From: a virus
Length of the DNA: 47,807 nt
IMG/VR virus record: IMGVR_UViG_3300004463_000594
Location: 1 to 47,807 of that record
Reading direction: 5' to 3' (one strand)
Shown here: positions 1 to 47,807 of the stretch, one piece after another
How positions within the stretch are numbered: position 1 is the stretch's first letter
Layout: every line of letters starts with the position of its first letter
Notes under the pieces: generated by a model
Databases searched by the model: none
What the model was told of the DNA's origin: nothing
The model's input: only the letters and a program-made list of their open reading frames with translations
Position numbers and translations under genes: made by a program

Positions 1-2201
1 AGGCTTTGGCTGTAATCCAGGGTTCCTGCTGGAATGGCAGTGCCCGCCAGGCGCCCGACCGATCCAGTGGCCAGGTGATAGTCCCCAGCAGCGGCATTGA
101 CGAAGGTAGGGTTGGTCGAGATCGAGTTGGACGTACCGCCCCAGTTGCTCTCCCAGGCGGACAGGGTGCTGTACTGGGTACCGTTGGTGTTGAAGAAGTT
201 AGTCCGGTTCGGGCCGATGATATTATGGTCGAATGTGGCAGCACCGATTCCGGTCGCGCCATTATCTGCCAGAACGACCCAGCCCGTGGTGGCATAGACG
301 ATGTTGTTGTAGAATTGATTGCCGGTGAAGTGGGAGCCGTTACCGTTGGAAATATTGAAACCGCCCTGGCAGTTGATCAGGGTATTGTTGTAGACAAGAT
401 TGTTGTCGCAATTCCGGATGATTGCGATACCCGGATAGTACAGAGTGTTGATGACGAGGTTGGAGTAGACGCGAACTGCATTGCAGTCCTCAATCTGGAC
501 ACCCCAGGATGTCGTCCTCTCAATCTTGTTGCGCCGCGCAATGCAATTGAGTCCAACTGTATCGAACCAGATGCCCTCTCCGTGGGACAGGTCCCCGTCA
601 TTACCCTCGTCGTGGACGTAGTTATCCTCTACGATGCAATCGTTGATTTCCCGACCGATCGGCCTGATGCCCCCAGTGTAGGAGAAGACACCATTCTCCT
701 TGACGCGGGGCTGCCAGCAATTGCCGTATGTCTCGTTACGCTGGATTCTGATGCCAGCCATGCTGGTGGCATAGTTTCCGGCGACCGTTATGCCACAGGC
801 GCCATTGTTGTAGCACAGGCAGTTGCTGATCTCGAAACCGGTCGTGCTGAGATTGGTATGGGTATAGACGTGAATGCCATTCTCAGAAGCATGGGAGAAC
901 GTGCAGCGGCGAACAATGCAGTTGTTGTTGGTATCGGCGAAGAAGTTGGCCTTATAGGCTCCCCTGACCCAGATATCCTCGAAGGTCCAGTAGTTCGATC
1001 CCTGGAGGCGGACCGGATAGACGCGGGTGGCAACTTCGACAGTATGGCTCGATGGATTGGCATCGGCCAGGAGCCGGATGTATTGGCGGGAGGTGGCAGC
1101 ATCCCACCATTCCTTACCTGCGACGACGTCTTCCTTGAGTTGGACCCACTGGAGCGGTGTACCATCGACGAAGACGGCACCCGGTTTCGATCCATAAGAC
1201 TTGTAGTAGAGCGTCGGCCCACTGGTGACACGGGCGCCATTAAGGCCGGTATTGTAGATCGAAAGGATATTGGCGTCGGTCATGGCGACGTCGGAGGCGA
1301 ACAATTCCGCCACGGCGCCATCGAAGTTAGATTTAAAGACGCTGTTGCCGACCATGAAGCCGCCGGTCGAGGTATTCCGGGTGGCAATCGTGGCCGGGGT
1401 TTTCTTTACGCCGTTGACGAAGAGCACCATCTCTCCGGTGCCCTGGGTATAGCGGCAGACATAGTGCCGCCAAGTCCCGGCGCTGTAGGTCGTGCCCTCC
1501 CCGGAGAGACCGACCGTGGCGTTCCCGGAGGAGAACACCCGGAAGATAACCGTCGAGCCTTCGATTATGAGCTGGAAGTTGGTGTCCTTGCTCCAGATAC
1601 CCCCGTCCCCGCCGGTGTTGGCATCGACCCTAACCCAACCACCGACCGTGAACGAGGCGTTTGGCGATGTCGATCGACCGGGAAAGGTCGAGGACATCGA
1701 CGACTCTGCCAGATCGAACTGCTGGGAATTGGCTTTGTCGAACTCGACCGCGAACTGACCGTGCGGGCCGGTTCCCCGCGTTGGGGCGTTGGCCGAGGGC
1801 ACCAGGCCGTTGCCGCCGCCCGGCGTGCTGGCGCGGGTTCCCGAGGTCTCAGAGAAGTCCCACCAGGCAACAGGACGAGTGCCTGTGGCATCAGTGAAAT
1901 TTTCACCGTTGCCAGAAGCTCCACCACTGACCTCGGCCGTCCATCCGGTGGCGATATCGGAGCCATCGATAATCGGGGCGGTACCGGTACCGTAGGCCCC
2001 GAACACGAGACGCGAAGTGGCGTTGGCCCCGCCGTTGTAATAGGTAAACTGATCCCGCCAGCGGCTGCCTCGCTTGAACAGCACGGTGTCGCCGCCGCCG
2101 AGGCTCAAGCTCGCGACCTTGCCCAGGGACGCCCAGGCGGTGGCATCCGACAGGCCATCGGCGCCGTCGTTGCCACCGTTCTTCACATAGTAGGTTGCCA
2201 A
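1..2201 (-). CDS. tail spike/fibre with LamG domain inserted in a beta-helix (3' part outside window)
   Basis: The frame starts at TTG 2201 with a GGGGGA ribosome site and is preceded in frame by two TGA codons at 2222 and 2231-2229, so no longer start exists; it stays open for 733 codons to the window edge. The N-terminus (YYVKNGGNDGADGLSDATAW, residues 4-23) is the usual opening of right-handed parallel beta-helix proteins. Residues about 110-310 form a LamG/concanavalin-like domain (VGGWVRVD near 187; later TGEMVLFVNGVK). After it come many short Asn/Gly-rich turns typical of pectate-lyase-like rungs. Known members are phage tail spikes that bind or cut surface glycans. The LamG segment is close to the one at 10681..14175. 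Role as a receptor-binding spike is inference from domains and from lying last in the structural cluster. Confidence 0.85.
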   Translation of the reverse strand, partial: MATYYVKNGGNDGADGLSDATAWASLGKVASLSLGGGDTVLFKRGSRWRDQFTYYNGGANATSRLVFGAYGTGTAPIIDGSDIATGWTAEVSGGASGNGENFTDATGTRPVAWWDFSETSGTRASTPGGGNGLVPSANAPTRGTGPHGQFAVEFDKANSQQFDLAESSMSSTFPGRSTSPNASFTVGGWVRVDANTGGDGGIWSKDTNFQLIIEGSTVIFRVFSSGNATVGLSGEGTTYSAGTWRHYVCRYTQGTGEMVLFVNGVKKTPATIATRNTSTGGFMVGNSVFKSNFDGAVAELFASDVAMTDANILSIYNTGLNGARVTSGPTLYYKSYGSKPGAVFVDGTPLQWVQLKEDVVAGKEWWDAATSRQYIRLLADANPSSHTVEVATRVYPVRLQGSNYWTFEDIWVRGAYKANFFADTNNNCIVRRCTFSHASENGIHVYTHTNLSTTGFEISNCLCYNNGACGITVAGNYATSMAGIRIQRNETYGNCWQPRVKENGVFSYTGGIRPIGREINDCIVEDNYVHDEGNDGDLSHGEGIWFDTVGLNCIARRNKIERTTSWGVQIEDCNAVRVYSNLVINTLYYPGIAIIRNCDNNLVYNNTLINCQGGFNISNGNGSHFTGNQFYNNIVYATTGWVVLADNGATGIGAATFDHNIIGPNRTNFFNTNGTQYSTLSAWESNWGGTSNSISTNPTFVNAAAGDYHLATGSVGRLAGTAIPAGTLDYSQS

Positions 2202-2228
2202 TGGGGTTCCCCCGCTTCAGGGGAGGGA

Positions 2229-2648
2229 TCAGGCGGTCGGCATTGTGACCGACATCGAGGAGATCGAAACGACGCCTCCAGAGACGATGTTGGTGGCAGT
2301 CAGGTTGAGTTGCTGGCCGGAGGTGCCGACAGTGCCCTGGTAATACGTCGTGGTTCCGGCCGTGTTGGTGCAGCGAAAGAAGGTCGCGGTACCATCAGCA
2401 TCAGCCGTAGTGTCCTGAATCGGCAGAGAGGCAGCCGACATCACCCGATCCGAACCGGACGCAGTGGGCGGCAGGGTGAAGGCCGGGTTGGCAAACGAAA
2501 TCTCCGCCAGCAACGTGTTACCAGACAGCGCCGTATTCGCCGTCGCGGGTTCCGTTCCGCTATAGATCCGGATCTTGCCGCTGTTGAGCGATCCGGCGAG
2601 CGTGGTGAGCATCGCGTCGGCGGCTTCGGTGCTGATCTTGAGGGCCAT
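2229..2648 (-). CDS. phage protein, unknown function (139 aa), virion-associated by context
   Basis: ATG 2648 has GGAGACCC upstream and the stop lies 28 bases before the TTG of the spike gene. The protein starts MALKISTEAADAMLTTLAG and is rich in Thr, Ser and Ala with beta-type alternation, without signal peptide or membrane segment. Proteins of this size and opening are common beside phage tail fibres, where they are usually hypothetical; I do not recognise a specific domain. An intrinsic terminator sits just upstream at 2667-2699, so it may depend on read-through or on its own promoter. Confidence 0.8.
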   Translation of the reverse strand: MALKISTEAADAMLTTLAGSLNSGKIRIYSGTEPATANTALSGNTLLAEISFANPAFTLPPTASGSDRVMSAASLPIQDTTADADGTATFFRCTNTAGTTTYYQGTVGTSGQQLNLTATNIVSGGVVSISSMSVTMPTA

Positions 2649-2666
2649 TCAGGGTCTCCAGGCATG

Positions 2667-2699
2667 AAAAAGCCCGCCGGGATTTCTCCGGGCGGGCGG
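2667..2699 (-). terminator. intrinsic terminator between the 105-aa and 139-aa genes
   Basis: On the minus strand a GC-rich hairpin (arms CCCGCCCGG and CCGGCGGGC around a short AGAAAT loop) is followed by five T. It lies inside a co-directional gene run. Confidence 0.8.
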
Positions 2700-2722
2700 G
2701 GTGGTGAAGGGAGGGGAAGGGA

Positions 2723-3040
2723 TCAGGTGGCGGGGTCCGCGACGGCGACGCAGATGAGACGCAAATAGCGCCCCCGCATCGTCGGGTCCGCCGCCTTGGG
2801 GTCCGTGACCTTGATGATCCGGTAGAATTGACCATCGAAGTTGATGGTCTGACCGGTGATCTGACTGTTGGACACGCCGGGGATCTTCTCTATGAACGCT
2901 TCGTGGCTCGCCCGCAGGGCCAAGGCATCGGCCTCTTTCAGCCGGACAAGGCTGGCGGGCACGGTGCGGTTGAGCAGGGTGATCTCGCGGCGGCCGGTAT
3001 CGGCGTAGCGGGCCTGCTGGCGCGGAACTTCGAAGCTCAT
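2723..3040 (-). CDS. phage head-tail/tail accessory protein, unknown (105 aa)
   Basis: I chose ATG 3040 (MSFEVPRQQARYADTG), which overlaps the stop of the preceding gene as ATGA; a longer open frame upstream is Arg/His-rich and looks non-coding. The sequence has beta-strand character with a central stretch (GQTINFDGQFYRIIKV) and ends in a short acidic/hydrophobic tail. No known domain is visible. Tight coupling to 3037..3510 suggests co-translation and a shared structural role. Confidence 0.75.
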   Translation of the reverse strand: MSFEVPRQQARYADTGRREITLLNRTVPASLVRLKEADALALRASHEAFIEKIPGVSNSQITGQTINFDGQFYRIIKVTDPKAADPTMRGRYLRLICVAVADPAT

Positions 3041-3510
3041 AGCTGGACGATCCTGAGGCTGACGTCTCTCTGGAAGATGTGCCCGCCCATCGAGGTGACG
3101 GTGACGGTGACGAGATGGGTTTCTCCGGGAGGAGACCATCCCGCTCTGGCGCGATCCGCCTCGTTGATCTCAAACCAGATGCTGATCTGAGTCTGGTCGT
3201 TGGTCACGCCGTAGATCCGCAACCCAGCCAGGATAGCAAGACCGGACAGTTGGACATCAACACTTTGGATTGTGTCGTTGATGCCGTTCAGTTCTGTGGC
3301 GGCGTTGACGGTGTAGATCTTGCGTTCGGAGGGATCGAGTCCGGACGACCAGGACACAACGGTTGTGCCATCACCGAAGTTTGCGGTTCTCCAGGGGGGC
3401 GCCAAGGCATGGAACACGGCTCCTGGGTCTCCTTTGATCAGCAGCTTGCCCGAGGCCGTCCCTCCGGTTTGCAGCATCAGGTAGCTGCCGTCCTGGAGTA
3501 ACAACGCCAT
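3037..3510 (-). CDS. phage virion-associated protein, unknown (157 aa)
   Basis: Begins MALLLQDGSYLMLQTGG and is largely beta-rich; the middle (SVDVQLSGLAILAGLRIYG) and the C-terminal part (ETHLVTVTVTSMGG) resemble short beta-sandwich phage proteins. It overlaps the next gene by four bases (ATGA) and lies 9 bases after the end of the LamG gene at 3520..4674. No catalytic motif is visible and I do not assign a family. Confidence 0.75.
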   Translation of the reverse strand: MALLLQDGSYLMLQTGGTASGKLLIKGDPGAVFHALAPPWRTANFGDGTTVVSWSSGLDPSERKIYTVNAATELNGINDTIQSVDVQLSGLAILAGLRIYGVTNDQTQISIWFEINEADRARAGWSPPGETHLVTVTVTSMGGHIFQRDVSLRIVQL

Positions 3511-3519
3511 GGCTTCTCC

Positions 3520-4674
3520 TCAGGTGATGATGATGTCGAGCGGCGTCGTCACCGTTGCCGCTGCACCGCTGATCGATGGGCCGGGCACCGTGATGATCGA
3601 GCCATAGGTGGAGTTTGAGACCAGCGGTGCCGTGGTGGTGATCAGGCTGGCCTCGTTGCCGGTCTCCACCGTCATCGGCCAGTGATAGATATTGGTCCCG
3701 GCCGGAGCGGTCAGACCGGAGACGTCCGCCGGGGCCGTGCCTGCGGCAAGGGCATTGATCTGGCTGTCGCTGGGTATCCAGCCGGACGACCAGATCCAGT
3801 TGCTGTAGCGCACCGGGGAGAAGTTTGTCCGAGCGGTGGCGACACGGGCACCAAGCTGGAGGAACCGGCAGATCTCTGTGACGGAAACGGGCGGCAGGGT
3901 GGTGCCGATATAGCTTGCACCCTTCTGGGTCCCCAGCCTGACCAGGACATCGGCGTTAGCCAGAGCGGTGACGCCGACATAGTACCAGGTATCGACTTCA
4001 AGGGTGCTGATGATGTAGTTTTCGCGATAGTTGGTCCCGGTGGTCTCTGCCGTCGAGGCCGCCAACTTCTTGGCGTCCGGGTCCCATAATAGGCGAATCC
4101 GGTTGGCACCGCCCGCTGGGGATGCCGGATCGAGACGGCCGAAGTCCATCAAATAGACCCCGACCGTTGGCATGTAGGTAAACGCGACGAAGCCACCGAT
4201 AAACCAGGTCGCATTCGACATCCGGAGACCGGCGGTCTGGACGTCGAGAGAAAAGTATTGGGTCTTGCCGTTGAGGCGCCGGGCGCTCTTGGCGCTGGCC
4301 GGGATCTCCTGGAGGATCGGCACAGACACGATGACGGTGGCGGCCGTGGTTCTCTGGAAACTGATCCAGGTGGTCGTGCTGATCGCGGTGAATTCGATCT
4401 TATTGTCACCGTTGGCCGAGACGTTGGCGCCCCGGATGTCGGCTAGTCCCTCGGCAGAGCCGATCTGGCGGAACATGACCTGGGCTGTGTCGTTGCTCCA
4501 GGTCAGTTGGTACGATTTGTTGACCTCGGTGGGGACGCCGCGTCGGCAGTAGACCAGGCCGGTGCCGTCCGTCGTCATGGTGATCTGGCCGGTCACGGCG
4601 TCGATCGAGACGGTACCGGGGCCGCCCGTGATCCAGGCGCCGCCCGGCTTGAGGAGGTTGGTGAAATCCGCCAT
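3520..4674 (-). CDS. tail fibre-type protein with CBM-like module and LamG-like domain (384 aa)
   Basis: Residues about 10-125 form a small beta-sandwich module (from PGTVSIDAVTGQITM through FQRTTAATV to LQEIP) that recurs twice in the product of 14646..15422. Residues about 130-330 resemble a LamG/concanavalin fold (FIGGFVAFTYMP; WYYVGVTALANADVLVRLG). It ends in a hydrophobic beta-rich tail. The start overlaps the stop of the 983-aa gene (TGATG). Domains of this kind bind carbohydrate in phage tail proteins; a receptor- or matrix-binding role is inference. Confidence 0.8.
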   Translation of the reverse strand: MADFTNLLKPGGAWITGGPGTVSIDAVTGQITMTTDGTGLVYCRRGVPTEVNKSYQLTWSNDTAQVMFRQIGSAEGLADIRGANVSANGDNKIEFTAISTTTWISFQRTTAATVIVSVPILQEIPASAKSARRLNGKTQYFSLDVQTAGLRMSNATWFIGGFVAFTYMPTVGVYLMDFGRLDPASPAGGANRIRLLWDPDAKKLAASTAETTGTNYRENYIISTLEVDTWYYVGVTALANADVLVRLGTQKGASYIGTTLPPVSVTEICRFLQLGARVATARTNFSPVRYSNWIWSSGWIPSDSQINALAAGTAPADVSGLTAPAGTNIYHWPMTVETGNEASLITTTAPLVSNSTYGSIITVPGPSISGAAATVTTPLDIIIT

Positions 4675-7625
4675 CAGAGGGCCACGGTCACTTTGCCGCG
4701 CTCGTCCCAGGCGTTGGGGGCGCTGGAGGTGTTCTTAAGGTCGAACAGCTTGTTCCTGGCCAGCTTGGTCCGGGCATCAGTCGGCGCCACGTAGTGCTGA
4801 TACATCGACAGGGCGGCATAGACCTGGATGATATAGTTGTTGGCGTCGGGAGAGACGTGGATGCCGGTGCTTAAGGGATGCAGGCCGCCGACCGCCGTCC
4901 TGACACAAACGCCGACGATATCGGCGCCGCCTGAATTGAAGGTGACAGGAGAGCCTCCGGGGGACAGGGAGATCTTGCAGGTGTTGCCGGAACACTGGAC
5001 CGCGTAGTACGGGATGTTGCGGGTCAGCAATCCTGGGATCGGGGCCATGGTGGTGACGGCGAATGGGTCCCCAGCCTCCCTGGGACCGGTGACCGTGATG
5101 ATCATGCCGTCCATCATTTCCGTGGTGCCCTGCATCGGTCCGGCAAACCAGAGCGTCTGATTGTCCGCCTTGTAGGTGCATTCGCTGGTGTTGGACTTCC
5201 ACTGGCCCAAATGCCAGTAGCGGCGATCCTCGATCGTCGCCCCGGAGCCGCTCGACATCGCCAGGGTGTTGTAGGAGGCGGCTGTCAGCGGGTCCGGCTT
5301 CATGAGGTTGTACTGGGCGCCGACGTCATTGTGGTAGCCGCCGCTCATGACGACCAGGCAATGGGACCACCAGTCGGCCCGCTCCTTGATCGGCGCGTAC
5401 TCTGATATCCCATAGGCGTAACTCAAACCGTGTAATCCAAAAGAATGCATCCACAATTTATAACTCGGCTCGTTGTTCGGCCAGATCAGCTTGAGGTCCT
5501 GGAACCGCCTGCCGTCCGTCCGATCGAGCCCGCCGCGCCAGGCATCCTCCTCGATCACGATGGCTTCGTTCATTTCCTTCCAATGGTCGAACATATCCCG
5601 GCACATCACCCAATGCGGGTCTGCCGGATTGCCGAACCCTATGGCATAGGAGATCGGCTTCACGTCATGGCCGACCGCCCGGATCTGTCCCTTGAACACG
5701 ATACCGCCATAGGGGATCTTGGCGTAGCCGCTGGTGCCGTAGGTGCCGTAGGGATCGCTATCGAAGAGCGAAGGCAGGGTGGCTTCGTGATAGGCCAGGT
5801 CGAGCCAGTGCTGGTCTCCTTCCGAGAGGTAGGGCCAGTGGGACATCTGGGGAAAGTGGGCAGCATCAAGATTGGCGATCTCGACGGCGGAGGCGCCATT
5901 GGCCGTCCGGATCACCTGCTGACCGCTCCAGGTGTTGGCGGGCCTGCGATCGACCAGGGCAGCCTTGCCATAGATACTGGTGCCAAGCGCCGCCTGGTTG
6001 GTCGATTTGGCGGGCGGCAGGTAGCAGATGATCTTGCGGGTGTCCCGGTGCAGGCCAACGCCGGTCATAGCCCCCATACCGAAGCCCCCAACGCGGGCCA
6101 GACGCTGGTGGTCGGACAGTTGCTGTGCCGTGGCGCGAGCGTGGGCAGCAATGCACCAGGCCATGGGCTTGGCCGTGGTCCACCACAGCAAGGCGTGGTC
6201 GGAGACATCGTCCTGGATGGGACGCAGCGGGCCGCGCCGACCAGGCAGGTAGGTGCTGACGCTGGGCGTCATCGGAAACGAGGTGTTGGTGGTATCGTAG
6301 GGCGGAATGAACTTGGTCTCGACACCATAGACGACATTATGGCGATAAATAATCTTTGGTGGTGTCACGAAGCTGTTGGTGGCGACATCGAACCAATCCA
6401 TCGATGCTTCGGAACCTGCACTGACAAAGAAACCGCCCTTCCAGCCGTTGACGGCGCCCCAGCCGGTCGTGCCGAGGGCAGCGCCGCGTACTACAGTGCC
6501 GTTGACGCTGAGATTGATATCGACTCGGATGCCCTGCTCGTCGGACGGAAGGTCCGTGCTCCAACCGAAGACGCTGCGGTAGAGGAACTGGATGCGTTTC
6601 GGATTGCCTGCCGTACCGCCCCACGCCCTGGCGTAGAGCAGGCATCCCTGGTTTTCCGTGGCGCTCTTGGTGCCGTCCGCCTTGGTCGCCATATCGCTGG
6701 CCCGCCACTCGGAGCAGACCGGTCCACCCATGATCCGCTCGATCCAGGCGTTGTTGGCGGTCCCCAGCATGTCTGCCGAGCGGAAGCGCTTTGGGCCTCT
6801 CTCCTCGGTCAGGACGTTGGCCGAGGTCCTCCCCTTCCAGGAGGTGAAGGTGTATTCCAACGTCACCTTAGACGTGATCGCAGTCGCAGCAGTGTGGAGC
6901 GGCGTGTCGGTCGCAGTCCAGGACCCGGCCTCCCGAAGCCAGGTCACGGTCTTGAACCCACCGGCGGCAATCTGGGGCATCAGGAACCGCACCTGGGCGA
7001 GCTTCAGGCTGCCGTCCGTCCAGGTCGTTCGATTGGATATCTGCTGCGGGATGCGGATGCCGTCCACCGTGATCGCGGCGATGCTGCCGGTCGGCACGTC
7101 CCCTTTCTTGAACCACTGGGCAATCGAGATCTCCTGGTCTGTCCAGGAGGATACGGTGTCGAAATTCTCGACCTTGGCCGTGAACAGGGTGGCCCCGGTC
7201 ACCACCGCGGCGGCATCGACCTTCATCGAAATGGTATGTGTTTCCGGAAAGCCGCTGACCTGGACCTGGACGGTGTAGGTCCCGGCAGTCAGTGCCGCTG
7301 ACCCAACGACCAGTTTGTAGCCAGTATCCCAGTCTCCGGTCAGGGCAACCCGACCGCCCGCGTTGGAGAGCAGGGTAGCGGTATAGCTGACACCGGCGAA
7401 TTCGTTGGTAAACTCGAAGGTAAAGGGAGATACCGTCGAGGCCGGATATCCCGTGAAGACCAGGGAGGCAATCACCGTCCCGGCAGTCGCACTGTCCTGG
7501 ACCGTGACGGAGGTAGGCGTCATTGTGCGATCCGCGACGACCGCCACCACCTCACCACTCCGCATAGCCTTGTTGCCAGGACTGCGAACATAACCGCCGC
7601 CCGGTCTGCGAATGATGCCTGCCAC
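4674..7625 (-). CDS. very large tail/receptor-binding protein (983 aa), unknown central domain
   Basis: The N-terminal about 35 residues are short and basic/Gly-rich (MAGIIRRPGGGYVRSPG), then residues about 35-130 form an Ig/cadherin-like beta domain ending in AGTYTVQVQVSG. The rest is a long segment rich in Trp, Tyr and His (for example WWTTAKPMAWCIAAHARATA; YWHLGQWKSNTSECTYKADN), suggestive of a large aromatic-lined glycan-active or glycan-binding domain; I cannot name the family. It abuts the 1007-aa fibre gene by 3 bases and overlaps the downstream 384-aa gene. A glycoside-hydrolase or lyase fold is possible but unproven. Confidence 0.8.
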   Translation of the reverse strand: MAGIIRRPGGGYVRSPGNKAMRSGEVVAVVADRTMTPTSVTVQDSATAGTVIASLVFTGYPASTVSPFTFEFTNEFAGVSYTATLLSNAGGRVALTGDWDTGYKLVVGSAALTAGTYTVQVQVSGFPETHTISMKVDAAAVVTGATLFTAKVENFDTVSSWTDQEISIAQWFKKGDVPTGSIAAITVDGIRIPQQISNRTTWTDGSLKLAQVRFLMPQIAAGGFKTVTWLREAGSWTATDTPLHTAATAITSKVTLEYTFTSWKGRTSANVLTEERGPKRFRSADMLGTANNAWIERIMGGPVCSEWRASDMATKADGTKSATENQGCLLYARAWGGTAGNPKRIQFLYRSVFGWSTDLPSDEQGIRVDINLSVNGTVVRGAALGTTGWGAVNGWKGGFFVSAGSEASMDWFDVATNSFVTPPKIIYRHNVVYGVETKFIPPYDTTNTSFPMTPSVSTYLPGRRGPLRPIQDDVSDHALLWWTTAKPMAWCIAAHARATAQQLSDHQRLARVGGFGMGAMTGVGLHRDTRKIICYLPPAKSTNQAALGTSIYGKAALVDRRPANTWSGQQVIRTANGASAVEIANLDAAHFPQMSHWPYLSEGDQHWLDLAYHEATLPSLFDSDPYGTYGTSGYAKIPYGGIVFKGQIRAVGHDVKPISYAIGFGNPADPHWVMCRDMFDHWKEMNEAIVIEEDAWRGGLDRTDGRRFQDLKLIWPNNEPSYKLWMHSFGLHGLSYAYGISEYAPIKERADWWSHCLVVMSGGYHNDVGAQYNLMKPDPLTAASYNTLAMSSGSGATIEDRRYWHLGQWKSNTSECTYKADNQTLWFAGPMQGTTEMMDGMIITVTGPREAGDPFAVTTMAPIPGLLTRNIPYYAVQCSGNTCKISLSPGGSPVTFNSGGADIVGVCVRTAVGGLHPLSTGIHVSPDANNYIIQVYAALSMYQHYVAPTDARTKLARNKLFDLKNTSSAPNAWDERGKVTVAL

Positions 7626-7628
7626 AGA

Positions 7629-10600
7629 TTAGACCTCGTACCCGACGAAAGTGACCTGAACGCCCTTGGCTCCGGCCCCGGCGGCGTCGATATCGAAATC
7701 CAGCACAGCGCCCTGTGTGATGATGCCGCCACTGGCAACACTGAAGCTGCTGGTGCTTGCTGTAGAGGTATTGCCCGCAACCGTGATCGGCGCCAAGAGC
7801 AAAGAGACACCGGCCAGGTTGACATCGATCGTGGTAGCGGTAGTTCCGGCAAATGGGATGAACACCCGGAGGGATGTCAGCTTCAGGGACAATGGCATCG
7901 AGATCCGCCTAACGGTAGCGCCAACCGTTAGAGCGACGCTTTCGGCAACGACTGGCACCAGCATGGTGCGCGTCATTTTGACGGCGACCGCATTGCCGGA
8001 GGCATCGAACCCCATGACCTGCCCGATGGTGCCGGTCAATTCGTTGGTCTGGGCGAAGGCGTTATAGGCTTCCTTGGTCCGCGCCGGGTTCATTGCCGTG
8101 GTGGTCGAAGTCCCGGCAACGGCCTCCGCGGTGGTGGCATAGACGATCTCCGCGCCGCTACCACCGCCACCGCTGGTCGCCAGCGAGCCGGGCACCATCG
8201 TCCAGTTGCTGCCGTCGAACACGACCAGGACGGACTGGTTGGTGGCAAGACCGACGATACTGGAGCCGGTATGGTTGGCGACGGTCAGGAGAGCGGCACC
8301 GGTCGAGGCGGTTGTCCGAGTAATCCGCATGGTAGCACCGCGCACGGTGCGCGGCGCGCTGAAGACGGCGCTGGCGTAGGCCCGGTCGATCTGGCGCGAA
8401 ATCGTGACGGTGCGCTCGACGGTGAGCGGCTGGGTGCATTGGATGTGGCGGCCGTGGACGGCGGGATAGGCGGTCAGGCTTTCGTCACCGGAGGTATAAA
8501 GGCTGCCGGTGACTTCGCCGAGAACGCTGTTGTAGGACAGCATCGGCCCCATCAGGCTGTCGCTGGTCGGGTCCACCGTCGCCACGGAAAGCTCGTCGAT
8601 CCGGTGCGGCGAGGCAGAATTGATGTCGAGGCGGACCTGCTGGAAGGTGCCGCTCAGGTTCTTGGCGGCGGCGGCGGAAGTGTGCCCGAGCAGGGAAAAG
8701 CGGGTTCCTGCATCCTTGGTCGTGCCGCTGACCGACAGGTTGGCGACCAGGAAGGCGCAACCGTCCTCACCGCCGAAGATGCTGGCCTCCGGCAGGCTCT
8801 GTCCAACCGCATCGAGGATGGTGCCGCCGACATGAATGCCGGTCAACTGGATCATCGATCCGGTCGAGCCATGGACCATGATGCCGTAGCCGCCGATCGC
8901 GCGGGGACGGATATTGGTGAGAACCCCGCCGGTAACGGTGGCGGCGCGGACGCCGACAAACGACATGGCGCGCTGGGCATCCAGCGACTCGCAGACGAAA
9001 TTGGTGAAGGCAAGCTGATCGACTGCTGCGATATAGGCGCCGCCCGTCACGCTTTGGGACGCGGCGGTGCCGGAGATGCGCAGATTGATGAAATTGTTGC
9101 CGTTGCCGCCGCGATAGACGACACCCCAGGACTGGCCGGTCGTCATGTTGACGCGACAGTTGATGAAGGTGTTGGAGAAGGAGCCGCCACCGCCGGACAA
9201 GCCGATATGGACCCAGGCGTTGCGCGTATCGAGATCGGAGAAGCGGCAGTTGGTGACAGCGTTGAGGCGCAGGGCGGCGATATAGGTGTCGCCGGTCACC
9301 GGGTCCGCCCCGGTCGTCTGGTTGGTCTGGTAGGCCAGCATGAACCCGGCCGTGGTGATCTGGGACACGTTGGTCAGGGAGATCACCGGAACACCGCTCT
9401 GGAACTGGCGAAGGGTACACCAGTCCCCCTCGATCCTCAGGTTGCTGACGCCGCTCAGAGTGAGCGGTCCATAGATCTCCCAGACGCCGCCGCCCATGTC
9501 GACCCGTCCCTTGATGGTGGCGGCCTGGGACCAGCAGGTGTTGATGGCGGTGGCGTTGGACTCGCGCTGCTGTTGGGTCAGTCCGGCACCCCGGATGGCG
9601 CCGTAGGTTTCCGGCCGGAACGAGTTGTCGGCGCTGCCGCCGGAGGACTCCGCGGAGATCGTGCCGTCCGGCGCAATGGTGATGTTCTGGCCCTGTTTGA
9701 CGCCGCCGAGCGTGTTGACCCCGGCGGGCGGCAGGGTATAGGGCGTCGCGTTGGGGTTGCTGAGGACATCCCCGGAGATGATCAGGCCGCTGCCGACCCG
9801 GATGCCGCCGCGCACGGCATCTGTGGCGGGCGGCAGGATGTAGGAGGTGCCGGTCGGCGTCACCGACAGAATGCCGGTGGCCTGGTCGTAGGTGAAACCG
9901 TTGCCGATCCGGATGCCGCCGAGCGTGGTGCTGCTGGCGGTTGGCAGAGTGTAGGAGGATGAGGACAGCAGGGAAAGCCTGACCTTGCGCAGCAGGCCGG
10001 ACGAGCTGTCGTGGGTCATAACAAAGTCGGCGGAGGTATCCGGAGCGGTGTCCTCGCTGAGACCGGGGATATCGACAGACAGATTGCGGTTGGCGGTCAA
10101 GTTGCCGCCGCCGATCAATCCGGCTCCGGCGCTGATCGAGATGGTGCTGGACGCCAGGCCGCTCGCCAGCCAGCGTACCGTCTTGGCAGCGGCATCGGTC
10201 TGGATCTGGATATTGGCCCCGGCCGTAAAGTTGAGGGTTTCTCCGGGCGTGGTCGCGGAGACCGTGGTTTGTCCGGGAGAAGAGACGGCAGCGATGCTGG
10301 GACCGCTGACCTCGCTGCCGGTGCCGGTGCCAGTCGAGGCCACCCGGCTCATCTTCACCTTGCGCGGCAGGCCGGTCGAGATATCGTGGCTAAGCAAAAA
10401 ATCGTTGACGAGATCGGGAGACAAGTCCTCGCTCAGGCTATCAATGTCAAGTTCCAGGGACCTGTCCGTAGCCAGCGTGCCGCCGCCCTTGATGCCGTTG
10501 AGAGTGCTGATCTGGCGACCGGTTGGAGTACGAGATGCCAGGGCGACGGCCAGCTTCATCCGGATTGAGTTGCCGTTGCGGGTGGCGTAGAGGTTGTCGG

Positions 10601-10652
10601 TATCCTCGGCGCTGGTGCTGTCGGTGAGCTGGTCAAGGGTTTGATCAGGCAT
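7629..10652 (-). CDS. tail fibre with central parallel beta-helix (1007 aa)
   Basis: ATG 10652 has GGGAGA nine bases upstream; the frame is open 34 codons further but that part is Pro/Arg-rich and lacks a ribosome site. The N-terminus MPDQTLDQLTDSTSAEDTDN is typical of virion-anchored fibres. Residues about 40-370 hold repeated blocks of the form LSLDIDxLSED/VRLSxL and TLGGIRxGxG, i.e. fibre-shaft repeats. About 370-700 is a beta-helix (ETYGAIRGAG, FINCRV, NNFINLRISG), and the C-terminus is a smaller beta domain. Known relatives are trimeric fibres; assignment to adsorption is from architecture and neighbours. Confidence 0.85.
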   Translation of the reverse strand: MPDQTLDQLTDSTSAEDTDNLYATRNGNSIRMKLAVALASRTPTGRQISTLNGIKGGGTLATDRSLELDIDSLSEDLSPDLVNDFLLSHDISTGLPRKVKMSRVASTGTGTGSEVSGPSIAAVSSPGQTTVSATTPGETLNFTAGANIQIQTDAAAKTVRWLASGLASSTISISAGAGLIGGGNLTANRNLSVDIPGLSEDTAPDTSADFVMTHDSSSGLLRKVRLSLLSSSSYTLPTASSTTLGGIRIGNGFTYDQATGILSVTPTGTSYILPPATDAVRGGIRVGSGLIISGDVLSNPNATPYTLPPAGVNTLGGVKQGQNITIAPDGTISAESSGGSADNSFRPETYGAIRGAGLTQQQRESNATAINTCWSQAATIKGRVDMGGGVWEIYGPLTLSGVSNLRIEGDWCTLRQFQSGVPVISLTNVSQITTAGFMLAYQTNQTTGADPVTGDTYIAALRLNAVTNCRFSDLDTRNAWVHIGLSGGGGSFSNTFINCRVNMTTGQSWGVVYRGGNGNNFINLRISGTAASQSVTGGAYIAAVDQLAFTNFVCESLDAQRAMSFVGVRAATVTGGVLTNIRPRAIGGYGIMVHGSTGSMIQLTGIHVGGTILDAVGQSLPEASIFGGEDGCAFLVANLSVSGTTKDAGTRFSLLGHTSAAAAKNLSGTFQQVRLDINSASPHRIDELSVATVDPTSDSLMGPMLSYNSVLGEVTGSLYTSGDESLTAYPAVHGRHIQCTQPLTVERTVTISRQIDRAYASAVFSAPRTVRGATMRITRTTASTGAALLTVANHTGSSIVGLATNQSVLVVFDGSNWTMVPGSLATSGGGGSGAEIVYATTAEAVAGTSTTTAMNPARTKEAYNAFAQTNELTGTIGQVMGFDASGNAVAVKMTRTMLVPVVAESVALTVGATVRRISMPLSLKLTSLRVFIPFAGTTATTIDVNLAGVSLLLAPITVAGNTSTASTSSFSVASGGIITQGAVLDFDIDAAGAGAKGVQVTFVGYEV

Positions 10653-10680
10653 GGTGGCGTCTCCCGGCGACCGTAATCGC

Positions 10681-13600
10681 TCAGCCGTTGGGCATAAAGG
10701 TGGGGCCGGAAACCAGGGTGGCGGTCCCGCCGCTCTGGGTGGCGGTGTTGCCATTGCCCGAGAGATCCGTCAGGGTGGCCGCCGTGCTGGTGAACTTATG
10801 GTACCACTTCGGATTGATCCCAAGTGAGGTCTTGAGATCCTTTCCCCTGGCGATGTCCTGCATCTGAGCCTGGGTCAGCCTGCCGTCCATCTGGAAAGCC
10901 AGGTGCATCTTGCCGCCAAAGTAACGGGTCGCCGGAGTATCCTGCCGGGTGCCGATCGTGATGGTGGTGCCGGGAGGCTGCAAGGCGCCGAGCGCGCCGG
11001 ACAGGATGGCATCGTGGAACAAGACGCGGGTGCCGTTGATCGGCGTATAGTAGATCTTGATCGAGCCGGACGAGGCATCCCGCTCGATGGTCCACAGGTA
11101 GTATTTGCCATCGACCAGAGACGTCACCGTGGGGGTAAAGATCTCCTGGTCCAGGGAAGCGGCGCCATCGTCGAAGGAGAACGAGAAGCGGTTTGCGGCA
11201 GTCCCAGCGTAGCTGGCCTCACCGAGGAAGAAGTTTACGCATCCAGCGGCGAAGAATGCACCGGTGCTGTAGATGTACTGTGCCACTGTTCCGACATTGT
11301 CGTCGAACGCCATGATGAAGCCAAGGGTCCACTCTCCGGCGGGTAGAGTGTGGCTAGCAGTCTTGGTCATGGTGTAGATCAGTCCAGTTTCGTCGAACTG
11401 AACGGCGTTGGTCAGGACGGGGAACTGCGGGCCGGATGTCAAGGTAACGCCGCCAATGACCGAGGCAGCGCCATTGCTGGCGGAACCGCTGTTGGCAATC
11501 GGCGTCGTCAACGTGTTGAGCTTGGTGTAGATATCTGGTGTCTTGGAAAGGTCTGTAACCAGGTCGCTGCCGCTGGCGATCTGCTGCATCTCTGTCGCGG
11601 TCAGCAGCCCATTCATCCTAAAAGAGCTGTAGAGGGAACCGGCCAACCAGCGATCGTTACCGCCAACAGGCGGCGCGCGAGTGCCAAATGCGACCGGTGT
11701 GGTGGGAGCCACGGCCCCCAGGCCGGTAACGCTGCCGCTGATATAGAGCGTCCTCGTTCCTCCGGGAGAGACATGGTAGATGTTAATGACTTCCGTGGCC
11801 TTGACACGCTCGACGATGAACAAACGCCAGGACGTATCGAGGAAGGAAGCATTGGCAGCTCCCGAAATCGTTAGAGCGGTGGCCCCGGCTCCCCGAATAA
11901 CCATCTCGACCGCGCCGGGCTTGGCTGTCGCCCCGGTGACACCTGCCTCGTAGATTAGCAGGTTGAAGGTCTGGACGCCGCCGTAGGGGCCGCAGGAGAT
12001 AAGGTACTGGGATGCTGTTCCAGCCGGATTGTCTATCCGCGCCCAGATGCCCATCGTCCAATCTGCATCCGGCAGGTTCCAACCGCCGGTGAGCGCGTAC
12101 CGGATGTGGCCGGTAGCATTGTCGAGGGCGAGGGCGGGATTGCTGATGACCCCGGCTTCCAGGGCCGTCTGGACCGGAGACATCAGCGGCTGGAGGGCAT
12201 TGCCGACCGTGCGTCCGAGGGCGGCTGTATTATCGTAGACCGGAGATGAGCCGTCGAAGCGTCCCCACTGATAGTAGACATCGACCGGACCGGCCGGGTC
12301 AGTCGCCAGAACGAGAGAGATTGTGTTGGTGCCGAGCGTGACACTGGAGATCGGCAAGGCCGCGGCATCACTGTGGACGGCGTCCCTGGGGAAGACCTGG
12401 AAGCCGGTCGCAGGACTGCCGGTGTTGGTCTTGAGCGCACTGCCCGCGCGGTGCTGGACGGTGAGGGTGATCGTGGTGCCGGTACGGCTGGCGCCGGTGA
12501 TCGACGGGCCGAGATTATGGACCGTCTCGGTACCCATGGCGAACAGAAGGGCGTGGGCATAGGCGTAGGCGATCAACTCGGAGCCGGAGGCAGTCTGGTT
12601 GATGTCGTCGGACAGCGGCACATCCGGCACCCAGCCGAGATTGACCACGGTGGAATTTTCCGCCAGGTACTCGTAGTGGGCGCGGCGGGTTTCTTGGGTA
12701 AAGAAATCGCTGTCGGCGGTGTTGCTGCGGTTCATCAGGGGGAAAACGCCGAAGCGCTGGACGGTGGCGGCACCGCTCAGTCCAGTACGAAGAGCGGCCA
12801 GCCGGGTCTTGTAGTCCGCCTTGGTGATGGTACCGATACCGGTGCCGCCCTGATTCCACAGGATGCCAGAGACAGCGCCGAGCGAGGTCAGGCGGGTGAC
12901 GGCGGTGAGGTAAGCCGGATCTCCGGCTTCCCAGTCAGTGATCGCGGTGTCATCGACGCTGACCTGGACGACGGCCTGCGGCACCGTGGTATATGAGACC
13001 ATCAGGTTGAGAAAACGCACGACGCCGTTGCCGCCAGTTCCGGCGACGACGCCGGGCAGGGTCCAGTCGGCAGCGCCGGTATAGTAGGCAGTCCTATCAT
13101 CCGGTGTCGGCGGTGCGTTAACCAGGATCGACATGCGGTTCTGCTGGGACTGCCCAGCAAGCATCCAGACATCCCCGACCGCAACGGTGTTAGCGGCGGT
13201 ATAGACGGCGGCGGGATCTTCGTCGAGACGGTACTGGAGTTTGTACCAGCCGCCCTGCGGCACGGTCAGCGTGCCGTTCCAGACACCGTTGCCAGACGAT
13301 CCAAGGCCGTTGGTGTAAATGTTGGAGATTTCGCTGTCGGTCAGGGCGCTGGCGCAGACAAAGACCTCTGCCAGTGCCCCGTCAAGGTTTGGCTTGAAAG
13401 GGGACGCCGCGAGCAGAAAGTCTCCCGTTCCGACCTTGCGGGTCGCAATCGTGACCGGTGTCTGCTTGACGCCATTGGCGAAAAGAGCAACCTCACCGGT
13501 GGATTGGGTGTACCGGCCGACATAGTGTTTCCAAGCACCCGAGACATAGGTCTGCGCATCGGTCGAGAAAACCACCGTGTCCGTACTGGAGTGTATCCTG

Positions 13601-14175
13601 AACTGGACAGCACTTCCCTCGATGAGAAGCTGATAGTTCGTCGCCTTGGACAGGATGGAGCCATCTCCGCCGGTTTCACTGTCGACCCTGACCCAGGCCC
13701 CGACCGTTACCGAGTCATTGGTGACGGTCGATTTTCCTGGAAACCCGGCAGACATGTCAGTCTCCGCGAGTGAAAACTGCTGGGTGCTGGCCTTGACGAA
13801 GTTCACGGCATCCTTGCCGCTGGGTCCCGCCACTTTGGTCGGGGCGCTGGCGGATGGCACGAGGATATCGAGAGAACTGACGGAACTTGCCCTGTTCCCG
13901 GATGCCTCCGCGAACAGCCACGATGCCACGACGGTTGGCCCAGATGCACCACTGGCAACGGCGGTCCAGCCGAGCACTTCCGTAGAGGTCTCCGCATTGA
14001 TGATACGGGCGGAGACGCCGGTGGTGGTGCCGGTATAGGTCCCGGAGAGAGAGAGGACGGCGGTTCCTCCGGTGCGCTGGAAGACGCGCCGCGACGGCAG
14101 TTCGGCTGCGGCAACGCGGATAGCGCCACCACTCGCCCGACGGCGCGCGGTGGAGACGATACTGCCTAATGTCAT
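10681..14175 (-). CDS. tail protein: LamG, SGNH/sialate-O-acetylesterase-like domain, two C-terminal LamG-like repeats (1164 aa)
   Basis: The start MTLGSIVSTARRR at 14175 overlaps the upstream stop (ATGA). LamG spans about residues 85-290 (WVRVDSETGGDG; TGEVALFANGVK). A carbohydrate-esterase block follows: WMLAGQSQ at 337-344 carries the GQS nucleophile motif, and further on GILWNQGG and YKTRLAALRTGL match the sialate-O-acetylesterase pattern. The block where the catalytic DxxH is expected reads SDDINQTASG, with no His, so activity is uncertain. Two tandem LamG-like repeats (each with DADWTMGIWA/AGEWTLGFIM-type strands) complete the C-terminus. Deacetylation of host surface polysaccharide during adsorption is a reasonable but unproven role. 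Confidence 0.85.
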   Translation of the reverse strand: MTLGSIVSTARRRASGGAIRVAAAELPSRRVFQRTGGTAVLSLSGTYTGTTTGVSARIINAETSTEVLGWTAVASGASGPTVVASWLFAEASGNRASSVSSLDILVPSASAPTKVAGPSGKDAVNFVKASTQQFSLAETDMSAGFPGKSTVTNDSVTVGAWVRVDSETGGDGSILSKATNYQLLIEGSAVQFRIHSSTDTVVFSTDAQTYVSGAWKHYVGRYTQSTGEVALFANGVKQTPVTIATRKVGTGDFLLAASPFKPNLDGALAEVFVCASALTDSEISNIYTNGLGSSGNGVWNGTLTVPQGGWYKLQYRLDEDPAAVYTAANTVAVGDVWMLAGQSQQNRMSILVNAPPTPDDRTAYYTGAADWTLPGVVAGTGGNGVVRFLNLMVSYTTVPQAVVQVSVDDTAITDWEAGDPAYLTAVTRLTSLGAVSGILWNQGGTGIGTITKADYKTRLAALRTGLSGAATVQRFGVFPLMNRSNTADSDFFTQETRRAHYEYLAENSTVVNLGWVPDVPLSDDINQTASGSELIAYAYAHALLFAMGTETVHNLGPSITGASRTGTTITLTVQHRAGSALKTNTGSPATGFQVFPRDAVHSDAAALPISSVTLGTNTISLVLATDPAGPVDVYYQWGRFDGSSPVYDNTAALGRTVGNALQPLMSPVQTALEAGVISNPALALDNATGHIRYALTGGWNLPDADWTMGIWARIDNPAGTASQYLISCGPYGGVQTFNLLIYEAGVTGATAKPGAVEMVIRGAGATALTISGAANASFLDTSWRLFIVERVKATEVINIYHVSPGGTRTLYISGSVTGLGAVAPTTPVAFGTRAPPVGGNDRWLAGSLYSSFRMNGLLTATEMQQIASGSDLVTDLSKTPDIYTKLNTLTTPIANSGSASNGAASVIGGVTLTSGPQFPVLTNAVQFDETGLIYTMTKTASHTLPAGEWTLGFIMAFDDNVGTVAQYIYSTGAFFAAGCVNFFLGEASYAGTAANRFSFSFDDGAASLDQEIFTPTVTSLVDGKYYLWTIERDASSGSIKIYYTPINGTRVLFHDAILSGALGALQPPGTTITIGTRQDTPATRYFGGKMHLAFQMDGRLTQAQMQDIARGKDLKTSLGINPKWYHKFTSTAATLTDLSGNGNTATQSGGTATLVSGPTFMPNG

Positions 14176-14588
14176 GGAGCGGTATCGCCGCTCAGGACGA
14201 TCTGGGGAGCGGTTCCGGCGTTGGCCGTGCAAACCAGAAAGGCGATGGCGTATTGACCGGCGGTTCGGGTGTGGGTGCCCCTGGACACCAGGGTTCCGCC
14301 GGTGACCTGGACCACGGCGGCTCCGGCGCCCATCTGGATGAGGGTCAACTCGAACCCAACCGGCGTCGTGTTCGGCAAGGTGACGGTGACGGCTGTTGCG
14401 GCGTTTACCACGATCTTACGCCGGTTGTCAGCCAGGCCGACGCCGTAGTTGGCCGTGGCTGTGACGAGGGCCTGGGTGGTGCGATCTTCCAGGGTGTCCA
14501 CGATATCATGGAGATCCTGGACGGATGTTCCGGCAGCCGTGCCGAGCGGCATCTTGGCCTTGAGCCCAGCAATGGTATCGACGGCCAT
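14172..14588 (-). CDS. small phage protein, paralogue of 15422..15841 (138 aa)
   Basis: Starts MAVDTIAGLKAKMP after GGAGG and ends overlapping the esterase gene. A helical N-terminal third (DLHDIVDTLEDRTTQALV) is followed by a beta-rich domain (VTVTLPNTTPVGFELTLIQ ... GTAPQIVLSG). The same layout and many identical positions occur in the 139-aa protein at 15422..15841, so the pair arose by duplication with the 258-aa gene between. The small beta domain recalls phage fibre-tip or chaperone-like proteins; function unknown. Confidence 0.8.
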   Translation of the reverse strand: MAVDTIAGLKAKMPLGTAAGTSVQDLHDIVDTLEDRTTQALVTATANYGVGLADNRRKIVVNAATAVTVTLPNTTPVGFELTLIQMGAGAAVVQVTGGTLVSRGTHTRTAGQYAIAFLVCTANAGTAPQIVLSGDTAP

Positions 14589-14645
14589 AGGATGCCTCCG
14601 GGAACGTGAGAGATCTTGGGAAAGGCTGGGATCTGGACAGCGGCC

Positions 14646-15422
14646 CTAGGACCCCTGGATTTCCTGGATCTGGATATCGGAGACGACGGCCGTGCCGGTG
14701 GCGGCGCGCTGAAACAGGATCGAGGACGTGGTGGTGGTAGCGCGGAACTCGTAGGTCCGGCTGCCGACCGCATCGCTCGACGTGGCGGCCTTCATCTGCT
14801 GACCACCGCTGACAGAACCGATCAAGCACATGGTCGTGTTGGTATTGTTGACCCAGCGTAGCCGGTAGAGTTTGGCGGCGACGGTGGTGCAGACTTGGCG
14901 CGCCGCGAGGGTCGTGCCGGTTGCCGGAATGGTGATGGCGCCGGTGGTGGTATCGACCGTCACTCCGGCAGAAAGATTGGTCCAGGCAGTCGGGGAGACC
15001 AGGGCGGTATCAACCCAGGTGACTTCCGGGATCTCCTGGATCTTGAGGTCTGAGATGGTGGTGGTCCCGGCGGCGGTGCGCTGGAACGTCATGTGCAGCG
15101 TCGTGGCGGTGACGGTAACGTCGAACAGAAGATCTCCAACGACGGCATGGCGGTACTGGATGCCCCCAGCAGAGGTTCCTGCATACATCGACATGCCGGT
15201 CGTGCCGGAGTAGACCCAGGTCACCCGGTAGCGTTTGCCAACCGTGACCGGATATGTGCCGCGCCGAGCCGTGGTGGTGGTGCCGTAGGTGATGCTGATT
15301 GTCTGGGCGGTGGTATCGATGCTGGTAGCGCCGTCGCCAACCACAGTCGTGAAGGTATCGACCGGCAGGCTGAGGATCGGGCTGACCGTGCTGTTGCCGG
15401 AAACGGCGGCGCGGGCTAGCAT
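14646..15422 (-). CDS. two-module beta-sandwich (CBM-like) phage protein (258 aa)
   Basis: Start MLARAAVSGN at 15422 overlaps the upstream stop (TGATG); the longer frame is Arg-rich shadow. After a short linker the protein holds two homologous modules of about 100 residues: TISITYGTTTTARRG...FQRTAAGTTTISDLKIQEIP and AITIPATGTTLAARQ...FQRAATGTAVVSDIQIQEI. A third copy opens the 384-aa protein at 3520..4674. The fold is likely a jelly-roll carbohydrate-binding module; binding is not demonstrated. Confidence 0.8.
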   Translation of the reverse strand: MLARAAVSGNSTVSPILSLPVDTFTTVVGDGATSIDTTAQTISITYGTTTTARRGTYPVTVGKRYRVTWVYSGTTGMSMYAGTSAGGIQYRHAVVGDLLFDVTVTATTLHMTFQRTAAGTTTISDLKIQEIPEVTWVDTALVSPTAWTNLSAGVTVDTTTGAITIPATGTTLAARQVCTTVAAKLYRLRWVNNTNTTMCLIGSVSGGQQMKAATSSDAVGSRTYEFRATTTTSSILFQRAATGTAVVSDIQIQEIQGS

Positions 15423-15841
15423 CAGGCCGCCGTCTGCCCGGAGAAGGCGACTTGCGGCGCGGTCCCGGCATTGGCGTAGACGAACAGATAGGCTTGGGCG
15501 TAGGCCCCAGCGGTCTTGGTGTGGTTGTTGAGGTGCCTCAGGTTGCCACCGGTCACCGCGACCGTGACGGCCCCAGCGCCGAGTTGCAGGATCAGGCACT
15601 CCCAGCCGACTGGAACGTTATTGGGGATCGTGAAGGTGATCGCGGCGGCATTGTCGAAGGTGATGCGCCTGCGATTGTCTGTCAGGGCGGCGGTGTAGGA
15701 GGTCCCGGTCTGGACGACGACGGACTGGCTAGTACGGTCCTCAACAGTATCGATCAGGTCATGAATGTCCGAGATGGTCGTCCCGCCGGGCGTATTGGCG
15801 GGCATCTTGGCCTTGAGCCCGGCGATGGTATCGACGGCCAT
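15422..15841 (-). CDS. small phage protein, paralogue of 14172..14588 (139 aa)
   Basis: ATG 15841 follows GGAG and overlaps the upstream stop (TGATG). MAVDTIAGLKAKMP is identical over 14 residues to the paralogue; a helical segment (DIHDLIDTVEDRTSQSVVV) and a beta domain (ITFTIPNNVPVGWECLILQ, GTAPQVAFSG) follow. The two copies flank the CBM-like gene, giving the order copy, two-module gene, copy. Likely a fibre-associated accessory; unknown. Confidence 0.8.
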   Translation of the reverse strand: MAVDTIAGLKAKMPANTPGGTTISDIHDLIDTVEDRTSQSVVVQTGTSYTAALTDNRRRITFDNAAAITFTIPNNVPVGWECLILQLGAGAVTVAVTGGNLRHLNNHTKTAGAYAQAYLFVYANAGTAPQVAFSGQTAA

Positions 15842-16056
15842 CAATTAAACTCCGTAGAAAAGTCAGGTCCGAAATCGGATACGCGACCAGACACGTCAAA
15901 CGCGTCTGGTACGTCGAAGCCTTGGGCATCGGGCAACGGGAAGGGCGTGCCGGGCTCCCAGCCCGCGCGCCTCAAGCGTTCATCCCGAGCGACACGGAAC
16001 GCCTCGGAAATGGACGCAGCGCGACCGCGACGGGATCTGGCAAGACGCGCAACCAT
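15841..16056 (-). CDS. small phage protein, unknown (71 aa)
   Basis: Overlaps its upstream neighbour as TAATG and its downstream one as TGATG. Basic N-terminal half (RLARSRRGRAASISEAFRVA) with helical propensity; C-terminal half rich in Asp, Phe and Pro. No domain recognised. Retained because of the start/stop coupling on both sides. Confidence 0.65.
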   Translation of the reverse strand: MVARLARSRRGRAASISEAFRVARDERLRRAGWEPGTPFPLPDAQGFDVPDAFDVSGRVSDFGPDFSTEFN

Positions 16057-16454
16057 TACGCAGAGGGTTCATCCGGAGAGACGGAGTCATCGGCCGGAGG
16101 CTCTGCATCATCGAGTGGCGGTTCGTTCTGGGTCTCGTCCTTGGAGGTGGCGGCTCCGGCATTGAGGGTGACGATGCGGGCCTCTCCGCCGACCACCTCG
16201 ATGTCCTGGACACCGATGATCATCTTCATTTCTGCGCCGGGTAGGGCGTCCGCTGTGGCGCGGACCTGGACCGCGCCGATCTGGCCGACCGTGACGACTT
16301 CGGCCGACATACCGTCCTCGCTCGGGGTCACGGTGACGATACCGTCTACGCTGGTTTCCCAGGTCGGCTGGCCATCGATCGGGGCCGGATTGCCGTAGCG
16401 GTCCTTGTAGGACACCGACAGCACGACCTGCTGGTCTGCGGTTAGAACGAGCAT
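16056..16454 (-). CDS. Ig-like (BIG2-type) small phage protein (132 aa)
   Basis: Residues about 1-95 have the spacing of a bacterial Ig-like fold: QQVVLSVSYKDRYGNPAPIDG, WETSVDGIVTVTPSEDG, AEVVTVGQIGAVQVRATADA. The last about 35 residues are an acidic, Pro-rich tail. The ribosome site AAGGAG lies within the end of the 53-aa gene upstream. BIG2-like domains decorate many phage head and tail proteins and may bind surface sugars; here the position right after the head genes suggests a head or neck decoration. Confidence 0.8.
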   Translation of the reverse strand: MLVLTADQQVVLSVSYKDRYGNPAPIDGQPTWETSVDGIVTVTPSEDGMSAEVVTVGQIGAVQVRATADALPGAEMKMIIGVQDIEVVGGEARIVTLNAGAATSKDETQNEPPLDDAEPPADDSVSPDEPSA

Positions 16455-16461
16455 GGATGTC

Positions 16462-16623
16462 TTACTCCTTGGCGCAAACGGGACCGATCTTGAAGACGCA
16501 GATCGGCGTATCGGAGGGCGGTGGCGTCTCGGCCTGCGGCTTAATCACGACCGTGATGCTGGCCGTCTCAACCTGATGACTTGAGATCAGGCGGGCCAAG
16601 GCGACACCGATATCCTCGGACAT
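16462..16623 (-). CDS. very small phage protein (53 aa)
   Basis: ATG 16623 to TAA 16462: MSEDIGVALARLISSHQVET followed by TASITVVIKPQ and ending VFKIGPVCAKE. It sits 11 bases after the Pro-rich gene and its last codons include the AAGGAG that serves the Ig-like gene, an arrangement of translational coupling. No known domain. Confidence 0.65.
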   Translation of the reverse strand: MSEDIGVALARLISSHQVETASITVVIKPQAETPPPSDTPICVFKIGPVCAKE

Positions 16624-16634
16624 GAACCCCGCCC

Positions 16635-17045
16635 TTAGCTTTCCGGACCGGCGCCCTCACCCTTGGACTTGCCGCGAGAGGACTTCTTGGCTGGATTGGA
16701 GGTCGTCGTCTGGCGCTCCCCCTCCTTCTGCTCTCCCGGCATTTCAAGGGGTGGGCGGCGGAAGCTGGGGGCATTGGGGTCCCGACCGATGACAGTATCC
16801 CCGACATTACGGATCGTGCCGCCTGCGAGGGCCGGGTGGCCCTCCAGGTCGTGCGCGCCGCCCAGGTTGGGACCGGACGTCGTATCCGGGACATCCGGCT
16901 TGACGACTGGCGGCAGCGGGCCGGGGTTGGTGTTCTCCGGCGGCGGTTCCGGCTGCGGCGGCGGTTCCGGCTGCGGCGGCTGCCCAGGAGCGGGTTCTGT
17001 GGGCTCTACCGGGGTTTCTGGCTGGCCTTCGTTGGGGTCGGACAT
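16635..17045 (-). CDS. proline-rich phage protein (136 aa)
   Basis: The first 60 residues are a Pro/Glu/Gln repeat (QPPQPEPPPQPEPPPENT), followed by a short conserved-looking core (TIRNVGDTVIGRDPNAPSFR) and a basic tail (KKSSRGKSKGEG). Low-complexity Pro-rich linkers of this type occur in phage head or tail completion proteins. It is 2 bases from the preceding gene. Confidence 0.75.
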   Translation of the reverse strand: MSDPNEGQPETPVEPTEPAPGQPPQPEPPPQPEPPPENTNPGPLPPVVKPDVPDTTSGPNLGGAHDLEGHPALAGGTIRNVGDTVIGRDPNAPSFRRPPLEMPGEQKEGERQTTTSNPAKKSSRGKSKGEGAGPES

Positions 17046-17047
17046 GG

Positions 17048-17869
17048 TTACTTCTCCTTGGCGGGCGCGGTGCCGGGAACCGGAACGGGCTGGGCCTTGG
17101 GGGCATCCACCGGCTTGGTGGCATAGTCCTTGTTGGCCTCAGAGGCACTGGAGGCGACCGGGGCGGTCTTGACCGGTGGCTCCTTGGCGGGTTCCGGGGG
17201 CTTCTCCGCCTTGGCCTTGATGTCCTTGCGGGCCTTGGCCTCCTCCTCCGCAGCGGTGTCCTGCATCAGGTCGGCACGCGGCACCATGCGGCTGTCGTGC
17301 TTCTCCGCGATCTTGCCGACCGTTTCGGACTTATCGTCCTCAGGCAGTTTGACCGGCTTGGTGCTGGACTTTTTGGAGACGGTGGTATCGACATCGGGAC
17401 GCTGCGTATAGTCTTCGGTAGCGCGGATGCGGCCATCGTGCTGGGGAGCGCGAGGGTCCTCGTAGTCCTTGTATGCTTCTGCCTGAAGCGGCGCCATACC
17501 CTTCTGGGAGCGGTCCTGCCCGGCCTCGTCGTGGTCCGGGATGGCCTTGGTCTTGGCGTCCCGCAGATGGGAGTTCTGCAACTCGTTACGTGCTTCTTCG
17601 CTGAGGACGCGCACCTTGTTAAGTTCGGACTGCCGGGCGCCTTCAAGCTCACGCCCCTTATCCGAACCGGAGGGAATGTTGACCAGCTTGCGAATGTCCG
17701 GGTAGGGCGGAGACGCCATATCGGGTGTCGGCTCCCTGGCATACTCGCTCAGTTGCCGGGCATCCATGGCATGGTTGAGGGGGGTGTTCTGCTTGGCGTC
17801 GTCCCGCGCCTTGGCGTCGGCCAGTGCCTCGTTCTGGCGGCGGGACCTATTGAAGCTGGTCACACTCAT
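17048..17869 (-). CDS. charged, Lys/Glu/Pro-rich phage protein (273 aa)
   Basis: Start MSVTSFNRSRRQN at 17869 preceded by GAGGAAGG; the frame continues upstream but without a ribosome site. Strongly charged and largely disordered-looking: acidic/basic helical N-terminal half (LEGARQSELNKVRVLSEEARNE, residues about 75-95) and a C-terminal Ala/Lys/Pro/Glu tail (AEKPPEPAKEPPVK). No domain seen. First gene after the capsid, 275 bases away, so perhaps a head-associated or DNA-condensing protein. Confidence 0.75.
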   Translation of the reverse strand: MSVTSFNRSRRQNEALADAKARDDAKQNTPLNHAMDARQLSEYAREPTPDMASPPYPDIRKLVNIPSGSDKGRELEGARQSELNKVRVLSEEARNELQNSHLRDAKTKAIPDHDEAGQDRSQKGMAPLQAEAYKDYEDPRAPQHDGRIRATEDYTQRPDVDTTVSKKSSTKPVKLPEDDKSETVGKIAEKHDSRMVPRADLMQDTAAEEEAKARKDIKAKAEKPPEPAKEPPVKTAPVASSASEANKDYATKPVDAPKAQPVPVPGTAPAKEK

Positions 17870-18144
17870 GATCGTGCCTTCCTCTATGTTGGGGCACAGT
17901 CTCGGCTGGCAGAACCGAGAGCCCCATTCGGCCAGCGATCCAAAAATCGCGCCGTCGCCCAAGGAGCAACTGCGTTGGGTCACAGCCAACGTTACACCCT
18001 GCACTCTCTTTTAAGGAGAGGTCTTGCGGTGTCTTTGACAAGAGTGCCCCTGATGTGAAACAGGATTTCATCCCACCTCACACAAGGAAGACAATCCTTG
18101 ACCGCACCCAACGCCAAACTTCAACTGACTACTTTCAGTTGAAG
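17870..18144. other. intergenic region after the capsid gene, no gene supported
   Basis: About 275 bases between capsid and the 273-aa gene. Besides the perfect hairpin at its right end I see only short imperfect inverted repeats (for example CTCTCC...GAGAG near 18005). A 74-codon open frame here has no good ribosome site and a low-complexity product. Confidence 0.5.
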
Positions 18145-18146
18145 TT
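18117..18146 (-). repeat. perfect 12-bp hairpin overlapping the capsid stop codon
   Basis: AACTTCAACTGA, a 6-base spacer, then TCAGTTGAAGTT. The capsid TAA (18147-18145) overlaps the first arm on the minus strand; only three T follow the second arm, so it is a weak terminator, an mRNA 3'-end stabiliser or a processing site. Confidence 0.7.
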
Positions 18147-19128
18147 AAGATGCAGCACTCGTCAGGCGGTGCCGATAGAGCACCATCCGGATTTGCTTGG
18201 GTTCATAGACACGCTCCCACGAAGTGCCGGTGGCGAGCACGGTGTTGTCAGGACCACCGCCGACAGCAGCACCAACGTATCTGACACCCCTGGGATGCAG
18301 GACAAAATGCCTACGATTGATGAGGTAGTCCTCTCCAGCAAGTGAATCACGGTCGGTCTCGACCTGAGTCAGCTTCGTGCCATTCCCGTCAGCGTAGCCA
18401 ATTGCACCTGGCCCGAACAGGATCGTATCATATACGGCCGTGGCACCACTTCCGGTTACAGTAACCCCATCGTCCACAATCACGCGCTTGCCCATCAGGA
18501 ACGGCACGCGGACCTGGCTATCGGCGAAGGTTACGTAATCGATCAGATTCAGCTTGGCGAGCTGGCTTTCGACGGCGGAGTGCATCAGGACGGCGACGAC
18601 CTTGTCCTTGCTGTCCCCTAGCTTCTGGATGGCGTCGAGGTAGCCGACCGCAGTGATGGCCTGGCCGTTTGCGACCGCAGATACGTCATGGACGTTTGCG
18701 GCCATCGACGCGGAGGCAAAGACGCCGGTCAGCATTGCCTTGGTCGTGCGCTGCATGTCGCGTGCCCACCAGGCAGCAACCAGATCCCCGATCACGGAGG
18801 CCGGATCGCCACCGCTGAGGGCGGCGGCCAACTCATTGACGCCCCATGCCTTGCCTCGGGCCATGACGACGCACTGGTCCTGGGCAGAGGTGATCGGGTT
18901 GACGCTCAGAGCCGCGCCAGTCGCGGAGAGGACTTCCGACTCGCCGGTCAAATCCTGCCAGAACGGCATATTGAGGGTATTGCCGCCATCGGAGAAGAAT
19001 CCGTTGAGGTCACCGACGGGCTGAACGATACCGCTCGTCCACAGCTCGGAGAGTTCAGCGGTCCTATTTACAACGTAGGGGACCCAGCGCTCCGGAACGA
19101 TAATATTTGCTAGGCGTGTGCTTGCCAT
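18145..19128 (-). CDS. major capsid protein (327 aa)
   Basis: Starts MASTRLANIIVPERWVPYV after GGGAGTAAGTC. Size, position directly after the scaffold gene and the sequence pattern fit an HK97-fold coat: NMPFWQDLTGESEVLSATGA near 55-75, WGVNELAAALSGGDP, then VLMHSAVESQLAKLNLIDY near 180-200 and a C-terminal P-domain-like region (VRYVGAAVGGGPDN). Family members form the icosahedral shell. A hairpin lies upstream (19235-19260) and another overlaps the stop, which could adjust its expression relative to scaffold. Confidence 0.85.
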   Translation of the reverse strand: MASTRLANIIVPERWVPYVVNRTAELSELWTSGIVQPVGDLNGFFSDGGNTLNMPFWQDLTGESEVLSATGAALSVNPITSAQDQCVVMARGKAWGVNELAAALSGGDPASVIGDLVAAWWARDMQRTTKAMLTGVFASASMAANVHDVSAVANGQAITAVGYLDAIQKLGDSKDKVVAVLMHSAVESQLAKLNLIDYVTFADSQVRVPFLMGKRVIVDDGVTVTGSGATAVYDTILFGPGAIGYADGNGTKLTQVETDRDSLAGEDYLINRRHFVLHPRGVRYVGAAVGGGPDNTVLATGTSWERVYEPKQIRMVLYRHRLTSAAS

Positions 19129-19234
19129 GACTTACTCCCGGTGGAGTTGAGGGGTGCGAGGAAATCGGTGGGACAGGCCACCGGGTCGTCGGCGCGCTCG
19201 GCACCGGACGTTCTTGACACGGCACAGCGTTTCC

Positions 19235-19260
19235 GCCGCCTTCCGGGGTTGGAAGGCGGC
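19235..19260 (-). other. 10-bp GC-rich stem-loop between scaffold and capsid
   Basis: GCCGCCTTCC and GGAAGGCGGC around a 6-base loop, a perfect 10-bp stem with no T-run on either strand. Probably an mRNA structure (partial termination, RNA processing or stability) rather than a classical terminator. Confidence 0.6.
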
Positions 19261-19282
19261 GGGTCGTGGTCCGTGGTCTGGG

Positions 19283-20149
19283 TTAGGCCGCTTTCGGCGG
19301 GTGGATCGCGTGAACAGTGGAACCGGCGGCGGTCGCCATGGCCTCTGCCTTAGCCATGCCTTCCTTCAAGATGTATTCCGACTGCTTGGTGATGTTCCAA
19401 TTGTCCCTGGTCCAGGGGTTGACCGGGCCGCCAGGGATGTTAGAGCCGATGGCGCCCATACCGTGGGCGCGCTCGAAGAACCAGGGGGCGGAATCACGCA
19501 GCGTGCGCGATGCCCATTCCTTCGGGGTCAGCGGATCGACGCCGTTTTCACCGAACACGATCTCGCCGTTGCGTACCAGGATCGGCACCTTCTTGTCCGA
19601 CAACTGCCAGCCTTCGCGAGTCGCTTGGTCCAGGATGTTCGGGATCGCGCCGGGGATGGCGTTGGAGGCCAGGGCGGCGTCCTGGATGGCACGGGAGATG
19701 ATGATCCGTTCGTTCTCGTGGACGGCGGCGGCCAGTTCCGCCTCTCTCTTGTTGAGGGCCTCGGACAACGCCCGGATCTGGCCTTCGCTGGCCGACTTCA
19801 TTTCCTGGGTGCGCTGCTCGACGGCTTTCTCGAAGCCATCCTTCTCGATCAGGTCCTTGTCCTTGACCCGCTGGCGCAGCTTGGTCAATTCCTCGTATTC
19901 CTGACGGAGCTTGTCGGCATCCTCGTTGATCGTCCGATAGACGGTCAACTGCCGCTCCAGGTCTGCCTTTTCCTTATTCAGGTTCGTGTTGTTGCCGCGA
20001 AACTCGTCGAATTTTTCCTTCGGGACAACGTTGTCGACGAACAGGCGGAAGGAGCCGCCGTCCTCGGTCTCCGCGTAATACTCACGCAGGGATTCCGGGA
20101 CTTTCTCAAGATTGTCGACGACGTAGGGAAGGGGGGCTTGGCTTGCCAT
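19283..20149 (-). CDS. scaffold protein (288 aa)
   Basis: ATG 20149 (MASQAPLPYVVDNLEKVPES) with GGAGG upstream. The middle (residues about 50-160) is a long charged coiled coil (KADLERQLTVYRTINEDADK, LTKLRQRVKDKD, QTQEMKSASEGQI-like), flanked by an N-terminal FRLFVDNVVP segment and a C-terminal WFFERAHGMG/DNWNITKQ part. This helical profile, and its place just before the coat gene, are typical of capsid scaffolds, which assemble the procapsid and are then lost. Confidence 0.8.
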   Translation of the reverse strand: MASQAPLPYVVDNLEKVPESLREYYAETEDGGSFRLFVDNVVPKEKFDEFRGNNTNLNKEKADLERQLTVYRTINEDADKLRQEYEELTKLRQRVKDKDLIEKDGFEKAVEQRTQEMKSASEGQIRALSEALNKREAELAAAVHENERIIISRAIQDAALASNAIPGAIPNILDQATREGWQLSDKKVPILVRNGEIVFGENGVDPLTPKEWASRTLRDSAPWFFERAHGMGAIGSNIPGGPVNPWTRDNWNITKQSEYILKEGMAKAEAMATAAGSTVHAIHPPKAA

Positions 20150-20299
20150 GGAAACGACCTCCGGTCGCTGCCCGTCACCGGCGCGGCGCGGCGCGGCTCT
20201 GCTCTGTCGATGCGGGACTGGTTGCAGGAAACCGGCCGGATGGCGGCCGGGCAGGTCACGCCGTTCTTTGGCGGCGTCGGCACTGCCGAGGCTGGGCAC

Positions 20300-20354
20300 A
20301 AAAAAAGCCCCGGCGCCTGATCCGACCAGAAGTCTGGCTCGGGAGGGCGGGGCT
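20300..20354 (-). terminator. intrinsic terminator upstream of the scaffold gene
   Basis: Minus strand: arms AGCCCCG and CGGGGCT with an inner hairpin (GCCAGA/TCTGG-like) and a run of seven T. It lies between the 96-aa gene and the scaffold gene. Confidence 0.8.
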
Positions 20355-20411
20355 GGAACGACGGGCATGTTCTGAACGAAACCGTGTTTCGAACGGAACT
20401 ATACGGGGTGA

Positions 20412-20440
20412 TCTATACCGTCATATGCCTTTCGACGCAA
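20412..20440 (-). promoter_or_regulatory. possible sigma70 promoter ahead of the scaffold-capsid unit
   Basis: Minus strand TTGCGT, 17-base spacer, TATAGA. It is upstream of the terminator at 20300-20354, so any transcript would meet that terminator after about 55 bases; weak motif, low confidence. Confidence 0.3.
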
Positions 20441-20503
20441 GGACTTTCCATCAGGAGATTAGCGGAAAGTCATAGAAAACCAATCGCGGCTGTGATCAGA
20501 TAG

Positions 20504-20794
20504 TCAATCTCCGCTATCGCGTGCCAGTTCGTAGAGATGGTAGTGCAGCAGACCGGCGTATTCCATGTTCGTGCCCCCAGCACAGTAATGGTAGATCTGC
20601 TCCGTTCCGTTTTCGGTTGGCTGGGACAGGCAGATATACATGACCTCGGGGTTGCGACGGCCTTCCGCGATATCCCGAAGCAGTTTCTCGGCGGCTTCCC
20701 GAGGCGTCCAGAGGGTCGAGTTTCTTTCCCGCTCGGCCCGAACCTCATTGAAGCTGACAATCTTGGAATCCTCTACCTGGGGATCGGCGATCAT
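20504..20794 (-). CDS. small phage protein, unknown (96 aa)
   Basis: MIADPQVEDSKIVSFNEVRAE, then a helical region (PREAAEKLLRDIAEGRR) and a beta/Cys segment (MYICLSQPTENGTEQIYHYC) leading to HLYELARDSGD. Good ribosome site (GAGGAAA). Pattern recalls small phage proteins that follow head-morphogenesis genes; no firm family. Confidence 0.7.
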   Translation of the reverse strand: MIADPQVEDSKIVSFNEVRAERERNSTLWTPREAAEKLLRDIAEGRRNPEVMYICLSQPTENGTEQIYHYCAGGTNMEYAGLLHYHLYELARDSGD

Positions 20795-20816
20795 GGGATT
20801 TCCTCTGGAGAAGACA

Positions 20817-21023
20817 CTACTTTGAAAGAATTCGGTAGAGTATCTTGGGATACTCTTCCCTCAGCTTGGCGATGACGCCGCAACTGTTGCAGTAGTGGGT
20901 GTAGAGGGGTGGGGAGGTTTCGGTCGGTCCGATGTCATGGGATCTGAGCATGGTGCCGCGCCCACAGCGGTCGCAGACGTTCTCCATGCCGTAGACTTCG
21001 ATCCCGCATTCGCGTTCCGCCAT
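20817..21023 (-). CDS. zinc-ribbon small phage protein (68 aa)
   Basis: Start MAERECGIEVYGMENVC at 21023 overlaps the upstream stop (TGATG). Two Cys pairs, CDRC near residue 17-20 and CNSC near 47-50, with Gly/His spacing of a rubredoxin-like zinc ribbon. Likely metal-bound, nucleic-acid or protein binding. A longer frame upstream is Arg/Gly shadow. Confidence 0.75.
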   Translation of the reverse strand: MAERECGIEVYGMENVCDRCGRGTMLRSHDIGPTETSPPLYTHYCNSCGVIAKLREEYPKILYRILSK

Positions 21024-21274
21024 CAGTCCCTGCCCTCGATCACGGCTGTAGCGAAGGCAGCCAGTTCTTCCTGCAAGTCCTCGATCATCAAGATGTCCTC
21101 CTCTGTGGGAACCGCTTCCGGATTGGGAATGTCGAGAATGTTCATCAGGATGCAATGGGCGCCAGCGTAGTAGGCCCGCCGACAGGCCGCGGTTTCCAGC
21201 TCCGGCAGGGGAGCCATTACCCGATCCCGATAGGTGTCCCATCCGGCCGCAATCCGCTCGGCTTTCTGCCTCAT
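21023..21274 (-). CDS. small phage protein, unknown (83 aa)
   Basis: ATG 21274 (MRQKAERIAAGWDTYRDRV) with GAAGGA upstream; overlaps MuF-side sequence only in the untranslated gap. Helical with Cys at two positions (TAACRRAYYAGAHCILMNIL), ending ELAAFATAVIEGRD. No domain recognised; 34 bases after the MuF-like gene. Confidence 0.7.
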   Translation of the reverse strand: MRQKAERIAAGWDTYRDRVMAPLPELETAACRRAYYAGAHCILMNILDIPNPEAVPTEEDILMIEDLQEELAAFATAVIEGRD

Positions 21275-21308
21275 CAATTTGTCCTTCGGTTGGCGTATAT
21301 AGGGAACA

Positions 21309-22301
21309 TCAGAGACCCAGTAAGGTTCTCGCGGCTTGATAATCCAATGGACCAGGGTCCCGCTGCTCGCCACGGGCCGCGAGCCAGTCCTTGAGATCCG
21401 GTTCCGGCTTGGCTTTGCCGTCGAAATAGTCCTTGGCAAGGCGGCGTTTCAGACTGGGCGGCATGTCGTCGAATGCATGCATAACGGGAACAATATGGCT
21501 TCTGCACAACCAATGTAGTGGAGGCCGAGCAAACGGCAGGGTGTGACCGATCGGCATACCCTCCAGAGACCACAGTCGGTTGGACCTTTTGCGGCAGACA
21601 ACTGTAGTTCTGCTATCTATGATTGATAAATGCATATAAGCCCGGAACAATTCCGGATGGCGCTGGGTGACCTCGAACCGAACGAAATTGGCAACCGCAT
21701 GGTAGGTGCTACGGATCAGGCCCTCGGCATGGCGCGGCGGGGCCGAGAACAGGCTGCCGGGAGCGGTGTCCTTGATCACACCGACCAGATCCCCGGTACC
21801 TGGTTCCTTGCCGACCTGGGTCAATCGCAGGGCATCCTCCAGGACGCGACGGGTTCTGAATTTTAAGTCCTCTGCCTGCCGCTGCCACCATTCCATGACG
21901 CTGGCGCCGATGATGGTGGTCTCCTTGCGGACAAGTGTGAGGGCGGGTTTGTCCAGGGCGCGGGACAGGCCCTTGATCAGAAGCAACGCTGCCAGCAAGG
22001 TAGACAGGCTGTCCTGGGACAAGGTGGCGGCATCGTCCAGGTCTGCGTTGACACGGTTCCCGATATCCCGATAGGCCGCCTCGATGGCCTTGTCTATTTC
22101 CTCAACCAGAGCCTCAAGCCGGGCACGACGGCTGCTGTCCCGCACAACCGCAGTCGGGTCGATCCGGATCACCAGGATCGCCAACTCATGGCTCAACGCC
22201 GTCAGCCTGTCCAGCACAACACCGAAGGAATGCTGGGCAAGCTGATCTAAAATGAGGGAGAGGCGGATTGCCTCATCCATCAGGTCGTCGGCGGCTGTCA
22301 T
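21309..22301 (-). CDS. phage Mu gpF-like (SPP1 gp7 type) minor head protein (330 aa)
   Basis: The C-terminal third carries the family signature: YMHLSIIDSRTTVVCRKRSN near 230-250, then PPLHWLCRSHIVPV near 272-286. The N-terminal two thirds are helical (DRLTALSHELAILVIRID). Family proteins sit inside the head near the portal and are needed for head assembly. The four-base overlap with the methyltransferase gene (ATGA) and the portal gene two genes away fit the usual head module. Confidence 0.85.
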   Translation of the reverse strand: MTAADDLMDEAIRLSLILDQLAQHSFGVVLDRLTALSHELAILVIRIDPTAVVRDSSRRARLEALVEEIDKAIEAAYRDIGNRVNADLDDAATLSQDSLSTLLAALLLIKGLSRALDKPALTLVRKETTIIGASVMEWWQRQAEDLKFRTRRVLEDALRLTQVGKEPGTGDLVGVIKDTAPGSLFSAPPRHAEGLIRSTYHAVANFVRFEVTQRHPELFRAYMHLSIIDSRTTVVCRKRSNRLWSLEGMPIGHTLPFARPPLHWLCRSHIVPVMHAFDDMPPSLKRRLAKDYFDGKAKPEPDLKDWLAARGEQRDPGPLDYQAARTLLGL

Positions 22302-23143
22302 TTTTTCGGAGAGGTCCGGGTCACCAGAAAGACCATAGAGTTTTCGGAGTAAGGGGTAAGCGGCTCCGCTTTGAAATGGGGGTTTTTCTTAAGAAACTCG
22401 GTAAACGCTCTTTTCTCTCCAAGGTTCTTCTCATCTAGTCCGCCGGATTTCCAGTCATCGAACAGGATGACAGAGTGGGAGGCCAGCAGAGGGCCGACGA
22501 AAGTCAGCGCCTCCTTGGCCGAGGTATAGAGATCGCTGTCTATCATGACAATGCCGACATTGCCTAACTTAAACTGCTCGATTAGAGACCTGTTGAGAGT
22601 TTGTGAAAACCAACCTCTGACCAGGTAGGTTCGGCTCCAGTCAACGCCACGCCGACTCATCAGACGGGTGGCAAACTCGATCGGAGAGGCGAGTTGGCCG
22701 GAACTCCATAGCTTGGCGTCCTGGTGGTCCGCTTCGGGCGGCAGACCCTCGAAGCTATCGAAGCCGAACAGTCTGACTGCTGTCTCCCCGGTGGCGGTCA
22801 GGGCATCATGCATGCAGGCCATCGACGAGCCGAAGCAGACGCCGAATTCCAGATAGTCACCGATATAGCGGTTCGTGCCAGGAATGTCGGTCCGAACCTC
22901 CTGGAGTTTCCGGATCGCGGAAACCATGCACTGGGTCAGTTCCCGTTCCGGGACAAGACCCTTGCCTTCGAGGGCGCAACGGTGCATCCGGCGCAGGTAG
23001 CGCCGCCGAGAGATCCAGCGCAGCGGCTCCAGCAGATGCAGGCGATGAAGAAGGCGGTAGAGCGGCTTGTCGAGATGCGGCGGCAGCAGTGAACTGGACG
23101 GTTCGGTGACGGTAGCTTCCTTCGGATCTTCCGCGATGGTCAT
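22298..23143 (-). CDS. TylF/macrocin-type O-methyltransferase homologue (281 aa)
   Basis: SAM-dependent methyltransferase family also found in macrolide and sugar-modifying enzymes. Visible motifs: YLEFGVCFGSSMA (97-109), the glycine-containing SAM loop; FGFDSFEGLPP (127-136); IDSDLYTSAKEAL (201-213) and ILFDDWKSGG (226-235) with the acidic residues that bind the metal/substrate in this family. The first about 70 residues are an Arg-rich, Pro-containing extension. Presence inside a head-gene operon is unusual; it may modify a phage glycan, host surface sugar or small molecule. No acceptor can be deduced. Overlaps the MuF gene by ATGA. Confidence 0.8.
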   Translation of the reverse strand: MTIAEDPKEATVTEPSSSLLPPHLDKPLYRLLHRLHLLEPLRWISRRRYLRRMHRCALEGKGLVPERELTQCMVSAIRKLQEVRTDIPGTNRYIGDYLEFGVCFGSSMACMHDALTATGETAVRLFGFDSFEGLPPEADHQDAKLWSSGQLASPIEFATRLMSRRGVDWSRTYLVRGWFSQTLNRSLIEQFKLGNVGIVMIDSDLYTSAKEALTFVGPLLASHSVILFDDWKSGGLDEKNLGEKRAFTEFLKKNPHFKAEPLTPYSENSMVFLVTRTSPKK

Positions 23144-23267
23144 GTTTCCCCCTTATCGTTGGATTGCTGCATCGCATTCTTCAACGATTGGGAGTGGAAA
23201 AGGGTGATAAGTTTCCGTCCCCCGGTCCTCCGACAAAGAGGAGTATGAGGTCCGTCATGCTCCAGCG

Positions 23268-23528
23268 CTACCGGACACCTCCTCCGGACAGCCTCTCGTT
23301 GATGATGTAGAGCCGGATCGCCTTGTTGAGGTTGCCTGGCGTCCTAGCCTTAATCCGACTGGCGAGTTGGTTGATACTAAGGTCGTGGCGGATGGCATAG
23401 TTCCGGAACTCCTGCCACATCTCATCGGTCAAGGCAATGCTGGTTGGCTTTCCCTGAACGCTAAGGGAGCGCTTGCGCGGTCCCCGTTGACGAACCTCGT
23501 CGCCATCGTCGTGAAGGCTGTCTGTCAA
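23268..23528 (-). CDS. ribbon-helix-helix DNA-binding protein (86 aa)
   Basis: Residues about 28-78 (PTSIALTDEMWQEFRNYAIR then LSINQLASRI) match the RHH_4/Arc-type fold in which a beta strand binds DNA as a dimer. The start overlaps the portal stop (ATGA). A repressor located at this place could autoregulate the head operon, an inference only. Confidence 0.8.
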   Translation of the reverse strand: MTDSLHDDGDEVRQRGPRKRSLSVQGKPTSIALTDEMWQEFRNYAIRHDLSINQLASRIKARTPGNLNKAIRLYIINERLSGGGVR

Positions 23529-25066
23529 CCCGGTCCTCTCTGGTTATCCCGGCGCGGCGCTTTGACCGTGGTCTGGACGCCACCCGGCTGGCGCATCATC
23601 GGTCGTGCTCCGGCAGGCTGGTTACTCGGTGCCCTCGACGCGGTATTACCGGTAACGGAAGCAGCGGCACCAGTGGCTCCTGGCATACCGACCAGCATGG
23701 GCTTTTCATTCTCAAGGGCATCGACCAATTCCTCAAGGCTTTGTCCTGGCCGAACCAACTCGCCGCGCATCAGGTTCCAGGCGTAGTCCTCCAGGGTCAT
23801 CAGGCCCTCGCGCTTGGCGGTGACCAGGCCAAGCAGGTCCTGGCTGCTCATACCGCCCGCCTCGAAGTCCGTGTTGAGGGTGATCTGGCACTTTTCTGGA
23901 TCTTCGTCGACCAGCCGCGCCATCATCCGGATGGCCTGGGTGAAGGCTTCCGAGCACGACATGGCTATATCCGACAGAGAGGCGGTCTCGCCGCTGGAGC
24001 GGACGTTGAGAGCTTCTGCAGTCTCCGTGACGCGCTTCTTGTCCTCCAACATCTGGGCACCGAGCTTGCTCATATAGCGGTCGGTGCGATCCACCGCTCT
24101 TTCCAGAGCGCCGAGGCCGTCTCCCTGGAACTCCAGGTATTCTGCACTGGCCCCGGCGGGCAGCAGCCAGATGATGCTTTCAGAGATGACGAACTTGTGC
24201 TGATCGTCAGCATCGACGCCCTGTATCCACGGAACCGGGAAGGCGGTCTTGTGAAGGCCCGCATTGAGATCAACGGAAAACCGCCAGTGGTCGATATTGG
24301 CTTCCGCCATTGCCAGCATGGGCGGCTGGTCCGGCTCTGCGCGCTGGTTGCGCGGCCCGAGAAAGTAGAAGGGAATTTCCCGGATTGGCTGGCCGCCGAT
24401 CCGAATGGTGGGGCGCACCGTATCTCCATACTGGACATAAGCGCCATCCCGGTTCGGCACGATGAAACGTACCGTATAGAAACCCTCTCCATCCAGTTCC
24501 AGGATGCGAAAACGCGGCTTGTAGACAGAGCCGAAGCCATCCGGCGCCGGGATGTCGACGAACTCCTGAAGGATGACCTGGTCGAGCACCCGGACGCCAT
24601 CCACGATACGATGGCGCCAGTTGCGGATAGACTCAGCATTGTACCCGGCCATGAACGGGATCGGGGTCTTGGCAACAGTCTGGTCAAACTCTTCGAGATC
24701 GACCAGCACGCCGTAGCGTCCCTTGGTCAGAACCTCAAACGTGGCCCCCTTGGTGAAGGTATGAATGCTGTCCCCAGTGTTGGTGATGTTCTTCTCACGG
24801 GTAGACAGTCTCGTCGTCAGGGTGACCACTGGCTCCCGCCGGAAGATCTGGCCGATGAAGGCTGCCGCCGTCTTGGCAAGCGCCCCGTACCAGCTTCCGC
24901 GATTGATGTAGGCCAGGTATTCGTCGTCGTTCTTATGGCCGGTCAGCTTCGGCACATAGGTCTGACCGGCCCGGATCATGGCCTTGCGACCGCCGAGGCA
25001 GTCCGTGATCATTTGCCACTCGGGCATTCTTTCGAGATAGGCGGGATGAAGGTCCGTGACGGGCAT
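23525..25066 (-). CDS. portal protein, DUF4055-like (513 aa)
   Basis: Begins MPVTDLHPAYLERMPEWQMI. The body matches the DUF4055 portal layout: an N-terminal basic helical region (YLAYINRGSWYGALAKTAAA), a central beta/alpha core (PGRYGVLVDLEEF-like and RIVDGVRVLDQVILQEF) and a C-terminal wing with the long stretch TETAEALNVRSSGETASL before a disordered Pro/Arg-rich tail. The portal is the dodecameric DNA channel at the head vertex. Neighbours (TerL, MuF, scaffold, capsid) support the call. Confidence 0.85.
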   Translation of the reverse strand: MPVTDLHPAYLERMPEWQMITDCLGGRKAMIRAGQTYVPKLTGHKNDDEYLAYINRGSWYGALAKTAAAFIGQIFRREPVVTLTTRLSTREKNITNTGDSIHTFTKGATFEVLTKGRYGVLVDLEEFDQTVAKTPIPFMAGYNAESIRNWRHRIVDGVRVLDQVILQEFVDIPAPDGFGSVYKPRFRILELDGEGFYTVRFIVPNRDGAYVQYGDTVRPTIRIGGQPIREIPFYFLGPRNQRAEPDQPPMLAMAEANIDHWRFSVDLNAGLHKTAFPVPWIQGVDADDQHKFVISESIIWLLPAGASAEYLEFQGDGLGALERAVDRTDRYMSKLGAQMLEDKKRVTETAEALNVRSSGETASLSDIAMSCSEAFTQAIRMMARLVDEDPEKCQITLNTDFEAGGMSSQDLLGLVTAKREGLMTLEDYAWNLMRGELVRPGQSLEELVDALENEKPMLVGMPGATGAAASVTGNTASRAPSNQPAGARPMMRQPGGVQTTVKAPRRDNQRGPG

Positions 25067-25104
25067 GATGCGTCCTGTTCCGCGCCGAGCAAATCAGCGC
25101 AAGG

Positions 25105-25136
25105 TAAAGGGCCTGCCGGATGTCTCCGGAGGCCCT
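25105..25136 (-). terminator. terminator-like hairpin upstream of the portal gene
   Basis: Minus strand AGGGCCT and AGGCCCT arms with an inner CCGG/CCGG pairing, followed by TTTACC. The T run is short, so termination is probably partial. Confidence 0.6.
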
Positions 25137-25170
25137 GGGGTGGCGAATGGATTGTCTTGGGAGAGAAGGG

Positions 25171-25386
25171 TTAGAGGCGGGCCTTGAGGTTGGCCTCGAC
25201 CGCCTGAGCGATCTTTTCCGAGAAGTCCTTCCACGCCTGGGTCCGGTTGGTTCTGGCGACCCGGACCCGGTAGGTGGTGGCAGTGAAGACGAAGTAGGCG
25301 TCTTCCTTGGCATAGGTGATCGGCACCCGGACTTCCTTGCCGAGGACCTTGACCGTATGGTTGAGTTCGACCACGCCGTTAGCCAC
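25171..25386 (-). CDS. small phage protein, unknown (71 aa)
   Basis: GTG 25386 start; the codon overlaps the end of the upstream gene by 8 bases. Beta-rich N-terminal half (VVELNHTVKVLGKEVRVPIT, YFVFTATTYRVRV) and a C-terminal amphipathic helix (WKDFSEKIAQAVEANLKARL). Basic C-terminus. Located between the terminase-like gene and the portal. Confidence 0.7.
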   Translation of the reverse strand: MANGVVELNHTVKVLGKEVRVPITYAKEDAYFVFTATTYRVRVARTNRTQAWKDFSEKIAQAVEANLKARL

Positions 25387-25873
25387 GGCTGAGGGCTCGG
25401 GTGATGGCGGAGAAGTCCGGCCCCTTGGGCTTTTCCGGTTGGGCGGCGGTCTCCGCCAGGGAGGTTCCGACCGAGACCAGGCAGGTCCTGCCGGAGGATG
25501 ACATCAGGCGGGGCAACAGCATCTTGATCAGGCTGCGGTCCTGCCAGCTTGCCGGGTTGTGGAAGACCATGAAGGGCCAGTGCTGCGCGGCGATGGCGTT
25601 AACCTCCTCCAGACGGAGGATCGGGTGCAGGGAAAGCCGGGCGCCGCTGGGCAGGTCGAAGTGACAGGCGCCACCGGTAAATCGGGTTCTCCGGTAGCTC
25701 GGCAGCACACCGTCCTTTTCGGTCAGGCGGAGATAACGGTCGGCGTCCTTATGGCTGGAACAGAACACGACGCCATTGGCATCGGAGCCGTAGGTGGTCG
25801 CTTCAGCCCCCCAGAGACGCAGCGCGGCTTCGGGATCGCTGAGCATGACGCGTTTATGGCTGGATGGAATCAT
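25379..25873 (-). CDS. TerL ATPase-domain-like protein lacking the P-loop (164 aa)
   Basis: ATG 25873 has GGGAGA upstream. Residues about 25-125 align with the TerL ATPase core: YGSDANGVVF against YGADAKGVFF in TerL, then GACHFDLPSGARLSL against TWVFPNGAVLKL, and FMVFHNPASW against the Walker B context FLVFEEVTNW, followed by LMSSSGRTCLVSVG against the coupling-motif region. The Walker A GxxRGGGK is absent and the Walker B acidic pair is His-Asn here, so ATP hydrolysis is unlikely. A second such protein lies on the other side of terL at 30040..30492. Possibly a packaging accessory derived from TerL. Confidence 0.7.
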   Translation of the reverse strand: MIPSSHKRVMLSDPEAALRLWGAEATTYGSDANGVVFCSSHKDADRYLRLTEKDGVLPSYRRTRFTGGACHFDLPSGARLSLHPILRLEEVNAIAAQHWPFMVFHNPASWQDRSLIKMLLPRLMSSSGRTCLVSVGTSLAETAAQPEKPKGPDFSAITRALSRG

Positions 25874-25954
25874 CTGATGTCTCCCGGATGGTCTGCTCCC
25901 CGGCGCTCCACGATGGACGACGGCAGTCCTGGAAGAACGCACGACGGGACGATG

Positions 25955-28900
25955 TTACCGCCCGACCAGAGCGCCAACCTTAAGTTGTCTTGCGCCAGTC
26001 ATGCACACATAGCGCGTGTCATCGCCGCAATTATGAACTATCAATCCGTTATTGACAGTTAAGGCATAAGTGTGCTCGACCTCAAGGTTGAAGACATCGT
26101 TCCGTCCGGCCTCCTCGACGGAAACAACCACGGCATCGACCTCGTTGGGACGCAGAGTCGTCGGACCTGAGGCAAGCGTGTCCCCCAGAGAGTTCTCCGC
26201 CTCGACCCAGCCGCGCTCCGTGGTCAGGATAAGATGCTCCGGCGTGCAGATCACGGAGCGGCCATCACGCGTCGTGACCCTGATGGTCTGGACATTCTTG
26301 CGGGTTTGGCGGCAGCCCCAGAAAATCATGTACTGGCCATCGACCTGGATCACCTCACCGACCTTGCCGACCAGATCCCGGATCTTGATATCTCCGTCCC
26401 TGGTCTGGACCAGCGTGTTCCCGTGCAGGCAGTGGTCCTCCGCGGTCGTATCAATATCGTCGAAATCGGTCTCTGACCTTTGCAGCACCGGCACCGTGCG
26501 CAGCCAGTGGTGACAGGACTCGAACACCCACAGCCCCGGCTTTTCCGGCCGGTCTGCGCGGGCGTTCTCCAGCATGTCCCGCATCTTCTGCCAACCGCCG
26601 ATCCGGTTGTTGTCGGCCGGGCTCATGATCAGGTTGTGGCCGCCCTCGGCTGCCCCCTTGCGCATCTCGTCATAGATGCTCTCCCGGCCGAGCTTGGAAT
26701 AGATCGAGGGATCAGCGACACAGCCGGAGAAACGGTAGCCGGTGGAGCGATGCGCGATGCCTTCACCGAGCGCCAGGTTGGTCAGCCGTAGTCCTTCGTT
26801 CGGAACGATATCTCCGCTCTTGGTCTTGGCGACGGTATACCACTCCTTGATCCGGATCAGGGAGCCGCGGGGAAACGTGAAGCCGTCCAGGTCGGGGACC
26901 GGGTTGCCGTCCGAGACGGCCCAGATGCCGAGACTGGCCGGTGCGGCTGAGCCCCAGTCGAACGAGCGCCGATAGCCCCAGGTCGTCGGAATATGGAAGG
27001 GCGTTAGGAAATGGATGTCGGGAACAATCAGGTCGTCGAAGAAGCCGCCTGCGACGATGTCCCAGTCTCCTTTCAGCCAGGCATTGACCAGGGCCGCCGA
27101 GCCGGTGCCGCGCAGACGGGCAGCATAGGTCGGATCGTTCTTCATCATCGCCGTGTTGTCTTCGAGGCGACTTGGGATGTAGATGCGAAGCTCTCCGGTT
27201 TCCTCGTCCTTGATCGGCGTCCAGCCCTGCGGTGCGGGGGAGATGAAGCGGGCTTTGACCCAGGAATTTCCGCTGACCCAGATGAAGCCGTTCTGGCGAA
27301 TGATGAAGCTGTGGGTCTCCGGAACTCCAATGCAGTAGACCTGCCCCTCAAAGTCCAGCATCTTCACGGCCTCCGCCGTGATGTGCAATTCAGCCTTGCC
27401 GGACTCATCAAGCCGGGATTGCTGACCCCGGCTGCTCAGGACTCTCGGGATGGAAAAGCCGGAGCCGAGTTCGTTGAACGGCTTTAGGGAGATCTTGTCA
27501 GAGTCCTGATGGCTAAGAACACCAATCCTGTGGTTTGGCGTGCAGACCATCGTGATACCGTTCTGGGAAATGGCGGCCATCATTCCGGTGTAGTGGGATT
27601 TGTGAACCTGACTGGCCTCGGACGGGATGATTTCTCCGTCTTTCGTGACGGTCATTACAGCGTCGCCGACTTGGAAATCCTCGATGTTTTTCCAACCGGA
27701 CGGGGTCAGGACTTCACCATAGGGAACGCAGTGGCCTGAACCACCCGGATTACCGGTCATGATTAATTCAACCGGCGCTCCTTTTGCAGAGCGGAGCGTT
27801 CCCCTCATGCGATTAATTGCATCTGGGGTTGACCAGTTTGTCACCTCTTCAAACACCAAAAAGCTATTTTTGTTTATAATCCTATTTTTGGTGACATAGT
27901 GATTAGCATCTGCTACAGTCAGATCATAAACAACTTGAGGTTCACATGGTTCAAAGACTGCCACGCCATGACCGTATGGCTGCAATATATTCCGATGTTC
28001 ACCAGTATAGGGATGGGCATACGATACCGGATGGGTATGGTTATATTCTGGAATATAATCCTCTTCATCCTTATAGAACTGCTTCTGGATACGTAAGGCA
28101 GCATCGACTTGTGATGGAAAGAAAGCTTGGGCGTTTTCTTCTTGAAACTGAAGTGGTTCACCACGAAGATGAAGATCCAGCAAACAACGATCCCGGCAAC
28201 CTGAAACTGTTTGCCTCTCAAGCAGATCACATGCACTACCATCATCTCCAGGATGCCGCCTGCTATGACGCAGTTGTGATTGAACGGGTTCGACAAGCTG
28301 CCGCAGATCCGAAGGTAACTCTGGTAGGTCTAGGTATCTCTGAACCAACCATTCGGAAGATATGCCGGATGTATGGGATATTCTGGAAGCGTGCGAATAA
28401 GGCTGACTTGACAGAGGATCAGGTCCGTGAAGCACTACTGGGCAGGACAACCGAGGACGCGGCCCTTCTGCTGGATGTCCATCCTCAGACACTCTACAAC
28501 CGCTTTGACCATCTTCTGGATAAACGGAATTCCCCAGGCTTTCTCGATGAGCATCGAGAAGAGTTATGTAAGATTGCCAAACTTCAGGGAGTTTCCGTTG
28601 CGGCTGATATGTTTGGGACGAGCAGGAAGGTACTTTATGATGCTCTGAAGCGCTGGGGTGTTCGTGAAAACCTTGAGTATCAGGGGAAAAGAGATCTGAT
28701 GTCCCGCAAGGATGAAGTTCTGCGGCTAATCCAGGAGCATGGCTACACCAAGGCGACGGAGATGTTGGGAAAGTCGAAGAACGCCCTTCGGGAAGCTGTG
28801 AAACGCTGGTCAGAACAGGGTGATCTACCGGATGAATTTGCTCACCTAGCTTCTCCCCGGAAGAGTCGAAAACTTCAACCCGAACGCATTCCTTCAGACC

Positions 28901-30040
28901 TGGGGTAACCGTTGCTGTAACTGGCTTCGGTCCCTCCAGAGTCATAACAAAGTCTCCGACCTGAATGGTCTCGATGGGTCTGTATGATCCATCGGCCATC
29001 AGGACCGGGGTTCCATGAGCCACACAGTAGCTATGCCCCTGGTACTCCTCTGTGGCGGCAACGTCCCACAGATGGCGTAGCTTCAAAACCGCACCATTTG
29101 GAAACACCCACGTCGCGTCCCCCTTATGATACGTGGCACCAAGCGGCGGAAAAAGAGAACTGCATCTAGCTTGAACTTCTTCTAGCTGTTTGAAGCGGCG
29201 TCGAAAAAAAACCCCTTTGGCATCGGCGCCGTATCTGTTGGCGTGCTGCAACCATTTGCCAATAGCGCCGTCCGTGTTGTGAGTGATTATATCGTCATTG
29301 GCGACAAACAGGCCGTCCTTGCTATCAACCTTGATGCACTGGGTCAATGCCAGCCCGTCGTAGACGATAGACTTGATGGAAACCCAGAGATCCAGGGACT
29401 CGACCGGCAGGGAGACTTCCTGCCGGTCGTCCATTAGGCTGCGGATATAGTCGGTGGTGACGGTCAGTTCGTTCATACCGACGCGCATGCGCCAAAGGTG
29501 TCCGCGCGAGGCCCTGACGGTTCTGCCATCTACCAGCGTGATACGGAAGACATCCTCCATGCCCTGCGGGTAAACACCGATCACCCGAATGGCAACGCCG
29601 TTCGGCCCGTGAACCTCGTCACCAACCTTGATCTCCCCCATAGCCCGATATCCGGTAGGGGTAGACACCATCTCCATTAGTGGTAATGCCTTCCCACCGC
29701 CTCTCGCTCCGCCAAAAAATATCTCAGGAAACGGGCAGGACAGCAAGGCGAACTGAGGGCCGGGGGTGCCGTCCTCCCGGTACTGCGGTGCCCAGACGGC
29801 GGTATGGTTCTTGGATTGCGCCGCCCTTTCCTGATCCGGCCCCTTGGGCTTGGGCGGGCGGCCCACCGGGCGGCCGGTATTGCGCTTTTTCTGATACTTC
29901 TTCTGGTACTCCCGCATGTACTCCTTGCGCTTGCGGTAGCGGCGTTGCTCCCTGGTCAGTTCCGGCTCGTCCTGATGTGCCGTGGCGGTATCTGCCTGAT
30001 CTTGGGAATCAGGCGTGTTCGTGATCTCTTCTTCCGACAT
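25955..30040 (-). CDS. terL: terminase large subunit precursor with four inteins
   Basis: ATG 30040 (MSEEEITNT) is coupled TGATG to the upstream gene; the frame stays open for 1361 codons. N-terminal about 110 residues are basic with an AT-hook-like RPVGRPPKPKG (58-67). Terminase motifs are split by inteins: Walker A GGARGGGK (110-117) then T256; FPNGAVLKL (313-321); Walker B FLVFEE (727-732); coupling motif MTGNPGG (761-767); nuclease acidic residues D1028 (SFDWGS), D1110 (VADPS) and D1340 after EDH. Inteins occupy 118-255, 339-725, 771-925 and 1204-1337. Exteins join to 547 residues, the usual TerL size. TerL is the ATP-driven packaging motor and headful/cos nuclease; splicing would be needed for activity. 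Confidence 0.9.
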   Translation of the reverse strand: MSEEEITNTPDSQDQADTATAHQDEPELTREQRRYRKRKEYMREYQKKYQKKRNTGRPVGRPPKPKGPDQERAAQSKNHTAVWAPQYREDGTPGPQFALLSCPFPEIFFGGARGGGKALPLMEMVSTPTGYRAMGEIKVGDEVHGPNGVAIRVIGVYPQGMEDVFRITLVDGRTVRASRGHLWRMRVGMNELTVTTDYIRSLMDDRQEVSLPVESLDLWVSIKSIVYDGLALTQCIKVDSKDGLFVANDDIITHNTDGAIGKWLQHANRYGADAKGVFFRRRFKQLEEVQARCSSLFPPLGATYHKGDATWVFPNGAVLKLRHLWDVAATEEYQGHSYCVAHGTPVLMADGSYRPIETIQVGDFVMTLEGPKPVTATVTPGLKECVRVEVFDSSGEKLGEQIHPVDHPVLTSVSQLPEGRSSTFPTSPSPWCSHAPGLAAELHPCGTSDLFSPDTQGFHEHPSASEHHKVPSCSSQTYQPQRKLPEVWQSYITLLDAHRESLGNSVYPEDGQSGCRVSEDGHPAEGPRPRLSCPVVLHGPDPLSSQPYSHASRISHTSGISSEWLVQRYLDLPELPSDLRQLVEPVQSQLRHSRRHPGDDGSACDLLERQTVSGCRDRCLLDLHLRGEPLQFQEENAQAFFPSQVDAALRIQKQFYKDEEDYIPEYNHTHPVSYAHPYTGEHRNILQPYGHGVAVFEPCEPQVVYDLTVADANHYVTKNRIINKNSFLVFEEVTNWSTPDAINRMRGTLRSAKGAPVELIMTGNPGGSGHCVPYGEVLTPSGWKNIEDFQVGDAVMTVTKDGEIIPSEASQVHKSHYTGMMAAISQNGITMVCTPNHRIGVLSHQDSDKISLKPFNELGSGFSIPRVLSSRGQQSRLDESGKAELHITAEAVKMLDFEGQVYCIGVPETHSFIIRQNGFIWVSGNSWVKARFISPAPQGWTPIKDEETGELRIYIPSRLEDNTAMMKNDPTYAARLRGTGSAALVNAWLKGDWDIVAGGFFDDLIVPDIHFLTPFHIPTTWGYRRSFDWGSAAPASLGIWAVSDGNPVPDLDGFTFPRGSLIRIKEWYTVAKTKSGDIVPNEGLRLTNLALGEGIAHRSTGYRFSGCVADPSIYSKLGRESIYDEMRKGAAEGGHNLIMSPADNNRIGGWQKMRDMLENARADRPEKPGLWVFESCHHWLRTVPVLQRSETDFDDIDTTAEDHCLHGNTLVQTRDGDIKIRDLVGKVGEVIQVDGQYMIFWGCRQTRKNVQTIRVTTRDGRSVICTPEHLILTTERGWVEAENSLGDTLASGPTTLRPNEVDAVVVSVEEAGRNDVFNLEVEHTYALTVNNGLIVHNCGDDTRYVCMTGARQLKVGALVGR
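26030..26431 (-). mobile_element. TerL intein 4 (class 1 mini-intein in the nuclease motif, 134 aa)
   Basis: Precursor residues 1204-1337. Cys1 start CLHGNTLVQT; block B ICTPEHLILT; block F NDVFNLEVEHTYALT; C-terminal LIVHN followed by Cys+1. No endonuclease insertion is visible between the splicing blocks. The insertion splits EDH from CGDDTRYVCM, i.e. the last nuclease acidic motif of TerL. Confidence 0.9.
27266..27730 (-). mobile_element. TerL intein 3 (class 1 mini-intein after the coupling motif, 155 aa)
   Basis: Precursor residues 771-925: starts CVPYGEVLTPSGWKNIED, block B MVCTPNHRI, block F GQVYCIGVPETHSFI, ends WVSGN then Ser+1. The penultimate residue is Gly rather than His. No endonuclease domain seen. 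The flanks TGNPGGSGH and SWVKARFI join to a typical terminase coupling region. Confidence 0.88.
27891..27919 (+). promoter_or_regulatory. extended -10 promoter-like sequence for the HNH gene
   Basis: GTGACA, a 17-base spacer, then TACAGT with a TGC extended -10, ending 26 bases before the HNH ATG. A separate perfect TATAAT lies at 27875-27880. Both are antisense to the intein 2 C-terminal splicing codons. Confidence 0.55.
27946..28908 (+). CDS. HNH homing endonuclease, antisense inside TerL intein 2 (320 aa)
   Basis: GAGG five bases ahead of ATG 27946 and the promoter-like sequence just upstream support it. HNH_3-type domain residues about 45-100: ASGYVRQHRLVMERKLGR (46-63), VVHHEDED (70-77), NNDPGNLKLF (80-89), ADHMHYHH (93-100). 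Then several helix-turn-helix repeats of the DNA-binding type found in such nucleases: near 125-145, 165-190 (TTEDAALLLDVHPQTLYNRF), 215-240 (GVSVAADMF) and 265-290 (YTKATEMLGKSKNA). Base composition is more AT-rich than the surroundings. It would cut terL lacking the intein, promoting homing; target not known. Confidence 0.88.
   Translation: MVQRLPRHDRMAAIYSDVHQYRDGHTIPDGYGYILEYNPLHPYRTASGYVRQHRLVMERKLGRFLLETEVVHHEDEDPANNDPGNLKLFASQADHMHYHHLQDAACYDAVVIERVRQAAADPKVTLVGLGISEPTIRKICRMYGIFWKRANKADLTEDQVREALLGRTTEDAALLLDVHPQTLYNRFDHLLDKRNSPGFLDEHREELCKIAKLQGVSVAADMFGTSRKVLYDALKRWGVRENLEYQGKRDLMSRKDEVLRLIQEHGYTKATEMLGKSKNALREAVKRWSEQGDLPDEFAHLASPRKSRKLQPERIPSDLG
29276..29689 (-). mobile_element. 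TerL intein 1 (class 3 mini-intein inside Walker A, 138 aa)
   Basis: Precursor residues 118-255, between GGARGGGK and TDGAIGKW. First residue Ala118, not Cys or Ser. It has the class 3 triad: Trp in block B (H181-L-W183), Cys235 in block F (ALTQCIKV) and Thr253 at G:5 (IITHN), the mechanism where the block F Cys replaces residue 1. +1 residue is Thr. No endonuclease domain. Confidence 0.85.
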
Positions 30041-30492
30041 CAATAGTATCCAAGGAATGGGATGATGCGTCCCTGGAGGGTCAGCATCGGCTGGAGCAGG
30101 GCGACGATCTCTCCCTCTGCCTGGACGGAGATCAGGGAAAAATCGAGATGGGACAGCTTTTCCGCGTCGGCCTCGTTGGTCACTTTGGCGATCCGCAACC
30201 GGGCGCCGTTGGGAAAGTGCCAGATACCGCCCCGGCGCACGGCGGCGGCCTGGGGCAGGTAGTATTCGCAGGCCAGGTGCATGTTGGAGAAGCTGAGAGA
30301 GGTATTGGCCGCCAGCAGGACATGGGCAGCGGGATCACCGTTGCCGTGCTCGATGATGGCATCGAACGCGGTGATGCAGCGGCCCCACGGAGTATCGACG
30401 CGCTGCTTGCCAAGCCCCGGCCAGCGGGGAGTTGCAGAAGAACGCTCGAACGTATTGCGCCGGATATTGGTTCTACTGAACGGCAGACTCAA
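30040..30492 (-). CDS. TerL ATPase-domain-like protein lacking the P-loop (150 aa)
   Basis: TTG 30492 overlaps the upstream stop as TTGA; GGGGGAG precedes it. Its second half (about 85-150: GGIWHFPNGARLRIAKV, then EADAEKLSHLDFSLISV, QAEGEIVALLQPMLTLQGR) matches the TerL segment around FPNGAVLKL and Walker B, but the acidic Walker B pair is replaced (SVQAEGE) and no Walker A is present. It ends overlapping the terL start (TGATG), so it is co-translated with TerL. Similar to 25379..25873; perhaps a packaging regulator or small-subunit-like partner. Confidence 0.7.
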   Translation of the reverse strand: MSLPFSRTNIRRNTFERSSATPRWPGLGKQRVDTPWGRCITAFDAIIEHGNGDPAAHVLLAANTSLSFSNMHLACEYYLPQAAAVRRGGIWHFPNGARLRIAKVTNEADAEKLSHLDFSLISVQAEGEIVALLQPMLTLQGRIIPFLGYY

Positions 30493-30854
30493 CGCTCCCC
30501 CCTGGAATCCGGTTTGATGCTCTCTTTGGCTTTCTTGATCTCATCATCGGTGGCGTCCTCAATATTGATCAACTTATCGTCCGCCTTCTTGATGCTGGAA
30601 AGAAGATCGTCGAGCTTGATTTGGACAGCACGCTGATCACGGTTATTCGCACCTTGGATGAGAAACACCATTATGAACGTCACCAGCGTGGTCCCCGTAT
30701 TCGCCCACAACTGCCACGTGTCAGAAAATCCGAATACAGGGCCGGTCGCTGCCCATACCAGAACTGCGACGATGGCAAGGATGGACGCCTGCCAGCTTCC
30801 GGTGATCTCCGCGGCCTTGCGGGAGACTGAGGAGAACCAGTCCCGAACCTTCAT
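30489..30854 (-). CDS. low-affinity iron permease-like membrane protein (121 aa)
   Basis: ATG 30854 overlaps the IscB stop (TGATG), with CGGAG upstream. Two membrane segments at about residues 22-42 (ASILAIVAVLVWAATGPVFG) and 49-70 (WANTGTTLVTFIMVFLIQGA), then DQRAVQIKLDDLLSSI and a charged tail; this matches the PF04120 iron-permease pattern (W-NTGTT-TF-MVFLIQ then a KLDEL stretch). In bacteria that family is of uncertain transport role. Its original upstream neighbour was probably terS, since removing the IscB element would restore terS-permease spacing. Confidence 0.8.
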   Translation of the reverse strand: MKVRDWFSSVSRKAAEITGSWQASILAIVAVLVWAATGPVFGFSDTWQLWANTGTTLVTFIMVFLIQGANNRDQRAVQIKLDDLLSSIKKADDKLINIEDATDDEIKKAKESIKPDSRGER

Positions 30855-32227
30855 CAAAAACTCCGTGCGGAAACCCGGCCGTTAACGGCCGGGAGGAGCA
30901 CGGGCGTCAAGTCCAGGGATTGAGGGGAGTAGGTATAGCCGTCACTGCGTGCAAGCACCTTGCAGAAGCGGTGGGCGATGCCTTCGACGGTGGTGTGGGG
31001 CATTTGGATGTTGAAGTTGCCTGAGGAACGGACGGCGGCGCGACCGGTGTAGGAGCCGGCTTTTTTGCCGGTTGGGACAGTAGCTCGGATCAGGTCGCCG
31101 GTGCGGACGCCGTGAACGGTTTTAGTTCGAGGCAGATAGCCACGGGGGAAGCCGTGTTTGTTGACGCGGGTTCGCTGGTAGGAGCCGCGGCCGGTGGCCT
31201 TGATGGCGAGCGTTTGCATCTGCCAGTTCAGCAGGGTGTCGACGGTCCCGGTGCAAGCGGCATCGAGGGCGTGGGTCTTCGGTACGCCGAGGCGGGACCG
31301 GTTCCACTTGGTGCGGCCGCCGCTGGATGTCTCGACCGGTAGTCCGGTTAATCGGAGTTGGCGGACCAGGCTGTTGCGGGTGGCGTTGACGGCTGCTGCG
31401 GCGGCGAGCGGCTTCTTCGCGGTAGCGAGGATGCGCTTGAGCCGTTCGGGATCGCGTTTCAGGAAGTCCCGGACGTCCTTCGAGCCTTTGCGCCGGTTGC
31501 ACTTTTCGCAGGCGAGGCACAGGTTGGAGATGCGGTTGGAGCCGTTCTTTGCCCGAGCCTGGATGTGTTCGATCTGGAGAGGCAGGTGTTCCTTGTCGCA
31601 ATAGGCGCAGCGGCGGCCCCATTTCTCCAGCAGGTATTCACGAACCTCGTAGCCGGCCAGCGTGCCCTGCTGGTACTCGATGCCCGAGATGTTCGGGTTC
31701 TCAAGCAACTGCATATCGAAGCGAACGCTTTCGACCGTGATGGCAGTGACAGGAACCAGCCGGCGGTAGTGGTTTGTCCAGGAGATCAGGTTGTCGCAGC
31801 GGGAGTTCAGTGAGGGCGGCAGCCAGCCGGCGAGACGGGTGCGGTTGTCGAACCGGGGCTGGCGGTAGCGCAGGTTTGCCGAACGCCGGCGACCGCGGTA
31901 GTTGCCCCGCTGGATCATGTGTTTGCGGACAGCCTTGCCGCGATGCTCGATCTCGGCGAGGTGGAGGACGTGCTGGGCCTCCTCGTCCTCCCGGACGATG
32001 GCGACGCCGCTGGTGGTGGCGCCGGGATCGAACTTGAGGCGGACCGGCTGGAGGGATGAGTTCTCCAGGGTTCGATCAACCAGGCGGATGGTGTAGGGGT
32101 TGAGACGGTGGACGCGGGCCCTGCCTTTGTCGAGCAGTTCGCGGGCCCGTGCCGGATGACAGGGCATCAGAGGCTTCTGATGCCTGTCGAGGACGAAGAC
32201 GCGGGATTGGGTTTGTTTGGTCTGCAT
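30854..32227 (-). CDS. iscB: IscB RNA-guided nuclease (457 aa)
   Basis: Start MQTKQTQSRVFVLDRHQKPL at 32227 begins the PLMP domain (residues 9-50, VFVLDRHQKPLMP then LLDKGRARVH); a longer upstream frame is the non-coding RNA region. RuvC I: LKFDPGATTSGVA with D67; an Arg-rich bridge helix near 105-123 (RGNYRGRRRSANLRYR); RuvC II: ITVESV with E166; HNH domain about 205-248 with CAYC, IEH (219-221), SNLCLACEKC; RuvC III: THALDA with H319 and D322; C-terminal TAM-interacting part. Family enzymes use an omega-RNA to cut DNA. All key residues appear intact. Confidence 0.92.
   Translation of the reverse strand: MQTKQTQSRVFVLDRHQKPLMPCHPARARELLDKGRARVHRLNPYTIRLVDRTLENSSLQPVRLKFDPGATTSGVAIVREDEEAQHVLHLAEIEHRGKAVRKHMIQRGNYRGRRRSANLRYRQPRFDNRTRLAGWLPPSLNSRCDNLISWTNHYRRLVPVTAITVESVRFDMQLLENPNISGIEYQQGTLAGYEVREYLLEKWGRRCAYCDKEHLPLQIEHIQARAKNGSNRISNLCLACEKCNRRKGSKDVRDFLKRDPERLKRILATAKKPLAAAAAVNATRNSLVRQLRLTGLPVETSSGGRTKWNRSRLGVPKTHALDAACTGTVDTLLNWQMQTLAIKATGRGSYQRTRVNKHGFPRGYLPRTKTVHGVRTGDLIRATVPTGKKAGSYTGRAAVRSSGNFNIQMPHTTVEGIAHRFCKVLARSDGYTYSPQSLDLTPVLLPAVNGRVSARSF
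30874..30893. repeat. 20-bp palindrome at the right end of the IscB element
   Basis: Perfect palindrome CCCGGCCGTTAACGGCCGGG, inside the last IscB codons and 20 bases from the permease start. It resembles the palindrome at 32514-32533, as expected for end hairpins of an IS200/IS605-type element. Confidence 0.65.
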
Positions 32228-32516
32228 GGTGCTTTGTGTTAGGCGGGTTACCCCGCTCACTGATTGCTCAGGTGACGGTATCAGCCCTGGCGGGGCTGTA
32301 CGCTCCTCTCGGGAATGTTGGGCAGCAGCCGTATGCGCGCCGTCGTTTCGTGCGTTCCCAGGCTTGTCTGCACGACGCGCTCGAAGAGCCCGGGGCTGAG
32401 GAGGCACCCCGGGGTCCGTCTTTGGCTTACTGCTCAACGTAGTCACATCAACGATGCCCTTCTCTGTGACTTTCCCTGGTCAACGTAGGCTTGAACTCCT
32501 TTCGGACTTCAAGCCT
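32228..32516 (-). ncRNA. candidate omega-RNA of IscB
   Basis: The roughly 290 bases directly upstream of iscB on the same strand have no credible protein and fold strongly: a 9-bp stem AGGCTTGAA/TTCAAGCCT (32508-32516 with 32487-32495), AGTCACA/TGTGACT, CCCGGGG/CCCCGGG, nested CGTCGT/ACGACG and CGTGC/GCACG stems, CAGCCC/GGGCTG, and a GCGGG-GTAA-CCCGC hairpin at 32243-32256 ending 15 bases before iscB. This layout, with the RNA before iscB and the guide at the far 5' end, matches known omega-RNAs. The guide would lie just above the first stem, in terS-derived sequence. Confidence 0.75.
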
Positions 32517-32533
32517 GGCCTTTTAAGGCCGGG
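32514..32533. repeat. 20-bp near-palindrome at the left end of the IscB element
   Basis: CCTGGCCTTTTAAGGCCGGG, matching the right palindrome (30874-30893) in 16 of 20 positions; it overlaps the terS TAA. Confidence 0.6.
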
Positions 32534-33026
32534 TTATTGACTTTCGCGGGATCTCTTCTTCCTCAAGGTCGTCCATCTCGTCGCGGTTCAGGACGCGGGC
32601 AGCCTTGCGCTTGAGCTTCTTTGAGTCATGTTTATTGCCGCCGGTGGTAACGACCTGGCCGCCAACCTTGCCGTAGGCCGCGACCCATTGCTCCGCAGTC
32701 ATCGCGGGCGGCAGTTCGACCACCCACTTCTGCTGCTGCTTGACGTCCTGCTCGACCTTGTCCTTCTGGTCCAGGATCTGCTTGCCGAGCCAAATCTGCA
32801 TGGTCCGGTCTCCGTTGAGGGCCGACTGCATCTGTGCCCGACGCAGGCTGATGGCGCCTCGGGCCTGACCGCTTTCCCAGACGGTCTTCAGCGGATCTCT
32901 CTTGAGGCGGGCCTTGACGGTCTGGACACTGGTGCGGAAGTAGGCCGCCACCTCTTCTACGGTGCAGCACAGTTCGGCCATCCTGCCAAGCTGAATCGGA
33001 TCGAGAACGACTTTGACGGGCTGCAT
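32523..33026 (-). CDS. terS: terminase small subunit-like protein (167 aa)
   Basis: ATG 33026 follows AGGAGGAG. Residues about 12-45 (LGRMAELCCTVEEVAAYFRT then SVQTVKARLKRD) form a helix-turn-helix like those of small terminases that recognise pac/cos DNA; about 60-95 (ALNGDRTMQIWLGKQILDQK) is a helical oligomerisation segment and the tail is acidic (DEMDDLEEEEIPRK). It lies two genes before terL, the usual order, now separated by the IscB element. The stop overlaps the element end, so insertion kept the gene intact. Confidence 0.8.
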   Translation of the reverse strand: MQPVKVVLDPIQLGRMAELCCTVEEVAAYFRTSVQTVKARLKRDPLKTVWESGQARGAISLRRAQMQSALNGDRTMQIWLGKQILDQKDKVEQDVKQQQKWVVELPPAMTAEQWVAAYGKVGGQVVTTGGNKHDSKKLKRKAARVLNRDEMDDLEEEEIPRKSITRP

Positions 33027-33054
33027 CGGCTCCTCCTGCCTGGAGAGAAAACGG

Positions 33055-33089
33055 AAAACCCGCCGACGCGATGGGCGTGGCGGGTTTTT
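33055..33089. terminator. bidirectional intrinsic terminator upstream of terS
   Basis: AAAACCCGCC and GGCGGGTTTTT arms around a spacer, so T-runs occur on both strands. It divides the small-gene block from the packaging module. Confidence 0.8.
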
Positions 33090-33174
33090 CAATCAGGACG
33101 TGGTTATCCGCAAAAAAGATAGCCCACACCGTGCCGTTTTACCAGGGGCAATCGAGGAAAGGGCAAAAAACCTG

Positions 33175-33483
33175 TCAGGTGCAGTCCTTGAGGGTCTTGA
33201 GCGGCTGCGGCATGGTGGGATGCGGGACATCGATGCCGCGTTTGATCAGGGCATCGGTGACGTAGACTTCGAGGTCGTTGAGGATCAGCGTGAACAGCCA
33301 GCAAGGAATGACAATTTCCCGCGACTTGATGTGGTCGAGCATGACATCCATGACGAATTGGGCATTGGGATCGACCCGCATGATGGTGATCCAGTCAAGG
33401 ATGTCCAGCAGGGCGACGCTATCTCTCACTTCGTCCGGCGTCTTCACCGGCACCTCTCTCTCTAGTCTTGTGCCATCGGTCAC
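33175..33483 (-). CDS. small phage protein, unknown (102 aa)
   Basis: GTG 33483 overlaps the upstream stop (GTGA). Helical, acidic-hydrophobic (DSVALLDILDWITIMRVDPN, AQFVMDVMLDHIKSREIV) with a conserved-looking ILNDLEVYVTDALIKRGI. No family assigned. Confidence 0.7.
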   Translation of the reverse strand: MTDGTRLEREVPVKTPDEVRDSVALLDILDWITIMRVDPNAQFVMDVMLDHIKSREIVIPCWLFTLILNDLEVYVTDALIKRGIDVPHPTMPQPLKTLKDCT

Positions 33484-33731
33484 TGCACAGTAGTCGTCAT
33501 CACGCTGGCATGTCCACCCCGTCGACGCGCCAGGATGCTTTCCAGGACGCTGACGGCGTTATCGTCATCGAGGTTAGACAGGGACAGCAGGCTGCCGGGA
33601 CTGTCGTCGTCGGCGGAACGCCCCATGATCAGGACGAAGCCCGCCTCCGGCAATTCCTCCGAGATCGCTTCTGCCAGTGCCCGCAGCATGGCGCCGATGC
33701 GCAGGTCCGTTTCGGTGGTGTAGACGCTCAT
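33480..33731 (-). CDS. small phage protein, unknown (83 aa)
   Basis: ATG 33731 with GGAGG upstream, overlapping the winged-helix gene stop (ATGA). Contains LRIGAMLRALAEAISEELPE (helix), then FVLIMGRSADDDSPGSLLSL, a beta/loop part. Unknown function. Confidence 0.7.
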   Translation of the reverse strand: MSVYTTETDLRIGAMLRALAEAISEELPEAGFVLIMGRSADDDSPGSLLSLSNLDDDNAVSVLESILARRRGGHASVMTTTVQ

Positions 33732-34258
33732 GGGGCGCCTCCCCAGCAAACCTGTTTGCCTGCTGGGTCTGATCGGTAGGCATCCCCGCAATGCCCGGCC
33801 CTGGAGCCCTGCTTGGTGACGGGCGGCTGCGAGATTTCCCGATGGACCTTGCGGCCTTGAGACCGCCTGCGCACCGGTGGCACCGTCACCTCTGTCTCGA
33901 TGCGGGATAGGCCGGACAGCATGAAGCCGATTTCGGGCTGGCTGTCGTCGATGGCCAGCATGATTCCCCTGGCGGCGAGCCGGTAGCGAACGTGGTTGAT
34001 CTCAGTGATGACGATATCGAGGATACTGCGGCCGGGATCGCACAGGCCCTCGCCGAGCATGGCGGCCCACAGCAGGGGGGCTGCGACGCGCTGGCCGCGG
34101 TTGCGCAGCAGTTCCAGCATCAGGCCCGCATGGCGGCCTTCCAGCCCAACGAGCTTGTCCCCGACCTCCAGTTCTGCACGGCTCCAGATCCGGAAGCGGC
34201 AGCCGGACGGCAGGTCGAGGTCGTGGGTGTCTATTTCAGGCGTGTCGTTGGCAGGCAT
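33728..34258 (-). CDS. winged-helix (PhoB/OmpR C-terminal type) DNA-binding protein (176 aa)
   Basis: Residues about 20-115 match the response-regulator effector domain: VGLEGRHAGLMLELLRNRGQ, LCDPGRSILDIVITEINHVR (recognition helix) and RGIMLAIDD-type wing. There is no receiver domain, so it is not controlled by phosphorylation in the usual way. The C-terminal 50 residues are basic and Pro-rich. Probably a phage transcription factor. SD GAGGAAACG. Confidence 0.75.
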   Translation of the reverse strand: MPANDTPEIDTHDLDLPSGCRFRIWSRAELEVGDKLVGLEGRHAGLMLELLRNRGQRVAAPLLWAAMLGEGLCDPGRSILDIVITEINHVRYRLAARGIMLAIDDSQPEIGFMLSGLSRIETEVTVPPVRRRSQGRKVHREISQPPVTKQGSRAGHCGDAYRSDPAGKQVCWGGAP

Positions 34259-34290
34259 TTCGTTTCCTCGCGTCAGTGTATGTTCCGGTC

Positions 34291-34533
34291 TCAGACATTG
34301 CCGACGTATTCGAAGACATGCCGTTCCTCGGCAGGAATCCAGGTCCTTCTGTGAACGGCGTTGGGCGTGATCTCTCTCGACAGGAGAACCGTCGCGTCCG
34401 GATATGTGTCATCTGTCCGGGAGAAAAAAGTTCTAGCGACGCCGTCCGTGAAGGTGGTGATCACCCGCTTGGTGGCAAGCAGGCGTCCCATGGTATCGGG
34501 CGTGACGTAGAGGACCTGACTGTCGGCGGCCAT
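34291..34533 (-). CDS. small phage protein, unknown (80 aa)
   Basis: ATG 34533 preceded by AAAAGGAA. Beta-rich (VLYVTPDTMGRLLATKRVIT, ARTFFSRTDDTYPDATVLLS) with no motif. Kept for its ribosome site and position. Confidence 0.65.
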   Translation of the reverse strand: MAADSQVLYVTPDTMGRLLATKRVITTFTDGVARTFFSRTDDTYPDATVLLSREITPNAVHRRTWIPAEERHVFEYVGNV

Positions 34534-34574
34534 CCTTATTCCTTTTTAGATTTTTGATTGCCCGATACCCTATT

Positions 34575-35129
34575 TTAACCCGGTTTGTCCTTTGTCCAGG
34601 TGTCCTTACGGGCCAGTTCGACGACCAGGGTAGCGGGATGGCCGCCTTCTGAACAGGGAAACAGCGACGGTGCCATACCTTCGTAGGCGGTATTGCAAAC
34701 CGGGCAGCCGTACAGCCGTGGGCCGAGGGTTGGATCTGCCAGGAAGCTGGCGATCCGGCCATCCAGGCTCCGCTTCAGCTTTTTCTCCTGGCGGAGGGTG
34801 GCGATGCGCTGGCGGCGTTCCAGGACCCTGAGGCACATCGCGCATTTTTTCTCAGCCTTGTCTGTGGCGGGGATGACCCAGACCGGTCTCTGTCTGTAAA
34901 CATGGCACAGGCTGATGACATTACCGGCGGCGGCGGCGGTAAAGAAGTGGCTCACCTTGGCATTGTCCTGGGGAAAGCCCCAGTCGTTTATGAAGTCCGG
35001 ATGCCCCTTGATCCGTTCGACGCCGCGTACCGGACAGGGCTTTCCCCGCTTCCTCTTGGGGCCTGGTTTTCTCCGGTAATAGACTTTCTTGGCCGATTTC
35101 CTGGCAGGCCGTTTTTCAGCCTCCGTCAT
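34575..35129 (-). CDS. basic zinc-binding phage protein (184 aa)
   Basis: N-terminal 35 residues are an AT-hook-like basic tract (YYRRKPGPKRKRGKPCPVRG). The middle contains CAMC (KKCAMCLRVLERRQRIATLR) with helices, and the C-terminal part GCPVCNTAYEG plus LFPCSEGGHP could hold zinc. Overlaps the 84-aa gene (ATGA). Possibly nucleic-acid binding; unrecognised. Confidence 0.7.
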   Translation of the reverse strand: MTEAEKRPARKSAKKVYYRRKPGPKRKRGKPCPVRGVERIKGHPDFINDWGFPQDNAKVSHFFTAAAAGNVISLCHVYRQRPVWVIPATDKAEKKCAMCLRVLERRQRIATLRQEKKLKRSLDGRIASFLADPTLGPRLYGCPVCNTAYEGMAPSLFPCSEGGHPATLVVELARKDTWTKDKPG

Positions 35130-35380
35130 GAGAGGTGCTGTCCGGGCTTGCGCGGGCGCCTGACCAGTTCGAGGCAGTCCGGATTATAGAGGGCGACCAG
35201 GACCTCATGACCGCGCTTATGGCGTCGGTCGAACAGCACCTCGATCAGGGGAGGCGTGACGGTAATGACCGTGCCCTGGCGATCGCGCAGGAGTTTGAAG
35301 TCGGCCATCTTCCATAGGTCGTGGGTGACGGCGTAGCTGTCTCGAATGCGGACACGATCCTGGGGTACGAATTCTGGCAT
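35126..35380 (-). CDS. small KOW-like phage protein (84 aa)
   Basis: PQDRVRIRDSYAVTHDLWKM ... RDRQGTVITVTPPLIEVLFD resembles a KOW/SH3-like barrel. Overlaps the next gene (ATGA). No specific role deduced. Confidence 0.65.
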   Translation of the reverse strand: MPEFVPQDRVRIRDSYAVTHDLWKMADFKLLRDRQGTVITVTPPLIEVLFDRRHKRGHEVLVALYNPDCLELVRRPRKPGQHLS

Positions 35381-35383
35381 GGC

Positions 35384-35614
35384 CTACTGCGTGTTTTTCC
35401 GGTTCCAGAACGGGGCGGACATCAGTTGCTGGCACATCTTGTCGAGATAGACTTCCCCCAGCGCTTCGGCAAGCTGCCGAGCCATCCTCTGGGTTTCCGC
35501 GGTCGGGTATTTGTCGTTCATCCGGGAGATCACCCCGGCGATATCACCCAGCGTCATGTCTGGATCGAGACTGTTGCCGATCGTTTCGATGAGTTTTAAT
35601 CCTTTTTTGCTCAC
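35384..35614 (-). CDS. small phage protein, unknown (76 aa)
   Basis: GTG 35614 (V/M-SKKGLKLIETIGNSLDPD) overlaps the HTH gene stop as GTGA; longer frames upstream are shadow of that gene. Helical (AGVISRMNDKYPTAETQRMA, QLAEALGEVYLDKMCQQL). Confidence 0.65.
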   Translation of the reverse strand: MSKKGLKLIETIGNSLDPDMTLGDIAGVISRMNDKYPTAETQRMARQLAEALGEVYLDKMCQQLMSAPFWNRKNTQ

Positions 35615-35916
35615 GGCAGCAATCTCCGGCCTGATTTCGGGGTCAGCGGCACCTTCCTTTGAAGATACGGCACGATGTAGGGGTGTTCCGTGATGTAGCG
35701 ACAAGCCAGCATGACGCAGGTCTTGATCGGCTCCTCTCTGTTTTCCCAATTCCAAATAGTCCGGGACGTTATGCCGAGGATATCCGCAGCCTGTTCCTGG
35801 GTCAGTTCAAGCCCTTCCCGCCACTCCACCAGGTCTGCTCCGATCCACTCGTCCATTCGTTTCCGCGCGCCACCGGCGGAGCGCCATTCCAGGCAACTGG
35901 CATCGCCACCGCTCAT
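35611..35916 (-). CDS. XRE-type helix-turn-helix protein (101 aa)
   Basis: Start MSGGDASC at 35916 has GAGGAC upstream. HTH at about 35-58: ELTQEQAADILGITSRTIWN then WENREE, the standard Cro/CI pattern. The C-terminal half ends LQRKVPLTPK. Likely a repressor or activator of the neighbouring small-gene block. Confidence 0.8.
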   Translation of the reverse strand: MSGGDASCLEWRSAGGARKRMDEWIGADLVEWREGLELTQEQAADILGITSRTIWNWENREEPIKTCVMLACRYITEHPYIVPYLQRKVPLTPKSGRRLLP

Positions 35917-35971
35917 CAGTCCTCGCTGTTATGCGCTTCGTCATAGTCCACCCCTAACATGCCCAAAACGT

Positions 35972-37591
35972 TCAGCGATTGGAAGCGGTTCTGGACAATT
36001 TTTCGGCCAGATGGCGGGCCAGGCGGACGCTGAGCGCGACGATATTCATGGTCACCATAGCCGATCCTGAGGTTGGAAACACGGAGCCCCCGGCGACGTA
36101 GAGGTTTTCCATGCCGTGGACCCGGCAATTGGCGTTGACCACGCCGTGGCGGGGATCGTCGTGCATCCGGGTCGATCCCATGAAATGGGCGGCGCTGTCG
36201 GGCACGCTGGGCCAGGGATCTTCCAGGCTGGAGAACTCGACCTTGATCCGCCCCAGCCCGATCCGGCCAAACTCCTCGGCCAGCAGGCGCTGGCTTTCCA
36301 GGATGGTATGCTTGTCGATCTCGGAAGCACGCCAATCGATCACCAGTTCCCGCTGGCCGTTGCGGTCGAGCCGGTCACCCAGCATGAGGCGGCTGTCCCG
36401 GTTGGGCGCCTGCTCGGCAAAGTAGGACAGTTCCAGGGTGCGATAGCGGGCATCGCCGGTAGCGCGGCCGTAGAGGGCGCTGGCGATTTCATCGACATCA
36501 CCGAGCACCTTGGCCAGATCTCCGCCAAGATCGTCCGGCACCTGACCGTAGAGGGCGCGCTTGACGATCCGGCGCAATGCCTTGAACCCGGCGGAGCGCT
36601 CTCCGCCGTAGCTCTCGTCGAAGAAGACGACGCTGTTGAGCATGTGGCGCGAGCGCTGAACCTCCTGAGACGGCTGGATGGCGACCGCGAAGGGCACCAG
36701 GCTTCCCTGGAAGCGGGCTTCCCAACCGTCGAGGCCGTAGTAGTGGGCGGCGCCCTGGGCGATATCGAGGACGGCGCTGCCGGTGCGCAGCGCCAGGTGG
36801 GTCATGAACCAGCGGCCGACGGTATCATAGCCGTTGCCGAGGCCGGACGGCAGCGTGCCGGTCGAGAGCAGCAGCAGGCGGGCATTCTCCAGGCCCCCGG
36901 CGAGGATAAAGACACGGGCAGAGATGCGGGATCGGGCGCCGTCCGGTCCAGCCAGGACGATGGTCCTTGCGGTCACCCCGCCGTCATCCGTTTCGATCTC
37001 CAGGACATGGGCATGCAGGAAGACGGTGCAGTGCCCGTCTGGGTTGGCCAGGACCTCCCGGTAGATCTCGCCGAACCGGGTCGGTGGGCTTTTCAGGTAG
37101 ACCTTCTCCCGGAGGTGGCCGCCGAGCGTGATCCGGCGCTCAGCGAAGGCGGCGTCCTGCCGGGACCAGTAGTCGGCATTAACCTGATCAGGACGGTCGG
37201 AAGGAAGCTGGCAGTAGGAGAACGCCTTGGGGTAGACCAAATCCAACTCGTCCCGGCCGAACGGCCAGCCGCTGTCGGGCACCCAGGACCGAGCTTCGAG
37301 ATCCCAGGGATCGAGCGGCGCGCAGTTGCCGCCCCAGTGGCCGGTGGTGCCGCCGAACTGGCGCAGCCGGGTCCACATCGGGTCGATCTGCCAGTCGCTG
37401 ACGCAGCTTCCTTGATTGAGGGCTTGGGCCTCGTCTTCCAGGTCGAGGCCGCCGCTGTCGAGCAGGGCGACATGGTAACCCTTGTCCCGGAATTCCAGGG
37501 CGAGCGTGATCCCGGCGGCGCCCGCCCCGACGATGCAGATATCCGTTTCCACGACTGATCCGGTGTCCAGCCGCCTTGCGTCCGTAAACAT
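35972..37591 (-). CDS. GMC-family FAD oxidoreductase (539 aa)
   Basis: N-terminal dinucleotide fold IVGAGAAGITLALEF with GxGxxG at 22-27 and a downstream D/E region (LLDSGGLDLEDE); middle sugar/alcohol-oxidase-like region (GGTTGHWGGNCAPLDP near 80; FILAGGLENARLLL near 240); C-terminal GMC domain with AHFMGSTRMHDDPRHG and NLYVAGGSVFPTSGSAM, which holds the catalytic His region. Members oxidise alcohols or sugars using FAD. In a phage such a gene is an accessory (moron) whose substrate cannot be read; it is the longest non-structural gene here. Confidence 0.88.
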   Translation of the reverse strand: MFTDARRLDTGSVVETDICIVGAGAAGITLALEFRDKGYHVALLDSGGLDLEDEAQALNQGSCVSDWQIDPMWTRLRQFGGTTGHWGGNCAPLDPWDLEARSWVPDSGWPFGRDELDLVYPKAFSYCQLPSDRPDQVNADYWSRQDAAFAERRITLGGHLREKVYLKSPPTRFGEIYREVLANPDGHCTVFLHAHVLEIETDDGGVTARTIVLAGPDGARSRISARVFILAGGLENARLLLLSTGTLPSGLGNGYDTVGRWFMTHLALRTGSAVLDIAQGAAHYYGLDGWEARFQGSLVPFAVAIQPSQEVQRSRHMLNSVVFFDESYGGERSAGFKALRRIVKRALYGQVPDDLGGDLAKVLGDVDEIASALYGRATGDARYRTLELSYFAEQAPNRDSRLMLGDRLDRNGQRELVIDWRASEIDKHTILESQRLLAEEFGRIGLGRIKVEFSSLEDPWPSVPDSAAHFMGSTRMHDDPRHGVVNANCRVHGMENLYVAGGSVFPTSGSAMVTMNIVALSVRLARHLAEKLSRTASNR

Positions 37592-37685
37592 TGATGAATG
37601 CCCCTGATGCGCGCGATGCGCCCATGCTACTCACCCTGGGGTGTTAGCGCAGTCCGGCAAAAGGGCTGGTGTGCATCTAAAGTGG

Positions 37686-37931
37686 CTACTGAGTTCTATG
37701 CGGTTCGTCCAGGGTAGCTGCCTCGTGGCGGGCAATGAAATCCTTGAGGGAGGAGATCATCGAGGCTCTTTGGGCATTGCTGACGTAGTTGATACGGCCG
37801 GGCCTGTGGGGAGCATCCGGCCGGTCCAGTTCGAACACGATCAGGGTGACGCCATGTCCAGAGAAGACCTCGGTCAGAACGGCAAGGATCTCTGCCATCT
37901 GGGCACGGTGTTTTCTTTCGATGGGGCGCAT
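37686..37931 (-). CDS. small phage protein, unknown (81 aa)
   Basis: Ribosome site GGAGG ahead of ATG 37931. MRPIERKHRAQMAEILAVLT, VTLIVFELDRPDAP, and an amphipathic tail. Uncharacterised. Confidence 0.65.
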   Translation of the reverse strand: MRPIERKHRAQMAEILAVLTEVFSGHGVTLIVFELDRPDAPHRPGRINYVSNAQRASMISSLKDFIARHEAATLDEPHRTQ

Positions 37932-37973
37932 GTTCTTTTCCTCCCTGCCGGTACCAACAGACGGCGGGGCGGA

Positions 37974-38876
37974 TCAGTCATCTGCCGGGATCAGGCCGCG
38001 CGTTCTGGCCTGATCGATCAGCGCTTTGACGGACGCTTTGCTCCAGGTCGAGCTACCCTTGGGGGTGACCTGCCGGATGGCGCGGAGATTCTCTCCGATC
38101 TGATCGAGGGTGGCGTTTGGATTGATCCTGACGATCCCGGAGACGATGAGCAGCAGGTGGTCCGGCTTTTTGCGGCGCGGCGCCGCTTTCAGGACGCTAG
38201 CATCGAGCAGTCCGGCGGAGACCAGGCGTCGGGTGACGCGGAAGATGGAATTTTCCTGCCAGGCATTGCCGAACGGGGTCGGGATGCCTTTCTGGTTGAG
38301 GATTTCCGCGACGCCGTCCCAGGGGACGGTTGGCCTCAGGGCGGCAATGATCGGGACGATATCCGGGGCCACGCGGTTGACCGCCTCTTGCCGCTGGGCG
38401 TTTCCGGCAGCGACGATCTTGGCGATGGCTTCCGGGTCTCTGCGCCGGAGACCGGGGTTTCCGGCTTTCTTGCCGTTCTTGCGGCTCACCGCCATCCCAG
38501 CCACGGTGCGTTCCCGGATCAGGGCGCGTTCGAACTCTGCGACAGAGCCGAGGATCTGAAGGGTGAAGCGGCCCTGGGGGCTGGTGGTATCGATCGGATC
38601 GCTGAGCGAGCGGAACGAGATGCCGCGTTTTTGCAGGGAGTCGATGATTTCCAGCAGGTGGACGACGGATCGAGCAAGGCGGTCGATGCGGACGACCACC
38701 AGGGTGTCTCCCTTGCGCAGGGAGGCGATGGTATTGGCCAGGACGGGACGCTTGGGATCTCCACCAGAGCCGTTCTCGGTGAAGACGGTGGTGCATCCGG
38801 CTGCCTTGAGGGCATCGATCTGGCCTTCCGTCGTTTGCTCCTCGGTGGAGACGCGTGCGTAGCCGATGCTTGCCAT
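37974..38876 (-). CDS. serine recombinase, resolvase/invertase type (300 aa)
   Basis: YARVSTEEQ places the catalytic Ser at residue 10 with Arg8; VRIDRLARS supplies Arg63, Arg66 and Arg69; the catalytic domain ends near 135 (EFERALIRERTVAGMAV). The C-terminal about 150 residues, longer than in resolvases, contain HTH-like parts (WDGVAEILNQKGIPTPFGN) and a basic segment. Integrase, invertase or plasmid-type resolution are all possible; no crossover site was found nearby. Good start MASIGYAR. Confidence 0.85.
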   Translation of the reverse strand: MASIGYARVSTEEQTTEGQIDALKAAGCTTVFTENGSGGDPKRPVLANTIASLRKGDTLVVVRIDRLARSVVHLLEIIDSLQKRGISFRSLSDPIDTTSPQGRFTLQILGSVAEFERALIRERTVAGMAVSRKNGKKAGNPGLRRRDPEAIAKIVAAGNAQRQEAVNRVAPDIVPIIAALRPTVPWDGVAEILNQKGIPTPFGNAWQENSIFRVTRRLVSAGLLDASVLKAAPRRKKPDHLLLIVSGIVRINPNATLDQIGENLRAIRQVTPKGSSTWSKASVKALIDQARTRGLIPADD

Positions 38877-38900
38877 GATGTTCCTTCGATGTGTTTTGCG

Positions 38901-39455
38901 CTATACTTTCGGAAGTGTAGTATTTCTCTGAAGTTGGTACTTGCCGTTGCGGTCGGCATAGCTGATCCGGCAGGGATTGCCGCGCAGGAACAGCATTTGG
39001 CAGATCCCTTCGCCGGACCGAAGAAGGACGGGAAAGGGCTGGCAGTTTTGGATTTCCATCGTGATCATCCCTTCGAACCCGGCTTCGACGACGGTATTCT
39101 GGATGACGATGCCGCAGCGGGCCGGGGTGCTCTTGTCCTGGAGCAGGCCGGTCAGGTCCCTCGGCATCCGGACGTATTCCAGGGTGGTTCCGAGCAGGAA
39201 CCCCTTGGCCGGGATGATGACGTGGTCGGCATGGAAGCGGGTAACGTCCTCCTCGGTGACCATGCGGGGGTCGAGGGGATCGTCAGGCGCCCGCGGCTTG
39301 TATCGGATGAAATCGTATCCGAGCCTAAAGTCGTAGCCATAGGAGGACAGGCCGAAGGACATCATGCCCTCCGCCCGGCCGATGAGTTCACGTTCGGCGG
39401 GGGAGATCACCCCGGCGTCGATGAGGTCGAGGATTTCGACGTCTGAAAGTATCAT
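38901..39455 (-). CDS. dcd: dCTP deaminase-like protein
   Basis: Starts MILSDVEILDLIDAG at 39455 (a GTG five codons earlier at 39470 is a less likely alternative). SFGLSSYGYDFRLG near 33-46, LLQDKSTPARCGI (104-116) and VVEAGFEGMITMEIQN (122-137) with E134 match the dCTP deaminase/dUTPase-fold family that makes dUTP or dUMP from dCTP. Phages use it to tune nucleotide pools. 184 aa, the usual length. Confidence 0.85.
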   Translation of the reverse strand: MILSDVEILDLIDAGVISPAERELIGRAEGMMSFGLSSYGYDFRLGYDFIRYKPRAPDDPLDPRMVTEEDVTRFHADHVIIPAKGFLLGTTLEYVRMPRDLTGLLQDKSTPARCGIVIQNTVVEAGFEGMITMEIQNCQPFPVLLRSGEGICQMLFLRGNPCRISYADRNGKYQLQRNTTLPKV

Positions 39456-39482
39456 CCCGCCGTTTAACACACTTCACTCAAA

Positions 39483-39791
39483 TCAGAAAGTTTCCGAGGT
39501 TCTTTTTCGTTCGATCAGATCTTGCTCGAAGGACAGTCTTTGGAATTCGAAGCGATTCCTGACCTCTTCCTGAATGCCATCGGTGGGAACACCCAGCATA
39601 GTGGCAATCATTTCCGCGTGAGCGACAGCACGGGCCTCTGGTCTCGGCATTTCGAGTCTCAGTTCTGTGTACCGGGTTTGGGCGACGGCAACCGGTCCGC
39701 CGAAACGCTCGATCTCCTCGACGCTGCCGAAGAGCATGCTGTCTTGGGCTTGCAGGGCATGCAGGACATCGACGATCTGTTGCGGTGTCAT
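39483..39791 (-). CDS. small phage protein, unknown (102 aa)
   Basis: ATG 39791 follows GGGAAGA. Helical throughout (QQIVDVLHALQAQDSMLFGS, EIERFGGPVAVAQTRY, RNRFEFQRLSFEQDLIERKR). Uncharacterised. Confidence 0.65.
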   Translation of the reverse strand: MTPQQIVDVLHALQAQDSMLFGSVEEIERFGGPVAVAQTRYTELRLEMPRPEARAVAHAEMIATMLGVPTDGIQEEVRNRFEFQRLSFEQDLIERKRTSETF

Positions 39792-39795
39792 GGGG

Positions 39796-40125
39796 TCAGT
39801 CTTCCCAGTCAGATTTTGACTCAATGGCATCACGGACGCTCTCTGCCCATTGTGGATGCCTCTTGGCAAAGTCAGGAGATTTGCAGGCAAGTGCTTCTGC
39901 CAGGAGCCATCTCAGATTTTCGATCACATCTGCCGCTTCAGCGCAGAGGATTGCAACCAGATCTCCTGGGTGTTTGGAGTCGTCCACAGCCGTCAGTCGC
40001 TTAACGATATCCAGCTTGCTGTTACGAAGCGTTGAGACTTCTTCCGCGGAGCGCCTCTCGTTGCGCAACGCTGAGAGGCGCTCTGCCTTGTTCAGTGCTG
40101 ACAAATGCTCTGGAGAGAAGTTCAT
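39796..40125 (-). CDS. small phage protein, unknown (109 aa)
   Basis: Overlaps its upstream gene as ATGA. Helical, with three Ser-Ala-Leu-rich near-repeats (LSALNKAERLSALRNERRSA), then LRWLLAEALACKSPDFAKRH. No domain seen. Confidence 0.65.
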   Translation of the reverse strand: MNFSPEHLSALNKAERLSALRNERRSAEEVSTLRNSKLDIVKRLTAVDDSKHPGDLVAILCAEAADVIENLRWLLAEALACKSPDFAKRHPQWAESVRDAIESKSDWED

Positions 40126-40685
40126 GACGGCATGTTCCTTTTGACGCAGTCCCGGACGGCTTCACCGAGCGGGGAGAGGCGGGGCGGGATGGTGATCTGG
40201 TTATCGGCGCCGACCAAAGCCAGCAGTCCGGTCTTGCGCAGCAGGCTCATGTGGTCGAAATTGGCGCCCTGCCAGCTCATCTCTCCGGGAGGGACGGTGG
40301 CGAGGAAGGCCGCGGTGGCTTCTGGCAGGCGTTCGGCGATGGTCTCCGGACTGTCCTTGGGCGGCGGGTTCAGGACGATCTGGGCGTCCAGGGCAGCCAG
40401 CGGGTCCGGCTTGGGCGTCTTGGACGATTTTGGCGCGGCGGATTTGGACTTCTTCTTGGCAGGCATGGGTGTCGGCCGCAGGTTGGGATCGCTGCGCAAG
40501 CCGTTGAGCGTGCCCCTGAAGGCATCGTTCTCCAGCCTGGGGTAGGTCCAGTAGAGGATATAGTTGAGGCGCTCGATTTCCTCTTTCAGGTGCTCTGCCA
40601 CCTGCCGGGTGTCGAGATATGCCTGCTGGTAATCTGAGATGGGCTCGACCGGCAATTCCGGCTTGACCTTTTTCGGGGTTGCCAT
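40122..40685 (-). CDS. phage protein with HTH-like C-terminus (187 aa)
   Basis: ATG 40685 (MATPKKVKPELPVEPISD) overlaps the upstream stop. Coiled-coil helix near 25-45 (LDTRQVAEHLKEEIERLNYI), Lys/Pro-rich linker, and a C-terminal winged-helix-like block (MSLLRKTGLLALVGADNQIT). Unassigned. Confidence 0.65.
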   Translation of the reverse strand: MATPKKVKPELPVEPISDYQQAYLDTRQVAEHLKEEIERLNYILYWTYPRLENDAFRGTLNGLRSDPNLRPTPMPAKKKSKSAAPKSSKTPKPDPLAALDAQIVLNPPPKDSPETIAERLPEATAAFLATVPPGEMSWQGANFDHMSLLRKTGLLALVGADNQITIPPRLSPLGEAVRDCVKRNMPS

Positions 40686-40903
40686 CAGGGGTGCTCTTGC
40701 TTGTGGGCGTCTTGGCGGATTTCCAGGGCACACTCCCGGCCTGCCAGGAAGAGCACGACGGCGAGGCTGAAGGTGCCCTGGAACAGGAAGGTGGCGACCA
40801 GGGGATGGCCGCCATCGAGGGCGCGGAGGGTGGCGGCGCTGCCGAGGCAGATGGTCGCGGCAAGCAGGGTCATCAGGGTGGCGTGGGAAGTTTTCCTAGC
40901 CAT
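40685..40903 (-). CDS. small membrane protein (72 aa)
   Basis: Two hydrophobic segments at about 11-29 (MTLLAATICLGSAATLRAL) and 36-55 (VATFLFQGTFSLAVVLFLAG). ATG within the end of the upstream gene. Role unknown. Confidence 0.7.
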   Translation of the reverse strand: MARKTSHATLMTLLAATICLGSAATLRALDGGHPLVATFLFQGTFSLAVVLFLAGRECALEIRQDAHKQEHP

Positions 40904-41498
40904 TGGCGTCTCCTCCCTTTTGTTGCTTGGGCAGGCCGAGGATGGCTTCCGCCTCGTGATACAGGGAGATGATCTGGTCCTCGGTCAGGATGCCCATGTT
41001 GCGGATCAGACCGATCACCTTTTTTGTAATACGGAGTTCCCTGTCTACGACCAAGGCATGCCTTTTGGTTTTTTCCTCCTGGCGTTTGCGGGCGGTTTCC
41101 ATTTGCTGGAAGGCGAGCTTGCTGTGCTCCTTGGCGGTTTCCTTCTTTGCCTTTTTGGTTATCCTGGACTGGATGAGGACTTTGCGCCGATGGATCAGCT
41201 TCCTGGCGCGCAGGAACGAGAGCCGGGAATAGTCGGCGCGGCGCAGCCAATCAAGGTCTTCCTCGTCTGGCTTAGACGATAGGGCCTGGGCATGGAACTT
41301 CTCGATGCGGGAGGTGGTATCGGCCAGTGCGACGAAGACCCTACCGTCGAGCGCTTCCAGTTCCGCGCGGTCCATCTCGTCGATCCGGGAGATATCCCGT
41401 CTCAGCGCTTCCTTTTTGCTGGAGATGGATTGGTATTCTTCGGCATCTTCTATCCAGTCGATATCGTCCTGGTTTATGCCGTACCTGATGTTGGACAT
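40896..41498 (-). CDS. helical, charged phage protein (200 aa), first gene of the leftward run
   Basis: Mostly coiled-coil: RRADYSRLSFLRARKLIHRR, KAKKETAKEHSKLAFQQMET, ARKRQEEKTKRHALVVDREL. It sits first after the divergent region and overlaps the next gene by 8 bases. Confidence 0.7.
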   Translation of the reverse strand: MSNIRYGINQDDIDWIEDAEEYQSISSKKEALRRDISRIDEMDRAELEALDGRVFVALADTTSRIEKFHAQALSSKPDEEDLDWLRRADYSRLSFLRARKLIHRRKVLIQSRITKKAKKETAKEHSKLAFQQMETARKRQEEKTKRHALVVDRELRITKKVIGLIRNMGILTEDQIISLYHEAEAILGLPKQQKGGDANG

Positions 41499-41536
41499 GG
41501 GTGCTTGTTCCCGCTATGGCGTGTGAGAGCGGCACC

Positions 41537-41564
41537 ATCATAGCGTGTCTGAATACCAACGCAA
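41537..41564 (-). promoter_or_regulatory. sigma70-like promoter for the leftward gene run
   Basis: Minus strand TTGCGT, 16-base spacer, TATGAT, about 38 bases before ATG 41498. It is the best match in the divergent gap. Confidence 0.5.
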
Positions 41565-41828
41565 CAACAATTGTAACATTGAGTGTTGATTTAAGGATAG
41601 GAGTGTTTTGGGGCTTGCCAAAGGCTAGCGCTGAAGACAGACTGCGGGCCGTGGATGTCGCCACGCGGCACGGTTCCGTCTCCGATCGGGCTTTGTGCCG
41701 ATGGGTTGCAATGCAAGGCACTTCCCGCCGGGTCAGTCTCGGCGGGAATTTTTTTGTCCGCCCTTTGTCCTCCGGGCGGTTGGGTAGGATCGGCTATGGG
41801 GTGGGTGTTGAACTGGAGGGGGCATCTG
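41565..41828. other. divergent intergenic region with an orphan rightward terminator
   Basis: Contains the terminator at 41722-41755 on the plus strand; open frames across it lack ribosome sites. A short untranslated RNA ending at the terminator is possible; no matching -10/-35 was clear. Confidence 0.4.
41722..41755 (+). terminator. intrinsic terminator, plus strand
   Basis: TTCCCGCCG/CGGCGGGAA arms, 9-base loop, then seven T. It precedes the 66-aa gene by 73 bases with no gene before it on this strand. Confidence 0.85.
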
Positions 41829-42029
41829 ATGCGGAGTCGGGGAGAGCCTGAGATCACCTACTGCCATATCCGGTGCGGTGGGGATGACGATTTTGATATC
41901 GAGTGTCGTTTTTCGGACGGTCAGAAGCTGGCGGCGATCACGGTGGACGGGGATTTTCCCAATCTTGCCGGTCGGATCTGTGCTTTTTTGAACGCTTCGA
42001 CCGAGATCCTAGGAGGGGATGGGGGATGA
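41829..42029 (+). CDS. small phage-type protein, unknown (66 aa)
   Basis: ATG 41829 with GGAGG. EITYCHIRCGGDDDFDIECR then DGQKLAAITVDGDFPNLAGR, a mixed alpha/beta small protein. Ends overlapping the next gene (ATGA). Confidence 0.7.
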   Translation: MRSRGEPEITYCHIRCGGDDDFDIECRFSDGQKLAAITVDGDFPNLAGRICAFLNASTEILGGDGG

Positions 42030-42283
42030 GTGGATTGATGTCATTGAATGAGGCGGCGGCCGTGGGGATTGAGCGTCTGCGCCAGCCGACCTGGTCCGAT
42101 TTGCGGGACTATGTCCTGATCGATATCGAGGACGGCAAGCCGGGGCCGCTGTTTCGGCTGTATTCGCCGTTCAACGCGGCAGCGGGCCTGCCCAACCCGT
42201 GTTTGCTATCGTGGGAGGATGTCAAGATCGGGGTGGACGAGCGGTGTTTCCTGCCGTCCTATCCGGACGAGGAGATCGTGTAA
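42026..42283 (+). CDS. small phage-type protein, unknown (85 aa)
   Basis: MSGLMSLNEAAAVGIERLRQ, then a beta-rich core (YVLIDIEDGKPGPLFRLYSP, NPCLLSWEDVKIGVDERCF). Translationally coupled to the previous gene. Confidence 0.7.
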   Translation: MSGLMSLNEAAAVGIERLRQPTWSDLRDYVLIDIEDGKPGPLFRLYSPFNAAAGLPNPCLLSWEDVKIGVDERCFLPSYPDEEIV

Positions 42284-42284
42284 C

Positions 42285-42309
42285 GAAAAAATCCCCGCCG
42301 AAGCGGGGA
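42285..42309 (-). terminator. hairpin terminator, minus strand
   Basis: TCCCCGC-CGAA-GCGGGGA with a T-run of seven on the minus strand after the hairpin; on plus it follows the stop of the 85-aa gene. Confidence 0.65.
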
Positions 42310-42401
42310 AGGAGGAGGACGTCTCATGACGAGAGGCTGCCGAGGGACAGCATGACGGCAAAAAGAGACTTTTGCAAGTACCATTGAGGCAGGCGATTAA
42401 A

Positions 42402-42617
42402 ATGGATGGCGGAATGGATGGCGGGAGCGGAAAGTTCAACGGCCATGGCAAGGGACCTAGACAGGACCCTGAGTGCTGGCTGCGCAACCAGATTTTGGCG
42501 GAGGAAGCCTATGAGTCGGCGCGGCGGCGGCGCGAGGCTGAGCGGGTGGCCATTGCGGCTCTATTGGTCTTGGCCGGGATGATGGCGGTTCTGATGTGCC
42601 TGCTGTCTCTGTCCTGA
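42402..42617 (+). CDS. small C-terminally membrane-anchored protein (71 aa)
   Basis: MDGGMDGGSGKFNGHGKG then an Arg-rich helix (YESARRRREAERVAI) and one hydrophobic segment (AALLVLAGMMAVLMCLLSL) at the C-terminus. Start choice uncertain; a GAGGCAGG lies 14-7 bases upstream. Confidence 0.6.
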   Translation: MDGGMDGGSGKFNGHGKGPRQDPECWLRNQILAEEAYESARRRREAERVAIAALLVLAGMMAVLMCLLSLS

Positions 42618-42628
42618 GGCACCGAAGA

Positions 42629-42669
42629 ATCCCCGCCGCTGGGAAGAGTGGGAGAGAGGCGGCGGGGAT
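42629..42669. repeat. long inverted repeat after the 71-aa gene
   Basis: ATCCCCGCCGC and GCGGCGGGGAT, 11-bp arms 19 bases apart, no clear T-run. Confidence 0.55.
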
Positions 42670-42883
42670 CTGAGTCGAGGCAGCTAGAAACGACGAGACA
42701 GACAGGGTGGCCCTGGAAAAGGGACTTTGGCAAGGGTGATTTAGGGGGTACCTGATCGGCATCCCGCCCTGTGGGTATCTATGACGGATGCCTTAACGCC
42801 CTTGCCGGGGTATACGGTCCCGTTTGCGCCGGTCATTGTTGCATCGCACGACCAAGATCAATCCAACAGGGGGGATATGTGCG
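42670..42883. other. leader of the RTX gene, no gene supported
   Basis: About 210 bases with short open frames that end in the RTX reading frame; AGGGGGGAT precedes ATG 42884. No confident promoter. Confidence 0.4.
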
Positions 42884-44071
42884 ATGGCAATTTTCTCACC
42901 GGTTCTGGGGGCTGCGGCGGCGAGCAACGGGGACGACATTCTGGTTGGGTCGGCTGGGGAGGACGTGATTTCCGGCCTGAACGGGGCGGACGTGATCTAT
43001 GGGTTGGGGGATGACGATGTTTTGAACGGCAACGCGCAGGATGACACGCTGCTGGGGGGCACGGGCAGTGACGAGCTGGACGGCGGGACTGGGGATGACG
43101 CGCTGGACGGCAATGACGGCGACGACACGTTGATTGGCGGGACCAATGACGACTGGCTGTCTGGCGGGGGGGAGGATGACACCCTGATCGGCAACACCGG
43201 GTTCGACCACCTGTCGGGCGGTGGGGAGGATGACAGCTTTCTCTGGACCAACGGGGACGGCAACGACGTTGATGACGGTGGGTCCGGGCAGGACATCCTG
43301 AACATCTTCGGGTCTGAGACCGAGGGGGATATCTTCTCCCTTGATCCGACTGACGCCGGGACAGCGCTGGTGTTTCAGCGGGAGAACCTGGTGCCGTTCA
43401 ATATCCAGATCAGCAACATCGAGGCGGTTGAGGTTTTTGGCGGCGGCGGAGACGACTTCTTTGAGACGGGGGACTTGGCCGGCACGGGTGTGACGGAGTT
43501 GTTTTTCGACGGCGGTGACGGCAGTGACACGGTGAGCACGCAGGCCAACGAGGGGGCCGGGATCGTGGCGTTCGGCGGGGCTGGGGCCGACTTTTTCTTT
43601 GGTGGGAATGGGGCTGAGGATTTCTTCGGGGAGGATGGCGCGGACCATTTCTTTTCGGGGGCGGGGGATGATTTCCTAGAGGGGGATGCCGGGAACGACC
43701 AGATGTTTGGCGGCAGCGGCGATGATATTGCCGACGGCGGTGAGGGCAATGACGTGATCGTGTTTGGTCCGGGGGATGACGTGGCGATCACGGGCACGGG
43801 CCAGGACCAGATCCGCTATGACCTGTCTCCGGTTGCCGGGGGGCATGACGTGATCGACGACTTCCAGAACTTTGCCGACGACCTGTTCCTGGGCGGCATC
43901 ACGAAGGCGGAGGTGGACAGCAACGCGGATGACCTGGTCAATGGCGCCGACGACCTGGCGAGTTATGACGCGGTAACCGACACGCTGACGCTGAGCTTCA
44001 ACGCGACGGACAGTCTGAGCTTGATCGGGATCGACACGCTGAGCGTTTCGAACGACCTGATTTTTGTCTGA
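42884..44071 (+). CDS. RTX calcium-binding secreted protein (395 aa)
   Basis: Start MAIFSPVLGAAAASNGDD at 42884. About ten GGxGxDxUx-type nonapeptides (VISGLNGADVIYGLGDDDVL; TLLGGTGSDELDGGTGDDAL; MFGGSGDDIADGGEGNDVIV), which fold into Ca2+-bound beta-rolls. The C-terminus (DSLSLIGIDTLSVSNDLIFV) is a beta/hydrophobic tail like a type I secretion signal. No protease or lipase domain, so it may be a surface or matrix protein. Whether phage or host origin is unclear; it is the only gene here with such features. Confidence 0.85.
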   Translation: MAIFSPVLGAAAASNGDDILVGSAGEDVISGLNGADVIYGLGDDDVLNGNAQDDTLLGGTGSDELDGGTGDDALDGNDGDDTLIGGTNDDWLSGGGEDDTLIGNTGFDHLSGGGEDDSFLWTNGDGNDVDDGGSGQDILNIFGSETEGDIFSLDPTDAGTALVFQRENLVPFNIQISNIEAVEVFGGGGDDFFETGDLAGTGVTELFFDGGDGSDTVSTQANEGAGIVAFGGAGADFFFGGNGAEDFFGEDGADHFFSGAGDDFLEGDAGNDQMFGGSGDDIADGGEGNDVIVFGPGDDVAITGTGQDQIRYDLSPVAGGHDVIDDFQNFADDLFLGGITKAEVDSNADDLVNGADDLASYDAVTDTLTLSFNATDSLSLIGIDTLSVSNDLIFV

Positions 44072-44173
44072 ACCGGGTCTAGGCCGGTTCCAAACTGGAT
44101 TGTCAGGCCGTCCTTGGTGTGATAAGACACCCCGGTCTCGGAAGGACACACTTTCTTGCTTGTTGGTCAGAAG

Positions 44174-44200
44174 CCCCACCGGCCTAGCGGTGGGGTTTTT
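44174..44200 (+). terminator. strong intrinsic terminator after the RTX gene
   Basis: CCCCACCG / CGGTGGGG arms with six-base loop and five T; 100 bases after the stop. Confidence 0.9.
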
Positions 44201-44272
44201 GCTGGTGCATGCCGCCGTTCCCGGCCCTTGCGGGGGCTCTATCTTGGGAGGGATAGGGGTCTCCAGCCTGTG

Positions 44273-44473
44273 TCACTCGCCGACCAGGGATCTGACGACC
44301 TTGAGGTAGGCATCCCGGCACTTGTTGCACCGGCAGCCGGTACGCCACAGTTCGGCACCGATCTCCAGGGAATGGACGATGGCGGCCTTGCGAACGTCTT
44401 CGTCGTCAGACAGCATTTCCGCGAAGGTCCAGGAGCTATTGATCCGGCGTTTGAAGTCTGCGGTACAGGTCAT
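44273..44473 (-). CDS. small Cys-containing protein (66 aa)
   Basis: MTCTADFKRRINSSWTFAEM to CRCNKCRDAYLKVVRSLVGE; a CxC/CxxC cluster near the C-terminus could bind metal. 14 bases after the previous gene; weak ribosome site, so the start is less certain. Confidence 0.6.
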   Translation of the reverse strand: MTCTADFKRRINSSWTFAEMLSDDEDVRKAAIVHSLEIGAELWRTGCRCNKCRDAYLKVVRSLVGE

Positions 44474-44486
44474 ACCCACTTCGATT

Positions 44487-44738
44487 TCACCAAGGTTGCG
44501 ATTTTTGAAGTCGGCCGACTTCCCGGTCAAGCTCCACGATCTTCTTCCCTTTCTTGGAAAGCTCATCCGTGAGGAATTCCACGACCAGGCGCAGTCTGCC
44601 ACATTCGGCCTCAGCCGCTTCGGCACGGGAGGTGCAGGACTGGATCATCCAGTTCAGCCGCTCTATCTCGCGCGCCGCCTCGTGAGTCAGGGGGCTGGAG
44701 TCGTCGCTGTCCCACAGGCGCTTTTCAAGACTCGACAT
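44487..44738 (-). CDS. small coiled-coil protein (83 aa)
   Basis: MSSLEKRLWDSDDSSPLTHE; helix THEAAREIERLNWMIQSCTS, then RLRLVVEFLTDELSKKGKKI and a leucine/lysine heptad-like tail. The start lies within the end of the 93-aa gene. Confidence 0.65.
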   Translation of the reverse strand: MSSLEKRLWDSDDSSPLTHEAAREIERLNWMIQSCTSRAEAAEAECGRLRLVVEFLTDELSKKGKKIVELDREVGRLQKSQPW

Positions 44739-45006
44739 GGTCCGTCTCCCCCAGCACCACGACCGGCTGCATGTGCGCCATCCGCACCAGCGCCTTTGGA
44801 TCGTAGCGCCGCAGGACGGACAAGCGCTCCCAGTACCGCTCACCCTCAGCCGAAGATCCTTCCAGGAACTCGACCCGCGCCAGCAGTTCGACCTCGGCCC
44901 CGATTTCCAGGAAGGTCAAGCCCGCGCCATCGGAGAAATCCTCCCAGACGATCTCGGTGTCATCCGGTAAGCCCGCCATCCGCTTGGTCAACTCGCCTTT
45001 GGTCAT
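44725..45006 (-). CDS. small phage-type protein, unknown (93 aa)
   Basis: MTKGELTKRMAGLPDDTEIV, then EIGAEVELLARVEFLEGSSA; beta/alpha, acidic. Coupled to both neighbours by overlap. Confidence 0.65.
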   Translation of the reverse strand: MTKGELTKRMAGLPDDTEIVWEDFSDGAGLTFLEIGAEVELLARVEFLEGSSAEGERYWERLSVLRRYDPKALVRMAHMQPVVVLGETDHVES

Positions 45007-45188
45007 GGGAACCGGCCGCCCTGCATGGCATCCGCCATCCGGGTGTAAAGCCGGACGGCCGTCCTGACGGCATCCTCGTCGCCGATCTCCTCCCAGACCG
45101 TATCGTCGCTTGATCTGGTGATGGCATCGCCGATCAGCTTATAGACCAGAAGCGCCTCTTCGTTCGTCAGGTTGAACCCTCTTCCCAT
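45003..45188 (-). CDS. small phage-type protein, unknown (61 aa)
   Basis: ATG 45188 with AAGGAG; MGRGFNLTNEEALLVYKLIG and a helical C-terminal half. Overlaps 44725..45006. Confidence 0.65.
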   Translation of the reverse strand: MGRGFNLTNEEALLVYKLIGDAITRSSDDTVWEEIGDEDAVRTAVRLYTRMADAMQGGRFP

Positions 45189-45199
45189 GCCCCGCTCCT

Positions 45200-45361
45200 T
45201 CATTGAACACCCCATCCCTGCCAGCGAGGGGTATTGCCCCACCCCAGAACGACGATCAGCAGCAGGGACAACGCCAGGATCAGAAACGCATATCCGGACA
45301 GCTTGTGAAACCGATCCGGATCAAACACCCCAATGATCCAAGCCCATAGCCTTGCCACCAT
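45200..45361 (-). CDS. small single-pass membrane protein (53 aa)
   Basis: MVARLWAWIIGVFDPDRFHK then a membrane stretch GYAFLILALSLLLIVVLGWG and NTPRWQG. CGGAG sits 11-7 bases before the start; first gene of the short leftward operon. Confidence 0.65.
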   Translation of the reverse strand: MVARLWAWIIGVFDPDRFHKLSGYAFLILALSLLLIVVLGWGNTPRWQGWGVQ

Positions 45362-45549
45362 ACTCCGCTCCGTTCGTCCACTGTTCCTTTTGCGGATTGT
45401 ACCTTATTTTTCCAGCAATACGATCCATTCCTGTCCCAAGACAATCCCGTAACCGAACACCCGCCCGCCCAGCCAGACAAAGCGTCAGATACGGCGTTCA
45501 AACACTGTACCATACGCTATGAGCTTGTATTTTTTTTGACAGCATCAAA

Positions 45550-45691
45550 CGACATTTTACTCAAACGTCGCGAGATGTCATGAAACGAGGGCGGGTGGGG
45601 CACAAGACAGCGTTCGGGTGATGTGCTCTGTGGGATGTGGTTTTGTTTTGTCGGCATTTTACATGAATGTCGCTGGATATCATGAAACGAG
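45550..45691. repeat. two 40-bp direct repeats containing inverted arms
   Basis: Copies at 45550-45589 and 45652-45691, about 32 of 40 identical; each holds CATTTTAC and ends ATGAAACGAG, with GACAT/ATGTC arms in the first. Confidence 0.75.
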
Positions 45692-45693
45692 TG

Positions 45694-45874
45694 GCGTTCG
45701 GGCAATGTGGAATGGGTGGGTGCTCATATTTTTTTCTGGGGTGCCCGCTTTTGTATTTTCAGATGCCGTGGGGGTGCTAAGCGTAAGCGTTCGGGTGATG
45801 CCTTTATGTTGGGTTCTGATTTTTTTCTGGGGCAGGGGTGCTTTTGTATTTCACTGTGCGGGGGATTTGCTAAG
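45694..45874. repeat. about 90-bp imperfect tandem repeat, two units
   Basis: Units beginning GCGTTCGGG at 45694 and 45787, each with TTTTTTTCTGGGG and GCTTTTGTATTT before a GGG...TGCTAAG end. A third GCGTTCGGGTGATG occurs at 45610. Confidence 0.7.
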
Positions 45875-46177
45875 CCGGGGCCTACCCCTATCTGTTGGTG
45901 AAGTGGGCTAGGTCGGCTAGCGAGCATTTGAGCCAATCGCAACGCGACATGGAATGGATTTAATTTAATTCGCATCACGAACACGATGCATTTGATTCAA
46001 TGAATGAATTGATATCATGAATATAAAATAAATAATTGTATGAATAATTTATTTATATATAGAATACATAATAGATGCATGCCACACACATGGATACAAT
46101 ACACTACACATACATAGTATATGTACCATACATACCATGTGGTATACCATGCATTAGATACAATAGCACTACGCATG

Positions 46178-46341
46178 TAGGATACATGTACCCTGGATAC
46201 AGGATACATACCCCATGCATGTAGGGTACATGCTGTGTAGTGGGCACCCTACATGGGGGACATTTGAGATATAGATCGTTTATATAAAAGAGATTTAATA
46301 CATATATATACCATGTATAAGGGTGGTATATAGGGTACATG
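46178..46341. repeat. TAGGRTACATG word, three copies
   Basis: At 46178-46188, 46222-46232 and 46331-46341, with further GTAGGGT-type near-copies between and after. Confidence 0.55.
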
Positions 46342-46581
46342 GTACGTAGTAGGGTGCTGGTGTGAGCCATAGTACCACTATGGAGCAGTCAAGATGTGTG
46401 CCACATAGCCATGCAGTATATGCATAACTAAGAAAATTACACGTTTTCAGGATAGCCCTAGAAGCCTGTATAAGGGCCGTACATGTACATGGTGTGAAGC
46501 CTAGGCAAGGGCAGCGGGCACCCCGCCAGAACGCATGGGTGAAAAATCCACACTATGGCCCATAGCAGGGTGCTGTGTGAG

Positions 46582-46590
46582 TTATCCACA
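46582..46590 (+). promoter_or_regulatory. DnaA box
   Basis: TTATCCACA, an exact match to the consensus, about 500 bases from the AT-rich tract. A single box is suggestive only. Confidence 0.45.
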
Positions 46591-46936
46591 GAAACCGCTG
46601 TATGGTGAGGGTGTGGTATACCAGCATGTAGGGTGTGCTGTATGGGCAGGGTGGCCATATACAGAGGGCACCTGTAGGGCCATGGGATATGGGCATGGTA
46701 GGCGGTAGAGTTTAGGCCACCATAGTAGGGGAGGCATGGTTACAGGCCATCAGGGCAGGCTCCTACAGGGGAGGGGTCTATAGGGGAAAGTGCCGTTTCT
46801 GAGAAGGTCTGTAGGGGAGAACGTCCTAAAAAGAGTTAGTCATAGGCGGAATGTAAAGGCATGGTCGTATGACCCAAAAACGGGCAACCCTAGGGGTTTG
46901 GATGAAATGGCAATGGGTCCTTTGCCAGTTAAGGAA

Positions 46937-46972
46937 GGGTGCCGCACGGGAGAACGGCCATCAGCGGCACCC
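46937..46972. repeat. 9-bp inverted repeat
   Basis: GGGTGCCGC and GCGGCACCC, 18 bases apart. Confidence 0.55.
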
Positions 46973-47162
46973 TGCCAGACCAGCCTGATCCCTGGATAAG
47001 GGTGCCATCAGCGGCTTTGCGGAAAGCGGTTTTGAGTAGACAGAAAAATAAATTTCTGGCTGGAAAACGACCGTTGCGGAAAAAATCTTTGCGGAATATC
47101 GCCAGCAAAATCAAAGGCTTAGGTCTTTCAGCAAAAAAATGCACGGGCAGTGAAGAAAGTTA

Positions 47163-47191
47163 TTGACGGTGCATGCACCAAAATATATAAC
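47163..47191 (+). promoter_or_regulatory. sigma70-like promoter with palindromic operator in the spacer
   Basis: TTGACG, 17-base spacer, TATAAC. GGTGCATGCACC (47168-47179), a perfect 12-bp palindrome, overlaps the -35 end and spacer, a placement suited to a repressor. Confidence 0.65.
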
Positions 47192-47245
47192 TAAGGACAG
47201 TTAAGATGGAGTTGACGGCGGCGGCGGGGAACCTCCCCAACGCTT

Positions 47246-47259
47246 TCCCCCTAGGGGGA
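47246..47259 (+). repeat. 14-bp perfect palindrome in the leader
   Basis: TCCCCCTAGGGGGA, just before the BoxA-like element. Confidence 0.6.
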
Positions 47260-47261
47260 TT

Positions 47262-47274
47262 GGTTCTTTGACAA
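47262..47274 (+). promoter_or_regulatory. BoxA-like antitermination element
   Basis: GGTTCTTTGACAA resembles the TGCTCTTTRACA BoxA of rRNA leaders, especially the alphaproteobacterial TTTGACA form. It is about 80 bases into the presumed leader. Confidence 0.4.
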
Positions 47275-47296
47275 CTGAATATCAGCCTTACGGGAA

Positions 47297-47351
47297 CGCT
47301 CCCTTTCTTCTGGCGCACATCACGCCAGAATGGAGAAAGGACAGGGGAGCG
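47297..47351 (+). other. leader stem-loop structure
   Basis: Nested arms CGCTCCC/GGGAGCG, CCTTTC/GAAAGG and TTCTGGCG/CGCCAGAA around CACATCA; likely a structured RNA leader. Confidence 0.55.
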
Positions 47352-47376
47352 GAAACAAGAGGCTTAGCAAAGATTG

Positions 47377-47400
47377 GGAACCGTCAATCTGGACGGTTCC
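47377..47400 (+). repeat. 9-bp hairpin in the leader
   Basis: GGAACCGTC and GACGGTTCC with a 6-base loop, without a T-run. Confidence 0.6.
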
Positions 47401-47489
47401 ACACAGGAGAGGCTTACAGGATAGGGTTTCACGGATGAGACCTTATCCCCTAACTCTCTCACACACCTACACTCTCACAAGGAAACACA

Positions 47490-47642
47490 ATGTCACATCA
47501 AACAGCCTTTGCCGTTGCCAAGGTGGTATTTCACCTGATTACCACGGTATACGGTATACAGACGGCGGACATTCACCCCGTCAACCCGCCAAAGCGTGAA
47601 TACTCCGTTACACCCCTCTATCAGGAGGTTGGGCAGTCATGA
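47490..47642 (+). CDS. small protein, unknown (50 aa)
   Basis: ATG 47490 with AAGGA six bases upstream; MSHQTAFAVAKVVFHLITTV ends QEVGQS. Its end contains AGGAGG that serves the next gene, and stop/start overlap as ATGA. Confidence 0.65.
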   Translation: MSHQTAFAVAKVVFHLITTVYGIQTADIHPVNPPKREYSVTPLYQEVGQS

Positions 47643-47734
47643 CGTTCCAGACCGTTGGCTTTCTTATGATGGTTTCCGCCGTATGCGGTGCGGTTGCTGC
47701 CACAATCTATTATGACATGAAGGGAAAGCTCTAA
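47639..47734 (+). CDS. very small membrane peptide (31 aa)
   Basis: MTFQTVGFLMMVSAVCGAVA then ATIYYDMKGKL; one hydrophobic segment. Perfect AGGAGG at -15 to -10; TAATG link to the next gene. Confidence 0.65.
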   Translation: MTFQTVGFLMMVSAVCGAVAATIYYDMKGKL

Positions 47735-47807
47735 TGCGCAGTCTGATTGCCTGCAGCGTTGGCCTTGGCCTGATAGGTCTGTCCGCTAAGCTCTCCCCTG
47801 CACTGGC
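47734..47807 (+). CDS. small secreted/lipoprotein-like gene, cut by the window edge
   Basis: MRSLIACSVGLGLIGLSAKL begins like a signal peptide with an early Cys; continues beyond the window, so neither length nor function can be judged. Confidence 0.5.
   Translation, partial: MRSLIACSVGLGLIGLSAKLSPAL

Follow-up and report, generated by a model that had tools for sequence, protein, structure and literature searches.

In published descriptions of inteins, the endonuclease is encoded in frame, and its expression is tied to that of the host protein. A different arrangement is present in the terminase large subunit gene (terL) of a viral DNA of 47,807 nucleotides (IMG/VR record IMGVR_UViG_3300004463_000594; this whole stretch is referred to as the window), where a complete HNH endonuclease gene is read from the opposite strand across the middle of an intein. 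This locus raises the question of how one stretch of DNA can hold two genes in antisense orientation, each with an open frame, and of what the nested gene does.

Results

A complete HNH gene lies antisense within a terL intein

The terL precursor is a single minus-strand ORF (Table 1) whose extein matched phage terminase families in profile searches, with matches of Hint and intein models to the same ORF. Four inteins are present, as read from the junctions in the translation, and the boundaries of intein 2, the subject of this study, are common to 42 aligned loci. Intein 1 has Ala as its first residue (GGGK/ALPLMEM...), and intein 4 has the junctions EDH/CLHG...VHN/CGDD; the relative L001 is without intein 4 and reads EDHCADGTRYACMTG at the empty site.

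A preliminary description of this DNA had placed the HNH gene on the plus strand and the splicing blocks on the minus strand. Both ORFs proved to be intact, with Pfam HNH and helix-turn-helix matches on the plus strand and Hint matches on the minus strand. The description had put the antisense part of the intein at about 280 residues; we measured about 320, and this part is not linker only, as the HNH gene also covers block B and a strand resembling block N4. The shared register had been given correctly: a minus codon consists of plus positions 2 and 3 and the next position 1, such that plus positions 3 and 2 correspond to minus positions 2 and 3, respectively.

The HNH protein matched the HNH family of PHROG (1.2e-15), and Pfam helix-turn-helix motifs were found at residues 168-185 (HTH_17) and 258-292 (HTH_23, E 9.5e-10). 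AlphaFold modelled the HNH core with a pLDDT of about 95. A Foldseek search with the whole model gave no significant structural match, the one to 1u3e being weak and non-significant; the protein is identified by its profile matches. Block F of the intein is antisense to the leader of the HNH gene, immediately outside the coding part. A promoter-like site ahead of the gene (27891-27919) had a chance-level score, and a conserved sigma-70 promoter in this region was rejected, as matches occurred at chance level only.

Elsewhere in the window, an IscB-like ORF of 530 residues (30854-32446, minus strand; identified by eye) lies beside a HEARO (omega) RNA (RF02033, 106.6 bits; 32298-32541, minus strand). 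The two are likely to form an RNA-guided nuclease locus adjoining the phage packaging genes.

Table 1. Positions of terL, intein 2 and the nested HNH gene in the window.
Feature	Positions	Strand	Remarks
terL (terminase large subunit) precursor ORF	25955-30043	minus	single uninterrupted frame, 1362 aa; PHROG terminase and Hint/intein matches
TerL intein 2	27866-29026	minus	387 aa, C1 ... N387 then S; extein YQGHSY/SFLVFEE; from translation
Intein blocks F and G (VYDLTVADANHYVTKNRIINKN)	27866-27934	minus	NCBIfam intein_Cterm and alignment
Shine-Dalgarno-like GAGG	27937-27940	plus	9 nt ahead of HNH ATG, a suitable spacing; antisense to edge of intein block F; read from sequence
HNH endonuclease gene, complete	27946-28908	plus	320 aa; HNH domain and helix-turn-helix motifs; antisense to intein residues 40-361
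HNH catalytic core, residues 52-91	28099-28218	plus	Pfam HNH_3, E 3.5e-7
Block N4-like beta strand of Hint fold, SCPVVLHG, residues 193-200	28427-28450	minus	antisense to HNH codons 161-168; pLDDT ~95
Predicted Hint helix, residues 153-166	28529-28570	minus	antisense to HNH codons 195-208; pLDDT ~91; modest dip in plus synonymous divergence
Intein block B region (...LGEQIHPVDHPVLT)	28808-28855	minus	antisense to HNH C-terminus, doubly coded; alignment and low synonymous divergence in both frames at gene ends, L013 cluster

The arrangement recurs in two intein groups

A first profile scan gave 80 viral loci, chosen by the HNH protein alone and not by openness of the antisense frame; in about 70 of these the same antisense frame was stop-free across the whole HNH gene and far past it. 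L001, a close relative, shares both the arrangement and its register. Grouping at 80% identity gave 42 antisense clusters and eight freestanding relatives. A second scan, seeded from a group whose intein occupies another insertion site, added 53 clusters and ten freestanding relatives, and all 95 antisense HNH genes lie in one register. The search for other inteins with an antisense HNH gene, proposed in the preliminary description, has hence found them in large numbers, cultured phages included.

The antisense ORFs of the relatives match terminase and Hint families. Junctions of the window's type read YQGxx/C...NKN/ followed by S, T or C, and those of the second group, which lie in Walker A motifs, read ...GGRG/CVHPDTLIDTPSG ... 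VNHN/SGKS. The second group is hosted by terminases and, on our reading of the flanking motifs, by SNF2-like helicases (L092, L107) and an AAA-type gene (L094). Both groups share the HNH family, strand, register and position relative to the splicing blocks, and a single origin is plausible; in an HNH tree, whose 81 columns are too few to separate one origin from several, the HNH proteins of the P-loop and TerL sites cluster apart. In a reverse test, in which loci were selected on intein sequence, an antisense HNH gene was found in the same place and on the same strand in 28/28 members of the L013 clade, the clade to which the narrow intein alignment used as query confines this linkage. A scan of bacterial genome contigs for chromosomal copies gave one weak freestanding match only.

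Cultured phages that carry the arrangement in terL include Pectobacterium phages such as Ymer and the Pseudoalteromonas phage PHS3, and the arrangement explains how their terL genes came to be misannotated. In PHS3 (KX912252.1, 17336-19314), the annotation of terL omits the N-terminal part and the intein, and the HNH gene is annotated on the opposite strand. In Ymer (OP748252.2, 2451-4715), terL is annotated as a hypothetical protein and the HNH gene is unannotated.

Intein-free alleles are seamless

PHS3 and its near-twin AL have closely similar terL DNA, but the 900-bp intein and the HNH gene inside it are precisely absent from AL, in which GGAG/SGKS is joined in frame. The two are 98-100% identical up to 200 bp downstream and 500 bp upstream of the insertion, and beyond these limits identity mostly drops, a pattern only suggestive of co-conversion of the flanks. 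A further difference is a DNA methylase gene that lies between terL and portal in PHS3 (L172:3683-4603) and is missing from AL (L171). For the window's own insertion site, the joined extein was matched by 80 loci, of which 78 were confirmed as contiguous without the intein. L033, which contains the intein, and L297, which does not, share 97% identity across 816 bp of flanking DNA. In these pairs and others we find the presence/absence polymorphism expected of a homing endonuclease, and, judging from such alleles, the intein is mobile.

The HNH motif is kept across the 42 antisense clusters of the first scan except in L077. An in-frame deletion in L077 and L202 takes the later part of the motif, and these are apparently decaying homing genes in which both frames are still open.

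HNH proteins beside the terminases of HK97-type phages help to package DNA, and the nested gene could likewise encode a domesticated nuclease that aids packaging by the terminase and is not a homing enzyme. Such a role would fit the location of the gene inside terL in most loci and its retention by every intein-positive allele of the L013 clade. It is harder to reconcile with the occurrence of the same arrangement in helicase and AAA-type genes, with the common intein-free terL alleles, which are entirely without the HNH gene, and with the partial loss of the motif in L077. We therefore regard domestication as improbable.

The intein retains the elements of a splicing domain

The first residue of intein 2 is Cys in the window and wherever the loci hold this position, except in L054, where a Thr is probably due to misalignment. 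The last residue is Asn, followed by Ser in the window and by Ser, Thr or Cys across the 42 loci. AlphaFold predicted the Hint fold with a pLDDT of about 92-98 over most of residues 1-78 and 334-387, and Foldseek matched the model to the PI-SceI, gp41-1 and Prp8 inteins with a probability of 1.00. Most of residues 82-330 had a pLDDT below 50, the exceptions being the helix at 153-166 and the strand at 193-200. This strand reads LSVPVxLH in relatives and, by our own assignment, resembles block N4.

Profile searches of the intein middle in the minus frame gave no nuclease match, the HNH gene being on the opposite strand. Rfam gave no match within the intein, either to group I introns or to any other known structured RNA, and no intron match anywhere in the window. 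The penultimate residue in the window's intein type is Lys instead of His (NKN), which speaks against splicing, and intein 2 is therefore only presumed competent to splice; the viability of cultured phages with such an intein in terL argues for splicing activity.

The intein could also be dead, or split by the HNH gene, with TerL made by another route such as a split intein, RNA splicing or a frameshift. The predicted disorder of the middle is consistent with this proposal, as is the precedent of fractured genes, in which split inteins reportedly occur with freestanding endonucleases. However, the TerL frame is single and unbroken between the two halves, the splicing blocks are under selection, the junctions are canonical, the Hint fold is predicted from the two terminal segments with a shared internal strand, and the cultured carriers are viable. 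A dead or split intein is, accordingly, very unlikely.

Selection switches strands along the intein

Substitution rates were compared among the 16 members of the L013 cluster. Divergence at 4-fold sites was 0.51 in the C-extein and 0.30-0.40 in the intein outside the HNH gene. Within the body of the HNH gene it was 0.023 at minus 4-fold sites, as against 0.246 at minus position 2 and 0.255 at HNH 4-fold sites. At both ends of the HNH gene, synonymous divergence was about 0.1 in both frames. Selection thus acts on the plus strand over the nuclease core, on the minus strand over the splicing blocks, and on both at one internal island. At this island, HNH 4-fold divergence falls from mostly 0.2-0.45 to 0.027 at the codons homologous to 161-168, and third-base entropy is low across 32 clusters; the dip coincides in place with the predicted N4-like strand. 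The Pectobacterium phages Ymer and Taid show, in both frames, stronger conservation of the overlap than of the remaining intein sequence.

These divergences indicate that the core is a plus-strand gene, that its ends are doubly coded and that no more than an open frame is kept over most of the antisense middle. The substitution-rate analysis suggested in the preliminary description thus revealed position-specific rates in which the constrained strand changes at the HNH ends and again at a single internal island. Together with the stop counts given below and the search for further inteins, this makes three independent tests by which selection for coding on both strands, as it had proposed, is supported, with the restriction that for most of the middle it is openness alone that is maintained.

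A further proposal is that the antisense middle is a functional domain, kept for its own fold, and that the HNH reading is secondary. One strand and one helix within the middle are confidently predicted, and the strand is constrained; outside these islands, however, the minus residues vary freely, as seen in the rates at minus position 2 and at minus 4-fold sites. The properties of the encoded peptide are near those of a synonymous null, with small shifts, among related loci, towards fewer prolines and aromatics and more serine. Selection on bulk properties of the peptide was rejected, as the shifts were only small. A functional middle is thus highly doubtful, and, because its amino acids change freely, the middle is best seen as mainly translated filler.

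The minus frame is not open by chance

The preliminary description had counted about 60 HNH codons ending in TT, CT or TC, none of them before an A, against about 12 expected. Our recount gave 60 such codons with 0/60 preceding A; 21.5% of HNH codons start with A, from which 12.9 violations would be expected by composition. Codon shuffling with the amino acid order kept, which had been named as a check, never yielded an open frame: synonymous shuffles gave a mean of 9.85 minus stops and a minimum of 2 in 20,000. The remaining two antisense frames of the HNH gene contain 8 and 20 stops. With no stops against either expectation, the open minus frame of the window is not due to chance.

Homologues, in which stops in the minus frame had also been proposed as a test, gave the same answer. 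The 42 antisense clusters of the first scan have 0 stops in 9636 codons versus 295.6 expected, and the 53 further clusters at P-loop sites have 0 versus 252.6. Freestanding relatives have 36 stops versus 46.6 expected (eight, first scan) and 43 versus 47.7 (ten, second scan). Pooled, 95 non-redundant antisense HNH genes contain 0 stops versus about 548 expected, and 18 freestanding genes contain 79 versus about 94, although the loci are related and the shuffle totals over clusters are hence not independent trials. Phe followed by Ile, Met, Thr, Asn or Lys, for which a minus stop is unavoidable in this register, occurs 0 times in the antisense HNH proteins versus 87 expected (redundant set). 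Long open antisense frames are frequent in high-GC genomes, and the window has 60% GC, but the HNH gene has only 50%, near-copies of one sequence were excluded by the 80% clustering, and the shuffles and the near-chance freestanding controls lead us to reject an accident of composition or codon bias, to which we attach almost no probability.

Discussion

Intein 2 of the window has intact frames under selection, double coding at the ends of the nested gene and at one internal strand, canonical boundaries and seamless empty alleles, and the arrangement recurs. Our results suggest that it is very probably a homing intein whose endonuclease is a complete antisense nested HNH gene. Plus-strand transcription and translation, splicing, cleavage and homing are the parts of this explanation that we infer from sequence. 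The minus strand would be translated straight through the nested gene, and the two Hint halves would form a fold that splices the terminase. Some 250 residues, the larger part of the middle coded antisense to the HNH gene, would be carried as disordered filler and removed by protein splicing. The plus strand would yield a separate HNH-helix-turn-helix endonuclease, which may cut intein-free alleles at the insertion site, with repair of the break copying the intein and the endonuclease together. The antisense placement may let the nuclease be expressed apart from late terL.

It is also likely, though with somewhat less assurance, that these loci represent a widespread and previously unrecognised class of phage mobile element, namely inteins with an antisense nested homing endonuclease in a fixed register. 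The class had perhaps one ancient origin, with later movement between Walker A sites and the downstream TerL site occupied in the window. The nuclease gene would have overgrown parts of the splicing domain, which we propose as the reason why a Hint strand and a helix-turn-helix segment are specified by one and the same stretch of DNA, and its orientation would separate nuclease expression from that of late terL.

In these elements, which occur in many phages, some of them cultured, two selfish functions occupy opposite strands of the same DNA, and selection on each strand can be measured. The existence of antisense overlapping genes is often contested, and these loci offer abundant natural data on them. 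They also make it directly possible to test how a homing gene can be regulated independently of the essential gene that hosts it, and what amount of non-functional peptide can be tolerated by an intein. We found no report of an endonuclease antisense inside an intein in the openly accessible literature; an older report in subscription journals is possible.

Several known systems resemble the present element in part. Homing inteins with an in-frame endonuclease, such as PI-SceI, share with it the Hint domain, a conserved site in an essential protein, a linked endonuclease and empty-site polymorphism; here, however, the endonuclease is encoded on the opposite strand by a gene with separate start and stop codons, and the reading in the host frame is mostly filler. 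Fractured genes, reportedly described by Dassa et al. in 2009, combine split inteins with freestanding homing endonucleases, so that the endonuclease is likewise a separate ORF within the intein region. In that case the intein and host gene are physically split, whereas here one continuous ORF runs through the nested gene. The I-HmuI-like homing endonucleases of phage group I introns combine an HNH nuclease with helix-turn-helix DNA-binding modules, as does the present protein, the structural match to 1u3e being only weak and non-significant; the present gene is hosted in an intein, antisense, and not in a self-splicing intron. Freestanding phage HNH endonucleases, for example that of Pseudomonas phage BILI, belong to the same HNH family by sequence but carry antisense stops, and served as our control group.

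The ShiLan domain (Arsenault, Gosselin and Gogarten, Genes 2025; PMC11855218) is a same-strand, out-of-frame HNH gene in a methylase insertion without splicing blocks. Nesting of a similar kind was seen at L216:3001-4050 and L237:3001-4050, where a genuine terL intein contains an out-of-frame HNH ORF read from its own strand. The ShiLan domain and the present element both have an HNH gene hidden in an insertion that is open in the host frame, and a patchy distribution among phages. In contrast to the ShiLan insertion, which is not thought to splice, the present HNH gene is antisense, lies inside a genuine intein with the full set of blocks, shares an internal splicing strand by double coding, and occurs in at least two intein groups.
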